Shown in pieces: positions 1 through 43,807 of a stretch of DNA of 43,807 bases. Source of the stretch: an uncultured Flavobacteriales bacterium (GTDB taxonomy: Bacteria > Bacteroidota > Bacteroidia > UBA10329); contig CALCGD010000149.1 of NCBI GenBank assembly GCA_937900875.1, positions 1 to 43,807 on the forward strand. Direction: 5' to 3'. Within the stretch, counting starts at the first letter, position 1, and each line of letters opens with the position of its first letter. The translations under genes were made by a program, and so were the position numbers. The notes beneath the pieces are model-generated. The model was not told the origin of the DNA. It saw only the letters and a program-made list of their open reading frames with translations, and ran no database searches.

Positions 1-8
1 CCAATATT

Positions 9-323
9 GGTTTTCCAAAAATGACTTTTAGTTTTGCTAGAATAATTTTCGGTTTTACGAATATGACACTTGGTATTTAAATTTTCATTTTACGTGTTTC
101 AAGGGAGCCATTTGGTATTCTGGGTGAAACCATCACAATAGCCAGAGCACTCCTCAGTAATGTAGGGTTGAGTGTAAGTATTACCTGTATGACCCACAGA
201 ATACTGGGAGCCTTCCTTAGTATTTGAGGGATAGTCCTTGGTTATCTATGTGCCACCCTCGGTAATCTCAGTGCGGCTCTCCGTATTGTCAGGCTAACCC
301 TTGGTATTTCAGGTGTAGTACCC
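9..323. repeat. Degenerate 21-bp tandem repeat array, 15 contiguous units
   Basis: A core resembling GGTATT recurs at exactly 21-bp steps. The G of each core falls at 10, 31, 52, 73, 94, 115, (136), 157, 178, 199, 220, 241, 262, 283 and 304. A looser consensus follows each core: an AGGTG-like stretch, then a CC(C/T)TT-like end. The unit at 136 is the weakest (ACAATA). A further core at 331 is shifted by 27 bp. The leftmost three units form a T-rich subfamily (GTTTT, then an A-rich stretch, then ATGAC). The array begins at or before the window edge. There are no spacers of constant length between conserved repeats, so it is not a CRISPR. I do not recognise the family. The period equals two helical turns and also seven codons. 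Confidence 0.8.
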
Positions 324-366
324 GAAAGCCGTATTGTGGCGTTGGGAATACCAAATATGGGTTTTG

Positions 367-391
367 TAGAGACGCGATGCTTCGCGTCTCC
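367..391. repeat. GAGACGC-type palindrome (REP-like) 1
   Basis: A perfect 9-bp inverted repeat lies at 369-377 and 382-390 (GAGACGCGA / TCGCGTCTC) around a TGCT loop, preceded by TA. It is one of a family of palindromes clustered around the adjacent REP-associated transposase gene and is probably that enzyme's substrate family. Confidence 0.85.
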
Positions 392-400
392 TTAACATTG

Positions 401-421
401 ATACGCCAGCATGGCGTCTCA
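401..421. repeat. GAGACGC-type palindrome (REP-like) 2, partly decayed
   Basis: A 6-bp stem, ACGCCA (403-408) and TGGCGT (412-417), surrounds a GCA loop. The left outer arm is degenerate (GAT instead of GAG) and the right arm GTCTC is intact. It lies 34 bp upstream of the transposase start, so together with palindrome 1 it may form a paired element. Confidence 0.7.
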
Positions 422-454
422 CGGTAGAAATCATATTTTTATTGGTGGAACGCC

Positions 455-1093
455 ATGACCGACAAATTCCGTAATAAATATCGTATTCCTCCTGCCCGCA
501 GACCTAGTTGGGATTACGCTTGGTCCGCCAATTATTTCATCACCATTTGCACCAAAGACAGGCACCATTTTTTCGGTAATGTTTTGAAGGGCGAAATGCA
601 ATTATCCGAAATAGGCCGAATCGTAGAATCAGAATGGTTGAAAACATCGGATATCCGTTCTGATATGAATATACATTTGGGAGCATTCGTTATTATGCCC
701 AATCATTTTCATGCTATTGTTACAATTGATGATAATGAATTTAATTCTGGTAGAGACGCCATGCTTGGCGTCTCAGTACCATCCGAAAACAGGATACCAG
801 AAGGAAGCGCTATTCCAGAAGGAGACACGAGGCCGCAAAGAGACGCCAAGCATGGCGTCTCTACGGATTTTAAAAATGCCTTTATTCCACAATCAAAAAA
901 CCTCTCATCAATTGTCCGTGGATTTAAATCTGCCGTTACGGTACAGGCACGATCTATGCGAGCAGATTTCGAATGGCAGACCAGATTTCACGACCATATT
1001 ATCCGTAATTCTAATTCGCATCAAATAATTGAATATTACATCCTGAACAACCCAATAAATTGGATGGAAGATGAATTGTTTTCGGTCACGTAG
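455..1093 (+). CDS. REP-associated tyrosine transposase (RAYT, Y1/IS200-like HUH nuclease)
   Basis: This 212-residue protein belongs to the Y1_Tnp family of single-strand DNA endonucleases that act on REP palindromes. The HUH motif is PNHFHAIV (H84 and H86). The C-terminal part has the FHDHIIRN stretch followed by IEYYILNNPINW (about 192-203), where a tyrosine is a candidate nucleophile, though I cannot assign it with certainty. Residues 99-137 are encoded by two complete GAGACGC palindromes and the DNA between them, in frame. Without them the protein would be about 173 residues, closer to my expectation for the family. The spacer encodes a small repeat (IPEGSA / IPEGDT). The TAG stop at 1091-1093 is the edge of the next palindrome. 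There is no second transposase or IS end, so this is probably a domesticated or in-trans REP mobiliser rather than a complete IS. The ATG start fits the usual N-terminus before the conserved YFITICTKDR segment. Confidence 0.9.
   Translation: MTDKFRNKYRIPPARRPSWDYAWSANYFITICTKDRHHFFGNVLKGEMQLSEIGRIVESEWLKTSDIRSDMNIHLGAFVIMPNHFHAIVTIDDNEFNSGRDAMLGVSVPSENRIPEGSAIPEGDTRPQRDAKHGVSTDFKNAFIPQSKNLSSIVRGFKSAVTVQARSMRADFEWQTRFHDHIIRNSNSHQIIEYYILNNPINWMEDELFSVT
753..774. repeat. REP-like palindrome 3, inside the transposase CDS
   Basis: A perfect 9-bp stem lies at 753-761 and 766-774 (GAGACGCCA / TGGCGTCTC) with loop TGCT. It lies wholly within the coding sequence and is translated as RDAMLGVS. Confidence 0.9.
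840..861. repeat. REP-like palindrome 4, inverted, inside the transposase CDS
   Basis: It has the same 9-bp stem as palindrome 3 (840-848 and 853-861), but the loop is AGCA, the reverse complement of TGCT. The element is therefore inverted relative to palindrome 3, giving a BIME-like pair with a 65-bp spacer. It is translated as RDAKHGVS. Confidence 0.9.
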
Positions 1094-1114
1094 AGACGCC
1101 ATGCTTTGCGTCTG
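1091..1114. repeat. REP-like palindrome 5, overlapping the transposase stop codon
   Basis: GAGACGCCA at 1093-1101, loop TGCT, and an imperfect right arm TTGCGTCT. The TA preceding the palindrome plus its first G forms the TAG stop of the transposase. Confidence 0.8.
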
Positions 1115-1126
1115 AATTCAATAAGG

Positions 1127-1180
1127 ATGCCAGCATGAAGAGACGCCAGCATGAAGAGACGCCAGCATGGCGACTCTACT
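1127..1180. repeat. 16-bp tandem repeat derived from a REP arm, ending in palindrome 6
   Basis: The unit ACGCCAGCATGAAGAG occurs at 1143-1158, with a near copy at 1127-1142 (first C is T). A third unit at 1159-1174 diverges into the closing arm TGGCGACTC. The final part, 1156-1176, is a complete but imperfect palindrome with one extra base in the right arm. Its edge supplies the stop codon of the minus-strand gene that ends at 1176. Confidence 0.75.
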
Positions 1181-1763
1181 TAGCTCGTTTCGAGCCAACT
1201 ATATATCCTATCCCTGTTCTAATAAGCCCCGTAGAGCGAACCTCCATGCGGGTTTCATTGTCGGAAAATTCGTTCCATTCTAAAACGGCACCAACGCTAA
1301 AATCTGTAAACCAGATAAACTTGTTTCCCATCTGAAAGTCGAAACCTATTCCAACCAAATTCTCTAGTATAAAACTGTAGGTAGGCGAGAGGCGTTTGTC
1401 GGCTACCTCGTCATAGATAATGGGGAGTCGTTTCTTGGTATTGTGGCTAGAGAATACATTATGGTACCCGAAGTAGAGGCTAAAGTTGTTCTTCCTTTGA
1501 TTTGGGTAAAACTTGTATCCCAAGTAGGTACCCAATATCCCAGGCCCATCTTTCCACACATCATAGAATTTAATTCCCAAGCCAGCATCAATCTTGTGCC
1601 CGCTGCGGTAAACGGAGAAAGTTGGGCCAAACCCAAGGCCACTAGATGAAGCAATGATGCCACCTTCTACCGCGTAGTAATTGGTGTAATGGTCAAAGCC
1701 TTCTTGTGCAAAAACACCAAGACCATTCATTACAAGCGCAGTTGCTATCAGCCAAACTTTCAT
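1176..1763 (-). CDS. Small outer-membrane beta-barrel protein, unknown function
   Basis: I do not recognise a specific family. The preferred start is MKVWLIATAL, which opens directly into a signal peptide ending near GVFAQ. Earlier in-frame Met codons at 1769 and 1805 would place 2 to 14 extra residues before it. The mature part alternates hydrophobic and polar residues with many Gly, Tyr and Phe (for example GLGFGPTFSVYRSGHK, GYKFYP, NNFSLYFGYH) and ends in GIGYIVGSKRAK, consistent with an 8- to 10-strand barrel. The TAG stop at 1176-1178 falls at the edge of a REP-type palindrome, so the original C-terminus may have been altered. It converges with the transposase gene. Confidence 0.75.
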   Translation of the reverse strand: MKVWLIATALVMNGLGVFAQEGFDHYTNYYAVEGGIIASSSGLGFGPTFSVYRSGHKIDAGLGIKFYDVWKDGPGILGTYLGYKFYPNQRKNNFSLYFGYHNVFSSHNTKKRLPIIYDEVADKRLSPTYSFILENLVGIGFDFQMGNKFIWFTDFSVGAVLEWNEFSDNETRMEVRSTGLIRTGIGYIVGSKRAK

Positions 1764-1805
1764 CCCCATACTTAGAAAAACACGGTTTTGATCGAAGGTT
1801 GCCAA

Positions 1806-1990
1806 TCAACATGTTTATGTGCAGTTCAGAATTTATCTGAACTTAAGTTTCACATTTTCAACTCAGCTGTTAATATGTACTTTGGAGGCAACCACTTGTA
1901 GAAATAGCGTTTTGTATTTTGTAGGTCAGATTGAACTTAAAATCAAAGCCTTCAATAAATGATATTTGTGCACCCGATTAATAGCGTACT
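1806..1990. other. Divergent intergenic region, promoter candidates only
   Basis: About 185 bp separate the minus-strand barrel from the plus-strand adhesin. GATATTTG at 1961-1968 is one mismatch from the Bacteroidota -7 element TAnnTTTG and lies 22 bp before the adhesin GTG. TTG occurs at 1931-1933, but the 27-bp spacing is long. No RNA gene or repeat was seen. Confidence 0.35.
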
Positions 1991-4309
1991 GTGATTAACC
2001 CTTCCTTTTCAAAAGTATCTTTCGTATTCTTCTTTCTAGCTACGTTTTTGCCTGTGTACGCATTTTCGCAATGCGCTCCGTTAACAACGCTATATGCAGA
2101 GAACAATGGGCAGGACGGAATTATGTTTGACATTACCGCGTTGGTGGACGTCACAATTACTGGTTTCGACCATAACATGGGGGAAACCATCACTCCTTAC
2201 AACATTGAGATTTACTATAAGGCAGGAACGCATGTTGGCTTTGAAGGAAATGCCGGAGCCTGGACTTTAGCTGGAACTGCAAACGGTATGGTAGGAAATG
2301 GAGTGGATGTACCAACTTCAATACCAATCGTGTTAGCTGTGGCTGTTCCTCAAGGGCAGACATACGCATTCTATATCACTGATACTGGAGGAGCTGCCAA
2401 TTTAGATTATACGAATGGCACCGCTGTTGGTGCGTTGTATTCGGATGATGGAAACATTCAAATATTTGAAGGAACTGGAAAGGATTACGCATTTGGAACG
2501 GATTACGCTCCGAGAATTCCGAACGCTACGGTTTATTACGATTGTTGTCCAGCTCCAGTTTTGGTTGAAGTTGACAATTCATGCTCTGGAATGGGTGATG
2601 GTTCTGTTGAAGCAACAGGCATGGGAACGGGGCCTTGGGTCTACGAAATTTCCAACATTGGAGGAGTATTAGAAACTAGTCCTTCTACAAACGGACCCTA
2701 CACTTTTACAGGTTTAATAGAAGGAATGTACACCGTAAATGCAACGGATGGAAGCGGTTGTAACGCTGTTGCAACTGCCGAACTTGAACCTGCATTACCA
2801 ATGACAATTGATGCTGTAATCACCGATAACCTTTGTTTTGGAGGTACGCTTGGAGTTGCAAACATCACTGTTAGCGGAGGAACTGCTCCGTTTGACGTGG
2901 CTTGGACAGACGCTTTTGCAAATGTGTTGCAAATCGACCCTCAGAATAATGGAAGTGCTACGCTAGATAGCCTTTCAGCGGGTAGTTACTTGGTTGGAGC
3001 ACAAGATGCCGCTGGATGTGGCCTTACAACATCGATTACAGTAACTGAACCTGCTACACCATTAGAGCTTTACTTAAGTCCTCAAAACCTAAACTGTTTT
3101 GAGAGCGCAGATGGAGAAGTAGGGGTTTCTCAAAGCGGAACGCCTCCATACTATTTTGAGATTGTTGATGTTTTTGGAAATCCTGTGCAAGCCACGGCCA
3201 ATCCAGCCGATTATGTTTTTCAAGGATTAGATGCAGGAATTTACTTTGTAACAGCAACGGATGATGAAGGATGCGCTGTAACAGATGATGTAGAGTTATT
3301 TGAGCCAGATCAAATTGAATTAGAGGTAGCATCTAGCCCAGTATTATGCTTCAATGGAAATGAAGGAACTGCTTCAATCACATCTATAAGCGGAGGAACA
3401 GGGCCTTTCGGTCAGACTGCTTGGAACGATCCAGCTTCTCAAACTGGAAATGCAGCAATTGATTTAATGCCAGGAACAATTACCGCCACGGTTGTTGACG
3501 CTAATGGTTGTTTGTTGGATGTCGAGTTCGAATTCGATAATCCTCCACCGTTAACTTTAAATCAGCGCTACTTAACCGATACATGTGGACAAGGAAAAGG
3601 GGCTGCAATTATTGATGTAGAGCTTGGAACACCACCATACGCATATATGTGGAAGCCAGATAGCGTGGATACAGGAGTTCATTACGACCTAGCAGCAGGT
3701 TCTTATGAAGTTGTAGTTACCGATGCCAACGGATGTAAAGACTCAACGTTTGTAGTAGTTTCTGATGATTTGCCTTATCCAACTTCTGATTTTGATTATA
3801 GAATTGAAGGAGAAACATTGCTAGATCAAGAAGTTCAATTCTTGAATAATTCAAATGGTACCTCTCAATGGACATGGTTCTTCGGCAATGGAGAATCTTC
3901 GAACGAGCGTGACCCAAGATTCCATTACGATAGAGCAGGGGATTATTTGGTTCAGTTATTATCCTCCAACGGATATTGTGTTGATACTACCTACAGATAT
4001 GTGAATATTGACCCCATGTTGTTGGTGTACGTTCCAAACTCCTTTACACCTGGAATGAATGGCATCAACGATTATTTCTTTCCACAAGGAGAAGGAATTG
4101 AGCTTGAGAGCTACGATATGTTTATCTATGACCGTTGGGGAAAAATGGTTTGGCAGACAGGCAATTACTCCAAAAAGTGGGATGGAACTAATATGTTCTC
4201 CCTAAAACAAGTTCCTGTAGGCACCTATGTTTACTTTATCAAGTTCAGAGAATATGCTGATTTGGATAGACACGAGTACAAAGGAGTAGTACACGTTATC
4301 AGAGATTAA
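1991..4309 (+). CDS. T9SS-exported SprB-repeat adhesin with PKD and type B sorting domain
   Basis: This 772-residue protein is predicted to reach the cell surface through the type IX secretion system. It starts at GTG with a signal peptide (hydrophobic VSFVFFFLATFLPVYAFS). An in-frame TAG lies 3 codons upstream and the next Met is near residue 45, so GTG is the only start that keeps the signal. Residues about 28-185 form an unassigned N-terminal domain ending in YYDCC. About 186-595 hold five SprB-like repeats, each with a GGTxPF-type core and an AGxYxVxxTDxxGC ending. About 600-672 is a PKD domain (WTWFFGNGE). About 675-772 is the gliding-motility-associated C-terminal domain (VPNSFTPGMNGINDYF, YDRWGKMVWQT, GTYVYFI). 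The last 759 bp match the next gene, with 506 bp identical, suggesting recent gene conversion. Confidence 0.92.
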   Translation: MINPSFSKVSFVFFFLATFLPVYAFSQCAPLTTLYAENNGQDGIMFDITALVDVTITGFDHNMGETITPYNIEIYYKAGTHVGFEGNAGAWTLAGTANGMVGNGVDVPTSIPIVLAVAVPQGQTYAFYITDTGGAANLDYTNGTAVGALYSDDGNIQIFEGTGKDYAFGTDYAPRIPNATVYYDCCPAPVLVEVDNSCSGMGDGSVEATGMGTGPWVYEISNIGGVLETSPSTNGPYTFTGLIEGMYTVNATDGSGCNAVATAELEPALPMTIDAVITDNLCFGGTLGVANITVSGGTAPFDVAWTDAFANVLQIDPQNNGSATLDSLSAGSYLVGAQDAAGCGLTTSITVTEPATPLELYLSPQNLNCFESADGEVGVSQSGTPPYYFEIVDVFGNPVQATANPADYVFQGLDAGIYFVTATDDEGCAVTDDVELFEPDQIELEVASSPVLCFNGNEGTASITSISGGTGPFGQTAWNDPASQTGNAAIDLMPGTITATVVDANGCLLDVEFEFDNPPPLTLNQRYLTDTCGQGKGAAIIDVELGTPPYAYMWKPDSVDTGVHYDLAAGSYEVVVTDANGCKDSTFVVVSDDLPYPTSDFDYRIEGETLLDQEVQFLNNSNGTSQWTWFFGNGESSNERDPRFHYDRAGDYLVQLLSSNGYCVDTTYRYVNIDPMLLVYVPNSFTPGMNGINDYFFPQGEGIELESYDMFIYDRWGKMVWQTGNYSKKWDGTNMFSLKQVPVGTYVYFIKFREYADLDRHEYKGVVHVIRD
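3551..4309 (+). repeat. Direct repeat copy 1 (shared adhesin 3' end)
   Basis: It aligns without gaps to 6953-7711 (offset 3402). Positions 3734-4239 show no differences from 7136-7641. Differences cluster on the left (up to 3730 and 3733) and at the extreme right (from 4240). Confidence 0.93.
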
Positions 4310-4411
4310 CTCAATGAGCAACTGAAAAGTAGACCAAGCGTCTTGATGTTGAAAAATTGAAGCGGTAATACAAGGTTATTAAGTTTCGATTATCGTAATT
4401 CATGCTCGCAA

Positions 4412-7400
4412 ATGAAAACTCCTATTTTCTTGCCTTCATCTTTTTCTGAGCTTATTAGCAAGACTTCTGTTTTGTTCATTTTATTGAATTGCTTGTTTTT
4501 GACGGTTTCAGCCCAGTCTCCAACATGCGATATTCCTGGAATCATGGCTGCTTTTCAAGGAGCAGGATATGTTCCATTGAATGTCCAAGGTCAACCATGC
4601 AGCTTATATTTCGTTAATCCCAACTCTCAGCAAGCAGGCCAAGCACAAGCCGCAGCGGCTACACTTGGAGCAAATTTGGTGGTAATGAACGATGCTGCAG
4701 AAAATGCAAATGTTTCTGCGGCTATTGATGCGAGTGTATATAACGGAGCTACCATTTGGATAGGTTACCAACGTTCTGGTGCTGGTGCAACTACATTTTA
4801 TGCTAGCGATGGTACCACGGGGCCTTTTGTTCCTTCCAACGGTAATCCGAATATTTTTCAGAATTGGGCGGGGGGAGAACCGAACAATAGCGGATATGGG
4901 AACACTGGAATATTTGGTTCATGCGATTCTGATTGTCAGAATGGTGAGCAATGTGTTCAAATTTATCCTGGCGGCCTATGGAACGACCTCAATTGTGACG
5001 ATAACAGTATTTCGGTCATCGAGGTGAACCTGTGTCCCGAGATAACTGTGGTAGCGAGTAACAATAATGTGTGCGCAGGTATCCCAGTCACACTTACAGC
5101 TTCCACATTGCTAGGGTCCGTTCCTTATCAATATGCTTGGTCCACAAACGAAGTAACAGCTGCCATTACGGTAACTCCACCTCAAACAACCATTTACGAT
5201 GTTGCTGTTGTAGATAGGTACTCTTGCAGTGCTCAAGAATCTGTTACGGTAGATATACTTACAGGCGCTACTGCAACATTTGATGTTGGCTCAGCGGTTT
5301 GTATTGGTGCACCTGCAACAATCACGTATAGTGGAAACGGAACACCCGCAGCAACTTATGCATGGAATTTCGGAACTGGAATAGTTGTCAGTGGCAGTGG
5401 TCAAGGACCATATCAGGTCGCATGGGCAACATCTGGGGCTCAAACAGTTACGCTTCAAGTTACAGAAAACGGCTGCCCATCGCCTGTAGAAACGCAGAAT
5501 GTCACAGTTTCACCTTCTCCAATTCCCGATTTTACATTTACCACTGTATGTGAGGGGAATACAACAGATTTTACGAACACATCTAGTGGTAATGGCGGTG
5601 TTCTTGTTGGTAGTGCTTGGGTGCCGATGCCAGGTGATACAATTATTTCTACTGATGCATCATACATCTTTCCTTCAGCCGGAACCTTTCCTGTTTCCCT
5701 TGGGGTTCTAACCGCTGATGGTTGTGCTGCACAGACCACACTTCAGGTAACGGTTAATCCAGGTCCAACAGCTGTTTTTAGTTCTACAGATGTCATTTGT
5801 AATGCCGCTTGTGATGGAACAGCTGATGTAGTCGTTCAAGGTGGAGCGGCACCGATAACAATTACTTGGAGCAATGGCGCCATTGGCAATGGCATCACAA
5901 ACTTATGCCCTGGACCTTATTCCGGTACCGTTTCAGATGCCAATGGTTGCGAGGTGACAGGTCAGATTGATATTACCGAGCCGACCGTATTGGCAGTTTT
6001 GGTTAATGTAACAGAAACATCTTGCCCAGGTTTGGGTGATGGAGTTGCTGTGGATGTTCCATCTGGTGGAACTCCGCCCTACACGATTGATTGGGCTGGG
6101 GAGGACCCGAATGCACTTCTAGCGGGAGACTATTTAGTGACAGTGACAGATGCGAATGGATGTACGGTTGCCGCACCTTTTACCATTGCTGATGGTGCTG
6201 GTCTGAGTATGGATTTTGTAATTACGGATAATATATGCTTTGGCGGAAGTGATGGGGCTGCTGCACTTACTGTTTCGAATGGAGTTTCTCCATATGATAT
6301 CGTTTGGACTGACGCATTTCAAACTCCTGTGCAGATAAATCAGGCAAGTCAGGGAGTAGAAACGCTTACTGGTCTTGTAACGGGTACGTATAATGTTGCC
6401 ACCCAAGATGCTACTGGGTGTGCGGCCGCAACAACAATTACAATTACGCAGCCTGCACAACCACTAGTAATGACGCTAGTACCGCAAGATTTGAATTGCT
6501 TTGAAAACAGCGATGGTGAAATAGCAGCTTCTCAAAGTGGACTTTCGCCTTATGAATATTTTCTTTCGGACGTTTTTGGAGTTCCATTAGCGTCTGGGGC
6601 AAATGCTGGTCTTTACACATTTCAAGGATTGAGTACTGGAATTTACTTTGTCGATGTAATTGATGCCAATGGCTGCATTACCACTGACGCGGTTGAGTTG
6701 TTCCAACCTGAACCTTTGAATGCAGAATCAACAGTTACACCTATTTCATGTTATCTAGGGGCTGATGGTGCAATAACCATTACTCAGATAACGGGAGGTA
6801 CCACTCCCTACGCTCCAGTTATTTGGGATGATTCGAATGCACAAACTGGAAATACGGCAACAAGTCTTTCACAAGGAACGATTACAGCTACAATTACGGA
6901 TGCTAACGGTTGTGGGCTTTTAGAAACGTTCATACTAACCGAGCCTCCATCGTTAACCTTAAATCAGCGTTATTTAACTGATACGTGTGGACAAGGAAAA
7001 GGGGCTGCAATTATTGATGTAGAGCTAGGAACACCACCATACGCATATATGTGGAAGCCAGATGGCGTGGATACAGGAGTTCATTACGGCTTAGCAGCAG
7101 GTTCGTATGAAGTTGTAGTTACCGATGCCAATGGGTGTAAAGACTCAACGTTTGTAGTAGTTTCTGATGATTTGCCTTATCCAACTTCTGATTTTGATTA
7201 TAGAATTGAAGGAGAAACATTGCTAGATCAAGAAGTTCAATTCTTGAATAATTCAAATGGTACCTCTCAATGGACATGGTTCTTCGGCAATGGAGAATCT
7301 TCGAACGAGCGTGACCCAAGATTCCATTACGATAGAGCAGGGGATTATTTGGTTCAGTTATTATCCTCCAACGGATATTGTGTTGATACTACCTACAGAT

Positions 7401-7711
7401 ATGTGAATATTGACCCCATGTTGTTGGTGTACGTTCCAAACTCCTTTACACCTGGAATGAATGGCATCAACGATTATTTCTTTCCACAAGGAGAAGGAAT
7501 TGAGCTTGAGAGCTACGATATGTTTATCTATGACCGTTGGGGAAAAATGGTTTGGCAGACAGGCAATTACTCCAAAAAGTGGGATGGAACTAATATGTTC
7601 TCCCTAAAACAAGTTCCTGTAGGCACCTATGTTTACTTTATTAAGTTCAGAGAATATGCCGATTTGGACAGACACGAGTACAAAGGAGTAGTACACGTAA
7701 TCAGAGACTAA
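4412..7711 (+). CDS. T9SS-exported C-type-lectin/SprB-repeat adhesin with type B sorting domain
   Basis: This 1099-residue surface protein starts at ATG with a signal peptide ending near VSAQS. A C-type lectin-like domain spans about 45-210, with GEPNNSG (EPN at about 156-158) and WNDLNC (about 190-195). EPN and WND are the calcium and sugar-binding motifs of mannose-type lectins. About 210-450 are Ig/PKD-like domains. About 450-915 carry six SprB-like repeats (GGTPPYxIxW, AGDYLVTVTDANGC). About 927-1000 is a PKD domain and about 1002-1099 the T9SS type B sorting domain. It lies 102 bp downstream of the previous adhesin with no terminator between, so co-transcription is possible. TAAGTTTC near 4380 is a weak -7 match. 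The C-terminal third is nearly identical to the upstream gene. Confidence 0.93.
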   Translation: MKTPIFLPSSFSELISKTSVLFILLNCLFLTVSAQSPTCDIPGIMAAFQGAGYVPLNVQGQPCSLYFVNPNSQQAGQAQAAAATLGANLVVMNDAAENANVSAAIDASVYNGATIWIGYQRSGAGATTFYASDGTTGPFVPSNGNPNIFQNWAGGEPNNSGYGNTGIFGSCDSDCQNGEQCVQIYPGGLWNDLNCDDNSISVIEVNLCPEITVVASNNNVCAGIPVTLTASTLLGSVPYQYAWSTNEVTAAITVTPPQTTIYDVAVVDRYSCSAQESVTVDILTGATATFDVGSAVCIGAPATITYSGNGTPAATYAWNFGTGIVVSGSGQGPYQVAWATSGAQTVTLQVTENGCPSPVETQNVTVSPSPIPDFTFTTVCEGNTTDFTNTSSGNGGVLVGSAWVPMPGDTIISTDASYIFPSAGTFPVSLGVLTADGCAAQTTLQVTVNPGPTAVFSSTDVICNAACDGTADVVVQGGAAPITITWSNGAIGNGITNLCPGPYSGTVSDANGCEVTGQIDITEPTVLAVLVNVTETSCPGLGDGVAVDVPSGGTPPYTIDWAGEDPNALLAGDYLVTVTDANGCTVAAPFTIADGAGLSMDFVITDNICFGGSDGAAALTVSNGVSPYDIVWTDAFQTPVQINQASQGVETLTGLVTGTYNVATQDATGCAAATTITITQPAQPLVMTLVPQDLNCFENSDGEIAASQSGLSPYEYFLSDVFGVPLASGANAGLYTFQGLSTGIYFVDVIDANGCITTDAVELFQPEPLNAESTVTPISCYLGADGAITITQITGGTTPYAPVIWDDSNAQTGNTATSLSQGTITATITDANGCGLLETFILTEPPSLTLNQRYLTDTCGQGKGAAIIDVELGTPPYAYMWKPDGVDTGVHYGLAAGSYEVVVTDANGCKDSTFVVVSDDLPYPTSDFDYRIEGETLLDQEVQFLNNSNGTSQWTWFFGNGESSNERDPRFHYDRAGDYLVQLLSSNGYCVDTTYRYVNIDPMLLVYVPNSFTPGMNGINDYFFPQGEGIELESYDMFIYDRWGKMVWQTGNYSKKWDGTNMFSLKQVPVGTYVYFIKFREYADLDRHEYKGVVHVIRD
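6953..7711 (+). repeat. Direct repeat copy 2 (shared adhesin 3' end)
   Basis: Partner of 3551-4309. It encodes the last SprB-like repeat, the PKD domain and the sorting domain. Only the last few codons and the left edge carry base differences, most of them synonymous. The exceptions visible are S/G and D/G in the SprB-like unit. Confidence 0.93.
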
Positions 7712-7724
7712 AATCAGTTCAGAA

Positions 7725-9029
7725 TTAGTCGTTTCCGTACCTTATTACTACTGTTCTAGCAGATTTTACTGGATTGCCGTTTGGCCTTTTTGCAGGCTGC
7801 CATTTGGGCATTGCTGACACTACTCTCAGTGCGTCCGCGTTTAGAGGACCATTAACCCCAGACTTAATTTCTGGCTTATTTACAGAACCATCTTTATCAA
7901 TTTCAAATAGGACAATAATAACCCCATTTAAATTTTGGTTTGCCATTTCAGCAGTGTACCGTTTTTGATTTTCAATGAACTTGTACATCTCAATATCTCC
8001 TCCAGGAAATTTGGCACTTGTCTCGGTATTTGAAACAGTTTCAGCAGCCGTTTCTTGCCGATTGTTTCTTGAAGCTTCTTGAGCTATATCTCGGTCAGCA
8101 AAACTACTTTCCTCAGCGGCTGCCAATCTAGAAGATTCCTGAATCTTTCTTTTTCGTTCTGATTCTACATTAGATGCTTTGGCCAATTGCTCACGAGAAA
8201 CAGATTCCAATTCTTTTCGTGCTTGTTCTTCCGACTTAAGTACGGCAAGTTCTACTACTTCATCGGCTGCAAAATCATCCTTGGATGATACAGTTTGAAT
8301 CTGACCAATAGATTCTTGTACGCCAGCCGCTTCAGTTGTAACAGAAGCGTTTCCTCTTCCGGGCATTTGACGAATGTCTGACGCATTTTCAATGAGCACT
8401 TCTGCTATTTCTTCAAGCTCAGCCTCAGAGTCCATCAATTCAACTTCTTCAATCACAATAGCTTCAGATTTTGCCTTTTCGGGCTGCGGAAGTTGCTTTG
8501 TATCTAATACTTCAGAAGTTCTAACATTCGTTTCTTCCTCTACAGAATTAGCAGAATCACTTTCAACCAGTATTGAAACGGGTGCTTCTTTCAGCTTATA
8601 AGTACTCGGCTCTTCTTTTACCACATTTTCAGCCAGTTCTGTTTTGCCGAAATAGTTGGAGACAAAGAATGTTCCTCCACCAATGACAATTAGTAATGCG
8701 ATGGCAGCTGCTAGTTTTCGGTAATCAAACTCGTCTTGTGCTATAGGAAAAGTTGCTACAGCTTTTGCACCAGATTGTTTTTGAATTCCTGCGTTTAATT
8801 CGCCAAGATTAAATCGAGTTTTACCAGCGTTCGATGTCAGTGCGAAACCTTCCAACGCATCTTTCGACATTTTATCCGTGGCGGCAAAATCGTCTACAAT
8901 TTTTCTATCGGTAGAGGTGAGCTTATCCTCAGTATAAAGCATAATGACTTCGATGGACAGATTCCCGTAGCTGTCTAACAGCTGAATCTGATTGCCAAAA
9001 TCATCCTGTATGTAAGTCTTCTCACTCAT
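7725..9029 (-). CDS. Anti-sigma factor-like membrane protein with periplasmic TonB-C-like domain
   Basis: This 434-residue single-pass protein is predicted. Residues 1-105 are cytoplasmic and would bind the ECF sigma factor encoded just upstream. About 106-126 (KLAAAIALLIVIGGG) is the membrane segment. About 130-335 is a long Glu/Ser/Ala-rich, probably extended or coiled region. About 345-434 resembles the TonB C-terminal domain (VLFEIDKDGSVNKPEI, AMPKWQPAKRPNG). The start ATG overlaps the end of the sigma gene by 8 bp (ATGAGTGA), which indicates translational coupling. The anti-sigma role is inferred from position and topology, and no zinc-finger motif is visible. It converges with the adhesin gene, with a 13-bp gap. 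Confidence 0.8.
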   Translation of the reverse strand: MSEKTYIQDDFGNQIQLLDSYGNLSIEVIMLYTEDKLTSTDRKIVDDFAATDKMSKDALEGFALTSNAGKTRFNLGELNAGIQKQSGAKAVATFPIAQDEFDYRKLAAAIALLIVIGGGTFFVSNYFGKTELAENVVKEEPSTYKLKEAPVSILVESDSANSVEEETNVRTSEVLDTKQLPQPEKAKSEAIVIEEVELMDSEAELEEIAEVLIENASDIRQMPGRGNASVTTEAAGVQESIGQIQTVSSKDDFAADEVVELAVLKSEEQARKELESVSREQLAKASNVESERKRKIQESSRLAAAEESSFADRDIAQEASRNNRQETAAETVSNTETSAKFPGGDIEMYKFIENQKRYTAEMANQNLNGVIIVLFEIDKDGSVNKPEIKSGVNGPLNADALRVVSAMPKWQPAKRPNGNPVKSARTVVIRYGND

Positions 9030-9609
9030 CTAATTTGTTCAGCTGAATTTTCAGATTTCGTTTCCCGTTTTGCAGGAAGCTTTTTACCTCTTTGTAGGAA
9101 TATCCTGTTTGAGATTCAATTTCTTCATAAGATTTCTTCTCGAAATAAAACAATCGAATACAATCTCGTTGCTCTTTTTTAAGCGCTTTCATAGCGCGGG
9201 TCAATTTGGCATCTGTTTCGGCTTCGCTTTCTCCGTTCAGATGCTCTGGAAGATCGAATTCCACAATCTCTTTTGTAAAATGCTGGTAGTCTTCCAATCT
9301 TGCTTCATGGCGCTTGTCTTTCCTCAGTTCCATTAGGCACTGATTTTTGGTAACGCTATAAACCCAAGTCCTAAAGTTCTCTACTTCATGGCGTTTAAGG
9401 TCGTTTAAAACCTTCTCAAAGACGTCCATTACTATATCCTTGGCTTTGTCTTCGTTTTGCAAATACTTTAAGCCTACTCCAAAAAGCATATGAGAATAGC
9501 GCTGAAATAGTTCGCCTATATAAGCTTTGTCGTACGAGTACTTATAGCGCTCTATCAGCTCGCTATCAGAAAGGCCCTGTCTGTTATTGCTATTTAGGGA
9601 GAACATCAA
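9022..9609 (-). CDS. ECF-type RNA polymerase sigma-70 factor
   Basis: This 195-residue protein has the usual ECF size and order. Region 2 spans about 25-95 (LFQRYSHMLFGVGLKYL, DIVMDVFEKVLND, FRTWVYSVTKNQCLMELRK). Region 4 spans about 135-190 (ALKKEQRDCIRLFYFEKKSYEEI, then TGYSYKEVKSFLQNGKRNL as the helix-turn-helix). It is the first gene of a two-gene operon with its putative anti-sigma factor. The 124-bp divergent region shared with the VIT/vWA gene is the likely site of autoregulation. The start is MMFS; either Met would serve. Confidence 0.93.
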   Translation of the reverse strand: MMFSLNSNNRQGLSDSELIERYKYSYDKAYIGELFQRYSHMLFGVGLKYLQNEDKAKDIVMDVFEKVLNDLKRHEVENFRTWVYSVTKNQCLMELRKDKRHEARLEDYQHFTKEIVEFDLPEHLNGESEAETDAKLTRAMKALKKEQRDCIRLFYFEKKSYEEIESQTGYSYKEVKSFLQNGKRNLKIQLNKLDE

Positions 9610-9733
9610 ACCTCTTGACGAAAATTTATAGGAAAGGTTTTATGGAATATGTTTTGGGCTTGCATCCTAAGAACAGAATTGGGTTTAAGTGCCCTTTACA
9701 CAAAGTTAAGTTTTAACCTATAATCCTAACGTC
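9610..9733. promoter_or_regulatory. Divergent promoter region between sigma operon and VIT/vWA gene
   Basis: This is a 124-bp shared upstream region. On the plus strand TAAGTTTT (9707-9714) is one mismatch from the TAnnTTTG -7 element, 19 bp before the ATG. No palindromic operator is evident. A site for the ECF factor itself is inferred from arrangement only. Confidence 0.4.
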
Positions 9734-12151
9734 ATGAAAATCAAGAACATCTGGAAACCCTCCAAACAATTTATGATAGCCCCATTGGCTACCATCATAT
9801 TGGCCGCAATTCTATCTCTTCAAGCAGACGGCTTTAAATCTAAGTATTCTCCAAAATTTGATGCTGACATTGAAAAGTGTGGTTCTCCATATTTAATGGT
9901 GAACAGTGATTCGCCAGAACTGGACAAGATTCCCTTAAAGCACACAGAAGCGACCGTAAACGTGAGTGGAGTAATTGCCAATGTGAAGGTTGAGCAGGTA
10001 TATGTGAATAATGGCGAAAGTCCAATTGAGGCTATTTACGTGTTCCCCGCATCTACAAATGCAGCAGTGCATGGCATGACAATGCAAATAGGAGAACGAA
10101 GAATTAAGGCTGTGATAAACGAAACTGCAAAAGCTAGAGCCGCTTACGAACAGGCCAAAAGCCAAGGTAAAACAGCCTCTTTATTAGAACAAGAACGTCC
10201 GAATGTTTTTCAGATGAACGTATCTAATATTATGCCTGGAGACACGCTTAAAGTTGAACTTTTATACACGGAATTACTAGTTCCGACCGATGGGGTTTAC
10301 AGTTTTGTCTATCCAACAGTTGTTGGACCAAGATACCACGGAGACCCAGGTATGGCAATGGCCTCTGCCAACGAAAATTGGGTTTCAAATCCGTATCAAT
10401 CTGAAGGAGAAGATCCTCATTACTCGTTCAAGATATCAGGAACCATCAATGCAGGAATGCCAATTAAAAAGGCAAGCTGCAATACTCACAACCTCGACAT
10501 TAAGTTTAACGGCCCAACTAAAGCATCTTTTAGTTCGGGGTTGAAGGAATTAGCTGGAGGAAATAAAGATGTGATAATAGATTACCAATTAAGAGGAAGT
10601 AAAGTTGAATCGGGCGTTTTGCTTTTTGAGGGTGAAAACGAAAACTTCTTTGTTGCCATGCTTGAGCCTCCAAAGAAAGTTTTGCTGGAAGACATTCCAC
10701 CAAGAGAGTATGTTTTTATCGTAGACGTATCTGGTTCAATGCACGGTTTTCCGTTGGATGTTTCTAAAACCCTTATGAAAGAATTGCTGAGCGATTTACG
10801 CCCGATAGACCGCTTTAACGTGCTGTTGTTTGCAAGTGGAAATGCCGTTTTATCTGAAAGGTCACTCCCTGCCACAGAGCAAAACATAGCAAAGGCAATG
10901 CTTCTGATAAGCAAGCAAAATGGAGGAGGAGGGACCCAGTTGCTTCCTGCCCTTAAAGAAGCGTTAAAAATGCCGCATGAAATAGGCGTTTCGAGAACAA
11001 TGGTAATAGCTACAGATGGTTATGTTTCTGTGGATAAAGAAGCAATTGACCTGATTAGAAACAATTTGGGAGAAGCTAATTTCTTCACTTTTGGAATAGG
11101 CAGCAGCGTGAATCGGTTTTTGATTGAAGGTTTAGCTCATGCAGGAAAGGGAGAACCGTTTGTTCTCACCAACGACCGTGATGCGAAGAAAGGAGCAGCC
11201 AAGTTTAAGACTTACATCCAATCACCCGTGCTTACCAATATTGATATAGACTTTGCTGGGTTAGAAGTTTATGACGTTGAGCCAATGAGTGTTCCAGATG
11301 TTTTTGCAGACCGCCCTGTGGTTGTTTTTGGAAAATATAAAGGTTCAGCGTATGGTAAATTGAAAATTACAGGAAGCAATGGAGCTGGTCCATACAAGAA
11401 AGAGATTGAAATAACTCCAGCGCTGGCTTCGGCAGATAATGAAGCATTGAAATACCTCTGGGCTCGAAAGCGAATTCAAATATTAGACGATTACGCGGAT
11501 TTAGGAAGATCCGCATCCGCAGCAGAAGAAGTGAAACAGCTGGGATTACAATACAATTTACTCACTCAGTACACTTCATTTGTAGCTATTGATTCTGAGA
11601 TTCGAAACAAAAACGGCACATCTACAACCGTAGTGCAGCCACTTCCATTACCAGAAGGAGTTTCAGACATGGCTGTTTCGGGCTCATCAAGCTATGGTGC
11701 TACTAAGTCCAAATTCCTAAACATGGAGTATTCTCGAGTAAGTGCTGAATCTGCTAGCTTGAGCATGGCAGATGAACGAATGGCAAAACACGAAGTGGCG
11801 TCTGAAGAATTAGAGATTGCGGAAGTGGAGGAAGATTTTGACTTTATTTATGAATCTCCAGAAAAACTACCCGAGTTTGTGGGTGGACAAAAAGCACTTG
11901 AAGCCTATATCATAAAGCAATTGGCGCTCTCAACCATAGAAGCTGAAAAATGGAAGACGGAAAAGGTGGTTATTCGTTTTGTAATTAATGTAGATGGATC
12001 GTTGGAAGGAATCAAAGTACTTCGAACGAAAGACAAGGAATTAAAGGCTCGAATTCTGAAATTGGTGAAAGAAATGCCACGATGGAATCCTGGTGAAGTA
12101 GGAGGGCAAAAAGTGAAATCGCAAGTCACGCTCCCAATCAAAATTGGATAG
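9734..12151 (+). CDS. VIT domain / von Willebrand factor A protein with C-terminal TonB-C-like domain
   Basis: This 805-residue envelope protein has an N-terminal hydrophobic segment (about 13-31, MIAPLATIILAAILSLQA) acting as a signal or anchor. A vault/inter-alpha-trypsin (VIT) domain covers about 50-190 (VEQVYVNNGESPIEAIYVFP, AKARAAYEQAKSQGKTASLLEQ). The vWA domain covers about 327-500 with an intact MIDAS start (VDVSGSMHG) and later TDGY. About 710-805 resembles a TonB C-terminal domain (FVINVDGSLEGIKVL, MPRWNPGEVGGQKVKSQV), much like the one in the divergent anti-sigma protein. VIT/vWA proteins usually act in protein-protein contacts through a divalent metal. The shared C-terminal domain and divergent layout suggest it works with the sigma/anti-sigma pair. 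A strong terminator follows immediately. Confidence 0.88.
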   Translation: MKIKNIWKPSKQFMIAPLATIILAAILSLQADGFKSKYSPKFDADIEKCGSPYLMVNSDSPELDKIPLKHTEATVNVSGVIANVKVEQVYVNNGESPIEAIYVFPASTNAAVHGMTMQIGERRIKAVINETAKARAAYEQAKSQGKTASLLEQERPNVFQMNVSNIMPGDTLKVELLYTELLVPTDGVYSFVYPTVVGPRYHGDPGMAMASANENWVSNPYQSEGEDPHYSFKISGTINAGMPIKKASCNTHNLDIKFNGPTKASFSSGLKELAGGNKDVIIDYQLRGSKVESGVLLFEGENENFFVAMLEPPKKVLLEDIPPREYVFIVDVSGSMHGFPLDVSKTLMKELLSDLRPIDRFNVLLFASGNAVLSERSLPATEQNIAKAMLLISKQNGGGGTQLLPALKEALKMPHEIGVSRTMVIATDGYVSVDKEAIDLIRNNLGEANFFTFGIGSSVNRFLIEGLAHAGKGEPFVLTNDRDAKKGAAKFKTYIQSPVLTNIDIDFAGLEVYDVEPMSVPDVFADRPVVVFGKYKGSAYGKLKITGSNGAGPYKKEIEITPALASADNEALKYLWARKRIQILDDYADLGRSASAAEEVKQLGLQYNLLTQYTSFVAIDSEIRNKNGTSTTVVQPLPLPEGVSDMAVSGSSSYGATKSKFLNMEYSRVSAESASLSMADERMAKHEVASEELEIAEVEEDFDFIYESPEKLPEFVGGQKALEAYIIKQLALSTIEAEKWKTEKVVIRFVINVDGSLEGIKVLRTKDKELKARILKLVKEMPRWNPGEVGGQKVKSQVTLPIKIG

Positions 12152-12152
12152 A

Positions 12153-12183
12153 AAAAAGCCCGGCTCAATAAGCCGGGCTTTTT
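12153..12183 (+). terminator. Rho-independent terminator after the VIT/vWA gene
   Basis: A perfect stem, AGCCCGGCT (12157-12165) and AGCCGGGCT (12171-12179), surrounds a 5-base loop. It is flanked by A5 and T5 runs, so it could work in both directions. It starts just after the TAG stop at 12149-12151. Confidence 0.95.
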
Positions 12184-12242
12184 ATTACAACCATAATCGT
12201 TTACAAAATCAAGTCGTGAATATTGTGGTTTTAACTTATCCG

Positions 12243-12271
12243 TTTGCATTAATGCATTGGTTATAGATTTG
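12243..12271 (+). promoter_or_regulatory. Bacteroidota-type promoter for the 12277 lipoprotein
   Basis: TTTG (12243-12246), 17 bp, then TAGATTTG (12264-12271). This matches the known TTG / TAnnTTTG pattern. The ATG follows only 5 bp after the -7 element, implying a leaderless or nearly leaderless transcript. Confidence 0.65.
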
Positions 12272-12276
12272 TAAAC

Positions 12277-13887
12277 ATGCGATACGTCCTACTATTACTC
12301 ATTTCCTTCTCGCTAAATGGTTGCGCTTATTATTTCGGAAATAGATGGCAGAACAGCTTTAAGAAAATAGAAACCACAGATTACCCAAGATTTGATAAAT
12401 GTGCGGAACCCATCTCGTCAGAGGCACTTAACACGCATCCAATTGTCCTGCATTTTGCAGAAAAAGAAATCATTAGACCAACTAAAAAAGACCAGCGCGG
12501 ACCTGAACGTTTGCTATTGGCCAAGTTAGCTGCTGGCACGGATGTGACCTTCGTAAACAATTACCTGCTTGAGTCAGTCCCATGGGGCAATAGCGGAACG
12601 AGCGGTTCGCTTAATCCAAAAGGCGATTATGATTTTACTACCGTAATTCTTGCAGCCATCTTATTCAAGTTTCAGGATGACACAACGTTGCTGTGGCCAA
12701 AAACGGCACAACATATTGCGCAAACCTTGTTGATCGAAGAAGGAGGAAAGCCACATACAAAAACACCCCGAACTATGCGGATAATGAAGGATACTGAGAA
12801 CCATATCCTCATGACTAATATATCTCAGTATCTAAAGAATCAATGGCTCACTGAGCACGGAAATAAAGACGAAACGTTCGATAATAAGCTGAACGGTCTT
12901 GAGGAATTTCTCTTAGAAAATCTAGAAGAATTGCAGCTTACGGGTCAGTACGAATTCAATTCCAAACCATATGAAGGTTATACTCTCAGTGCTTTGCTCA
13001 TTCTTCAGTCTTATTGCACTTCTCCAATCCTAAAAGAGAAAGCTACCGAAACACTGAACCAAATGTGTTGGGAATACATGCAAACAAGTTCAGATTTCAG
13101 AAAAAGCTCACCGTTTAGAAGACGTATGAGTCGTAACACAAATACATCTCTTACCGATAATGCATCTAGCAGTATGATGAAAGCTTGGTATTTAGAGCAT
13201 ACCCAAGGTGTGTTTGAAGTGAATGACATTCCGCATAATCATCATCAGGCATTGTCGGCTTTGGTTTATGATTATCGTCCGCCAACAGAAATTTGGAAGG
13301 AAAATGAAGAAGAAAGACTGATTTTGATTGGGCACGGACGAGGAAGTAGCCCTGAGATTTATAGCCGAGGTGGAGGTTTTATTTTGTGTGCTGGTGGATT
13401 TCAAAGAGGAGAAATTTCTCAGATTGTGGCTAGACCAATGGTTCTCATGCTGGACGATGGAGCACAGGATATGAAAGATTGCTTTCATATTAAGGGGAAG
13501 CACGACTACACGAAATGGAACAATACCGGAGTTCATCACCGATTAGCAGTGGGGAGCAGCCCGGTCCACATTCCTTCGGCATACCAAGCCATAGATTCTC
13601 TTGGCAATTGGCGCGTGTACGCTCCTTCGGAAGAGGTGATGGTTATTACGTATTCTGAAGCTGATTTTGGTATTATTTATCTTCCAGAAGAAGAATCTAA
13701 AACTAGCCTATCGAAATTATCGGAACTCAATCCCAATCCAATGAGTGGAATTTTTAGGAAATCTGAAGATTCAGAAATCAAGTTCAAACTGAAGGCTAGA
13801 AAGGGTAGTTGGGTTATGGAAGCTGTAGACGGACAAGAATTACCCATTAAAACCGATTGGTGGCCCAGGGTTCGAATAAACAACTAG
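12277..13887 (+). CDS. Lipoprotein of unknown function (536 aa)
   Basis: The N-terminus MRYVLLLLISFSLNGC is a lipoprotein signal with the lipobox LNGC (Cys16). The central part, about 60-330, is helix-rich with Trp and Leu repeats. The C-terminal part, about 345-536, looks beta-rich (GGGFILCAGGFQRGE, IVARPMVLMLDDGAQD, VMVITYSEADFGIIYL). The helical-toroid-plus-beta-sandwich outline resembles alginate lyase or heparinase II/III-type proteins, but I see no convincing catalytic motif and do not assign one. It has its own promoter and follows a terminator, so it is likely monocistronic. It converges with the next gene, with a 6-bp gap. Confidence 0.75.
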   Translation: MRYVLLLLISFSLNGCAYYFGNRWQNSFKKIETTDYPRFDKCAEPISSEALNTHPIVLHFAEKEIIRPTKKDQRGPERLLLAKLAAGTDVTFVNNYLLESVPWGNSGTSGSLNPKGDYDFTTVILAAILFKFQDDTTLLWPKTAQHIAQTLLIEEGGKPHTKTPRTMRIMKDTENHILMTNISQYLKNQWLTEHGNKDETFDNKLNGLEEFLLENLEELQLTGQYEFNSKPYEGYTLSALLILQSYCTSPILKEKATETLNQMCWEYMQTSSDFRKSSPFRRRMSRNTNTSLTDNASSSMMKAWYLEHTQGVFEVNDIPHNHHQALSALVYDYRPPTEIWKENEEERLILIGHGRGSSPEIYSRGGGFILCAGGFQRGEISQIVARPMVLMLDDGAQDMKDCFHIKGKHDYTKWNNTGVHHRLAVGSSPVHIPSAYQAIDSLGNWRVYAPSEEVMVITYSEADFGIIYLPEEESKTSLSKLSELNPNPMSGIFRKSEDSEIKFKLKARKGSWVMEAVDGQELPIKTDWWPRVRINN

Positions 13888-13893
13888 TAGGTT

Positions 13894-14706
13894 TTACTGT
13901 TTCAGCTTGTCTACCCAAACACCGGTCTCAAAAACAACCCCAATTTTAAGGTTGGCATAGCGCGGATTTTGTTCTTGCGGACCAAAAATTCCACTGACAT
14001 ATGCATTTGTGTGCAGGGTAGGAGTTAGCCCAAAACTGATTGCGATGTAGGGCTTTAGAATAAGCTCTGGAGAAATCATCCATTTGTAAGCAAACTCAAT
14101 CCCAAGTTCTGCTTGATTATCGGTGCTCCATCCGTCCAAAATGGGTTCTGTTGTAGATTGTGGCGGATAAATGATGGAAGGGTTTGTGTTGTCAATCGCA
14201 CTCGCAGTTCCGTTGTATCTGTAAACCCATGTGTATTGAAAGGTTTGCGCTAAATGGAATTTTCTGGAGAGTTCTATTAAGGTTTTGTAATAGAATCCAA
14301 TGTAATGCATTGTCCCTTTCTCAGTTACAGAAAGCTGATCTCCCGTAGCTAAATCTTCCGCTAAATACTCCAAATTAAACTGCCGAATGGCATAATCGAA
14401 ACCAGCTGCAAAGGCCAGTTTATGATATGCTCTAATTCGAATACCACCACCTCCATCAAACCCAACTCCCCCCATGGCCTTATCAAACGCACCAGCAATG
14501 GTTGGTGGCATTATCATGTGGTTGTAATTGAAAGCTGAATGAACCTCAATACCAAGCTTTGGTCCCCAGCGGTGTAGGTCTTTTAGCTCAGATGTTAGCT
14601 TTGATTTTCTGGTTTTTTCTGGTGTGTAATAATCCTCATCCTGCGCATGGCTGACTTGTAAAGACCCAAAAACAAGAAGAAGGATGGCTAGAATTCTCAC
14701 AGGCAT
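13894..14706 (-). CDS. Outer-membrane beta-barrel protein, unknown function (270 aa)
   Basis: A signal peptide (MPVRILAILLLVFGSLQVSHAQ) precedes a charged linker (about 23-50) and a strand-rich part with alternating aromatic and polar residues (GIEVHSAFNYNH, GGGIRIRAYHKLAFAAGFDY, FQYTWVYRYNG, LILKPYIAISFGL, LKIGVVFETGVWV). The pattern fits a barrel of about ten strands. I cannot name a family. It is 4 bp downstream of the SGNH hydrolase gene on the same strand, so the two are probably an operon. Confidence 0.75.
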   Translation of the reverse strand: MPVRILAILLLVFGSLQVSHAQDEDYYTPEKTRKSKLTSELKDLHRWGPKLGIEVHSAFNYNHMIMPPTIAGAFDKAMGGVGFDGGGGIRIRAYHKLAFAAGFDYAIRQFNLEYLAEDLATGDQLSVTEKGTMHYIGFYYKTLIELSRKFHLAQTFQYTWVYRYNGTASAIDNTNPSIIYPPQSTTEPILDGWSTDNQAELGIEFAYKWMISPELILKPYIAISFGLTPTLHTNAYVSGIFGPQEQNPRYANLKIGVVFETGVWVDKLKQ

Positions 14707-14710
14707 AAAG

Positions 14711-15958
14711 TTACTCTAAGATTGGATTGGGAGTGGCCATGGATTCTAAGATCGCCTTGGCTAAAATCGAGGCTTTCGTCATTTTACCTTCCTCAGTAAC
14801 GTGCCCCAAATCTGCAAATTGGTCATTTTTAACACCTGTCATAAGCGAGTCTAAATCCACCAGAGTTACTCTTGTATCATATTGAGTTAGTAGCTGATGA
14901 CTGATAGTGTTGCACTGCCGAATGTTAATTGCACTTCCAGCCATTGCGGTTTCTTCCAAACTAGAGTTATACGGCATTGTAGTTAATATCACATCCGTTT
15001 TGGCGATGAGGGCATGGTCGATTATACTCTTGATGTTTCTGCGATATGGCTCAAGTTCGGTGGTGTCCGAGTAATTAATTCCAGTTGAGGTTGGGTCATG
15101 CGAAATCACCGCTTTATTCAAATACATCCAATCCTCTGTAGCAGATATTTTGTGCTTTATGAATCGATAAATCATGGAGATTCGAACTAAAAGTCCATCT
15201 GGTCTTTCTGGCTCATGAAAATATGTGAAAGCATGACCGTAATCTGGTCTGAAAGTTCCTTCGGCTGCGTTTCTGATTTGCGCTTCGTTCCAACCATGAT
15301 GAATGATTACCATATCTGGGTCATATTCAACCACATTTAATAGGTAATTGATCATGGAATGAGCCGATGTCCAACTAGCCATTCCAAAATTTAGGACTTC
15401 AAACTGAATTGAATCTGAAGACTCATTCAGTAGTTTTTCTAACAGCTGTGGGTAGCCTCGTTCTGTGGTACTGCCACCTAAACAAGCCACCCTGTAAACA
15501 CTTTCAGGTTTTAGGTAAGAATGGTCGATATCGTTGAAGCCAAGTCTGTTGTAACTTGGAGTGTTTTTGACAAAGTTTAAAAATGGATGACCGGTATAAT
15601 CGATGTTTTCAGGGTAGGTTCTAAATCCATCTAAGGCTAAATCCGTCTTCAATTCGTCCGAAAAACTGACTTTCACAATAAACCTAAATGCAAGGTCGGT
15701 AAGGACAATTAATCCAAAACCAAACAGAATAAGAGACAGATTGGAAGGAATAAGGCGCCTAAAAAGTAGGAGTAGGCCGCCAGACAAAATCACCACAACG
15801 CTTGAGATAATGAGACTGTGTTCTTCCTGCGGTAGCAAAGAGTCAAATGCCAATATAGTTTTGAAGACCGTAGGCACGAGAAGAGTTCCAATGGCTAAAA
15901 GCAAAATGGCCGCCAAAATGGCTGCATAATTTCCTTCGTTTTGCTCTTTAGATTTCAT
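14711..15958 (-). CDS. Membrane-anchored SGNH/GDSL hydrolase
   Basis: About 415 residues from the preferred start MKSKEQNEGN. The frame is open to 16087, but longer versions (for example from 15994) would overlap the promoter and start of the divergent gene. Three N-terminal membrane segments cover about 12-95. The catalytic domain shows block I LGGSTTERGYP (Ser nucleophile), a block II Gly in FGMASWTSAHS, block III HHGWNEAQ (Asn) and the C-terminal DLGHVTEEG with the Asp and His. This family covers esterases and sugar O-acetyl-modifying enzymes; the substrate cannot be read here. Membrane anchoring suggests envelope polysaccharide or lipid modification. It is probably co-transcribed with the barrel gene downstream. 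Confidence 0.85.
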   Translation of the reverse strand: MKSKEQNEGNYAAILAAILLLAIGTLLVPTVFKTILAFDSLLPQEEHSLIISSVVVILSGGLLLLFRRLIPSNLSLILFGFGLIVLTDLAFRFIVKVSFSDELKTDLALDGFRTYPENIDYTGHPFLNFVKNTPSYNRLGFNDIDHSYLKPESVYRVACLGGSTTERGYPQLLEKLLNESSDSIQFEVLNFGMASWTSAHSMINYLLNVVEYDPDMVIIHHGWNEAQIRNAAEGTFRPDYGHAFTYFHEPERPDGLLVRISMIYRFIKHKISATEDWMYLNKAVISHDPTSTGINYSDTTELEPYRRNIKSIIDHALIAKTDVILTTMPYNSSLEETAMAGSAINIRQCNTISHQLLTQYDTRVTLVDLDSLMTGVKNDQFADLGHVTEEGKMTKASILAKAILESMATPNPILE

Positions 15959-15999
15959 CAGGCTCACATTTAACCGACATTTTCGGTCGCTCATAAAAG

Positions 16000-16007
16000 T
16001 ATCTTTG
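16000..16007 (+). promoter_or_regulatory. -7 promoter element TATCTTTG for the DUF885 gene
   Basis: An exact match to TAnnTTTG lies 14 bp before the ATG at 16022. The TTTTC at 15980-15984 is only a weak -33 candidate. Its position supports a start for the divergent SGNH gene downstream of 15994. Confidence 0.55.
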
Positions 16008-16021
16008 CCGAAACAAATAAC

Positions 16022-17785
16022 ATGAGACAAACCATTCTTTTTATCGTCACTGCATTGTTTATTTCTTGCGGTGGTAGTAAGCCTCAAGTTACCGATTCAG
16101 GTTTCAAAGCATTTGAGGATAGATTCATCCTTGCATTTTGGAAGCAAAACCCAGGCTGGGCATCGTATGTGGGGTTCCACGACTACGATTCGTTGCTAGT
16201 GGTACCAAATGCAGAGAATAGATTGGCCGAAAATGAGTTTTGTCGTGCTTATTTGGATTCGTTGAAGCAGTTTTCTGGGAAAAACCTCACCAAAAGCGAA
16301 CTCACCGATTTAATGATGATTCGAGATCAGTTGGAATCATCTATTTGGTACAATGACGTTTTTAAAAGCTACGAATGGAACCCTGCCAGTTACAACCTTG
16401 GTGGGGCGTTTGGAATAATGATAAACGGGAAGTATGGGCCATTAGATGATCGGTTAAGAGCCATTTCTAGAAAAATGGATTTAGTGGAAGATTATTATGC
16501 CGCTGCTAAGGCCAATATTCTTAATCCAACTGCTCAGCACACCGATTTGGCTATTTCACAAAACCAAGGCGCACTCAGCGTTTTCGGGGCCTCTTTAATA
16601 GATAGTGTGCATGCTTCTGGGCTTTCAGATACCGAGAAAGAAAACCTCTTCACCAATATAGAATTAGCCAAAATGGCTATTGAAGATTACGTTGAGTTTC
16701 TTAAAAATGAGATTAAGCCAACGTTGGATGAGAATGCAAGAGATTTTAGAATTGGGAAAAATTTGTTCTCAGAAAAGTTTGAACGAGAAATAGTTTCTAG
16801 CTATTCTGCGGAAGAAATTTATGCTAAAGCGCTAGAAGCAAAGAGCAATTTGCACCGTGAGATGTTCACACTCACCAAAAAAATGTGGAAACAATATTTG
16901 GCTGGAACTGAAATACCATCAGATTCGCTTGTTGCCATAAGAATGATGATTGATAAACTATCGCTGGTGCATTGCCACCGAGATAGTTTTATGTCATCTA
17001 TTGAAGCTCAAATTCCTGAATTAACAGCCTTTGTAAATGAACATGACCTTGTTTTTCTCGATCCTGAAAAACCATTGGTAGTAAGACAAGAACCTGCTTA
17101 TATGGCGGGTGTTGCTGGGGCTTCTATTTCAGCCCCTGGTCCGTATGATAAGTATGGCGACACGTACTATAACGTGGGTACGCTGGTGAATTACACAGAC
17201 GAGCAAGCAGAATCTTTTCTAAGAGAGTACAATAAATACATGCTTCAAATATTGAATATTCATGAGGCAATTCCAGGACATTATGCTCAATTGGTATACA
17301 GCAATCAATCGCCAAGTTTGGTTAAAAGCGTGTTTGGAAATGGCGCTATGGTAGAGGGTTGGGCCGTTTACACAGAGAGAATGATGTTGGAGGAAGGATA
17401 CGGGAACAATTCGCCAGAAATGTGGTTGATGTACTACAAATGGAATTTGAGAACCACCTGTAACACTATTTTGGATTATTCAATTCACGTGAATGGAATG
17501 ACAGAGGAGCAGGCGCTAGATCTTCTCATTAACCAAGCGTTTCAGCAAGAAGCTGAAGCAAAAGGAAAATGGAGAAGAGCTACATTGTCTCAGGTTCAAT
17601 TGTGCAGTTATTTCACAGGGTTTACCGAAATTATGGACTTGAGAAACGAGATGAAAGCAAAGCAAGGAGATGCTTTCAGTTTAAAAGCGTTTCATGAGGA
17701 TTTTTTATCCTTTGGTTCGGCACCTGTTAAGTACGTTAGAGAGTTGATGATGAATGAAGAAGAATTAGCTCATAGCAAACCTTAA
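16022..17785 (+). CDS. DUF885 family lipoprotein, putative metallopeptidase
   Basis: This 587-residue protein has a lipoprotein signal (MRQTILFIVTALFISC, Cys16). The hallmark is HEAIPGHYAQLVY (about residues 417-429), the HExxPGH zinc motif of the DUF885 family, followed by EGWAVYTERMMLEEGYG, whose Glu is a likely third zinc ligand. Family members are thought to be zinc peptidases or carboxypeptidase-like enzymes of the cell envelope, and the natural substrate is unknown. The length is typical. It is first in a row of three genes with 9-bp gaps (DUF885, GNAT-like, LysE exporter). Release of amino acids by a peptidase followed by LysE-type export would be a simple link, but that is inference. 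Confidence 0.92.
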   Translation: MRQTILFIVTALFISCGGSKPQVTDSGFKAFEDRFILAFWKQNPGWASYVGFHDYDSLLVVPNAENRLAENEFCRAYLDSLKQFSGKNLTKSELTDLMMIRDQLESSIWYNDVFKSYEWNPASYNLGGAFGIMINGKYGPLDDRLRAISRKMDLVEDYYAAAKANILNPTAQHTDLAISQNQGALSVFGASLIDSVHASGLSDTEKENLFTNIELAKMAIEDYVEFLKNEIKPTLDENARDFRIGKNLFSEKFEREIVSSYSAEEIYAKALEAKSNLHREMFTLTKKMWKQYLAGTEIPSDSLVAIRMMIDKLSLVHCHRDSFMSSIEAQIPELTAFVNEHDLVFLDPEKPLVVRQEPAYMAGVAGASISAPGPYDKYGDTYYNVGTLVNYTDEQAESFLREYNKYMLQILNIHEAIPGHYAQLVYSNQSPSLVKSVFGNGAMVEGWAVYTERMMLEEGYGNNSPEMWLMYYKWNLRTTCNTILDYSIHVNGMTEEQALDLLINQAFQQEAEAKGKWRRATLSQVQLCSYFTGFTEIMDLRNEMKAKQGDAFSLKAFHEDFLSFGSAPVKYVRELMMNEEELAHSKP

Positions 17786-17794
17786 TATTATAGC

Positions 17795-19057
17795 GTGGCA
17801 ATATCCTTAGACTTTATTAGAGACAGAATAGGAGGTTTACGCAAGAAGTGCGAAGACTTGGATAACGGCTCAGAAATGTCGCTGGCTCATTTTACTTCAG
17901 CCTTTGATGTGCCAACAGCACATTGGAGTAAAATGGTAAACGAAAGCGGCAATTTTTTGCTTTCCGCACCATATCTGGCTGCGTTAGAACAGCATCCGTA
18001 TAAAGGAATGTGTTTCCATTATGTTGTAGCCTATCGTAATGAAGAGCCCGTTGCTATCTTGTATTATCAGGAAACTGATGTGCACATTACCAACGTAGAT
18101 AAGAATGTTGACACGTCTAAAATTGGTGACACTCAATCCTTTTTTAGCAAGGCTAAAGGGGTAATTGCTTCAAGTTTAGAAAGCATTAAAGTGCGATTGC
18201 TTATTCAGGGTAATCTGCTGCAATCTGGACCTCACGGAGCTTATTTTTCAGCTTCATTATCCATAGAAGAACAATCTATGATTACCAACACAAGTTGGGT
18301 TAAAATCGTTGATTCGAATCGTTCAGGGAAAAAGATAAAAGCGATTCTAATAAAGGATGTTTCGAAAGAAATGGAAGCTGAAATTCAGAAGCAAGATCCA
18401 GATTTCACAAATTTCGCGGTTCAGCCAAATATGGTTTCCAACGTAAGAGAAGATTGGACAGGGATTGAATCCGTATTAGAAGATTTCAGTTCAAAGTATA
18501 GAGTTCGAGCAAAAGCTTCCATCAAAAAATCAGCTCATTTATTGCTGCGAGAATTAGATGTGAATGACATCCAATCTCAGAATGACCTGATAATGGAGCT
18601 GTTCAAAAATGTTGAAGCTGGTGCAGACTTTCATATGGTTAGTATTCACCCTAGATACTTTCTTGACTTGAAGGCGGCTTTGGAGGACAAGTTTGTAATT
18701 AAGGGTTATTTCGATGGAGAGAAACTAATCGGATTCTACTCGTATATCAGAGGAATGCAGCAGAACTACGCAAGTTTTGTTGGTCTTAATTATGACTATA
18801 ACAAGGATTGTTCGCTCTACCAAAATATCTTGTATTGCTTGCTTCACGATTCTATTGAAGACGGTGCTAAAAGCATTGATTTGGCGCGTACCGCAATGGA
18901 AATTAAAAGTACCATGGGAGCAGAGCCAGAGCAATACCAACTGTTGGCGAAACACGTTAATGGAATCACCAATTCCATTGTAAAACGTTTCCTTTTAAAT
19001 ATTAGACTGAAGGAATGGACGCAGCGCAGACCTTTTAAGGACACCGTTAAAGATTAA
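17795..19057 (+). CDS. GNAT/FemAB-like N-acyltransferase protein, substrate unknown
   Basis: This 420-residue protein uses a GTG start, 9 bp after the previous stop. The N-terminal half includes HYVVAYRNEEPVAILYYQ, and the C-terminal half includes KGYFDGEKLIGFYSYIRG, then FVGLNYDYNKDCSLYQNILY and IDLARTAMEIKSTMG. This is the order seen in GNAT-fold and FemAB/COG3146-type acyltransferases: a beta-hairpin with a solvent-exposed product, then a late acetyl-donor binding helix. Such proteins modify peptidoglycan peptides or amino acids. The assignment is tentative and no substrate is suggested by the sequence. It lies between a peptidase-like lipoprotein and an exporter. Confidence 0.6.
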   Translation: MAISLDFIRDRIGGLRKKCEDLDNGSEMSLAHFTSAFDVPTAHWSKMVNESGNFLLSAPYLAALEQHPYKGMCFHYVVAYRNEEPVAILYYQETDVHITNVDKNVDTSKIGDTQSFFSKAKGVIASSLESIKVRLLIQGNLLQSGPHGAYFSASLSIEEQSMITNTSWVKIVDSNRSGKKIKAILIKDVSKEMEAEIQKQDPDFTNFAVQPNMVSNVREDWTGIESVLEDFSSKYRVRAKASIKKSAHLLLRELDVNDIQSQNDLIMELFKNVEAGADFHMVSIHPRYFLDLKAALEDKFVIKGYFDGEKLIGFYSYIRGMQQNYASFVGLNYDYNKDCSLYQNILYCLLHDSIEDGAKSIDLARTAMEIKSTMGAEPEQYQLLAKHVNGITNSIVKRFLLNIRLKEWTQRRPFKDTVKD

Positions 19058-19066
19058 ATTAGCCGT

Positions 19067-19672
19067 ATGGCTTTTCTTGAAGGCTTCTTGATTGGGTTGG
19101 GAATGATTGTATTCATTGGCCCTGTGTTTTTTACCCTGCTAAAATCTGCACTTAGCTATGGTTTTTGGGCGGGAATGATGGTGGCACTAGGTATTTTTAT
19201 TAGCGATGTGGTTTGTGTAGGATTATGCGCGTTTGGTGCAATTCCGTTTTTTAAAAACCCTCTAAATCAACATTGGTTAGCAATTGCAGGTAGCGTTATC
19301 CTATTCGGTATTGGGCTAAAATACCTGATTAAACCAGATGTAAATGTTGATAAAGATTTGAAGCTAAAAGCTGGGCATTACACAGCTTATTTTGCCAAAG
19401 GATTTTTGGTGAATTTTGTAAATCCGTTCGTGTTTTTGGTTTGGGTAAGCGTTATTGGCTTGGCACAATTAAAATTTGGAGAAGGAATTGACCTATGGAT
19501 TTTTCTGGGAGCTGCATTACTAGCTATTCTGCTAACAGATAGCTTTAAGGTTCTATTTGCGCACCGCATTAAACATCTCGTTCAGCCAAAATTTCTCATT
19601 AGGGCTTACCAAGTGATTGGAGTAGTAATGCTAGGTTTTGGGGTGCGTCTTTTGTGGTTTGCCTTCGGCTAA
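19067..19672 (+). CDS. LysE/RhtB family amino acid exporter
   Basis: This 201-residue inner-membrane protein has about six transmembrane segments. The N-terminus FLIGLGMIVFIGPVFFTLLKSALSYGFWAGMM fits the LysE superfamily, whose first helix carries a GP motif, followed by ALGIFISDVVCVGLCAFG. Later segments include FVNPFVFLVWVSVIGLA, with the NP pair usual for the family. Members export amino acids or related small molecules. It is the last gene of the three-gene row and lies 10 bp from the convergent FG-GAP gene. Confidence 0.88.
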   Translation: MAFLEGFLIGLGMIVFIGPVFFTLLKSALSYGFWAGMMVALGIFISDVVCVGLCAFGAIPFFKNPLNQHWLAIAGSVILFGIGLKYLIKPDVNVDKDLKLKAGHYTAYFAKGFLVNFVNPFVFLVWVSVIGLAQLKFGEGIDLWIFLGAALLAILLTDSFKVLFAHRIKHLVQPKFLIRAYQVIGVVMLGFGVRLLWFAFG

Positions 19673-19682
19673 TAAACCTTAA

Positions 19683-22600
19683 TTACCTATTGGTTACAAC
19701 AATTTGCAACGGTCCCATATTGTTTGCAACAACAAAGCCAGTTTGTTTGTTTGCCAAGTTAATTGGGAGCATGGCTTTTGCATTATAGGGTGCAAAGAAT
19801 CCGCTTTCAAGCACAGAAATTGAACGGAATTTGAGTTTTCCATCGCCCAATAAAACAGTTCCGATAGATGCATCGTAGCGGTTGGTCTCAACTTCTGCTC
19901 CAAACATATTTCCTACTAGAACAAGGTCTTTAAATCCATCTCCATTTACGTCAGTTACCACAATAGAATTAATAGGAGAAAGCTGAGCCATTTTTGGTAA
20001 TTGCTGGAAAGTGAATTTCCCACCTTCATTTATCAGAATCATGCTTGCAAACTCAGTTGCTTGCAAATGCGTTGCGGCATCTAATAAATCTTGACCGTAA
20101 ATGGTAGTAAGGTCGGCCTCTGCAAACTGCGAAAAGGTTGGAAATTTGTCTACAATAAATGGCATCTGATCAGAAGTACATTCTCTGCCACGAACCGGAA
20201 CGCAAACGTCCTGACTGTACTTAGCAAGTACAATATCGTTGGTGCCATTAGAATCAAAATCGTTCATGTAAACATGGAATGGCTTTTCTTTTTTAGGATG
20301 AAATTTGTTATTCAACCCAAGGTTTCCAGCCACAATATCCAAGTCTCCATCATTGTCGAGGTCGTTGACGGTTAGGCTGTAAAACCATCCCAATACGGTA
20401 TTGTCGGTGGCAGCTTCTGTTTTTTCTACAAATGAGTTGCCTTGATTTTCAAAAATTCGGATTGGCTGCCATTCACCTGTCAGAATTAAATCGGGTTTGT
20501 CATCTCCAACTACATTGGCGAAAACCGCGTCAGTAATCATTCCGGCAAAACGAAGGTTATTATTCCACTCTTTGGTTTGGTCAGTAAACTTGCCACCATC
20601 ATTAATGAGTACAAAACTGTTGGGAGATTTCGGATAAGCACCTGGAACATTTCTGCCACCAACAAAGAGGTCTAAATCTCCATCGGCATCAATGTCTGCA
20701 GAAACCACCACCTTGGTGCTAACCAACAACTCGGGCAGAGCATCCTTGGCTTCGCTGAAAGAGCTAGTGCCATCGTTGATATACAACCGATCTTGATAGT
20801 TGGAATCTCCCAATGGAAACTCTATGCTGCCTGAAGCCACATACAAATCTTTGTCTCCATCGCCATCTACATCAAACAGGTGAGAACCAATTTCTTCACT
20901 TTTTTTGTGCGCTTCCCAAGGCTGATTTTGTGCTGGTTGAAATTTACCGTCAGCAGATTGTAGAAAGAGAACAGGAGAGAAACCCGCTGCTGCTCCAACG
21001 AAAATGTCATCTAGATTGTCGCCATTTACATCGGCAACACTCAAGCCAGGACCGTGCTGAGATTGGCGATGAGGAAGCAGGATTTCAGTTGCCCAATCGT
21101 TGAAATTGCTTTCGCGATGTACATGTTGCAGTCCACGTTTTACCGTTTCATCTGCCATTAGCGGCATTGGTTTTTTTATAGGTGCCTTTTTAGCGATGCT
21201 TGATGACTTATCTATTGTAATCCTTTGGTTTTTCTCAACCTTAATTAGGGTAGTGGAAGATTTATCGTACCACACAATTTTTAGCGAATCGAGGGTGCCT
21301 ACACCTAATCCAAAATGCAATAATGGCTCTACAGAAGATTGAAAACCACGTGCGTGTAGCAGTTCCAAATACTGAATACCATAGCTAGTATAAATGGTAG
21401 CCTGAGATCCAATGGCAAATGGATTTTCCGGGCCACCTTTCAGCTCAATTTGAACATAATTAGACTTGCCTTCATCATTTGTTGTATTCCTAATTATACT
21501 AGCGGGTTTGTCTAGATTATTCGTGATTAAATCCATATCGCCATCTCGGTCCAAGTCGGCATAAACTGCTCCACTAGAGGTGACTGCATGCGTATAGTTC
21601 CAGTCCGAAGTAGCATTGTCAAAGTGCAAATTCCCATCGTTTTTGTAAACCAGATTGTTGGAAACAGACCTTGGTATCATATCCATCACGCTTTCAAAGT
21701 CTAGGGTGTTTCCCTTTTTACTAATGATCTGCTTGATATTATTTTTGAAATCATTATTTGTAACGTCTCTTCTTATACCGTTGGTTATAAACAAATCCTT
21801 CAGCCCGTCATTATCAATATCGACAAAAAGAGGGGCCCAGCTCCAATCTGTTCTGTCAACGCCAGCTAGGTGCGCTATTTCAGAAAAAGAACCATTTCCG
21901 TTGCTCATTTGTAGCGTATTGGTCATGTATTGATGATGCCAGCCCACCTCAACCATTTTGAAAAACTGATCTGGCCTCATAGAAGCCATATTTTGTTTAG
22001 AACGACTGTGGTCAGGAGGAGTCATATCTAGTACGCACAAATCGGGATAACCATCATTATTGAAATCCGCCCAATCTGAACCCATTCCGTAAAACGAAAT
22101 GTGCCGAGTGTATTGCGTATTTCGCTCCTCAAAAGTGCCGTTTTGGGCATTTACGTATAGGAAATCAGGCTCAAGAAAATCATTTGCTACATACACATCA
22201 TTATACCCATCCAGATTAAAATCTCCGATAGCGGCACTTAAACCCCAAGCCTTGTTTTTTATTCCAGCCTGCTCCGTTTTGTCCTCAAAAAAGCCTTTGC
22301 CATTGTTCAGGTAAATTCGGTCGGTTTCATATGGTCCAGGCAAAAAATCCGAGCTTATTATCACCTGCGTGTTCATTGCCCAATCTACTCGGTGGTTAAC
22401 CAGATATAGGTCTAGGTCGTTGTCGTTATCCAAATCGGCAAAGTATGCCATGGTGGAATGGCTGTTGCCAGCAATCCCATATTCTTTAGCGCGTTCAGTA
22501 AATGTGAGGTTGCCATTGTTGATGTAGAGCAGGTTCTCTCGGGTGCTTGGGTCTTCAAACATGCCACTCATGCACACATAAATATCCAACAACCCATCTG

Positions 22601-22988
22601 CATTTACATCAACCATAGTAGTGCCAGTAGTCCAGCCAGCCTTGCCTGCAACGCCAGCTTTAGCAGTTACATCTTCGAATTTTAAATCGCCTTTATTTAT
22701 GTACAGTTTATTCTCATTCTGGTTAGAAGTGAAATAAATATCTGGCAGCCCATCCTGATTGATGTCTCCAACCGAAACACCGCCTCCGTGGTACGCATAG
22801 GTGTAATTGAAATAATGGAAACTTGGTCCTTCTGTTAACATGTTGGCAAAAGAAACCCCACTCGCTTCTGGCGTCAATATTTCCAAACTAGTTGACGTCC
22901 TGACCTTAGTTTCCTCAGCAGGTGTGTTCTGGCTGCAAGAGTTAAGTAATATTCCCACGAGGAATAGAAATACAAGGCTATTTCTCAT
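19683..22988 (-). CDS. Large FG-GAP/VCBS repeat lipoprotein with ASPIC/UnbV domain
   Basis: About 1101 residues from MRNSLVFLFLVGILLNSC, a lipoprotein signal. The frame extends 9 codons further, but those lack signal character. It contains at least 13 calcium-loop motifs of the DxNxDGxxD kind (for example DINQDGLPDIYF, DVDGDGDKDLYV, DVNGDGFKDLVL) arranged as two beta-propeller blocks. Between them, at about 510-590, lies an ASPIC/UnbV-type domain (GSQATIYTSYGIQYLELLHARGF, HFGLG, LKIVWYD). This is the CRTAC1-like architecture common in Bacteroidota. It is expected to sit on the outer membrane and bind calcium and a partner or glycan. There is no T9SS sorting domain, so it relies on the lipid anchor. 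Confidence 0.9.
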   Translation of the reverse strand: MRNSLVFLFLVGILLNSCSQNTPAEETKVRTSTSLEILTPEASGVSFANMLTEGPSFHYFNYTYAYHGGGVSVGDINQDGLPDIYFTSNQNENKLYINKGDLKFEDVTAKAGVAGKAGWTTGTTMVDVNADGLLDIYVCMSGMFEDPSTRENLLYINNGNLTFTERAKEYGIAGNSHSTMAYFADLDNDNDLDLYLVNHRVDWAMNTQVIISSDFLPGPYETDRIYLNNGKGFFEDKTEQAGIKNKAWGLSAAIGDFNLDGYNDVYVANDFLEPDFLYVNAQNGTFEERNTQYTRHISFYGMGSDWADFNNDGYPDLCVLDMTPPDHSRSKQNMASMRPDQFFKMVEVGWHHQYMTNTLQMSNGNGSFSEIAHLAGVDRTDWSWAPLFVDIDNDGLKDLFITNGIRRDVTNNDFKNNIKQIISKKGNTLDFESVMDMIPRSVSNNLVYKNDGNLHFDNATSDWNYTHAVTSSGAVYADLDRDGDMDLITNNLDKPASIIRNTTNDEGKSNYVQIELKGGPENPFAIGSQATIYTSYGIQYLELLHARGFQSSVEPLLHFGLGVGTLDSLKIVWYDKSSTTLIKVEKNQRITIDKSSSIAKKAPIKKPMPLMADETVKRGLQHVHRESNFNDWATEILLPHRQSQHGPGLSVADVNGDNLDDIFVGAAAGFSPVLFLQSADGKFQPAQNQPWEAHKKSEEIGSHLFDVDGDGDKDLYVASGSIEFPLGDSNYQDRLYINDGTSSFSEAKDALPELLVSTKVVVSADIDADGDLDLFVGGRNVPGAYPKSPNSFVLINDGGKFTDQTKEWNNNLRFAGMITDAVFANVVGDDKPDLILTGEWQPIRIFENQGNSFVEKTEAATDNTVLGWFYSLTVNDLDNDGDLDIVAGNLGLNNKFHPKKEKPFHVYMNDFDSNGTNDIVLAKYSQDVCVPVRGRECTSDQMPFIVDKFPTFSQFAEADLTTIYGQDLLDAATHLQATEFASMILINEGGKFTFQQLPKMAQLSPINSIVVTDVNGDGFKDLVLVGNMFGAEVETNRYDASIGTVLLGDGKLKFRSISVLESGFFAPYNAKAMLPINLANKQTGFVVANNMGPLQIVVTNR

Positions 22989-23020
22989 TGAATTGGTTAA
23001 TGGGTTGCTAACCAAAGATA

Positions 23021-23785
23021 TTAATTGAAAACACCTAGCCCAAAGAGAGCGTAATCGTATTTCACAGGGTCGTTAGCATCAAATTTTCGTAAAGAAGCAT
23101 CTAACTCTTCCACTGCTTTCCAATCGTTTTGAGAACGAGAGAGTAGACCCAAATCTCTTGCATTTCTTCCAGAATGAACATCTAATGGACAGGATAAGAT
23201 GGAGGTTGGAATTCGTTTCCAAATACCAAAATCCACACCTCTATCTGCTGGACGAACCATCCATCGCAAAAACATATTTATTCGTTTGGCCGAAGAGCCT
23301 TTCATCGGGTCTGCCACATGTTTTTGGGTTCTGATTTGATGTGGTACTTGAAAGAAAACGTGTTTAAAATTCGATATGGCAGACTTCACATTCCTTTCGT
23401 CAAGGTTCAATCCTTCAAGAAAAACGTCCTCCAACGAATCGTGAGCTGAATAAATGTGCTTTAATGATCGAACAAATTGCTTTAAATCTTCCGCATTAAA
23501 TGTGCGGTGTACAAACCCATCCAGTAACTTCAAATCTTTCTCTGAATGCTCCATCACAAAACGGAAAGGTTCATGTCCCATTCTCTGCATTGCCGAATTT
23601 GCATTCTTGATAATGGATGTTCGCTGCCCCCACGCAATTGTGGCGCTTATAAATCCGCTTATTTCAATATCCTTCTTCTCGTCAAACTGATGAGGAATTG
23701 AGATTGGGTCAGATTGTATAAAATCTGGATTGCAGTAGGCGATGTATTTCTCATCCAACAATTCCTTTATTTCCAAATTGGTCAT
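23021..23785 (-). CDS. TIGR02757 / DUF2400 family protein
   Basis: About 254 residues from MTNLEIKELLDEKY, preferred over the Met 6 codons earlier. Features of the family are the N-terminal DPISIPHQF, ATIAWGQRTSIIKNA, KRINMFLRWMVRPADRGVDFGIW, PLDVHSGRNARDLGL and the terminal DPVKYDYALFGLGV. The HhH-glycosylase-like spacing has been noted for the family, but no activity is established as far as I know. It lies upstream of the FG-GAP gene on the same strand (32 bp gap), and is divergent from the substrate-binding lipoprotein. Confidence 0.88.
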   Translation of the reverse strand: MTNLEIKELLDEKYIAYCNPDFIQSDPISIPHQFDEKKDIEISGFISATIAWGQRTSIIKNANSAMQRMGHEPFRFVMEHSEKDLKLLDGFVHRTFNAEDLKQFVRSLKHIYSAHDSLEDVFLEGLNLDERNVKSAISNFKHVFFQVPHQIRTQKHVADPMKGSSAKRINMFLRWMVRPADRGVDFGIWKRIPTSILSCPLDVHSGRNARDLGLLSRSQNDWKAVEELDASLRKFDANDPVKYDYALFGLGVFN

Positions 23786-23831
23786 AGCATCAAATATTGG
23801 CAAATGAATTAGAACAAGATGCTTGTCGGTC

Positions 23832-23839
23832 TATATTTG
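23832..23839 (+). promoter_or_regulatory. -7 promoter element TATATTTG for the substrate-binding lipoprotein
   Basis: An exact TAnnTTTG match ends 4 bp before the ATG at 23844. If used, transcription would begin at or near the start codon. No clear -33 TTG lies at 17-23 bp spacing. Confidence 0.45.
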
Positions 23840-23843
23840 CCAC

Positions 23844-25478
23844 ATGCGCCCAGGAATATCTTTCTTCCTTCTTTTCGCCTTTTTGGTTGTTGGATGTCAA
23901 TCTAATAAGCAAGAAGAAAACAGAACGGTATTCAGATATAACGAAAGCAAGGGTGTTACATCTTTAGATCCTGCTCAGGCACGGACAATGGGTAATATTT
24001 GGGCTACAACTCAACTTTTTAATGGGTTGGTACAGTTGAATGATGAAATGGAGGTTGTGCCATGTATTGCTAAATCTTGGAAGATTTTGGAGGGAGGTTT
24101 GACCTATCAGTTTACGCTTAAGCAGGATGTTTATTTTCACGATAGTCCACAGTTTGAAAATGAAAAGGGCAGAGCAGTAGTTGCTGAAGATTTTCGTTAC
24201 AGTTTTAATCGAATTGTGGATGATAAAACGCTTTCTCCCGGTAAGTGGATTTTCAACTCGGTTGACTTTGACAAGGATGGCGGTTTTGCTGCTATTAACG
24301 ACACGATTTTTGAGATATATCTCAAGCATCCTTTTCCACCCTTTTTAGGAATTCTCTCAATGCAATATTGCTCAGTTGTTCCAAAAGAAATAGTGGAGGA
24401 GTTAGAGAAAGAGTTTGGAAGAAAGCCAGTAGGCACAGGACCATTCATTTTTAAGGAATGGTACGATGGTGTTAAGCTAGTGCTGCATAAAAACCCTACT
24501 TATTTTGAGAGGGATTCAGAAGGAAATCAATTGCCCTATTTAGATGCAATTGGTGTGTCGTTTACGCCAGATCCTCAGTCCATTTTTTTGGAGTTTATGA
24601 AAGGGAATTTGGACATGCTTTCAGGTTTGGAGGACGGCAGCTACAAGGACGCCTTAATCACTTCTAATGGAACACTTCAACCTGACATGAAGGATGAACT
24701 TGTCATGTATTCACAACCATTCTTGAATACCGAATATCTTGGGTTTTTAATGAAGGATACCGTTGGGGCTGACGCTAAAAATGTATTGAATGATAAGCGT
24801 ATAAGACAAGCGATTAATTACGGGTTTAATCGTGTTAAAATGATGAAATACATTCGTAATAACATTGGCTCACCGGGCGTAAATGGATTCCTCCCTACTG
24901 GCTTGCCGGGTGAAAAACTTCGGGTGAAGGGCTACGAATACAATCCCCAGAAAGCCAAAGAATTATTAGCTAAAGCTGGATACCCAAATGGGCAAGGATT
25001 ACCTGAGATTGAGCTGTACACTACTTCGCAGTATTTGGATTTGTGCGAGTACCTGCAGCATCAATTAGAAGAAGTAGGAATTAAGATTAAGATTGAGGTA
25101 AATCCTGGAGCAACACATGGTGGCTTAGTGGCAAATTCTCAAGTATCGTTTTTTCGTAAATCGTGGATAGCTGATTACGCAGATGCGGAGAATTATCTTT
25201 CCTTGTTTTACTCCAAAAACTTTACGCCAAACGGACCAAACTACACTCTTTTTAAGAACGATGTTTACGATAGATTATACGAAACTTCCCTTTCTACCAC
25301 GGTTGACAGTATTCGGTACAGAAACTATGCTCAAATGGACAGTATTATCGTAGAAGAAGCACCAGTTGTGGTACTTTATTACGACCAAGTTCTTCGGTTT
25401 ACGCACAAGAATGTCACCGGATTAAGTTCAAACTCTTTGAATGGATTGAGTTTGAAAACGGTGAAGAAAACGAATTAA
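23844..25478 (+). CDS. ABC transporter substrate-binding lipoprotein, peptide/nickel (family 5) type
   Basis: About 544 residues from MRPGISFFLLFAFLVVGC, a lipoprotein signal with lipobox VVGC. An in-frame TTG lies 7 codons earlier but is not needed. Family 5 features: SLDPAQARTMGNIWATTQLFNGLV near the N-terminus, FEIYLKHPFPPFL, VGTGPFIFKEW, LNDKRIRQAINYGFNR, and ELLAKAGYPNGQGLPEIELYT. It would bind oligopeptides or similar ligands for an ABC importer, but no permease or ATPase genes are adjacent, so the partner lies elsewhere. Its 3' end overlaps the convergent EEP gene by 4 bp. Confidence 0.92.
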   Translation: MRPGISFFLLFAFLVVGCQSNKQEENRTVFRYNESKGVTSLDPAQARTMGNIWATTQLFNGLVQLNDEMEVVPCIAKSWKILEGGLTYQFTLKQDVYFHDSPQFENEKGRAVVAEDFRYSFNRIVDDKTLSPGKWIFNSVDFDKDGGFAAINDTIFEIYLKHPFPPFLGILSMQYCSVVPKEIVEELEKEFGRKPVGTGPFIFKEWYDGVKLVLHKNPTYFERDSEGNQLPYLDAIGVSFTPDPQSIFLEFMKGNLDMLSGLEDGSYKDALITSNGTLQPDMKDELVMYSQPFLNTEYLGFLMKDTVGADAKNVLNDKRIRQAINYGFNRVKMMKYIRNNIGSPGVNGFLPTGLPGEKLRVKGYEYNPQKAKELLAKAGYPNGQGLPEIELYTTSQYLDLCEYLQHQLEEVGIKIKIEVNPGATHGGLVANSQVSFFRKSWIADYADAENYLSLFYSKNFTPNGPNYTLFKNDVYDRLYETSLSTTVDSIRYRNYAQMDSIIVEEAPVVVLYYDQVLRFTHKNVTGLSSNSLNGLSLKTVKKTN

Positions 25479-26584
25479 GGATTCTTGTTTAGGGTGGTAG
25501 TTACTGCCAAATGATCTGATAGTTCATATGGATGAACAGTGTGCGATTTTGCTTCAAATTGTTTTGAATAAAGGATGTTGTCAATCCTAAAAAAAGGAAC
25601 ACGAACATAGGTGGTTCCTAGCCCTGATCCAGATTGAGAAAAACTATCTTCTAGGCCGTTAGCAATGGTTTGGTAGGTATAGGATGTAGGCACATCATTA
25701 AAGTCGCCACAAACAATAACTGAATAGGGTGAAGAAGCGATATGCTCGGCTACAATGTTTGCCTGCTTTGCTCTCAAATTAAATCCATTCTTCATCCTGC
25801 TTAGAACAACTTTTCCATCGTTTACATCTTCTAAATCTTTGGTTGCTATAATCTCATCTAGCACAGCATAGCCTTTGTTTCCCAAATGAATACTCTGTAG
25901 GTGTAGATTGTAGATTCGAACCGTGTCTGAGTCTATCAATACATCGGTAAAAATGACCAGTGCACTTTTGGAATTTTCGAAGTTGATTTTCCCCTTGTTC
26001 AGAATTGGATAGGAGGTTAGAGTTGCTAAACCCAATTGGTTTTTAGAGTTTTTCGTAGCCGAATAATTTTCGGTGTGAATATGCTTTATACTGTTGCCTG
26101 CCGAAAGTGTGTCTATAGCACGAAACTTATCTCCTTGTGGGTTGTAGAATTCTTGAATACACAGAATGTTTGGCTGTTGATTAAAGATGAATTCCTGAGC
26201 TCGGCTTCTGGTTCTTCGATCTTTAGACCAGTTGTATCGGTCAAACAGTCGAACATTATAGGTCATCACTTTAATACCCTGAGTATCCTTCTTGCCAAAT
26301 TTTAGCTGAAATGTGCCTGTTACATAATCAGCTTTAAAAAGGAGTAAGCACAGGTTTAGGGCAAGAAACCACCATTTGGTTCTCACTAGCCAATAGAGCA
26401 TAAATACAACGGTAATTCCTAGAATAATAGGGTAGCTCATTGCGACAAATGCAAATGGCCAAAATTTAATAGGACTAATGATTCCGGCTAGGTAGGAGAG
26501 TGCCAAACAGAATAAAACAAGAACATTAACAAGGAGAACTAGGCGGTCTGCCAAGTCTCGCTTTCTAGTTCTTGGTTGGCTCAT
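25475..26584 (-). CDS. Membrane-anchored endonuclease/exonuclease/phosphatase (EEP) family protein
   Basis: This 369-residue protein has three hydrophobic segments in the first 95 residues (LVLLVNVLVLFCLALSYLAG, FVAMSYPIILGITVVFML, WWFLALNLCLLLF). The EEP domain follows: VMTYNVRLFDRYNW, CIQEFYNP (Glu metal ligand), IYNLHLQSIH, VCGDFNDVPTSYTY and ELSDHLAVTT (the SDH catalytic signature). Substrates in this superfamily range from DNA to phospholipids and inositol phosphates; a membrane anchor favours a lipid or extracellular target, but that is inference. The start overlaps the upstream rhomboid stop by 4 bp, so the two are coupled. Confidence 0.9.
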   Translation of the reverse strand: MSQPRTRKRDLADRLVLLVNVLVLFCLALSYLAGIISPIKFWPFAFVAMSYPIILGITVVFMLYWLVRTKWWFLALNLCLLLFKADYVTGTFQLKFGKKDTQGIKVMTYNVRLFDRYNWSKDRRTRSRAQEFIFNQQPNILCIQEFYNPQGDKFRAIDTLSAGNSIKHIHTENYSATKNSKNQLGLATLTSYPILNKGKINFENSKSALVIFTDVLIDSDTVRIYNLHLQSIHLGNKGYAVLDEIIATKDLEDVNDGKVVLSRMKNGFNLRAKQANIVAEHIASSPYSVIVCGDFNDVPTSYTYQTIANGLEDSFSQSGSGLGTTYVRVPFFRIDNILYSKQFEAKSHTVHPYELSDHLAVTTTLNKNP

Positions 26585-27489
26585 ATTTCTTTGCTGGATT
26601 TAAATAGAATTTCTTTCTCATTCTTAGAAAGGCTATCGTATCCAGAACGTTTAATCTTATCTAGTATTGCGTCTATTTGTTCTTGTTTTGAGGCTTTTTC
26701 CGCGTTGTATTCATAGTCAGATTTTGCTCTTCTATGAACGACTTTAATTTTCTTTTCTCGCTTTGGAAGTCCTTCTTTTAACCAATTCAGTGGTTTCAAA
26801 AAATCCACGGTTAAGTCTCTACCAGCATTTAATTGACTTGCATACACAAATCCGAATAACGCGCCTCCCAAGTGGCCAAAATGACCGCCTGCATTACCAT
26901 CTCTCATCAAAACAACATCTAACAAAACCACAGCGATAGCTACAAATTTGAGTTTAACGGGGCCAATAAATCTTAGCTGAACAACAAAATTGGGAGCCTT
27001 AGTTGCTACAGCTACCATAACCGCTAATACTGCCGCAGAGGCTCCGTAAGCCACTGAGTTAGTAGAGTAAACGGGAAATACGTTCATGGCAAGGATGTAA
27101 GCTGCTGCACCCGATAAGCCGCCAAGAATGTAAGTGCTTAGCAAGCGCTTAGAATCCATGAAATTGAGAAAGAGCGACCCTCCAAAATAGAGCCAAGCCA
27201 TATTAAATAAGATGTGAAGGAACTCTTGTAAACCTTGCGTATTCTGGCTGGGATTAATGTGCCAAAACATATGTGTTAGTAAACTCCAAGGTCTCCAAAC
27301 TAAGCTGCTGAGGTCAGCGGTAATGGTCATTTGAACAGCGATGTCGTGAAAAACACCAACCTGACCAACCAAGAATAGGGCTAACCTCAAGAGCATTACG
27401 GCAAGGAAAATTCCGCCATTGATGTATATCAATTGCATGAGAATATTCCCCGATTTGAACTGGAATTTTATGTCATCCAACAAAGCCAT
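26581..27489 (-). CDS. Rhomboid family intramembrane serine protease (second of two)
   Basis: This 302-residue protein has about six membrane segments and a charged cytoplasmic tail (about 235-302). The catalytic Ser is S151 in YGASAAVLAV (GASA instead of the usual GASG), and the His is H206 in GGHFGHLGGALFG. LHILFNM gives the oxyanion-side His and Asn (H92 and N96). Rhomboids cleave membrane proteins within or near their transmembrane helix. It is paralogous to the gene immediately upstream (3-bp gap) and overlaps the EEP gene downstream by 4 bp. Confidence 0.93.
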   Translation of the reverse strand: MALLDDIKFQFKSGNILMQLIYINGGIFLAVMLLRLALFLVGQVGVFHDIAVQMTITADLSSLVWRPWSLLTHMFWHINPSQNTQGLQEFLHILFNMAWLYFGGSLFLNFMDSKRLLSTYILGGLSGAAAYILAMNVFPVYSTNSVAYGASAAVLAVMVAVATKAPNFVVQLRFIGPVKLKFVAIAVVLLDVVLMRDGNAGGHFGHLGGALFGFVYASQLNAGRDLTVDFLKPLNWLKEGLPKREKKIKVVHRRAKSDYEYNAEKASKQEQIDAILDKIKRSGYDSLSKNEKEILFKSSKEI

Positions 27490-27492
27490 CGG

Positions 27493-28236
27493 CTAGAAGC
27501 TAGAACCTCTTTTTTGCCAAAGCTTTATGAGTATAAAGCCGAAAAGCATTCCGCCTAAGTGAGCAAAATGCGCCACATTATCTCCAGGTCTGTTGCTAAT
27601 TCCTGAGAAAAGTTCGATTAGACCATAACCAATAACGAAGTATTTAGCCTTAATAGGGAAGAAAAAGTAAAGGTAAATGCGTGAATTTGGAAACATCATC
27701 CCAAATGCCAGAAGCAGTCCGAATACAGAACCTGAGGCACCAACTGTATACGCATTCAGCAGTCCGTTTAGTTTTCCTAGCAGTGGGTCAGAGTAGTTCT
27801 TATGCATTTGAAGGACTTCGCGACCATTGGCCTTAATGTCTTCAAAATCTGAGGCTGATATCTCTGAAATGATGTTGAAAAATTGAACTTCTTGAACTGC
27901 CATATGAATAAGGCCCGCGCCTAATCCTGTAAGCATGTAATAGATAAGAAATCGCTTGCCGCCCCAATAATTTTCAATGGCAGAACCGAACATCCACAAG
28001 GCAAACATATTGAACAGAATATGCTGGAAATCGCCATGCATAAAGATGTAGGTGATTAATTGATGCGGACGAAAATGTTCGGATTGAGGAATGTAAAGCC
28101 CTAGCATCGTACGAAGGTCAAGCCCATATCGTTCAAAGGCCATAGTAGCCAAAAAGAACAACCCATTAATAATGAGTAGGTTTTTTACTACGGTTGGTAG
28201 AATGCTAAATCCACCCGGTCTAATCTCATCTGACAT
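27493..28236 (-). CDS. Rhomboid family intramembrane serine protease (first of two)
   Basis: This 247-residue protein has six membrane segments. The motif GASGSVFGLLLAFG gives the catalytic S168. VAHFAHLGGMLFGF gives the catalytic His (H226), and FQHILFNMFALWMFG gives H72 and N76. A roughly 50-residue insertion (about 115-165) separates the helix after GAGLIHM from the catalytic Ser helix. It is compact and without the tail seen in its neighbour, so the two paralogs may differ in targets. It lies 23 bp downstream of ald. Confidence 0.94.
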   Translation of the reverse strand: MSDEIRPGGFSILPTVVKNLLIINGLFFLATMAFERYGLDLRTMLGLYIPQSEHFRPHQLITYIFMHGDFQHILFNMFALWMFGSAIENYWGGKRFLIYYMLTGLGAGLIHMAVQEVQFFNIISEISASDFEDIKANGREVLQMHKNYSDPLLGKLNGLLNAYTVGASGSVFGLLLAFGMMFPNSRIYLYFFFPIKAKYFVIGYGLIELFSGISNRPGDNVAHFAHLGGMLFGFILIKLWQKRGSSF

Positions 28237-28259
28237 AAATACTTCGCTTCAAATAATTC

Positions 28260-29480
28260 TTAAAATGCAGCCATAATAAGGTTAAGATCCTTAAACGGAA
28301 GGTCAAAAGTCTTAGCCAAATATTCGTTGGTAACGGCACCATTATAAGTGTAAACGCCACCTCTAAACCCTTCGTGAAAACGAATCATGTTTCTAAGTCC
28401 TCCAACATCTGCCATTTCTAACATCATAGGGGAGAAAATGTTGCTGAGCGCCATAGATGCAGTTTGAGCTACCCGAGAAGCAATATTTGGAACGCAGTAA
28501 TGAACTACGCCATATTTTGTAAATGTTGGATGCGCATGGCTGGTTACTTCAGAAGTTTCAAAACATCCGCCTTGATCAATACAAACATCGATTATTACCG
28601 AACCAAATTTCATATTGCTAACCATTTCTTCAGTAACCAATATAGGTGCCCGTCCGCGTTTTGAACGGATAGCGCCAATTACCACATCTGCGTTTTCTAA
28701 TGCATTTGCCAACACATCAGGATGTATTGTGCTCGTATAAAGGCGTGTTCCAATATCGTTTTGCATTCGGCTAAGTTTCTGCAACGAATTGTCAAAAACC
28801 TTTACCGTTGATCCTAGTCCAATAGCTGCTCGTGCGGCAAACTCGCCAACGGTTCCAGCTCCTAAAACAACTACTTGGGTAGGAGGTACTCCGGTAATTC
28901 CGCCCATCATCAATCCTTTTCCTTCGTTTACGTTGGATAGGTATTCGGCAGCTATAAGAATAACGGTGTTGCCAGCAATTTCACTCATCGATCTTACAAA
29001 TGGATAGCCGCCATCCGTATCTCGAATAAAATCTACAGCTATTGCAGTTACCTGCTTTTTCATCAATTGCTTGAGGTAATTTTCTGGGTGAACAGAAAGC
29101 TGCAATGCTGAAATAAGGCACTGTCCGGCCTTCATGTATTCAATTTCTTCTAAACTTGGCGGGTCAACTTTAATGATGATGTTTGCTTCGTAAACCTCCT
29201 TTGTACTGTAGCTTATTTTGGCGCCAGCTTCACTGTAATCATTGTCCTGAAAATGCGCGCCTTTTCCTGCTCCAGATTCCACAATTACCTGATGACCGTT
29301 GGCAACTAATCGAGAAACCGCTGCAGGAACTAGTGCAACCCGGTTTTCCTGTAAAGTACATTCTTTAGGTATTCCAATAAACAGCTCTTGCTGGCTCTTG
29401 GCCACTTCAAGCGTTTCTTCTTGAGGCATTAATCCGCCTGATGCAGTTAAAGTGAAAAAACCACCTTCTCTTTTGTTCAT
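28260..29480 (-). CDS. ald: Alanine dehydrogenase
   Basis: This 406-residue enzyme catalyses the reversible NAD-dependent deamination of L-alanine to pyruvate and ammonia in the cytoplasm. Family features: FIGIPKECTLQENRVALVP near residues 33-51, KVDPPSLEEI, the NAD-binding glycine motif VVVLGAGTVGEFAARAAIGLG, IDVCIDQGGCFETS and HYCVPNIASRVAQTAS. The N-terminus carries a roughly 30-residue extension (MNKREGGFFTL...) before the conserved domain, as in my recollection of other Bacteroidota copies. The start overlaps the end of tsaE by 4 bp (ATGA), so translation is coupled. Confidence 0.95.
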   Translation of the reverse strand: MNKREGGFFTLTASGGLMPQEETLEVAKSQQELFIGIPKECTLQENRVALVPAAVSRLVANGHQVIVESGAGKGAHFQDNDYSEAGAKISYSTKEVYEANIIIKVDPPSLEEIEYMKAGQCLISALQLSVHPENYLKQLMKKQVTAIAVDFIRDTDGGYPFVRSMSEIAGNTVILIAAEYLSNVNEGKGLMMGGITGVPPTQVVVLGAGTVGEFAARAAIGLGSTVKVFDNSLQKLSRMQNDIGTRLYTSTIHPDVLANALENADVVIGAIRSKRGRAPILVTEEMVSNMKFGSVIIDVCIDQGGCFETSEVTSHAHPTFTKYGVVHYCVPNIASRVAQTASMALSNIFSPMMLEMADVGGLRNMIRFHEGFRGGVYTYNGAVTNEYLAKTFDLPFKDLNLIMAAF

Positions 29481-29914
29481 AATGGATGGGTTACGGTTAT
29501 CAATCGTTGGTTGTTTTCTACACGAATCTTAACCGAAACGTGTGCTTTAGGAATGAGTCCTGACGCCATTTCGGGCCACTCCACCAAACAAAGATACCCA
29601 CTAAAGAAATAGTCTTCGTATCCAATGTCATATAGTTCTTCTTCAGATTGAATTCTGTACAAATCGAAGTGATAAACGGTGCCAAGCTCCGATTCGTATT
29701 CATTCACCAACGAAAAAGTAGGACTGCTTACGTCATCTTGTACACCTAAATGCTTACAGAATTCTTTAATGAGGGTGGTTTTTCCTGCGCCCATTTCGCC
29801 AGAAAACAGCATTAATTTTTCAGAGCCTGCAAGCTCCTTTAGGAACCTGCAGGCTTGTAATAAATCAGAAGTAGAAGATGCGGTGAATTCCTTGGTCAAA
29901 ACAGTGGGTTTCAA
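29477..29914 (-). CDS. tsaE: tRNA N6-threonylcarbamoyladenosine biosynthesis ATPase TsaE
   Basis: This 145-residue protein has Walker A GEMGAGKTTLIK (39-50), switch SPTFSLVNEYE, and the terminal region YLCLVEWPEMASGLIP. All are signatures of TsaE, the ATPase that works with TsaB and TsaD to place t6A37 on ANN-decoding tRNAs. The start is TTG, the only initiator that keeps the conserved N-terminus. A TATCTTAG stretch shortly upstream is a one-mismatch -7 element. It lies 14 bp downstream of the SET gene and overlaps ald by 4 bp. TsaB and TsaD are not in the window. Confidence 0.95.
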   Translation of the reverse strand: MKPTVLTKEFTASSTSDLLQACRFLKELAGSEKLMLFSGEMGAGKTTLIKEFCKHLGVQDDVSSPTFSLVNEYESELGTVYHFDLYRIQSEEELYDIGYEDYFFSGYLCLVEWPEMASGLIPKAHVSVKIRVENNQRLITVTHPL

Positions 29915-29928
29915 CCGCTAAGATAAAG

Positions 29929-30534
29929 CTACTTTTTGCTTGATTGGTTTTCTTGTGGATAGTAGTTCTTGAGAATAGATTCCATGTGCTTGTCGCCTTT
30001 ACATACGGCTTCTATCTCTTTCCACATTTCGTCAGAAATTAGCTGACGTAATGGTTGTTCATGACCAACAATTTTGTTGAATACGTTTTTCAATTGTTCA
30101 TCCCAAACGTGGTGATAATTGACAAGATCATCTGGGTAAACTACTTTCCTCTCCGTTCCTTCGTCAATCCCTTGAAAAGGTTCTGGAATATTCAGATAAC
30201 CATAATCGTCAGTTAATTGCTCTCCAGGATGAATGTCTCTGATAGAAATCTCAAAATCGTAAGCCGTTGTAAGGCAGTTAGAATTGAAACTGTGATTTAC
30301 GTACCGGCCATTGTCCCAGCAAAGAACAAAGTTGCCGTGGCTGTTACGAAATGTATAGAAATCCAGAATATTCTGATAAAGTGGGTCGAGCTTATGGAAA
30401 TCAGTTGGGCTGAACTCACGATCTAGTTTATCAAGCACCCAAGTAATGGTGCCAGCAGGTATAAATTCGGTGGCTACAACTCCGTAGCCAATCTCATTAC
30501 TAATGAATTTTAGTTCTGTTTTTGGATGTATCAT
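29929..30534 (-). CDS. SET domain protein, putative protein-lysine methyltransferase
   Basis: This 201-residue protein is almost entirely a SET domain. It begins with GYGVVATEFIPAGTITWV (about 16-33), has RYVNHSFNSNC (78-87, matching the NHxCxPN cofactor-binding motif loosely) and IHPGEQLTDDYGYLN (101-115, matching GEELxxDYG). The C-terminal part is charged and has no post-SET cysteines. SET enzymes use SAM to methylate lysines. The target is unknown, and in bacteria proposed targets include ribosomal and envelope-associated proteins. It is encoded directly before tsaE. Confidence 0.85.
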   Translation of the reverse strand: MIHPKTELKFISNEIGYGVVATEFIPAGTITWVLDKLDREFSPTDFHKLDPLYQNILDFYTFRNSHGNFVLCWDNGRYVNHSFNSNCLTTAYDFEISIRDIHPGEQLTDDYGYLNIPEPFQGIDEGTERKVVYPDDLVNYHHVWDEQLKNVFNKIVGHEQPLRQLISDEMWKEIEAVCKGDKHMESILKNYYPQENQSSKK

Positions 30535-30576
30535 TTTGACATTATCGAGTGCTATGTTTCGCTCGAATTATGATGT

Positions 30577-30584
30577 CAAAATTA
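30577..30584 (-). promoter_or_regulatory. -7 promoter element TAATTTTG upstream of the SET gene
   Basis: On the minus strand TAATTTTG matches TAnnTTTG exactly, 42 bp before the ATG at 30534. A second identical octamer lies 20 bp further upstream. No -33 element is clear. Confidence 0.45.
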
Positions 30585-30659
30585 GATTGGATTTCGCAAA
30601 ATTATCCTCAAACACATAATTGTATTTGATTGGTAATCAGGCATATAGAACGAATCTTT

Positions 30660-32213
30660 CTACTTGCTACTCAAATGCACTATCGGAATCATCATTTCTT
30701 CAAGCGAAATGCCGCCATGCTGAAAAGTATTGCGATAAAAATTGACGTAATAATTGTAATTGTTGGGGTAGGCAAAGAATTTATCCTCCTTGATAAAAAT
30801 AAAGGACTGACTTACGTTAACCTTAGGTAGATAAGCGTCATGCGGGTTCTTTACCGCAAACACATCCTTTGCTTCGTAATTCAGGTTTTTTGCTTGCTTG
30901 TACCTAAGATTGGTATTCGTGTTTTTGTCGCCAACAACCTTGCTAGGTTCTTGCACTCGAACCGTTCCGTGATCGGTGGTTATAACCACATTCACATCGT
31001 ATTCTGCAACACGTTCCATCATATCTTTTAATGGAGAGTGCTCAAACCAACTTAAGGTGATAGAACGATAGGCTGCCTCATCATCCGCCAATTCCCGAAT
31101 CATTTCCATTTCGGTTCTAGCATGCGAAAGCATATCTACAAAATTGTAGACAATGACGTTCAAATCGTTGTTCATCAAGTTTGGTATTGTTTCTACCAAT
31201 TTTTTACCCGCCTGATGCTTGGTTATCTTATTGTAGCTGAATTTCTGACTGAGATTCAAGCGCTGAAGCTGATCTTTTAAGAAATCTTCTTCATGCATGT
31301 TCTTTCCGCCTTCATCCTCATCGTTCAGCCACTTATTTCCAAATCGCTTTTCAATATCAAGCGGGGTGAGACCAGCAAAAATGGCATTACGAGAATATTG
31401 AGTGGCTGTAGGAAGGATGCTCAAGAATATATCCTCGCTTTCTAGCTTGAAAATATCCAAAACAGCAGGCTTAATAATGAGCCATTGATCCCACCGTAGG
31501 TTATCAATAAGAAACATGAAAGTGGGCTTTCCTTTGCCAATTTTCGGAGCCACTTTGTTCTTAAATAAGGTGTGAGAAAGGGTAGGACTATCGTACCCGT
31601 GCCCATTCATCCAATCGATGTAATTGTTCTCTACAAACTTGAAGAACTGTGCATTTGCTTCGGTTTTCTGCGAGTCAAGAATTTCAGACATCCCGTCTTC
31701 TTTGCTTCGTTCAAGCTCTAATTCCCAATGAACTAGCTTTTTGTAAACATCTTTCCATTCTTCATAATTGAGCATATCACTCAATTTCATGCTTATTTCA
31801 CGAAACTCCTTTTGGTAATTGTGGCTGGTGGTTTCAGCAACAAGTCGTTTTGTATCTAAGTTTTTCTTTATGGTAAGAAGAATCTGATTAGGATTAACTG
31901 GCTTAATAAGGTAATCGGATATTTTAGACCCAATTGCCTCTTCCATAATGTGCTCTTCCTCACTTTTGGTAATCATTACCACAGGAACGCGCGAATTTTT
32001 GTTCTTAATCTGGCTTAAGGTTTCCAAACCAGAAAGACCAGGCATGTTTTCATCCAAGAAAACAATATCAAAATCCTGCTCGTCAAAGAGGTCCAAGGCA
32101 TCTTCACCGTTTGTAGCTGTTTCTACCTCAAATCCCTTCTCTTGTAAGAAGAGTAAATGCGGTTTTAACAAGTCAATTTCATCATCCGCCCAAAGTATCC
32201 TCAATTTCTCCAT
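30660..32213 (-). CDS. porX: PorX-type response regulator with PglZ/alkaline phosphatase domain
   Basis: This 517-residue protein has an N-terminal receiver domain (1-120): DD pair at 10-11, phospho-acceptor Asp54 in FLDENMPG, T82 in MITKS, and K104 in YLIKPVNP. A helical linker (about 125-205) precedes the PglZ domain: FLIDNLRWDQW with a metal Asp near 237, ILPTATQYSRNAIF with the candidate nucleophile Thr near 271, TTDHGTVRV and FQHGGISLEEMMIP. In Porphyromonas, PorX controls the type IX secretion system with PorY and SigP, and its PglZ domain is a zinc phosphodiesterase. It heads the minus-strand run ending with the EEP gene (125-bp gap to SET) and is divergent from the HD gene. Confidence 0.95.
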   Translation of the reverse strand: MEKLRILWADDEIDLLKPHLLFLQEKGFEVETATNGEDALDLFDEQDFDIVFLDENMPGLSGLETLSQIKNKNSRVPVVMITKSEEEHIMEEAIGSKISDYLIKPVNPNQILLTIKKNLDTKRLVAETTSHNYQKEFREISMKLSDMLNYEEWKDVYKKLVHWELELERSKEDGMSEILDSQKTEANAQFFKFVENNYIDWMNGHGYDSPTLSHTLFKNKVAPKIGKGKPTFMFLIDNLRWDQWLIIKPAVLDIFKLESEDIFLSILPTATQYSRNAIFAGLTPLDIEKRFGNKWLNDEDEGGKNMHEEDFLKDQLQRLNLSQKFSYNKITKHQAGKKLVETIPNLMNNDLNVIVYNFVDMLSHARTEMEMIRELADDEAAYRSITLSWFEHSPLKDMMERVAEYDVNVVITTDHGTVRVQEPSKVVGDKNTNTNLRYKQAKNLNYEAKDVFAVKNPHDAYLPKVNVSQSFIFIKEDKFFAYPNNYNYYVNFYRNTFQHGGISLEEMMIPIVHLSSK

Positions 32214-32276
32214 ATCGTATTTAGTTATTTTCGTGCCGAAAGGCTGCCAAAGTTAGCACTCTTAACGCGTGTCATT

Positions 32277-33521
32277 TTGATAAAGTATAACAAGCGAAAG
32301 ATATTAAATGACCCTGTTTACGGGTTCATAACCGTGCCGTACGAATCTGTATTTGATGTAATTGAACATCCATTTTTTCAGCGGCTTCGAAGAATTAAGC
32401 AGCTAGGTCTCACTCATTTGGTCTATCCTGGGGCGCTTCACACGCGTTTCCATCACACCTTGGGAGCGGTTCATTTAATGGGAATTGCAGTAAAAGAGCT
32501 GAAGGATAAAGGATATGAAATTACCGAGGACGAGGCAGAGGGGGTAACCCTTGCCATACTAATGCACGATATTGGTCATGGGCCATTCTCACATGCCTTG
32601 GAACACAGCATCGTTTCGGGAGTAAATCACGAGGACCTATCAACGCTGTTTATGGAGCGATTGAATCAGGAATTCAATGGCAAACTAAGCACCGCTATCG
32701 CTATTTTTAATGATGAATACCCAAAACGGTTCCTTCACCAATTGGTAAGTAGTCAACTAGATTTAGATAGATTAGACTACCTCAGAAGAGATAGTTTTTT
32801 TACAGGAGTTTCGGAAGGAATAGTAGGCTCAGACCGAATTATTAAGATGCTACATGTGGTTAATGATGAATTGGCCGTAGAAAGCAAAGGCATTTATTCA
32901 ATAGAGAAATTCATAGTTGCAAGAAGAATAATGTACTGGCAGGTGTATTTGCATAAGACCGTACTTTCTGCCGAATACTTGCTTATTTACATTTTAAAAC
33001 GAGCTAAAGAACTTTCCAAAGAGGGCGTTTCTTTGTTTGCCACACCGGCTTTTCGCACTTTTTTAGATCGCACAGTTACGCTGCAAGACTTTGAGAATGA
33101 GCCACAACTTCTAAATCAATTTGCCGAATTAGATGACTTTGATGTGCTGACTTCAGTTAAAGTTTGGAAAAATCATTCCGATGTTGTTTTGTCTAAACTT
33201 TCTGGTTTTATGATTGATAGAAAGTTGCTTAAAATTAAAATGTATTCGGAGCCTGTTTCAGTTTCTAAATTAGATGATTTAAGAACGGAATTGGCCAAGC
33301 AATGGAACATTACCAAGGAAGAATCCGCGTATTTTGTATTCACAGATAGCATTGCAAATAGCGCTTATAATTTGAAACACGACCGTATAAATATTCTGTT
33401 TAAAAACGGAGAAGTGAAGGATATTACCGAGGCTGCAGACACCCTCAGTTTAAGCGTGCTTTCAAAACCCGTTGAAAAACACTTTCTTTGCTTTCCAGCA
33501 TCTCTGACCAACCAACTTTAA
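32277..33521 (+). CDS. HD domain phosphohydrolase (dNTPase-like)
   Basis: This 414-residue protein has metal-binding HD motifs at HTRFHHTLGAVHL (about 55-67), LMHDIGHGPFSHALEH (about 96-111) and the later SSQLDLDRLDYLRRDSFFTGVSEG (about 155-178). These place it with the SAMHD1/dGTPase-like HD superfamily. It probably hydrolyses a nucleotide such as a dNTP. The start is TTG, since no ATG occurs in frame until well inside the HD domain. The start lies 63 bp from the divergent porX start. TATTTTCG near 32225 is a partial -7 match. Confidence 0.92.
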   Translation: MIKYNKRKILNDPVYGFITVPYESVFDVIEHPFFQRLRRIKQLGLTHLVYPGALHTRFHHTLGAVHLMGIAVKELKDKGYEITEDEAEGVTLAILMHDIGHGPFSHALEHSIVSGVNHEDLSTLFMERLNQEFNGKLSTAIAIFNDEYPKRFLHQLVSSQLDLDRLDYLRRDSFFTGVSEGIVGSDRIIKMLHVVNDELAVESKGIYSIEKFIVARRIMYWQVYLHKTVLSAEYLLIYILKRAKELSKEGVSLFATPAFRTFLDRTVTLQDFENEPQLLNQFAELDDFDVLTSVKVWKNHSDVVLSKLSGFMIDRKLLKIKMYSEPVSVSKLDDLRTELAKQWNITKEESAYFVFTDSIANSAYNLKHDRINILFKNGEVKDITEAADTLSLSVLSKPVEKHFLCFPASLTNQL

Positions 33522-33571
33522 ACCTGCACGCCAATCGGTACAATTCTACTTTAAACAGGTTCATTAAATTT

Positions 33572-33579
33572 TACTTTTG
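33572..33579 (+). promoter_or_regulatory. -7 promoter element TACTTTTG for the lpx operon
   Basis: An exact TAnnTTTG match ends 5 bp before the lpxD ATG at 33585. The transcript would be nearly leaderless. No good -33 TTG was seen. Confidence 0.5.
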
Positions 33580-33584
33580 CGCGG

Positions 33585-34607
33585 ATGATTTTAACCGCAA
33601 GTGTTATTGCCGAATTAATTGGTGGCAGCGTTGATGGAGACCCAATGGTACAAGTAAGTACTGTAAGTCCTATTGAGAGCGGTTCAGCCGGATCATTGTC
33701 GTTTCTTGCAAATCCTAAATACGTGGAATTCCTTCATACAACCGAAGCTTCTATTGTTATTGTTAAAAACGATTTTGAAGCTGAAAAAGAGGTTAAGCCA
33801 ACTTTAATCCGTGTTTCAGATCCTTATTCTTGTTTTGCAATTCTATTGCAGAAATACGATGAAATGAATCGGCCTAAGGCAGGCATTCACTCTTCTGCAA
33901 TAATTTCTGACTCTGCCAAGATTGGTTCGAATGTCTCTATAGCAGCCGGTGTAGTTATTGAAGATGATGTTGAAGTTGGCGACAACACCATACTTGGCGC
34001 ACAGGTTGTGCTTGAACGAAAAGTAAAGGTTGGCTCAAACTGCAAGCTGCATTCGGGTTCTAGAGTTTTACATGATTGTAAACTAGGTAACGACTGCACG
34101 CTACATGCTGGTGTAACCATTGGAAGTGATGGTTTTGGTTTTGCACCATCCGATATGGAATACAGCAAGGTGCCGCAGGTTGGCAACGTGATAATTGAAG
34201 ATAAAGTTGAGATTGGTTCTAATACAACCATTGACAGAGCCACCATGGGCTCTACTATCATTAGAACAGGCGTAAAACTGGATAATCTTATTCAGATAGC
34301 GCACAACGTAGAAATTGGTGAGCACACCGTGATTGCTGCTCAAACTGGCATTGCGGGTTCAACCAAAATTGGAAAAAGGTGTATGATAGGAGGGCAGGTT
34401 GGCATTATTGGTCATCTAACGATAGGAGATAACGTTAAAATTGCTGCGCAAAGCGGAGTTGGAAGTAACCTAGCCCCAAATTCAATAGTACAGGGTTCAC
34501 CAGCTTTTGAAGTTGGGTCTTATCGTAGGTCTTATGTATCATTCAGAAGGCTTCCTGACATCATTAGAAACATAGAACAACAGTTAAGAGATTTGAATAA
34601 GGGATGA
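33585..34607 (+). CDS. lpxD: UDP-3-O-acylglucosamine N-acyltransferase (LpxD)
   Basis: This 340-residue enzyme of lipid A synthesis adds the second hydroxyacyl chain (N-linked) from acyl-ACP in the cytoplasm. An N-terminal uridine-binding domain (about 1-95) has SPIESGSAGSLSFLANPKY. A left-handed beta-helix of hexapeptide repeats (about 98-310) has the catalytic His region IQIAHNVEIGEHTVIAAQ and SDGFGFAPSD. A C-terminal helix (RRLPDIIRNIEQQLRDL) follows. It overlaps the lpxC-fabZ start by 4 bp (ATGA). It is first in a four-gene row. Confidence 0.96.
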   Translation: MILTASVIAELIGGSVDGDPMVQVSTVSPIESGSAGSLSFLANPKYVEFLHTTEASIVIVKNDFEAEKEVKPTLIRVSDPYSCFAILLQKYDEMNRPKAGIHSSAIISDSAKIGSNVSIAAGVVIEDDVEVGDNTILGAQVVLERKVKVGSNCKLHSGSRVLHDCKLGNDCTLHAGVTIGSDGFGFAPSDMEYSKVPQVGNVIIEDKVEIGSNTTIDRATMGSTIIRTGVKLDNLIQIAHNVEIGEHTVIAAQTGIAGSTKIGKRCMIGGQVGIIGHLTIGDNVKIAAQSGVGSNLAPNSIVQGSPAFEVGSYRRSYVSFRRLPDIIRNIEQQLRDLNKG

Positions 34608-35995
34608 AGTTGAAGCAGAAGACAGTAAATCAAATCATCAAGTTATCAGGCATTGGCTTGCACACGGGTGCACAAGTCAATGTGGTGATACACCCGGCAG
34701 AAACTGGAGGATTGTTGTTTGTACGTACCGACTTAAATAATGCTGAAATTCCTGCAACAGTTGCAAACATCACAAGCACAAGTAGAGGGACAACAATCGG
34801 TGTTGGAGATGCTACAGTAAGCACAATCGAGCACTGGATGGCATCTTTAGCTGCCGTTGGAGTTACACAGGCAAGAATTGAAATAGACGGACCTGAGTGT
34901 CCAATATTGGATGGTAGTTCAATGGCAATTACCGCAGCTATCAATGAGGCAGGTTTAAAGGAGTTAGAAAACGAAGCATCCGTTCTCACTATTGATTCTA
35001 ATGTTGAGTATAAGGATGAAGAAACTGGTGCGGAGTACATTATCATTCCTTCAGAACAGCCACGCTTTACTGTAATGATTGATTATAATAGCAAGGTTTT
35101 GCCCCCACAACATGCGGTTTTAAACAGCCTTGCTGATTTTGAAACTGAGATAGCGCCCAACAGAACATTTTGTTTCCTGCATGAATTAGAACTGCTTTTA
35201 GAGCACAATCTTATTCAGGGAGGAGGATTAGACAACGCTGTGGTTTTTGTGGAACATTCAATGGACGATGCGAAGCAAGCGAAATTGGCGGTTACCTTCA
35301 ATCAGCCTGATTTACGCGCCACGTCCGCTGGTGTTCTCAATAACACCGAATTACGTTTTGTAAACGAACCTGCTCGACATAAACTCCTAGACTTAATTGG
35401 AGATATGGCGTTGATAGGCACAAGAGTAAATGGTCACATTATCGCCACAAAGCCTGGCCATGGCAGTAATTCTCGGTTTAACAAGTTTCTATCGGGATTG
35501 GTTAAAGAGAATGGCAAACCACAGGCTCCAAAAATTGATTTCAACCAAGAGCCAATACTGGATATAAACGGAATTATGGCCAAGTTGCCACACCGTCCGC
35601 CATTTCTATTTATTGATAAGATTTATGAGTTAAGCGACACGCATGTTGTAGGCGTGAAAAATGTAACCATGAATGAGTACTTCTTTGAAGGACATTTTCC
35701 AGGCGCACCCGTTATGCCTGGAGTTCTTCAGATTGAAGCTATGGCACAAGTAGGAGGAATCCTGGTGTTAAGCACTGTTCCGGACCCTGAAAATTACCTT
35801 ACCTACTTCCTTAAAATAGACGGAGTCAAGTTTAGGAAGATGGTTATGCCAGGAGACACTATCGTATTTAAGTTAGAACTGTTAAGTCCAATTAGAAGAG
35901 GACTCTGTCATATGAAAGGGATTGCCTATGTTGGCAACAATCCAGTAATGGAGGCTGAGATGATGGCACAGATTGTAAAAAGAGAGACCGAATGA
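34604..35995 (+). CDS. lpxC/fabZ: Bifunctional UDP-3-O-acyl-GlcNAc deacetylase / 3-hydroxyacyl-ACP dehydratase
   Basis: This 463-residue fusion is known from Bacteroidota. About 1-305 is LpxC, the zinc deacetylase and committed step of lipid A: SGIGLHTGAQV, TIEHWMASLAAVGV with a zinc His, ARHKLLDLIGDMALIG with zinc His and Asp, and the later Lys/His region GHIIATKPGHGSNSRF. About 318-463 is FabZ: LPHRPPFLFIDKIYEL, FFEGHFPGAPVMPGV with the catalytic His, and QIEAMAQVGG with the catalytic Glu. FabZ makes trans-2-enoyl-ACP for fatty acid synthesis, so the fusion joins the two pathways that compete for hydroxyacyl-ACP. It overlaps both neighbours by 4 bp. Confidence 0.97.
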   Translation: MKLKQKTVNQIIKLSGIGLHTGAQVNVVIHPAETGGLLFVRTDLNNAEIPATVANITSTSRGTTIGVGDATVSTIEHWMASLAAVGVTQARIEIDGPECPILDGSSMAITAAINEAGLKELENEASVLTIDSNVEYKDEETGAEYIIIPSEQPRFTVMIDYNSKVLPPQHAVLNSLADFETEIAPNRTFCFLHELELLLEHNLIQGGGLDNAVVFVEHSMDDAKQAKLAVTFNQPDLRATSAGVLNNTELRFVNEPARHKLLDLIGDMALIGTRVNGHIIATKPGHGSNSRFNKFLSGLVKENGKPQAPKIDFNQEPILDINGIMAKLPHRPPFLFIDKIYELSDTHVVGVKNVTMNEYFFEGHFPGAPVMPGVLQIEAMAQVGGILVLSTVPDPENYLTYFLKIDGVKFRKMVMPGDTIVFKLELLSPIRRGLCHMKGIAYVGNNPVMEAEMMAQIVKRETE

Positions 35996-36822
35996 ACCAA
36001 CCATTATCCTTCGTACACCCGCAAGCAAAAATTGCAGACAATGTGGTTATCGAACCTTTTGTAACCATTCACAAGAATGTAGAAATTGATGCTGGAACTT
36101 GGATAGGGTCAAATGTGACTATTATGGAAGGCGCCAGAATTGGCAAGAATTGCAAGATTTTTCCAGGCGCAGTCATTTCGGCAATTCCAATTGATAGGAA
36201 ATTTGAAGGGGAGGAAAGTATTGTTGAAATCCACGATAACGTAGTCATCCGGCAGCATGCCGTGGTAAACAGAGGTACCAAGGCTTTTGGTAAAACAATT
36301 GTTGGTTCTGGTAGCTTGATTATGCCGTATGTGCATATCGCTCACGATTGTGTTTTGGGCGAAAACGTAATCATTTCCAATGCGGTTAACCTTGCAGGTC
36401 ATGTTGTAATTGGCGATAACGCTGTTCTGGGAGGCATGTCTGCGGTGCATCAGTTTGTCGCAATCGGAGCTCATGCTATGATTAGTGGTGGGTCAATGGT
36501 TTTAAAAGACGTACCACCTTATTGTAAAGCAGCACGTTACCCGCTCAGTTATTCTGGCGTTAATAGTGTTGGTTTAAAGAGAAGAGGATTTACTGTTGAG
36601 AAGATGCGTGAGATTCAGGAAATACTGAGAGTTATCTTCCTTAAAAAGTATAACGTTACCCAAGCAATTTCCTACTTAGAAGCTGAATTTCCTGTTACGG
36701 ACGAACGTGATGAAATCATTGATTTTATTCGAGGTTCTAGAAGAGGTATTATGAAAGGATACCAGTTTATGAACGGAAATGGAAGCAGTAGCGGTAATGG
36801 AAACGGACATAGCTCCAAATAA
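35992..36822 (+). CDS. lpxA: UDP-N-acetylglucosamine O-acyltransferase (LpxA)
   Basis: This 276-residue enzyme catalyses the first acylation of UDP-GlcNAc in lipid A synthesis. It has a hexapeptide beta-helix (about 8-190), with VHIAHDCVLGENVIISN containing the catalytic His, and GMSAVHQFVAIGAHAMISGG. SVGLKRRGFTVEKMREIQEILR then begins the C-terminal helical domain. The last 16 residues are a Gly/Asn/Ser tail (NGNGSSSGNGNGHSSK), which I would not expect in the core enzyme. It lies 2 bp before the ABC ATPase gene. Confidence 0.96.
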   Translation: MNQPLSFVHPQAKIADNVVIEPFVTIHKNVEIDAGTWIGSNVTIMEGARIGKNCKIFPGAVISAIPIDRKFEGEESIVEIHDNVVIRQHAVVNRGTKAFGKTIVGSGSLIMPYVHIAHDCVLGENVIISNAVNLAGHVVIGDNAVLGGMSAVHQFVAIGAHAMISGGSMVLKDVPPYCKAARYPLSYSGVNSVGLKRRGFTVEKMREIQEILRVIFLKKYNVTQAISYLEAEFPVTDERDEIIDFIRGSRRGIMKGYQFMNGNGSSSGNGNGHSSK

Positions 36823-36824
36823 GC

Positions 36825-37475
36825 ATGTCTTCGGTTCAGATTTCTTTGCAGAATGTAGGGAAACGCTATAACCACGAGTGGATTTTCAGAGGAATTGACC
36901 ACACATTTACCCAAAACGAACATGCCGTTATTTTAGGTTCTAATGGTTCCGGGAAATCTACATTACTGCAAACCATTTTAGGCAGCATCGTCAACTCCGA
37001 AGGAGAGGTAAACTATACGGTAAACGGACAAGCGTTTACCCACGAACAGAGCAGAGGATTGTTCTCTATTGCCACCCCTTATTTAGAACTTATAGAAGAG
37101 TTCACACTAGTAGAAGCATTGGAGTTTCATCAGAGAATGGCTGCTTTTAGAAGCGGTTTAACTATCGACTCAATCGTAGAAAAACTTTACTTAACAAGTT
37201 CGAAAAACAAGGAGATTAAATACTACTCTTCTGGGATGAAGCAACGGGTAAAGTTGGGTCTTGCCTTGTTGTCAGACACGCCATTTGTTTTATTGGATGA
37301 ACCAACCTCCAACCTTGATTCGGAAGCCATAGAGTGGTATAAGCAACTAGTGGATGAGAACAAAACTGATCGAATAATCCTTGTTTGCTCTAACGACCAG
37401 AAAGATGAATTCAGCTTCTGTAGCCAAAAGCTGGATTTGATGGAGTACAAGAGAGTAGTATTGGTTAAAACCTAA
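36825..37475 (+). CDS. Orphan ABC transporter ATP-binding protein
   Basis: This 216-residue protein has Walker A LGSNGSGKSTLLQ, signature YYSSGMKQRVKLGLALL, Walker B FVLLDEPTSNLD and a switch ending at IILVCSNDQ. The usual H-loop His is replaced by Asn in this stretch, if aligned correctly. Compact ATPases of this length serve as subunits of exporters such as CcmA/ABC-2-type systems. No permease gene is adjacent. It is last in the lpx row with a 2-bp gap from lpxA, so co-expression with lipid A synthesis is likely; involvement in envelope export is inferred only. Confidence 0.9.
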   Translation: MSSVQISLQNVGKRYNHEWIFRGIDHTFTQNEHAVILGSNGSGKSTLLQTILGSIVNSEGEVNYTVNGQAFTHEQSRGLFSIATPYLELIEEFTLVEALEFHQRMAAFRSGLTIDSIVEKLYLTSSKNKEIKYYSSGMKQRVKLGLALLSDTPFVLLDEPTSNLDSEAIEWYKQLVDENKTDRIILVCSNDQKDEFSFCSQKLDLMEYKRVVLVKT

Positions 37476-37492
37476 TCTCTAAAAACAGGTAC

Positions 37493-37948
37493 TCACCTGG
37501 TCTTGAACTCTAGCGAAGCCGAATTAATACAATAGCGCAAGCCTGTAGGCTGTGGACCATCTTCAAACACATGACCTAGGTGGGCGTTGCAGCGCGCACA
37601 ATGCACTTCATCTCGCAACATTCCAAAACCTAAATCAGTAGATTTTTCTACATGATTGCTGATAAAAGTGTAATAGCTTGGCCAACCTGTTCCACTCTTA
37701 AATTTGGTATTAGATTCAAACAGCTCTAAATCACAGCAAACGCACGTGTAAATACCTTCTGCTTTGTTGTTCCAATACTGTCCGGTAAAGGCACGTTCAG
37801 TATCATGTTGACGGGTTACTCGATATTGTTCTTCGTTCAATTTTTGTTTCCAGAAACTTTCTGGTTTGGTAATCTTCTGTATATCAGATTGCGCGTTAGA
37901 AACAGCAAACGTCAAAAAGAAACAGGAAAAAGCAATTAACGACTTCAT
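37493..37948 (-). CDS. msrB: Exported peptide-methionine (R)-S-oxide reductase (MsrB)
   Basis: About 151 residues from MKSLIAFSCFFLTFAVSNAQ, a signal peptide (7 codons after the first in-frame Met). The MsrB domain has FTGQYWNNKAEGIYTCVCCDLELF (first zinc CxxC), FKSGTGWPSYY, DEVHCARCNAHLGHVFEDGPQPTGLRYCINSASLEF with the second zinc CxxC and the catalytic Cys in RYCINSAS. It repairs oxidised Met-R-sulfoxide in proteins, here presumably in the periplasm. It converges with the ABC ATPase gene. AATATTTG upstream is a one-mismatch -7 element. Confidence 0.94.
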   Translation of the reverse strand: MKSLIAFSCFFLTFAVSNAQSDIQKITKPESFWKQKLNEEQYRVTRQHDTERAFTGQYWNNKAEGIYTCVCCDLELFESNTKFKSGTGWPSYYTFISNHVEKSTDLGFGMLRDEVHCARCNAHLGHVFEDGPQPTGLRYCINSASLEFKTR

Positions 37949-38013
37949 AGCTAGAAAATTGATGAGCAAATATTAAACAGCTTATCGTTAAAGTATGTTC
38001 AGTCACCGACCAA

Positions 38014-38910
38014 TCAAGGCATTATAATCTGCTTTCGGGCTTTGCGCTTGTCGTTCATGTGAATCAATCCATTCACCGCAACAGAAGCAATAATGAGTCC
38101 AGCTCCAGCATAAAACCCAGCATTCAAATCTTCATGCTCATGGAAAATAATGGCAGCGAGAATAATGGAATAAATAGGTTCAAGGTTTACCGAAAGGTTC
38201 ATTACAAATGGAGAAACATGCTTGAGTGCTTGATAAGACAATTGCATGGCATAAACGGTACACACTACGGCCAGTACAATCAGATAACCGCTATCGTTTA
38301 ACGTAGGAATGAGGCTCTGACTTGGGAATAAATAGAGGTAGAGTGGTGCTAATATTGTAAGTGTAGCAAGTCCTCCTATTAGCTCGTAAAAAAGTAGGTT
38401 TCTTGGCCCGTGGTTTTCTAGTAACCCCTTGGTTTGAATAGTGAAATAGGCACAAAGCATGGCGCTAATCAGTCCGAGTGTAATACCTACTGTATATAGC
38501 TGCTGAAAACGGAATATGAGGTAAATGCCTGCAATAGTGAATAAACCAAGACCTAATTCGCTGATTTTGGGTTTGCGTTTATGGAGTAGAGGGTCCAGTA
38601 TTGCTGTAAAGAGTGCTGTACTGGCCAATGCGCTTAGTGCAATAGATACATTGGAGTATTTGATAGAACCGTAGAATGTTACCCAATGCAGGGCAATCAT
38701 TCCGCCCACAAAGCCAATCTTCTTCATCTCTTTCCAAGGTGGCGGTTCCAATTCACCTTTCCATTTAAGGAAGAGGCCTAATGCAGTTACGGTAAGCAGA
38801 ATACGCCACCATACAAGTGGAAACTCTTGCAGAGAAATTAGCTTGCCAAGTATACCTGTGAAACCCCACAGGAAAATGGCAAAATGCATTTGGAGATAAG
38901 CGCGTTGCAT
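38014..38910 (-). CDS. EamA/DMT superfamily permease
   Basis: This 298-residue membrane protein has about ten transmembrane segments in two EamA halves: AIFLWGFTGILGKLISL, MIALHWVTFYGSIKYSNVSIA (first half) and YELIGGLATLTILAPLYLYL, YAMQLSYQALKHVSPFVMNLSVNLEPIYSIILAAI (second half, with the typical P-x-x-A/S-x-x-L-x-x-L-E-P). Members move metabolites such as amino acids or nucleotide precursors; the substrate cannot be predicted. It stands alone, on the minus strand, between msrB and a barrel gene. Confidence 0.92.
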   Translation of the reverse strand: MQRAYLQMHFAIFLWGFTGILGKLISLQEFPLVWWRILLTVTALGLFLKWKGELEPPPWKEMKKIGFVGGMIALHWVTFYGSIKYSNVSIALSALASTALFTAILDPLLHKRKPKISELGLGLFTIAGIYLIFRFQQLYTVGITLGLISAMLCAYFTIQTKGLLENHGPRNLLFYELIGGLATLTILAPLYLYLFPSQSLIPTLNDSGYLIVLAVVCTVYAMQLSYQALKHVSPFVMNLSVNLEPIYSIILAAIIFHEHEDLNAGFYAGAGLIIASVAVNGLIHMNDKRKARKQIIMP

Positions 38911-38970
38911 GTTTTGAATGGTGGCCGAAAGAACGCGAAAAGGTTTAGTGTACGGAAGAGAATTTTTCCC

Positions 38971-39648
38971 TTAATCGCAGCAAGGATTGCCTTTTTTTAA
39001 ATGGCTTAATCCTACTTGGTAGGCAATTCCTATTCTAAACATAAAGGCTGTTTCGTAATTAGCAAATGGATGTTGCGATGTTTTTGTGTCTGAATAAGCG
39101 GATTGCAAGGAGCGAAGTTTCACCGATTCGCCAAAGGTGGATGGACCGCCACCAACGCTTAGATGGGCGAAAAATCCTTGGTAAAAGTTTACACGTGTGC
39201 CAATTCCAAAATGATGCGCAAGATTATTGGTGGTAACCTCTCGCATAGCCCCATAGGTGTTCAAACCATCTTCTGTTTGCGCCAGCACTTGTCTGCTAGA
39301 TTTAATGAACCCATAGTTCATATCGTAATACAGGAAAGGTGAAAAAAGTCGATTGCTTCTTATTGGGAAATATTGATACATGAAAGAAACTCCGTAGCGC
39401 TCCCAATCGCTTTGCCCTTCAAATAAATCGTGGTAGGCAATGTGCGGACCCAATGCCAAAGCATGCTTCTTCATGGTATAGGTAATGTGAAAGCCGAAGA
39501 CCGCACTTTCTAAGTACGAAAGCCCTGTGTACGATTTGTCAATTCCAATCAGATTATCGAAAGCCGTTGAGTCTTTCTGACTGAAACTGTGCTGCGTGGC
39601 AACTATCAACATAACAGTCGTGAGAATTATTCTAAAAGTGCTCTTCAT
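38971..39648 (-). CDS. Outer-membrane beta-barrel protein, unknown function (225 aa)
   Basis: A signal peptide (MKSTFRIILTTVMLIVATQHSFSQ) is followed by strand-rich, aromatic segments: YLESAVFGFHITYTMKKHALALGPHIAYHD, YGVSFMYQYFPIR, LFSPFLYYDMNYGF, FFAHLSVGGGPS, TAFMFRIGIAYQVGL. It ends in LKKGNPCCD with two Cys after the last strand, an unusual tail. The family is not recognised. It is divergent from the RraA-like gene, with 48 bp between starts. Confidence 0.75.
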   Translation of the reverse strand: MKSTFRIILTTVMLIVATQHSFSQKDSTAFDNLIGIDKSYTGLSYLESAVFGFHITYTMKKHALALGPHIAYHDLFEGQSDWERYGVSFMYQYFPIRSNRLFSPFLYYDMNYGFIKSSRQVLAQTEDGLNTYGAMREVTTNNLAHHFGIGTRVNFYQGFFAHLSVGGGPSTFGESVKLRSLQSAYSDTKTSQHPFANYETAFMFRIGIAYQVGLSHLKKGNPCCD

Positions 39649-39696
39649 CGGTGCTCAAATTACCTATTTTCAAGCGTTCACCAAATCAATTTTAAA

Positions 39697-40185
39697 ATGC
39701 AACATGCCACGGCTGATTTATGCGATGAGCATATAAATAAACTTCAAGTAGCGGAGCCAATCTTTATTGATTTTGGAGGAGAAACTTGCTTTGAAGGCGA
39801 GATTCACACGCTAAAGGTTTTTGAAGACAACGCATTTGTAAGAGCCGCTCTTGAGAAAAACGGATCAGGAAAAGTGCTGGTTGTAGATGGCGGAGGCTCA
39901 TTTAGATGCGCGCTTGTTGGCGATAATTTGGCAGCGTTGGCCATTAAAAACAAATGGCGCGGTATCGTGGTGAACGGATGCATTAGAGATTCCAAGATAA
40001 TTGCAGATATGAATATTGGAGTGAAGGCTTTAAACACCATTCCAATCAAAAGCATTAAGCGAAACGAAGGACAGGAGAATATTGATGTTCGATTTGCAGG
40101 TGTAGATTTTAAGCCAGGTGCGTACCTGTATGCCGATGAAGATGGAATGGTGGTTAGCGAGTTTCAGCTCATTCTTGGTCAATAA
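39697..40185 (+). CDS. RraA family protein (RNase E regulator / oxaloacetate-type aldolase fold)
   Basis: About 162 residues from MQHATADLCDEH, the family's usual N-terminus. The frame is open further upstream, but that part overlaps the divergent barrel gene. Features: KVFEDNAFVRAAL, VVDGGGSFRCALVGDNLAALAIKN, GIVVNGCIRDSKIIADM with the conserved Arg and Asp, IPIKSIKRNEGQENIDVRFAGVDFKPGAYLYADEDGMVV. This is the short RraA version of about 160 residues. In gammaproteobacteria RraA inhibits RNase E, while related proteins are divalent-metal hydroxyl-methyl-oxoglutarate aldolases or oxaloacetate decarboxylases, so the activity here is open. Confidence 0.9.
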   Translation: MQHATADLCDEHINKLQVAEPIFIDFGGETCFEGEIHTLKVFEDNAFVRAALEKNGSGKVLVVDGGGSFRCALVGDNLAALAIKNKWRGIVVNGCIRDSKIIADMNIGVKALNTIPIKSIKRNEGQENIDVRFAGVDFKPGAYLYADEDGMVVSEFQLILGQ

Positions 40186-40248
40186 GCATGCAGGTCGGTT
40201 GGAAGACACCGAAAACAATCACATAATTAGTGCTTTGATACAACAGAT

Positions 40249-41541
40249 TTGAATAGCCAGAAACATATCGTCATTATTGGAAACGGGGTTTCGGGTATTA
40301 CTGCCGCGCGACACATCCGCAAACGGAGTAATAATCAAATTACCGTAATCTCTTCAGAAACAGACCATTTCTATTCTCGCACCGCCCTTATGTATATCTA
40401 CATGGGGCACATGAAATATGAGCACACCAAGCCGTACGAAGATTGGTTCTGGGAAAAAAATAGAATCGATTTAAAACGAGCACTTGTTAACCAAGTTCAA
40501 ACGAATTCAAATTCAATTGTTCTTGATTCTGGCGAAACGCTCCAGTATGACGACTTGATTATTGCCACTGGTTCTGCTTCCAATAAGTTTGGTTGGCCTG
40601 GGCAAGATTTGATTGGTGTACAGGGTTTATACCATTATCAGGATTTAGAATCGATGGAGCTCAATACAAATGGTATTGAAAGAGCGGTGGTTGTAGGTGG
40701 AGGATTGATAGGCATTGAGATGGTTGAGATGCTACTCTCACGTCAAATTCCTGTTACGTTTTTAGTTCGAGAGAAGAGCTTTTGGGATAATGTTCTGCCT
40801 GAAGAGGAGAGCGAACTCATCAACAAACATATTCGTTCACATCATGTCGATTTACGATTAGAAACGGAATTGAAAGAGATTCTTTCAGACCAAAGCGGAA
40901 GAGCAAAGGCAATCGTTACCAGTACAGGCGAAGAGATTCCATGTCAGTTTGTTGGGCTGACCGTTGGCGTTCATCCAAACATCAGTTTCTTAAAAGATTC
41001 GGGTATTGAGTTGGATAGAGGCGTTTTGGTTGATGAACAGCTTCGGTCTAACATTCCAAATGTTTATGCCCTTGGAGATTGTGCACAGCTTAAAAACCCA
41101 GTTAAGAATAGACGTGCTATTGAACCAGTTTGGTACACAGGCAAAATGATGGGAGAAACTGTAGCCGCTACCATTTGTGGTACGGCTACTAATTACAACC
41201 CTGGTATTTGGTTCAATTCTGCCAAATTCTTCGATATTGAATATCAGACGTACGGTTACGTTGCAGCAAAGCCAAATGAAGATGAAGACAGCTTCTATTG
41301 GGAGTCGAAAGACAACCTTCGGTGTTTGCGAATAGTGTACAAGAAAAACACCCAAAGTATAGTTGGTTTCAATGCTTTCGGAATAAGATTGAAGCATGAA
41401 ATATGCGATAGTTGGCTTAGAAGTGAAACCACGCTAGAAGAGGTTATTTCGAACTTGGATAAGGCGAATTTTAACCCTGAGTTCTTTAAGAAGTTTGAGA
41501 AAGAGGTGAAACTGAAGTACACACTAATAGCCAATGAGTAA
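40249..41541 (+). CDS. FAD/NAD(P)-dependent oxidoreductase, paired with a polyferredoxin
   Basis: This 430-residue pyridine nucleotide-disulfide-type oxidoreductase starts at TTG. It has the FAD-binding IIGNGVSGITAARHI (9-24), DLIIATGSASNK, the NAD-binding VVGGGLIGIEMVEML (about 147-161) and the second FAD motif NVYALGDCAQL (about 269-279). The C-terminal region (about 300-430) is extended, with WFNSAKFFDIEYQTYGYV, and is typical of nitrite or rubredoxin reductase-like members. It overlaps the 4Fe-4S membrane protein gene by 8 bp and probably feeds electrons to it. Confidence 0.9.
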   Translation: MNSQKHIVIIGNGVSGITAARHIRKRSNNQITVISSETDHFYSRTALMYIYMGHMKYEHTKPYEDWFWEKNRIDLKRALVNQVQTNSNSIVLDSGETLQYDDLIIATGSASNKFGWPGQDLIGVQGLYHYQDLESMELNTNGIERAVVVGGGLIGIEMVEMLLSRQIPVTFLVREKSFWDNVLPEEESELINKHIRSHHVDLRLETELKEILSDQSGRAKAIVTSTGEEIPCQFVGLTVGVHPNISFLKDSGIELDRGVLVDEQLRSNIPNVYALGDCAQLKNPVKNRRAIEPVWYTGKMMGETVAATICGTATNYNPGIWFNSAKFFDIEYQTYGYVAAKPNEDEDSFYWESKDNLRCLRIVYKKNTQSIVGFNAFGIRLKHEICDSWLRSETTLEEVISNLDKANFNPEFFKKFEKEVKLKYTLIANE

Positions 41542-42913
41542 AGAAGGATTTAGCATATCGTTGGTTAATCCGCATGCTCCCGGATTAGACTTCATTCAGA
41601 AAATTGGGGTGGCAATTGCTGCTTTGGCGTTTCTCTCCATAGGAATTGGAGCATTAGGACCAGCCAACCAAGACCCAAGTTTATATTTCTGGACAGGTAT
41701 TGCTGGTTCGTTTGTTGGGTTGAGCATTTATATGCTACGTACATTCTTAACTCGACCTGCTGGCATTCAGAACAATCACGTTTGGAAATCGGGGCTTACC
41801 AATCGTGGAGTTTTAGGCTGGGCATTCGGAATTGTCCTCACTGGTTTTTATATCCTGCTTTATTGGGGAGGAAACGATTTTTGGGGAGAAGCAGCAATAG
41901 TTTCTATGATGAACCCGCTGAGCGAAGGCGTTTTCGGTCACAGGGCCGATCAGTGGTTTTTGTACTCTTTCATCTACACGGTTTCAATCCTAATAATGGG
42001 AGTAAGGGCAATCATTAAATACCGCCATTCCAACTATCAAATTGTAAGAACAAGCTCAATCATGTTTTTTCAGTTGGGGTTTGCGTTTCTTATTCCTCAG
42101 TTCTTAAAAAGCATGAGTCAGCCTGAGTATTACTTTAGCTACTTCTGGCCGTTAGACTATGATTTGCTTTTCCCGTCAAGCGTAGACAACCTTCTTAATA
42201 GCGGAACACTTGGCTTGTGGATGCTCATCATATCGGCCTTACTTACGTTCATTGTCACACCAATTCTCACCTATTTCTTTGGAAAACGATGGTATTGTAG
42301 TTGGGTATGTGGTTGCGGAGGATTAGCCAACACTGCTGGTGATCCATTTCGTCAGTTGTCTGATAAGAGCTTAAATGCTTGGAAGATTGAACGATGGATG
42401 ATTTATTCAATCCTACTATTTATCACAGGATTAACCATTCTCCTTTGGGTTAATTCGTACTTGGTAGGAGGAATATTCGGAGATATTTCGCATTCGCTTA
42501 CCAAAGGCTATGCTTTCTTTATTGGACAGGCGTTTGCAGGCGTAATAGGGGTAGGCTTCTATCCTTTACTAGGTACTAGGGTATGGTGCCGCTTTGGATG
42601 CCCGATGGCGGCTTATTTAGGCTTGCTCCAGAAGTACTTCTCTCGCTTTAGAATTACCACAAATGGTGGACAGTGCATTAGCTGTGGGAATTGCAGCACT
42701 TACTGCGAAATGGGCATAGATGTACAAGCTTACGCACAGCGTGGCGAAAATATTGTTCGGGCTTCGTGTGTTGGTTGCGGGATTTGTTCAACGGTTTGTC
42801 CACGTGGCGTGCTCAATCTCGAAAACGGTTCTACTCATACAGATCGAGAGAATAACAACCCAATTACATTCGGAAATGATGGCGTGGGTTTGAGTGAAAC
42901 TCTCAACCAATAA
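41534..42913 (+). CDS. Membrane polyferredoxin, NapH/NosR-like 4Fe-4S protein
   Basis: This 459-residue protein has several transmembrane segments and a cytoplasmic ferredoxin tail. Helices include IGVAIAALAFLSIGIGALG, LTFIVTPILTYFFG and MIYSILLFITGLTILLWV. Cys motifs are WYCSWVCGCGG (about 255-265) and RVWCRFGCPMAAYLG, as in NapH/NosR/CcoG-type proteins. Two 4Fe-4S clusters are predicted at CISCGNCSTYCEMGID and CVGCGICSTVCPRGVLN (about 379-435). It would pass electrons between the cytoplasmic flavoprotein encoded just upstream and a membrane or periplasmic acceptor. The acceptor is not encoded nearby, so direction and role are unknown. Confidence 0.9.
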   Translation: MSKEGFSISLVNPHAPGLDFIQKIGVAIAALAFLSIGIGALGPANQDPSLYFWTGIAGSFVGLSIYMLRTFLTRPAGIQNNHVWKSGLTNRGVLGWAFGIVLTGFYILLYWGGNDFWGEAAIVSMMNPLSEGVFGHRADQWFLYSFIYTVSILIMGVRAIIKYRHSNYQIVRTSSIMFFQLGFAFLIPQFLKSMSQPEYYFSYFWPLDYDLLFPSSVDNLLNSGTLGLWMLIISALLTFIVTPILTYFFGKRWYCSWVCGCGGLANTAGDPFRQLSDKSLNAWKIERWMIYSILLFITGLTILLWVNSYLVGGIFGDISHSLTKGYAFFIGQAFAGVIGVGFYPLLGTRVWCRFGCPMAAYLGLLQKYFSRFRITTNGGQCISCGNCSTYCEMGIDVQAYAQRGENIVRASCVGCGICSTVCPRGVLNLENGSTHTDRENNNPITFGNDGVGLSETLNQ

Positions 42914-42980
42914 TGCCACATCGTTCAGATCTGTTCTTGTTTATTCTGTTATCTTAACGGCTTAACCAAAACCATCAAGT

Positions 42981-43529
42981 ATGAAAGTAGTTTATAGTGC
43001 ATTTTTTGTATCCGCGTTATTCATTGGATGCCAGCCTCCAGCTGATAATTCAGTGAATGAGGCTTTTGAAAGAAATTCGAAAGTTGTATTAGCCGAGCTT
43101 GAAGGTTGGGCCAATGAAAGCATGGATTATAATGCGCTTTATGCAGAGAATGCCATGGTTCGTCCTACCTCATTTGGTTCGTCAGACACTTTAACGTTGG
43201 ATGAAATCAAAGCCAATAACCAAGAGATGTGGGAGATGTTCGATTTCGAACTTGTTTATGACGTGGTATTACTGCCTGGTGTTAACGTAGATACCAAGAA
43301 GGCCGATGGCTCAGTGCGTTATTACAACACATGGAAGTTAACCGTGCCAGCAACGGACTCTACAGAAGCGCGTTCTGGAGAAATTAAGTTCTATGAATCT
43401 TATGACTTCAATTCTGAAGGTAAAATCATTTACCAACAAGGATACGGTGACTTCGGAGGATTGATGAAGCATCTATTTAGCGCTGATTCAGATTCGGATG
43501 AAGAAGAATCTGAAGAAGAGGAAGGATAA
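42981..43529 (+). CDS. NTF2/SnoaL-like lipoprotein with acidic tail
   Basis: This 182-residue protein has a lipoprotein signal (MKVVYSAFFVSALFIGC, Cys17). The folded part has the NTF2-like order of an N-terminal helix (VVLAELEGWANESMDYNALYAENAMVRP), then strands including YYNTWKLTVPAT and GEIKFYESYDFNSEGKIIYQQGYGDFGG. The tail (about 168-182) is almost entirely Asp, Ser and Glu (DSDSDEEESEEEEG). NTF2-like folds bind small ligands or act as ketosteroid isomerase-like enzymes; no function can be assigned. It has a terminator directly after it. Confidence 0.8.
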   Translation: MKVVYSAFFVSALFIGCQPPADNSVNEAFERNSKVVLAELEGWANESMDYNALYAENAMVRPTSFGSSDTLTLDEIKANNQEMWEMFDFELVYDVVLLPGVNVDTKKADGSVRYYNTWKLTVPATDSTEARSGEIKFYESYDFNSEGKIIYQQGYGDFGGLMKHLFSADSDSDEEESEEEEG

Positions 43530-43550
43530 TACTTACTAGAGAAGTAGTTA

Positions 43551-43581
43551 AGCCCTCTGCCATTGGTGGAGGGCTTTTTTT
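43551..43581 (+). terminator. Rho-independent terminator after the NTF2-like lipoprotein
   Basis: The stem runs from AGCCCTC (43551-43557) to GAGGGCT (43569-43575). Inner G-T and C-G pairs extend it to a 3-base loop, and seven T follow. Confidence 0.93.
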
Positions 43582-43610
43582 ATGCCGAAAGCTCTGAGTA
43601 ATAAGGTATG

Positions 43611-43736
43611 TTACCAGCGGTTAGAACACGTTTGACAATACCTATCAAGCTTTTGAAAGGGCCTGAACAAACCTTCTATGATGGATTGCTTGTAGAGGTA
43701 GACTTCATCAGAGTCGCACTTTGGACATTCATCCAA
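43611..43736 (-). CDS. Tiny zinc-ribbon protein or gene remnant
   Basis: A 41-residue ORF on the minus strand starts at TTG (a stop lies 11 codons further upstream). It shows two Cys pairs, CPKC near the start and CQTC near the end, separated by an EGLFRPFQKLDRY stretch. This matches small zinc-ribbon proteins that have CPxC and a distal CxxC. The frame before it is closed, and the true start may be non-canonical. A frameshifted or truncated 5' part could lie beyond the window edge. No promoter is evident. Confidence 0.4.
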   Translation of the reverse strand: MDECPKCDSDEVYLYKQSIIEGLFRPFQKLDRYCQTCSNRW

Positions 43737-43807
43737 TGTCTTTTCATATTTCTGACCAATACCGTCCTAAACGATGAAAAAAGAGAAGTAGTGTTCGAGT
43801 ATCCCAA

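Follow-up and report, generated by a model that had tools for sequence, protein, structure and literature searches.

The window (the whole 43,807-nucleotide stretch of DNA analysed here) opens with a noncoding array of near-palindromic 21-bp units. We read this array, with a probability of roughly 40%, as a satellite-like chain in which at least 17 near-palindromes of 21 bp abut; these would be putative dimer-type binding sites lying on one face of the helix. Its interest within bacterial minisatellites is the fixed two-turn pitch, which is common to arrays that are unrelated in sequence.

The 21-bp Array at the Start of the Window

The array lies at the edge of contig C149, in a draft genome of Bacteroidota that consists of 355 contigs. 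The left end lies outside the data, since the array already occupies base 1 of the contig. The original prediction had set fifteen cores at positions 10 + 21k, up to 304, within an array extending from 1 to 345. The sequence as reread was consistent with these cores and with the grid; however, the grid was found to continue to position 357 (Table 1).

Table 1. Features at the left end of the window
Feature	Position	Strand	Remarks
Noncoding array, 17 near-palindromic 21-bp units on a single grid	1–357		Left side cut by the contig edge
First five units, forming the AT-rich left portion of the array	1–105		62–76% A+T
Unit whose core is swapped from GGTATT to ACAATAG	127–147		Opposite orientation, same grid
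Unit with swapped core AGAATACT	190–210		
Typical unit TAACCCTTGGTATTTCAGGTG	295–315	+	Half-sites: left ACCCTTGGTA, right (reverse complement) ACACCTGAAA
Even dyad centre of the typical unit at 295–315	Between 306 and 307		
Final on-grid unit, swapped core GGAATACC	337–357		
REP-like hairpin GTAGAGACGCGATGCTTCGCGTCTC	366–390		Follows the array directly; regarded as a neighbour and not a part of it
RAYT-like IS200/Y1 transposase	455–1093	+	Y1_Tnp E = 2.7e-4, 21.5 bits (Pfam cut-off 23); neighbour and not a part of the array

The lag-21 autocorrelation of positions 1–345 was 0.454, compared to 0.260 (sd 0.024) in 1000 dinucleotide shuffles, and lags 42, 63 and 84 were as high as lag 21. No shuffle matched the lag-21 value, even when the best period between 5 and 60 was left free for each of them; the comparison with shuffled sequence that the prediction had proposed was therefore decided in favour of the array. 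The column score in the 21-bp register gave z = 19 against dinucleotide shuffles. Tandem Repeats Finder did not report the array, as the units are too diverged, and the periodicity was demonstrated by autocorrelation instead. The 21-bp array in the window is real, and the original observation is confirmed and extended.

The claim that the grid persists despite base divergence was borne out. The 17 units differed from their own consensus at 160 positions (45%), and the register was strict, with none of the 17 units shifted, a count that is biased low since array ends were set where the phase was lost. In two arrays of a genome of the same genus (G004), 158 (L035) and 182 (L036 5209–5544) mismatches were likewise accompanied by no shifts. 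Shifted units were present in other arrays, for example those of L037, L044, L071, L111 and L187, and this was counted against a binding chain. A length of 21 bp corresponds to two turns of B-DNA.

Arrays at or near contig ends were observed at position 1 of the window, at L071 1–378, at the ends of L037 and L042, and at the start of L038. Arrays in such positions probably break short-read assemblies, and the class may be under-represented in them.

Unit Structure and Dyad Symmetry

For the analysis of dyad symmetry, bases i and j were paired wherever i + j was fixed modulo 21. The complementarity of the window array reached 0.395 at one phase; the other phases did not exceed 0.299, and control periods did not exceed 0.282. 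The dyad score had p = 0.00085 in 20000 random permutations of the 21 columns. A directional motif with a GGTATT core, as initially proposed, did not by itself describe the unit. The unit is a near-palindrome comprised of two inverted half-sites, approximately RCMCYYRGWA, which alternate in both orientations. Its centre lies between columns 12 and 13, and its symmetrised consensus approximates a 20-bp palindrome plus one base. The units of the window face both directions on one grid, a feature that the first reading had not noted.

Dyad tests of the motif-independent noncoding arrays with a period of 21 or 42 bp, leaving out one of two overlapping rows for L037, identified 10 of 19 as dyadic at p < 0.05 and five at p < 0.01. 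Nine of the 19 were non-dyadic at p < 0.05, and in nine the mirror (uncomplemented) score exceeded the dyad score; both counts weigh against a binding chain.

Across 25 dyadic arrays, the direct similarity between units dropped with distance, from 0.59 to 0.49, whereas the inverse similarity was nearly flat (0.487 to 0.446). The dyad is thus a property of the common consensus and not of local inverted copying. As pairing within a unit was hardly higher than pairing between distant units, hairpin-by-hairpin compensation is not the source of the symmetry; covariation at the level of hairpins was looked for in the arrays and was absent. The near-flat inverse similarity also speaks against a functionless (selfish) satellite, in which the two-turn pitch would come from the copying process and not from selection, a close rival that we regard as only slightly less probable than the binding chain. 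However, flat inverse similarity would also be expected in the absence of selection if the founder unit was palindromic.

A heptad substructure within the unit was considered, as lags 7 and 14 were high at first; it was rejected, with lag 7 having a mean rank of 5.4 out of 10 across 29 arrays. An A+T pattern common to the 25 dyadic arrays was looked for about the dyad. Two places were GC-rich, namely the odd centre (−0.229, se 0.066) and the fourth base off the even centre (−0.195, se 0.063); this pattern was not relied upon because several of the 25 had been picked by the TTGGTATT motif.

Sequence Relatives of the Window Array

With the spaced-core pattern, the family was also detected twice in G004, once on contig C28 and once on contig C3; after refinement, these arrays span L035 5083–5523 and L036 5209–5544. 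In G008, two contigs carried degenerate relatives close to their ends, with two or three mismatches to the motif. The units of the window and of G004 were used to build a sequence model of 63 positions, which gave five matches in the window, 10 in the two G004 loci and one weak match in G005 (E = 6.3e-4) across nine same-genus genomes. A further 60 genomes of the phylum, searched under stricter filters, gave no match. The profile search of Bacteroidota that had been suggested thus placed the sequence family in this genus only, within the genomes searched.

The first 90 bases of the window were most alike to L035 on contig C28 of G004 (77% over 77 bp, E = 1.7e-7), and by this alignment the two appear clearly homologous. 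The order of units was common to both G004 family arrays (0 of 1000 shuffles reached the observed value), and the order in the window was not significantly related to either (p = 0.196 for L035 and p = 0.324 for L036). L035 had undergone a recent block expansion, which favours the satellite. There was no match to the window array or the L187 array in a plasmid collection, and no match to the L035 array in a phage collection. Two viral contigs carried the motif, in both cases inside long open frames.

One Pitch in Unrelated Sequences

The period was assessed with a motif-free scan that sought degenerate arrays with periods anywhere between 5 and 80. Only the two motif-free scans (1.456 Mb and 400 kb) bear on the period, as the pattern search and the collection scan impose a 21-bp spacing and the arrays found by them are uninformative in this respect. 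The first scan covered 1.456 Mb, mostly of contig starts, out of 100 fetched stretches from which those masked as N were dropped. It identified 33 noncoding arrays, of which 17 had a period above 12 bp: 21 bp in 11, 42 bp in three, 22 bp in two and 49 bp in one (14 of 17 at 21 or 42 bp). In the second scan, of 400 kb of G004 contig interiors, five of six noncoding arrays had a period of 21 or 42/21; the tallies exclude the window and its arrays, which were scanned alongside, and the period-15 array among the six (L228) resembles the end of a coding region. Over both scans (1.86 Mb of Bacteroidota DNA), 19 of 23 noncoding arrays above 12 bp had a period of 21 or 42.

The detector recovered implanted arrays of 13 to 45 bp with the right period and at broadly similar rates. 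Coding arrays in the same data had mostly other multiples of three as their period (9, 6 and 51). In 300 kb of proteobacterial control DNA, there was no truly noncoding array; the single flag was the annotated gene gfcA of E. coli, mislabelled since the noncoding label was derived from open reading frames and not from annotation. Short-period noncoding arrays in the first scan were mostly of 7 bp (9/33; among those observed, L108, L118, L137, L141, L149 and L152) and 8 bp (5/33; L045, L099, L100, L101 and L128).

The units of different arrays were mostly unrelated in sequence, and the occurrence of unrelated sequences with one pitch within a single genome favours the satellite. Likeness between arrays was slightly higher within than between genomes, with the observed mean reached by 79 of 2000 label shuffles. 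Related sets within a genome included L035 with L036 5209; L036 2143 with L036 2500 and L071; and L043 with L152. The likeness was weak overall, which argues against one sequence-reading protein.

Several further features are consistent with a satellite. Higher-order repeats of 42 and 63 bp were present in L036, L077 and L239. In Umea1_bin-1585 (L187, L192 and L212), three half-site types in both orientations combine freely on the grid, the two orientations and their free combination being counted for the satellite at L192 and L212. The density of arrays was unequal between sister genomes: G004 contained 11 arrays of period 21/42 in 800 kb, besides four in motif-chosen loci, and G005 contained no period-21 array in 100 kb, which was counted against a binding chain. 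Against the satellite, two-copy duplications in noncoding DNA outside the arrays were rare and without a 21-bp bias (six in 206 kb, one of them at 21 bp; 0 of 7 at 21 bp in a stricter first pass), and the arrays are thus unlike the tail of ordinary duplication or slippage.

The L187 array is long, at 53 units, and AAAAACATATGTTTTT palindromes were observed at L187 3205–3225 and 3373–3393, between sub-arrays where GGTATT units flip orientation. Planctomycetaceae MAGs (L191, L215 and L217) had near-perfect palindromes as units, such as TTGGTATTTACCAA. Dyad symmetry was well displayed in both of these groups of MAGs. As the Umea1_bin-1585 and Planctomycetaceae loci were chosen by motif, the period of the motif-bearing array is not evidence in either; extra arrays within the same 8-kb stretches of Umea1_bin-1585 likewise had a period of 21. 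Among other observations, a well conserved noncoding array with a period of 41 bp, composed of two palindromes (L159 967–1596, G007:C155), has GAGACG REP hairpins at its side, and a relative of the Fib_succ_major/PKD gene of L036 lies downstream of it.

The pitch had originally been compared to that of iterons, and an iteron array or centromere-like partition site was considered. The sites are phased, directly repeated and partly dyadic, as would be expected of such elements; however, the 11 arrays in 800 kb of G004 have mostly different units, none of the annotated neighbours was named as a replication or partition gene, and the window array was without a plasmid match. Iterons or partition sites characteristically lie at a single or few loci with rep/par genes adjacent, which was not what was observed. 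With arrays so frequent and mostly unrelated in sequence, an iteron or segregation site in the strict sense is most improbable.

Coding and RNA Analysis

The window array is noncoding. All six reading frames were interrupted, and neither the scarcity of stops (p = 0.54) nor the three-phase codon test (p = 0.17) was significant. In the three-phase test, 3 of 54 noncoding-class arrays and two of five coding-class arrays had p < 0.05; for stop scarcity, the numbers were none and one, respectively. A decayed coding repeat with repeats of seven residues would be consistent with a 21-bp unit of seven codons, with the presence of only two stops each in frames +3 and −3 of the window array, and with the 21-bp coding arrays known elsewhere (the L246 and L247 controls, and viral L221 and L222). 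The broken frames, the two test results and the low number of noncoding arrays below 0.05 argue against it, and on-grid swaps of orientation would destroy a reading frame. We consider this origin extremely improbable; neither the open frame nor the codon-position bias of a heptapeptide repeat was found, and the array did not match a coding repeat when the earlier suggestion of such a check was followed. Elsewhere in the window, an ORF at 33585–34607 contains an 18-bp periodic stretch (approximately 33811–34524) of six-residue repeats.

A transcribed array of RNA hairpins, acting as a regulatory RNA, transcript stabiliser or bidirectional terminator, is quite unlikely. The dyad units are capable of hairpin formation, and one of the three arrays folded, L036 2125–2418, gave an unusually good long-hairpin fold that surpassed its shuffles by a wide margin (z −6.1). 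For L036 5214–5570 (z −1.57) and the window array (z −1.8), the gain over shuffles was small. DNA parameters were used for all three. Pairing inside the unit (0.487) was close to that between distant units (approximately 0.45), and an exact 21-bp register is not demanded by hairpins alone. There was no Rfam match at gathering score in positions 1–5000 of the window, and none at E ≤ 0.1 in the arrays of L035, L036, L159, L037 and L109. Of 23 arrays of decided context, only three were located between convergent genes. Neither a family match nor a stable local fold was thus found, apart from the single sister array that folds strongly. In the same locus, L036 7741–7809 is a DUF805 cis-regulatory RNA (RF03081, 74.3 bits).

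Among 16 arrays, none contained an exact promoter motif of the Bacteroidota type. When each element was allowed one mismatch, L036 2500 and L071 were the only arrays to exceed all 100 shuffles. Promoter activity is carried by BrickBuilt elements (PMC4596501) and was counted in favour of a transcribed array.

Genomic Context and the Neighbouring REP Element

The gene context of 29 arrays was tandem in 11, divergent in nine, convergent in three and undecided in six. There was no fixed context, which was counted against a binding chain. Neighbours with Pfam matches included secreted or surface proteins (Por_Secre_tail, CarboxypepD_reg, PKD and Fib_succ_major), and many neighbours had no match. 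In the window, positions 1991–4309 encode a secreted protein with SprB repeats, a PKD domain and a CHU_C type IX secretion signal. Orthologues of the window gene at 1176–1805 in G004, G008, G002 and G005 had no array within the fetched flank of at most 1.5 kb, which favours the satellite and was counted against a binding chain. Two G004 gene probes led to a large paralogous family and to a gene confined to G004.

REP hairpins of the GTAGAGACGC type bracket and pierce the RAYT-like gene between 366 and 1180, and those at 750 and 840, within the gene, form an exact inverted pair. These REPs look like a neighbouring insertion. Relatives of the RAYT-like gene were present in G008, G005 and G006, and there was no RAYT of the window type in array-rich G004 at E ≤ 0.001. 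The array had been suggested to be linked to the RAYT/REP element that follows it. This was not supported: G004 has two arrays of the same family, and many other 21-bp arrays, without such a RAYT, which is therefore not needed for arrays, and the RAYT/REP element at the window array is probably a bystander.

The array might alternatively be a part of that element, or the interior of a MITE as in BrickBuilt. The REP hairpin at 366 directly adjoins the array, the 41-bp palindromic array of L159 in G007 also lies beside REP hairpins, and an element of 157 bp flanks two G004 arrays in opposite orientations. However, the window and L159 were the only cases with REP hairpins beside the array among the arrays scanned, and units were mostly unshared between loci. 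The flanks of 16 arrays (15 from G004 and that of the window; 31 sequences) were mostly unlike each other, with one strong match between loci (L035/L080), one weak match (L071/L075) and the others inside L036. Arrays were thus not confined to places with a RAYT or REPs, and we regard this alternative as very unlikely.

The 157-bp intergenic element (L035 5586–5742 and L080 2311–2467; 80% identical, E = 1.8e-37) lies to the right of the array in L035 and to the left in L080, and its L035 copy contains the inverted pair ATGATAAATT...AATTTATCAT. A repeat of approximately 65–75 bp (TTCTTAGCC...) was also observed between genes and arrays at L036 1468–1541, 2024–2090 and 2412–2477.

Discussion

If the window array is a binding chain, each unit would consist of two inverted half-sites of approximately 10.5 bp for a putative dimeric DNA-binding protein, and at least 17 dimers would sit side by side on a single helix face. 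Selection would keep the pitch of two B-DNA turns and the dyad while letting the letters drift, and the chain would grow by whole units or unit pairs, comparable to the 42- and 63-bp higher-order repeats of the sister arrays. Its candidate purposes are compaction, bridging, the buffering of a regulator and insulation between neighbouring genes. The window array has dyad sites at a helical-turn pitch, as would be expected of an operator chain. The multi-site binding array put forward originally remains the leading, though unproven, reading: both the strict two-turn pitch and the dyad of the grid fit dimer sites. No candidate binding protein for the arrays was found, and one sequence-reading protein would be inadequate to explain unrelated units. 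Approximately half of the motif-independent arrays are non-dyadic.

In a satellite, hairpin-prone 21-bp units would multiply through slippage, template switching and in-register unequal exchange, with the pitch set by DNA geometry or by an enzyme with a two-turn ruler. To our knowledge, no process proceeds in 21-bp steps, which was counted against the satellite, as was the register kept in old, diverged arrays. Our slight preference is for the binding chain, since the register has been retained despite divergence of the sequence; the gap between the two readings is small.

We found no 21-bp array class of this kind in the literature searched, which was mostly titles and abstract openings, with few subscription journals. 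Heptanucleotide repeats, such as the STRR of cyanobacteria and the TAACTGA repeats that reportedly occur between genes of Beggiatoaceae, are likewise noncoding phased arrays; however, their period is 7, and the 21-bp arrays are without 7-bp substructure. ARG boxes are operator chains with palindromic sites approximately two turns apart on one face. They comprise approximately two sites for a known regulator, whereas the arrays described here have 10–50 units.

The closest published kind found is the 23-nt BrickBuilt minisatellite of Porphyromonas. BrickBuilt of Porphyromonas gingivalis is a minisatellite-MITE with a 23-nt unit, a conserved leader and tail, and terminal repeats of the IS5 type; tandem repeats of 22 and 41 nt are also mentioned for this species (PMC4596501). 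By the same account, the likeness lies in a spacer-free, intergenic, short-unit tandem array of Bacteroidota at many loci per genome, and BrickBuilt elements differ in length between strains and have predicted stem loops (PMC4596501). The arrays described here are also intergenic and spacer-free. The 23-nt unit of BrickBuilt, as described there, is common to its loci, whereas the units on the 21-bp pitch differ between loci, with three matching pairs among 16 arrays (blastn E ≤ 1e-3). The leader and tail are conserved in that description, whereas most flanks here are unshared, and neither conserved flanks nor terminal inverted repeats were found in the 31 flanks, the left flank of the window array being off the contig.

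REPs are dispersed hairpins with a tag and not phased tandem arrays (PMC3733652). REP/REPIN and RAYT systems resemble the arrays, in that account, in having short intergenic palindromes, and one such element adjoins the window array; they differ in that 21-bp arrays occur without a RAYT of the window type. TIGR arrays are reportedly short prokaryotic tandem arrays with a Tas protein and guide RNAs (PMC12045711), whereas there was no such gene among the neighbours here, as compared by name alone.

A tentative wider reading is that of a widespread, undescribed bacterial satellite class, which would be intergenic and free in its letters, with a pitch of two helical turns and many palindromic units, in Bacteroidota and in the motif-selected Planctomycetaceae and Nostoc. 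If this is true, each genome would have dozens of intergenic regions shaped by a coat that binds DNA or by an enzyme carrying a 21-bp ruler. The usual view of noncoding tandem arrays in bacteria is that they are chance products of slippage, of any period. One pitch across unrelated sequences would point to a ruler, either physical or enzymatic, to which intergenic DNA in bacteria is subject.

Follow-up and report, generated by a model that had tools for sequence, protein, structure and literature searches.

An In-Frame Pair of REPs inside a RAYT Gene and Its Likeness to the REPs That Flank the Gene

Results

The RAYT gene and its REPs

The window, by which is meant the whole stretch of DNA analysed here (43,807 nucleotides from an uncultured Flavobacteriales bacterium), carries a gene that, by its motifs, encodes a REP-associated tyrosine transposase (RAYT, or TnpA_REP). 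REPs lie on both sides of the gene and also within it:

366..390, + strand: cognate upstream REP, GTAGAGACGCGATGCTTCGCGTCTC
400..420, + strand: degenerate second upstream REP (GATACGCCAGCATGGCGTCTC)
455..1093, + strand: RAYT / TnpA_REP gene, 212 aa, from the list of open reading frames
750..864, + strand: complete REPIN-like unit, 115 bp, in frame, within a predicted disordered loop
750..774, + strand: first internal REP, with the GTAG foot facing outward at the 5' end
775..839, + strand: spacer between the internal REPs, 65 bp, translated
840..864, - strand: second internal REP, which reverse-complements the first exactly, with the CTAC foot facing outward at the 3' end
1090..1114, + strand: cognate downstream REP; the TAG stop codon of the RAYT gene (1091-1093) is part of its GTAG foot
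1126..1179, + strand: partial-REP array of 16-bp tandem units GCCAGCATGAAGAGAC (2.6 copies at 1129-1169) with a terminal half-REP ending in CTAC
Protein: HUH motif H84-F-H86 and catalytic Tyr Y195 (Y---NP), from alignment with 4er8 and invariant residues; GTAG-binding residues W174, Q175, D180, H181 and R184, from the 4er8 alignment

The frame 455-1093 is open and the gene otherwise intact despite the REPIN inside it. The features that define the RAYT class are found together, i.e., an HUH motif with a single Tyr in Y---NP, the residues for GTAG recognition, and flanking REPs with GTAG feet, and judged by these the gene is a RAYT / TnpA_REP (class 2 Y1 transposase). An earlier reading, made from the letters of the window and called the sequence-only reading below, had named the gene correctly and had also been right to take the palindromes for REP-type elements of its enzyme. 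Among 50 homologues, H84, Q175, R184 and Y195 are invariant, while H86, N199 and P200 are nearly so, and the catalytic context in the window protein is Y195-ILN-NP. The segment WQTRFHDHIIR (174-184) aligns with WQxRFxEHxIR of the Escherichia coli TnpA_REP (PDB 4ER8), and the spacing of W174, Q175, D180, H181 and R184 is that of W94, Q95, E100, H101 and R104, the GTAG-recognition residues in E. coli numbering (PMC6006769). Relative to E100, position 180 has changed from E to D, a replacement reported at this GTAG-binding position for subclasses 2.5 and 2.7 (PMC6006769).

The best-scoring profile families are the right ones, though both scores fall below their cut-offs: Pfam Y1_Tnp gives E 2.7e-4 (21.5 bits, curated cut-off 23), and NCBIfam NF047646 (REP-associated tyrosine transposase) gives E 6.6e-15 (55.3 bits, cut-off 80). 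This can be explained by the long linker, which splits the domain into two halves. When the model of the protein is used as a Foldseek query, 4er8 ranks first. The model itself (AlphaFold2, with 50 homologues as input) has a mean pLDDT of 81.7 and consists of an ordered core, with 95+ over most of its length, and a predicted disordered loop at residues about 92-149, with a pLDDT of about 50. The loop is preceded by the HUH strand (84-91) and followed by a helix (150-168); the wider linker, residues 90-149, amounts to 60 aa. The E. coli TnpA_REP shares the fold, the HUH and Tyr motifs and the GTAG-binding segment WQxRFxEHxIRN, but has 165 aa and no REP-encoded linker, and the aligned stretches are only about 20 residues apart there. 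In the 3.6-Mb draft genome (355 contigs) the window RAYT is the sole match to its own protein.

Anatomy of the internal element

The internal REPs, of 25 nt each (GTAGAGACGCCATGCTTGGCGTCTC), are inverted and 100% complementary, with 65 nt between the arms and with the GTAG and CTAC feet pointing outward. Two inverted palindromes with a 65-bp spacer, placed after the HUH motif and before the C-terminal half of the protein and keeping the frame, had indeed been claimed in the sequence-only reading, and they are found in the linker 90-149. The element had been placed at 751-866, which has to be corrected to 750-864. Each REP is itself palindromic; the perfect 9-bp stem ascribed to both holds for the first (753-774, with a 4-nt loop), while the second has a stem of 10 bp (839-862). 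Within the single frame 455-1093 the two REPs are translated as RDAMLGVS and RDAKHGVS, respectively. A degenerate form of the REP palindrome occurs four times in the window, compared with 0.01 times expected from shuffling, and all four matches are at the RAYT gene: at 369-390 upstream, twice inside, and at 1093-1114 at the stop codon.

A REPIN consists of two inverted REPs with GTAG feet that point outward, is about 100 bp long, and can form a single hairpin. This anatomy is present here, with two inverted REPs and outward GTAG...CTAC ends over 115 bp. The sequence-only reading had suggested folding the message across 740-870; as RNA, this segment has a folding energy of -62.7 kcal/mol (z -8.6) and forms mainly one long hairpin in which REP pairs with REP, and this hairpin persists when the whole message is folded.

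Pattern searches in the draft genome gave about eight near REP matches, four of them at the RAYT gene, and did not find a dispersed multi-copy REPIN population; three other near-perfect copies appear intergenic. Since the REP family is this small, a high-copy population in the source genome is rejected, and the element 750-864 is a REPIN by anatomy and not a member of a REPIN population. A related REP form occurs in 0-36 copies in genomes of the same genus and in 123 copies in one more distant genome. In the latter (G119, contig C6 16299-16880), one REP, at 16652-16673, lies between two matched halves of a RAYT gene.

A TRF search for tandem repeats accounts only for the 16-bp partial-REP array (GCCAGCATGAAGAGAC x2.6); upstream of the RAYT gene, the region 60-360 contains many loosely similar GGTATT-containing segments that are not called as a tandem repeat. 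The stop codon is shared with the downstream REP foot at 1090-1093 of the window, and flanking REPs begin 2-3 nt past the last codon in at least nine further homologues (e.g., L040-L042, L060, L065, L080, L087, L100, L117).

Palindromes in homologous genes

Homologues were gathered from 148 related genomes and from a species-level collection, which gave 94 intact genes. The species-level collection was searched with six peptide patterns, one of which (PQRDAKHG) derives from the REP-encoded insert and constitutes a bias; the independent whole-genome search of the 148 related genomes gives the same result as the pattern-biased collection.

When synonymous codons are shuffled within each of the 94 genes, the expected number of palindromes with a stem of at least 9 is 3.6, while 66 are observed. 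Under the slightly looser definition used for their location, 92 of 108 palindromes fall within the linker between HUH strand and helix, which makes up 21% of the gene length, so the inserts recur at the same site, as an alignment proposed with the sequence-only reading was meant to ask. Of perfect palindromes, 92 are observed, and 0.27 are expected when synonymous codons for the same peptides are drawn freely. Inverted ends of the outward form GT[AG]G...C[CT]AC are found in 44 genes, with 0.9 expected. Palindrome density per kb is 1.15 inside the genes, 1.30 within the 300 bp next to them, and 0.13 beyond. Roughly two-thirds of the sampled genes retain a linker palindrome; 29 of the 94 (about 31%) are without a perfect one, and some of these have near-perfect ones or a REPIN with a longer loop (L043, L073, L078, L083).

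A REP with a GTAG foot is open in two of its three frames, which bears out the earlier suggestion that REP-like elements are translatable. Both open frames are in use across the homologues, where they yield the unrelated peptides VETxxxASL and RDAxxxVS, and from this follows that the peptide is not what the family conserves. A conserved linker peptide without palindromes had been named beforehand as the outcome that would count against the sequence-only reading; what is found is a peptide that varies between homologues and a self-complementarity that is kept. In the window's clade, two-sided stem changes occur at 4 of 11 pairs, and the covariation score is reached by none of 500 shuffles; the score can be inflated by relatedness, and it drops at least twofold when the pairing is slid by 1-3 columns. 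The internal palindromes are not coincidental. Coincidence at the level of the peptide is rejected by the two synonymous-codon nulls, and a single recent accident in the source genome is rejected by the internal REPs that homologues from many phyla carry.

Internal REPs resemble the REPs that flank the same gene

In 39 of 65 genes, the longest internal palindrome matches the gene's own flank at 85% or better. The corresponding rates are 3.2% for the flanks of other genes and 1.2% for 22-mers drawn at random from the gene itself. Between genes, likeness of the internal REPs goes with likeness of the flanking REPs also when protein distance is controlled for (partial Mantel r 0.57, reached in 0 of 2000 permutations), with the flanking palindromes found independently of the internal ones. 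When the own flank is compared with that of the nearest relative, the internal REP is closer to the former in 22 cases and to the latter in 12, with 8 ties, so that homogenisation is a trend and not a rule. Since internal REPs track the flanking ones, the specificity of a RAYT would be predictable from the gene alone, and each gene would thus hold a record of its enzyme's likely substrate.

Frame inheritance and size steps

Among the 39 genes whose internal REP has one clear frame, at least four changes of frame occur on the tree, compared with a shuffled mean of 11.7 (0 of 1000 shuffles as low). So few changes suggest that most internal REPs have been inherited and not randomly re-inserted. 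The tree was quickly built and many of its forks are weak, and the count therefore rests on broad clades.

The closest homologue is L039 from Adhaeribacter soli, with 64% identity over the tree columns. Like L010, L011 and L013, it has a double-foot REP of 28 bp at the site and in the frame of the window REPIN. The window REPIN, at 115 bp, is longer by 87 bp, i.e., 29 codons; the approximately 39 added residues of the sequence-only reading are close to the whole element, which corresponds to about 38 codons, and exceed what is extra relative to these one-palindrome relatives. The Labilibaculum-type genes L042, L041 and L040 carry one, two and three REP copies, respectively, with a 42-bp (14-aa) unit between. 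Linker length ranges from 7 to 119 aa across the homologues. Geobacter-type genes have REPINs with GTAGGGGC feet in the same loop, and in Roseofilum-type genes (L074, L075, L086) the linker is short and contains no REP. A clean empty-site homologue with matching flanks was not found among the homologues.

Discussion

In-frame REPs inside a RAYT gene are already known, and the window adds a further, well-anatomised case. Quentin et al. (2018) described REPs inserted in the TnpA_REP gene itself without disruption of the frame as a unique feature of subclass 2.4, located in a variable region at the periphery, between HuH and Y, and suggested that they have little impact on activity (PMC6006769); a claim that the phenomenon is categorically new is thereby rejected. 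Subclass 2.4, which that paper equates with RAYT group 4 of Bertels et al. (2017), is abundant in Bacteroidetes and Cyanobacteria (PMC6006769). The window has in common with it the in-frame REPs between strand beta3 (HuH) and helix alphaC, in a variable insertion (residues about 92-149, predicted disordered), the GTAG...CTAC double-foot REPs, the flanking REPs, and the W/Q/R residues that bind GTAG. Placed by these published features, the window RAYT probably belongs to subclass 2.4 / RAYT group 4. In the main text of PMC6006769 we found no two-REP form with codon-multiple steps, no codon null, no tree-based conservation of frame, and no matching of internal REPs with flanking ones. The paper does describe double-foot REPs, which could arise through central deletion of an inverted dimer (PMC6006769). 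The pair formed by the window and its homologues, with 115 and 28 bp in the same frame, fits this idea; the window sits among one-REP relatives, however, and expansion is therefore as likely as deletion.

Di Nocera et al. (2013; PMC3733652) described intragenic GTAG/CGTC REPs in other genes; these are in-frame monomers or dimers, may lie in loops or linkers, and add 20-30 aa. Their hosts are unrelated genes for repair and replication, whereas the host in the window encodes the REP enzyme itself. The Rickettsia palindromic elements (cited in PMC3733652) are likewise translated palindromic inserts in conserved proteins, but belong to another sequence family and have no tie to an enzyme's own gene.

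The explanation that we favour, with a probability of roughly two in three, is that an old REP insertion has been tolerated in a permissive loop, homogenised with the neighbouring REPs, and resized by in-frame duplication or deletion. Its starting points, i.e., the position of the element, the conservation of its frame, its resemblance to the flanks, palindromy beyond codon constraint, and size changes in multiples of a codon, can be read from the sequences as they stand. At an early time, a REP of the type that serves the enzyme as substrate would have inserted into the loop that connects the HUH strand to helix C. The insertion would have been tolerated because the loop is disordered, and the REP could remain open because, with a GTAG foot, it is translatable in two of three frames. 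It would then have been inherited in a constant frame, while its palindromy and its likeness to the flanking REPs were kept, probably via repeated replacement or conversion from that pool and perhaps aided by selection. The element would grow and shrink in whole codons, the window having the two-REP (REPIN) form and its closest homologues the one-REP, double-foot form. That the enzyme itself made the original insertion we infer, since the homologues yielded no clean empty site. Conversion presumably keeps the internal and flanking copies alike; more generally, the enzyme's own REP traffic or conversion may supply and refresh the internal copy, which the disordered loop renders harmless. The internal element would then be without an essential function in mRNA or protein. 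Against such a passenger role, long-lasting perfect stems could mean selection for function.

A function in cis is the strongest alternative, though it is an unlikely one. The internal REPIN would here be bound or cleaved by RAYT in single-stranded DNA of the enzyme's own gene, or its mRNA hairpin would throttle translation or stabilise the message, with autoregulation of copy number or expression as the result. The retention of a palindrome in the same loop across phyla, with two-sided stem changes, agrees with this, as does the RNA fold, dominated by one long hairpin with its z of -8.6. The window protein also has the residues that bind GTAG in the E. coli TnpA_REP (PMC6006769), so that the enzyme should recognise the internal element, and self-targeting or mRNA control is accordingly possible on the strength of these motifs. 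A perfect linker palindrome is, however, missing from 29 of the 94 homologues, stem length, copy number and frame all vary, and homogenisation with flanking REPs accounts for the same pattern without any function. About as unlikely is the broader proposal that group-4 RAYTs keep their own recognition element in the coding sequence as an obligatory cis element, either a self-target or an mRNA hairpin that links enzyme dose to REP specificity, so that the internal REP and the specificity of the enzyme evolve together as a built-in matched pair.

It is much less probable that the insert has been selected as protein, the REP-encoded residues forming a functional loop (e.g., for DNA contact or oligomerisation) and the palindrome being incidental. 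Within clades the frame is conserved, and some linker residues beside the insert, e.g., F-x-PQSKNL, recur in the clade of the window, but the two open frames encode unrelated peptides, the loop is predicted to be disordered, and if synonymous codons were chosen freely, 0.27 perfect palindromes would remain instead of 92. Chance palindromy, or an assembly artefact in a single metagenome bin, for which a draft in 355 contigs might leave room, has a negligible probability and is already refuted by the homologues, which show the same arrangement in independent genomes and isolates from many phyla; in the window, 0.01 palindromes are expected by chance.

The locus illustrates how a repeat can turn into coding sequence and yet remain a repeat, the same bases being retained as a peptide frame and as a palindrome. 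Should the element have a function, it would be a simple example of an enzyme whose target is encoded in its own gene.

Three individual homologues may be described in addition. In L015, a perfect REP palindrome (GAGACGCAATGCATTGCGTCTC, 1633-1654) is in frame at a second place, before HUH, and a degraded one lies in the usual loop. The RAYT linker of L047 (2947-3807) reaches 119 aa and consists of REP remnants and long low-complexity repeats rich in Asn, Ala, Asp and Ser. In L044 (3001-3561), a decayed REP occupies one frame of the linker and a near-intact one, beside it, the other, which looks like the arrival of a new copy next to an old one.
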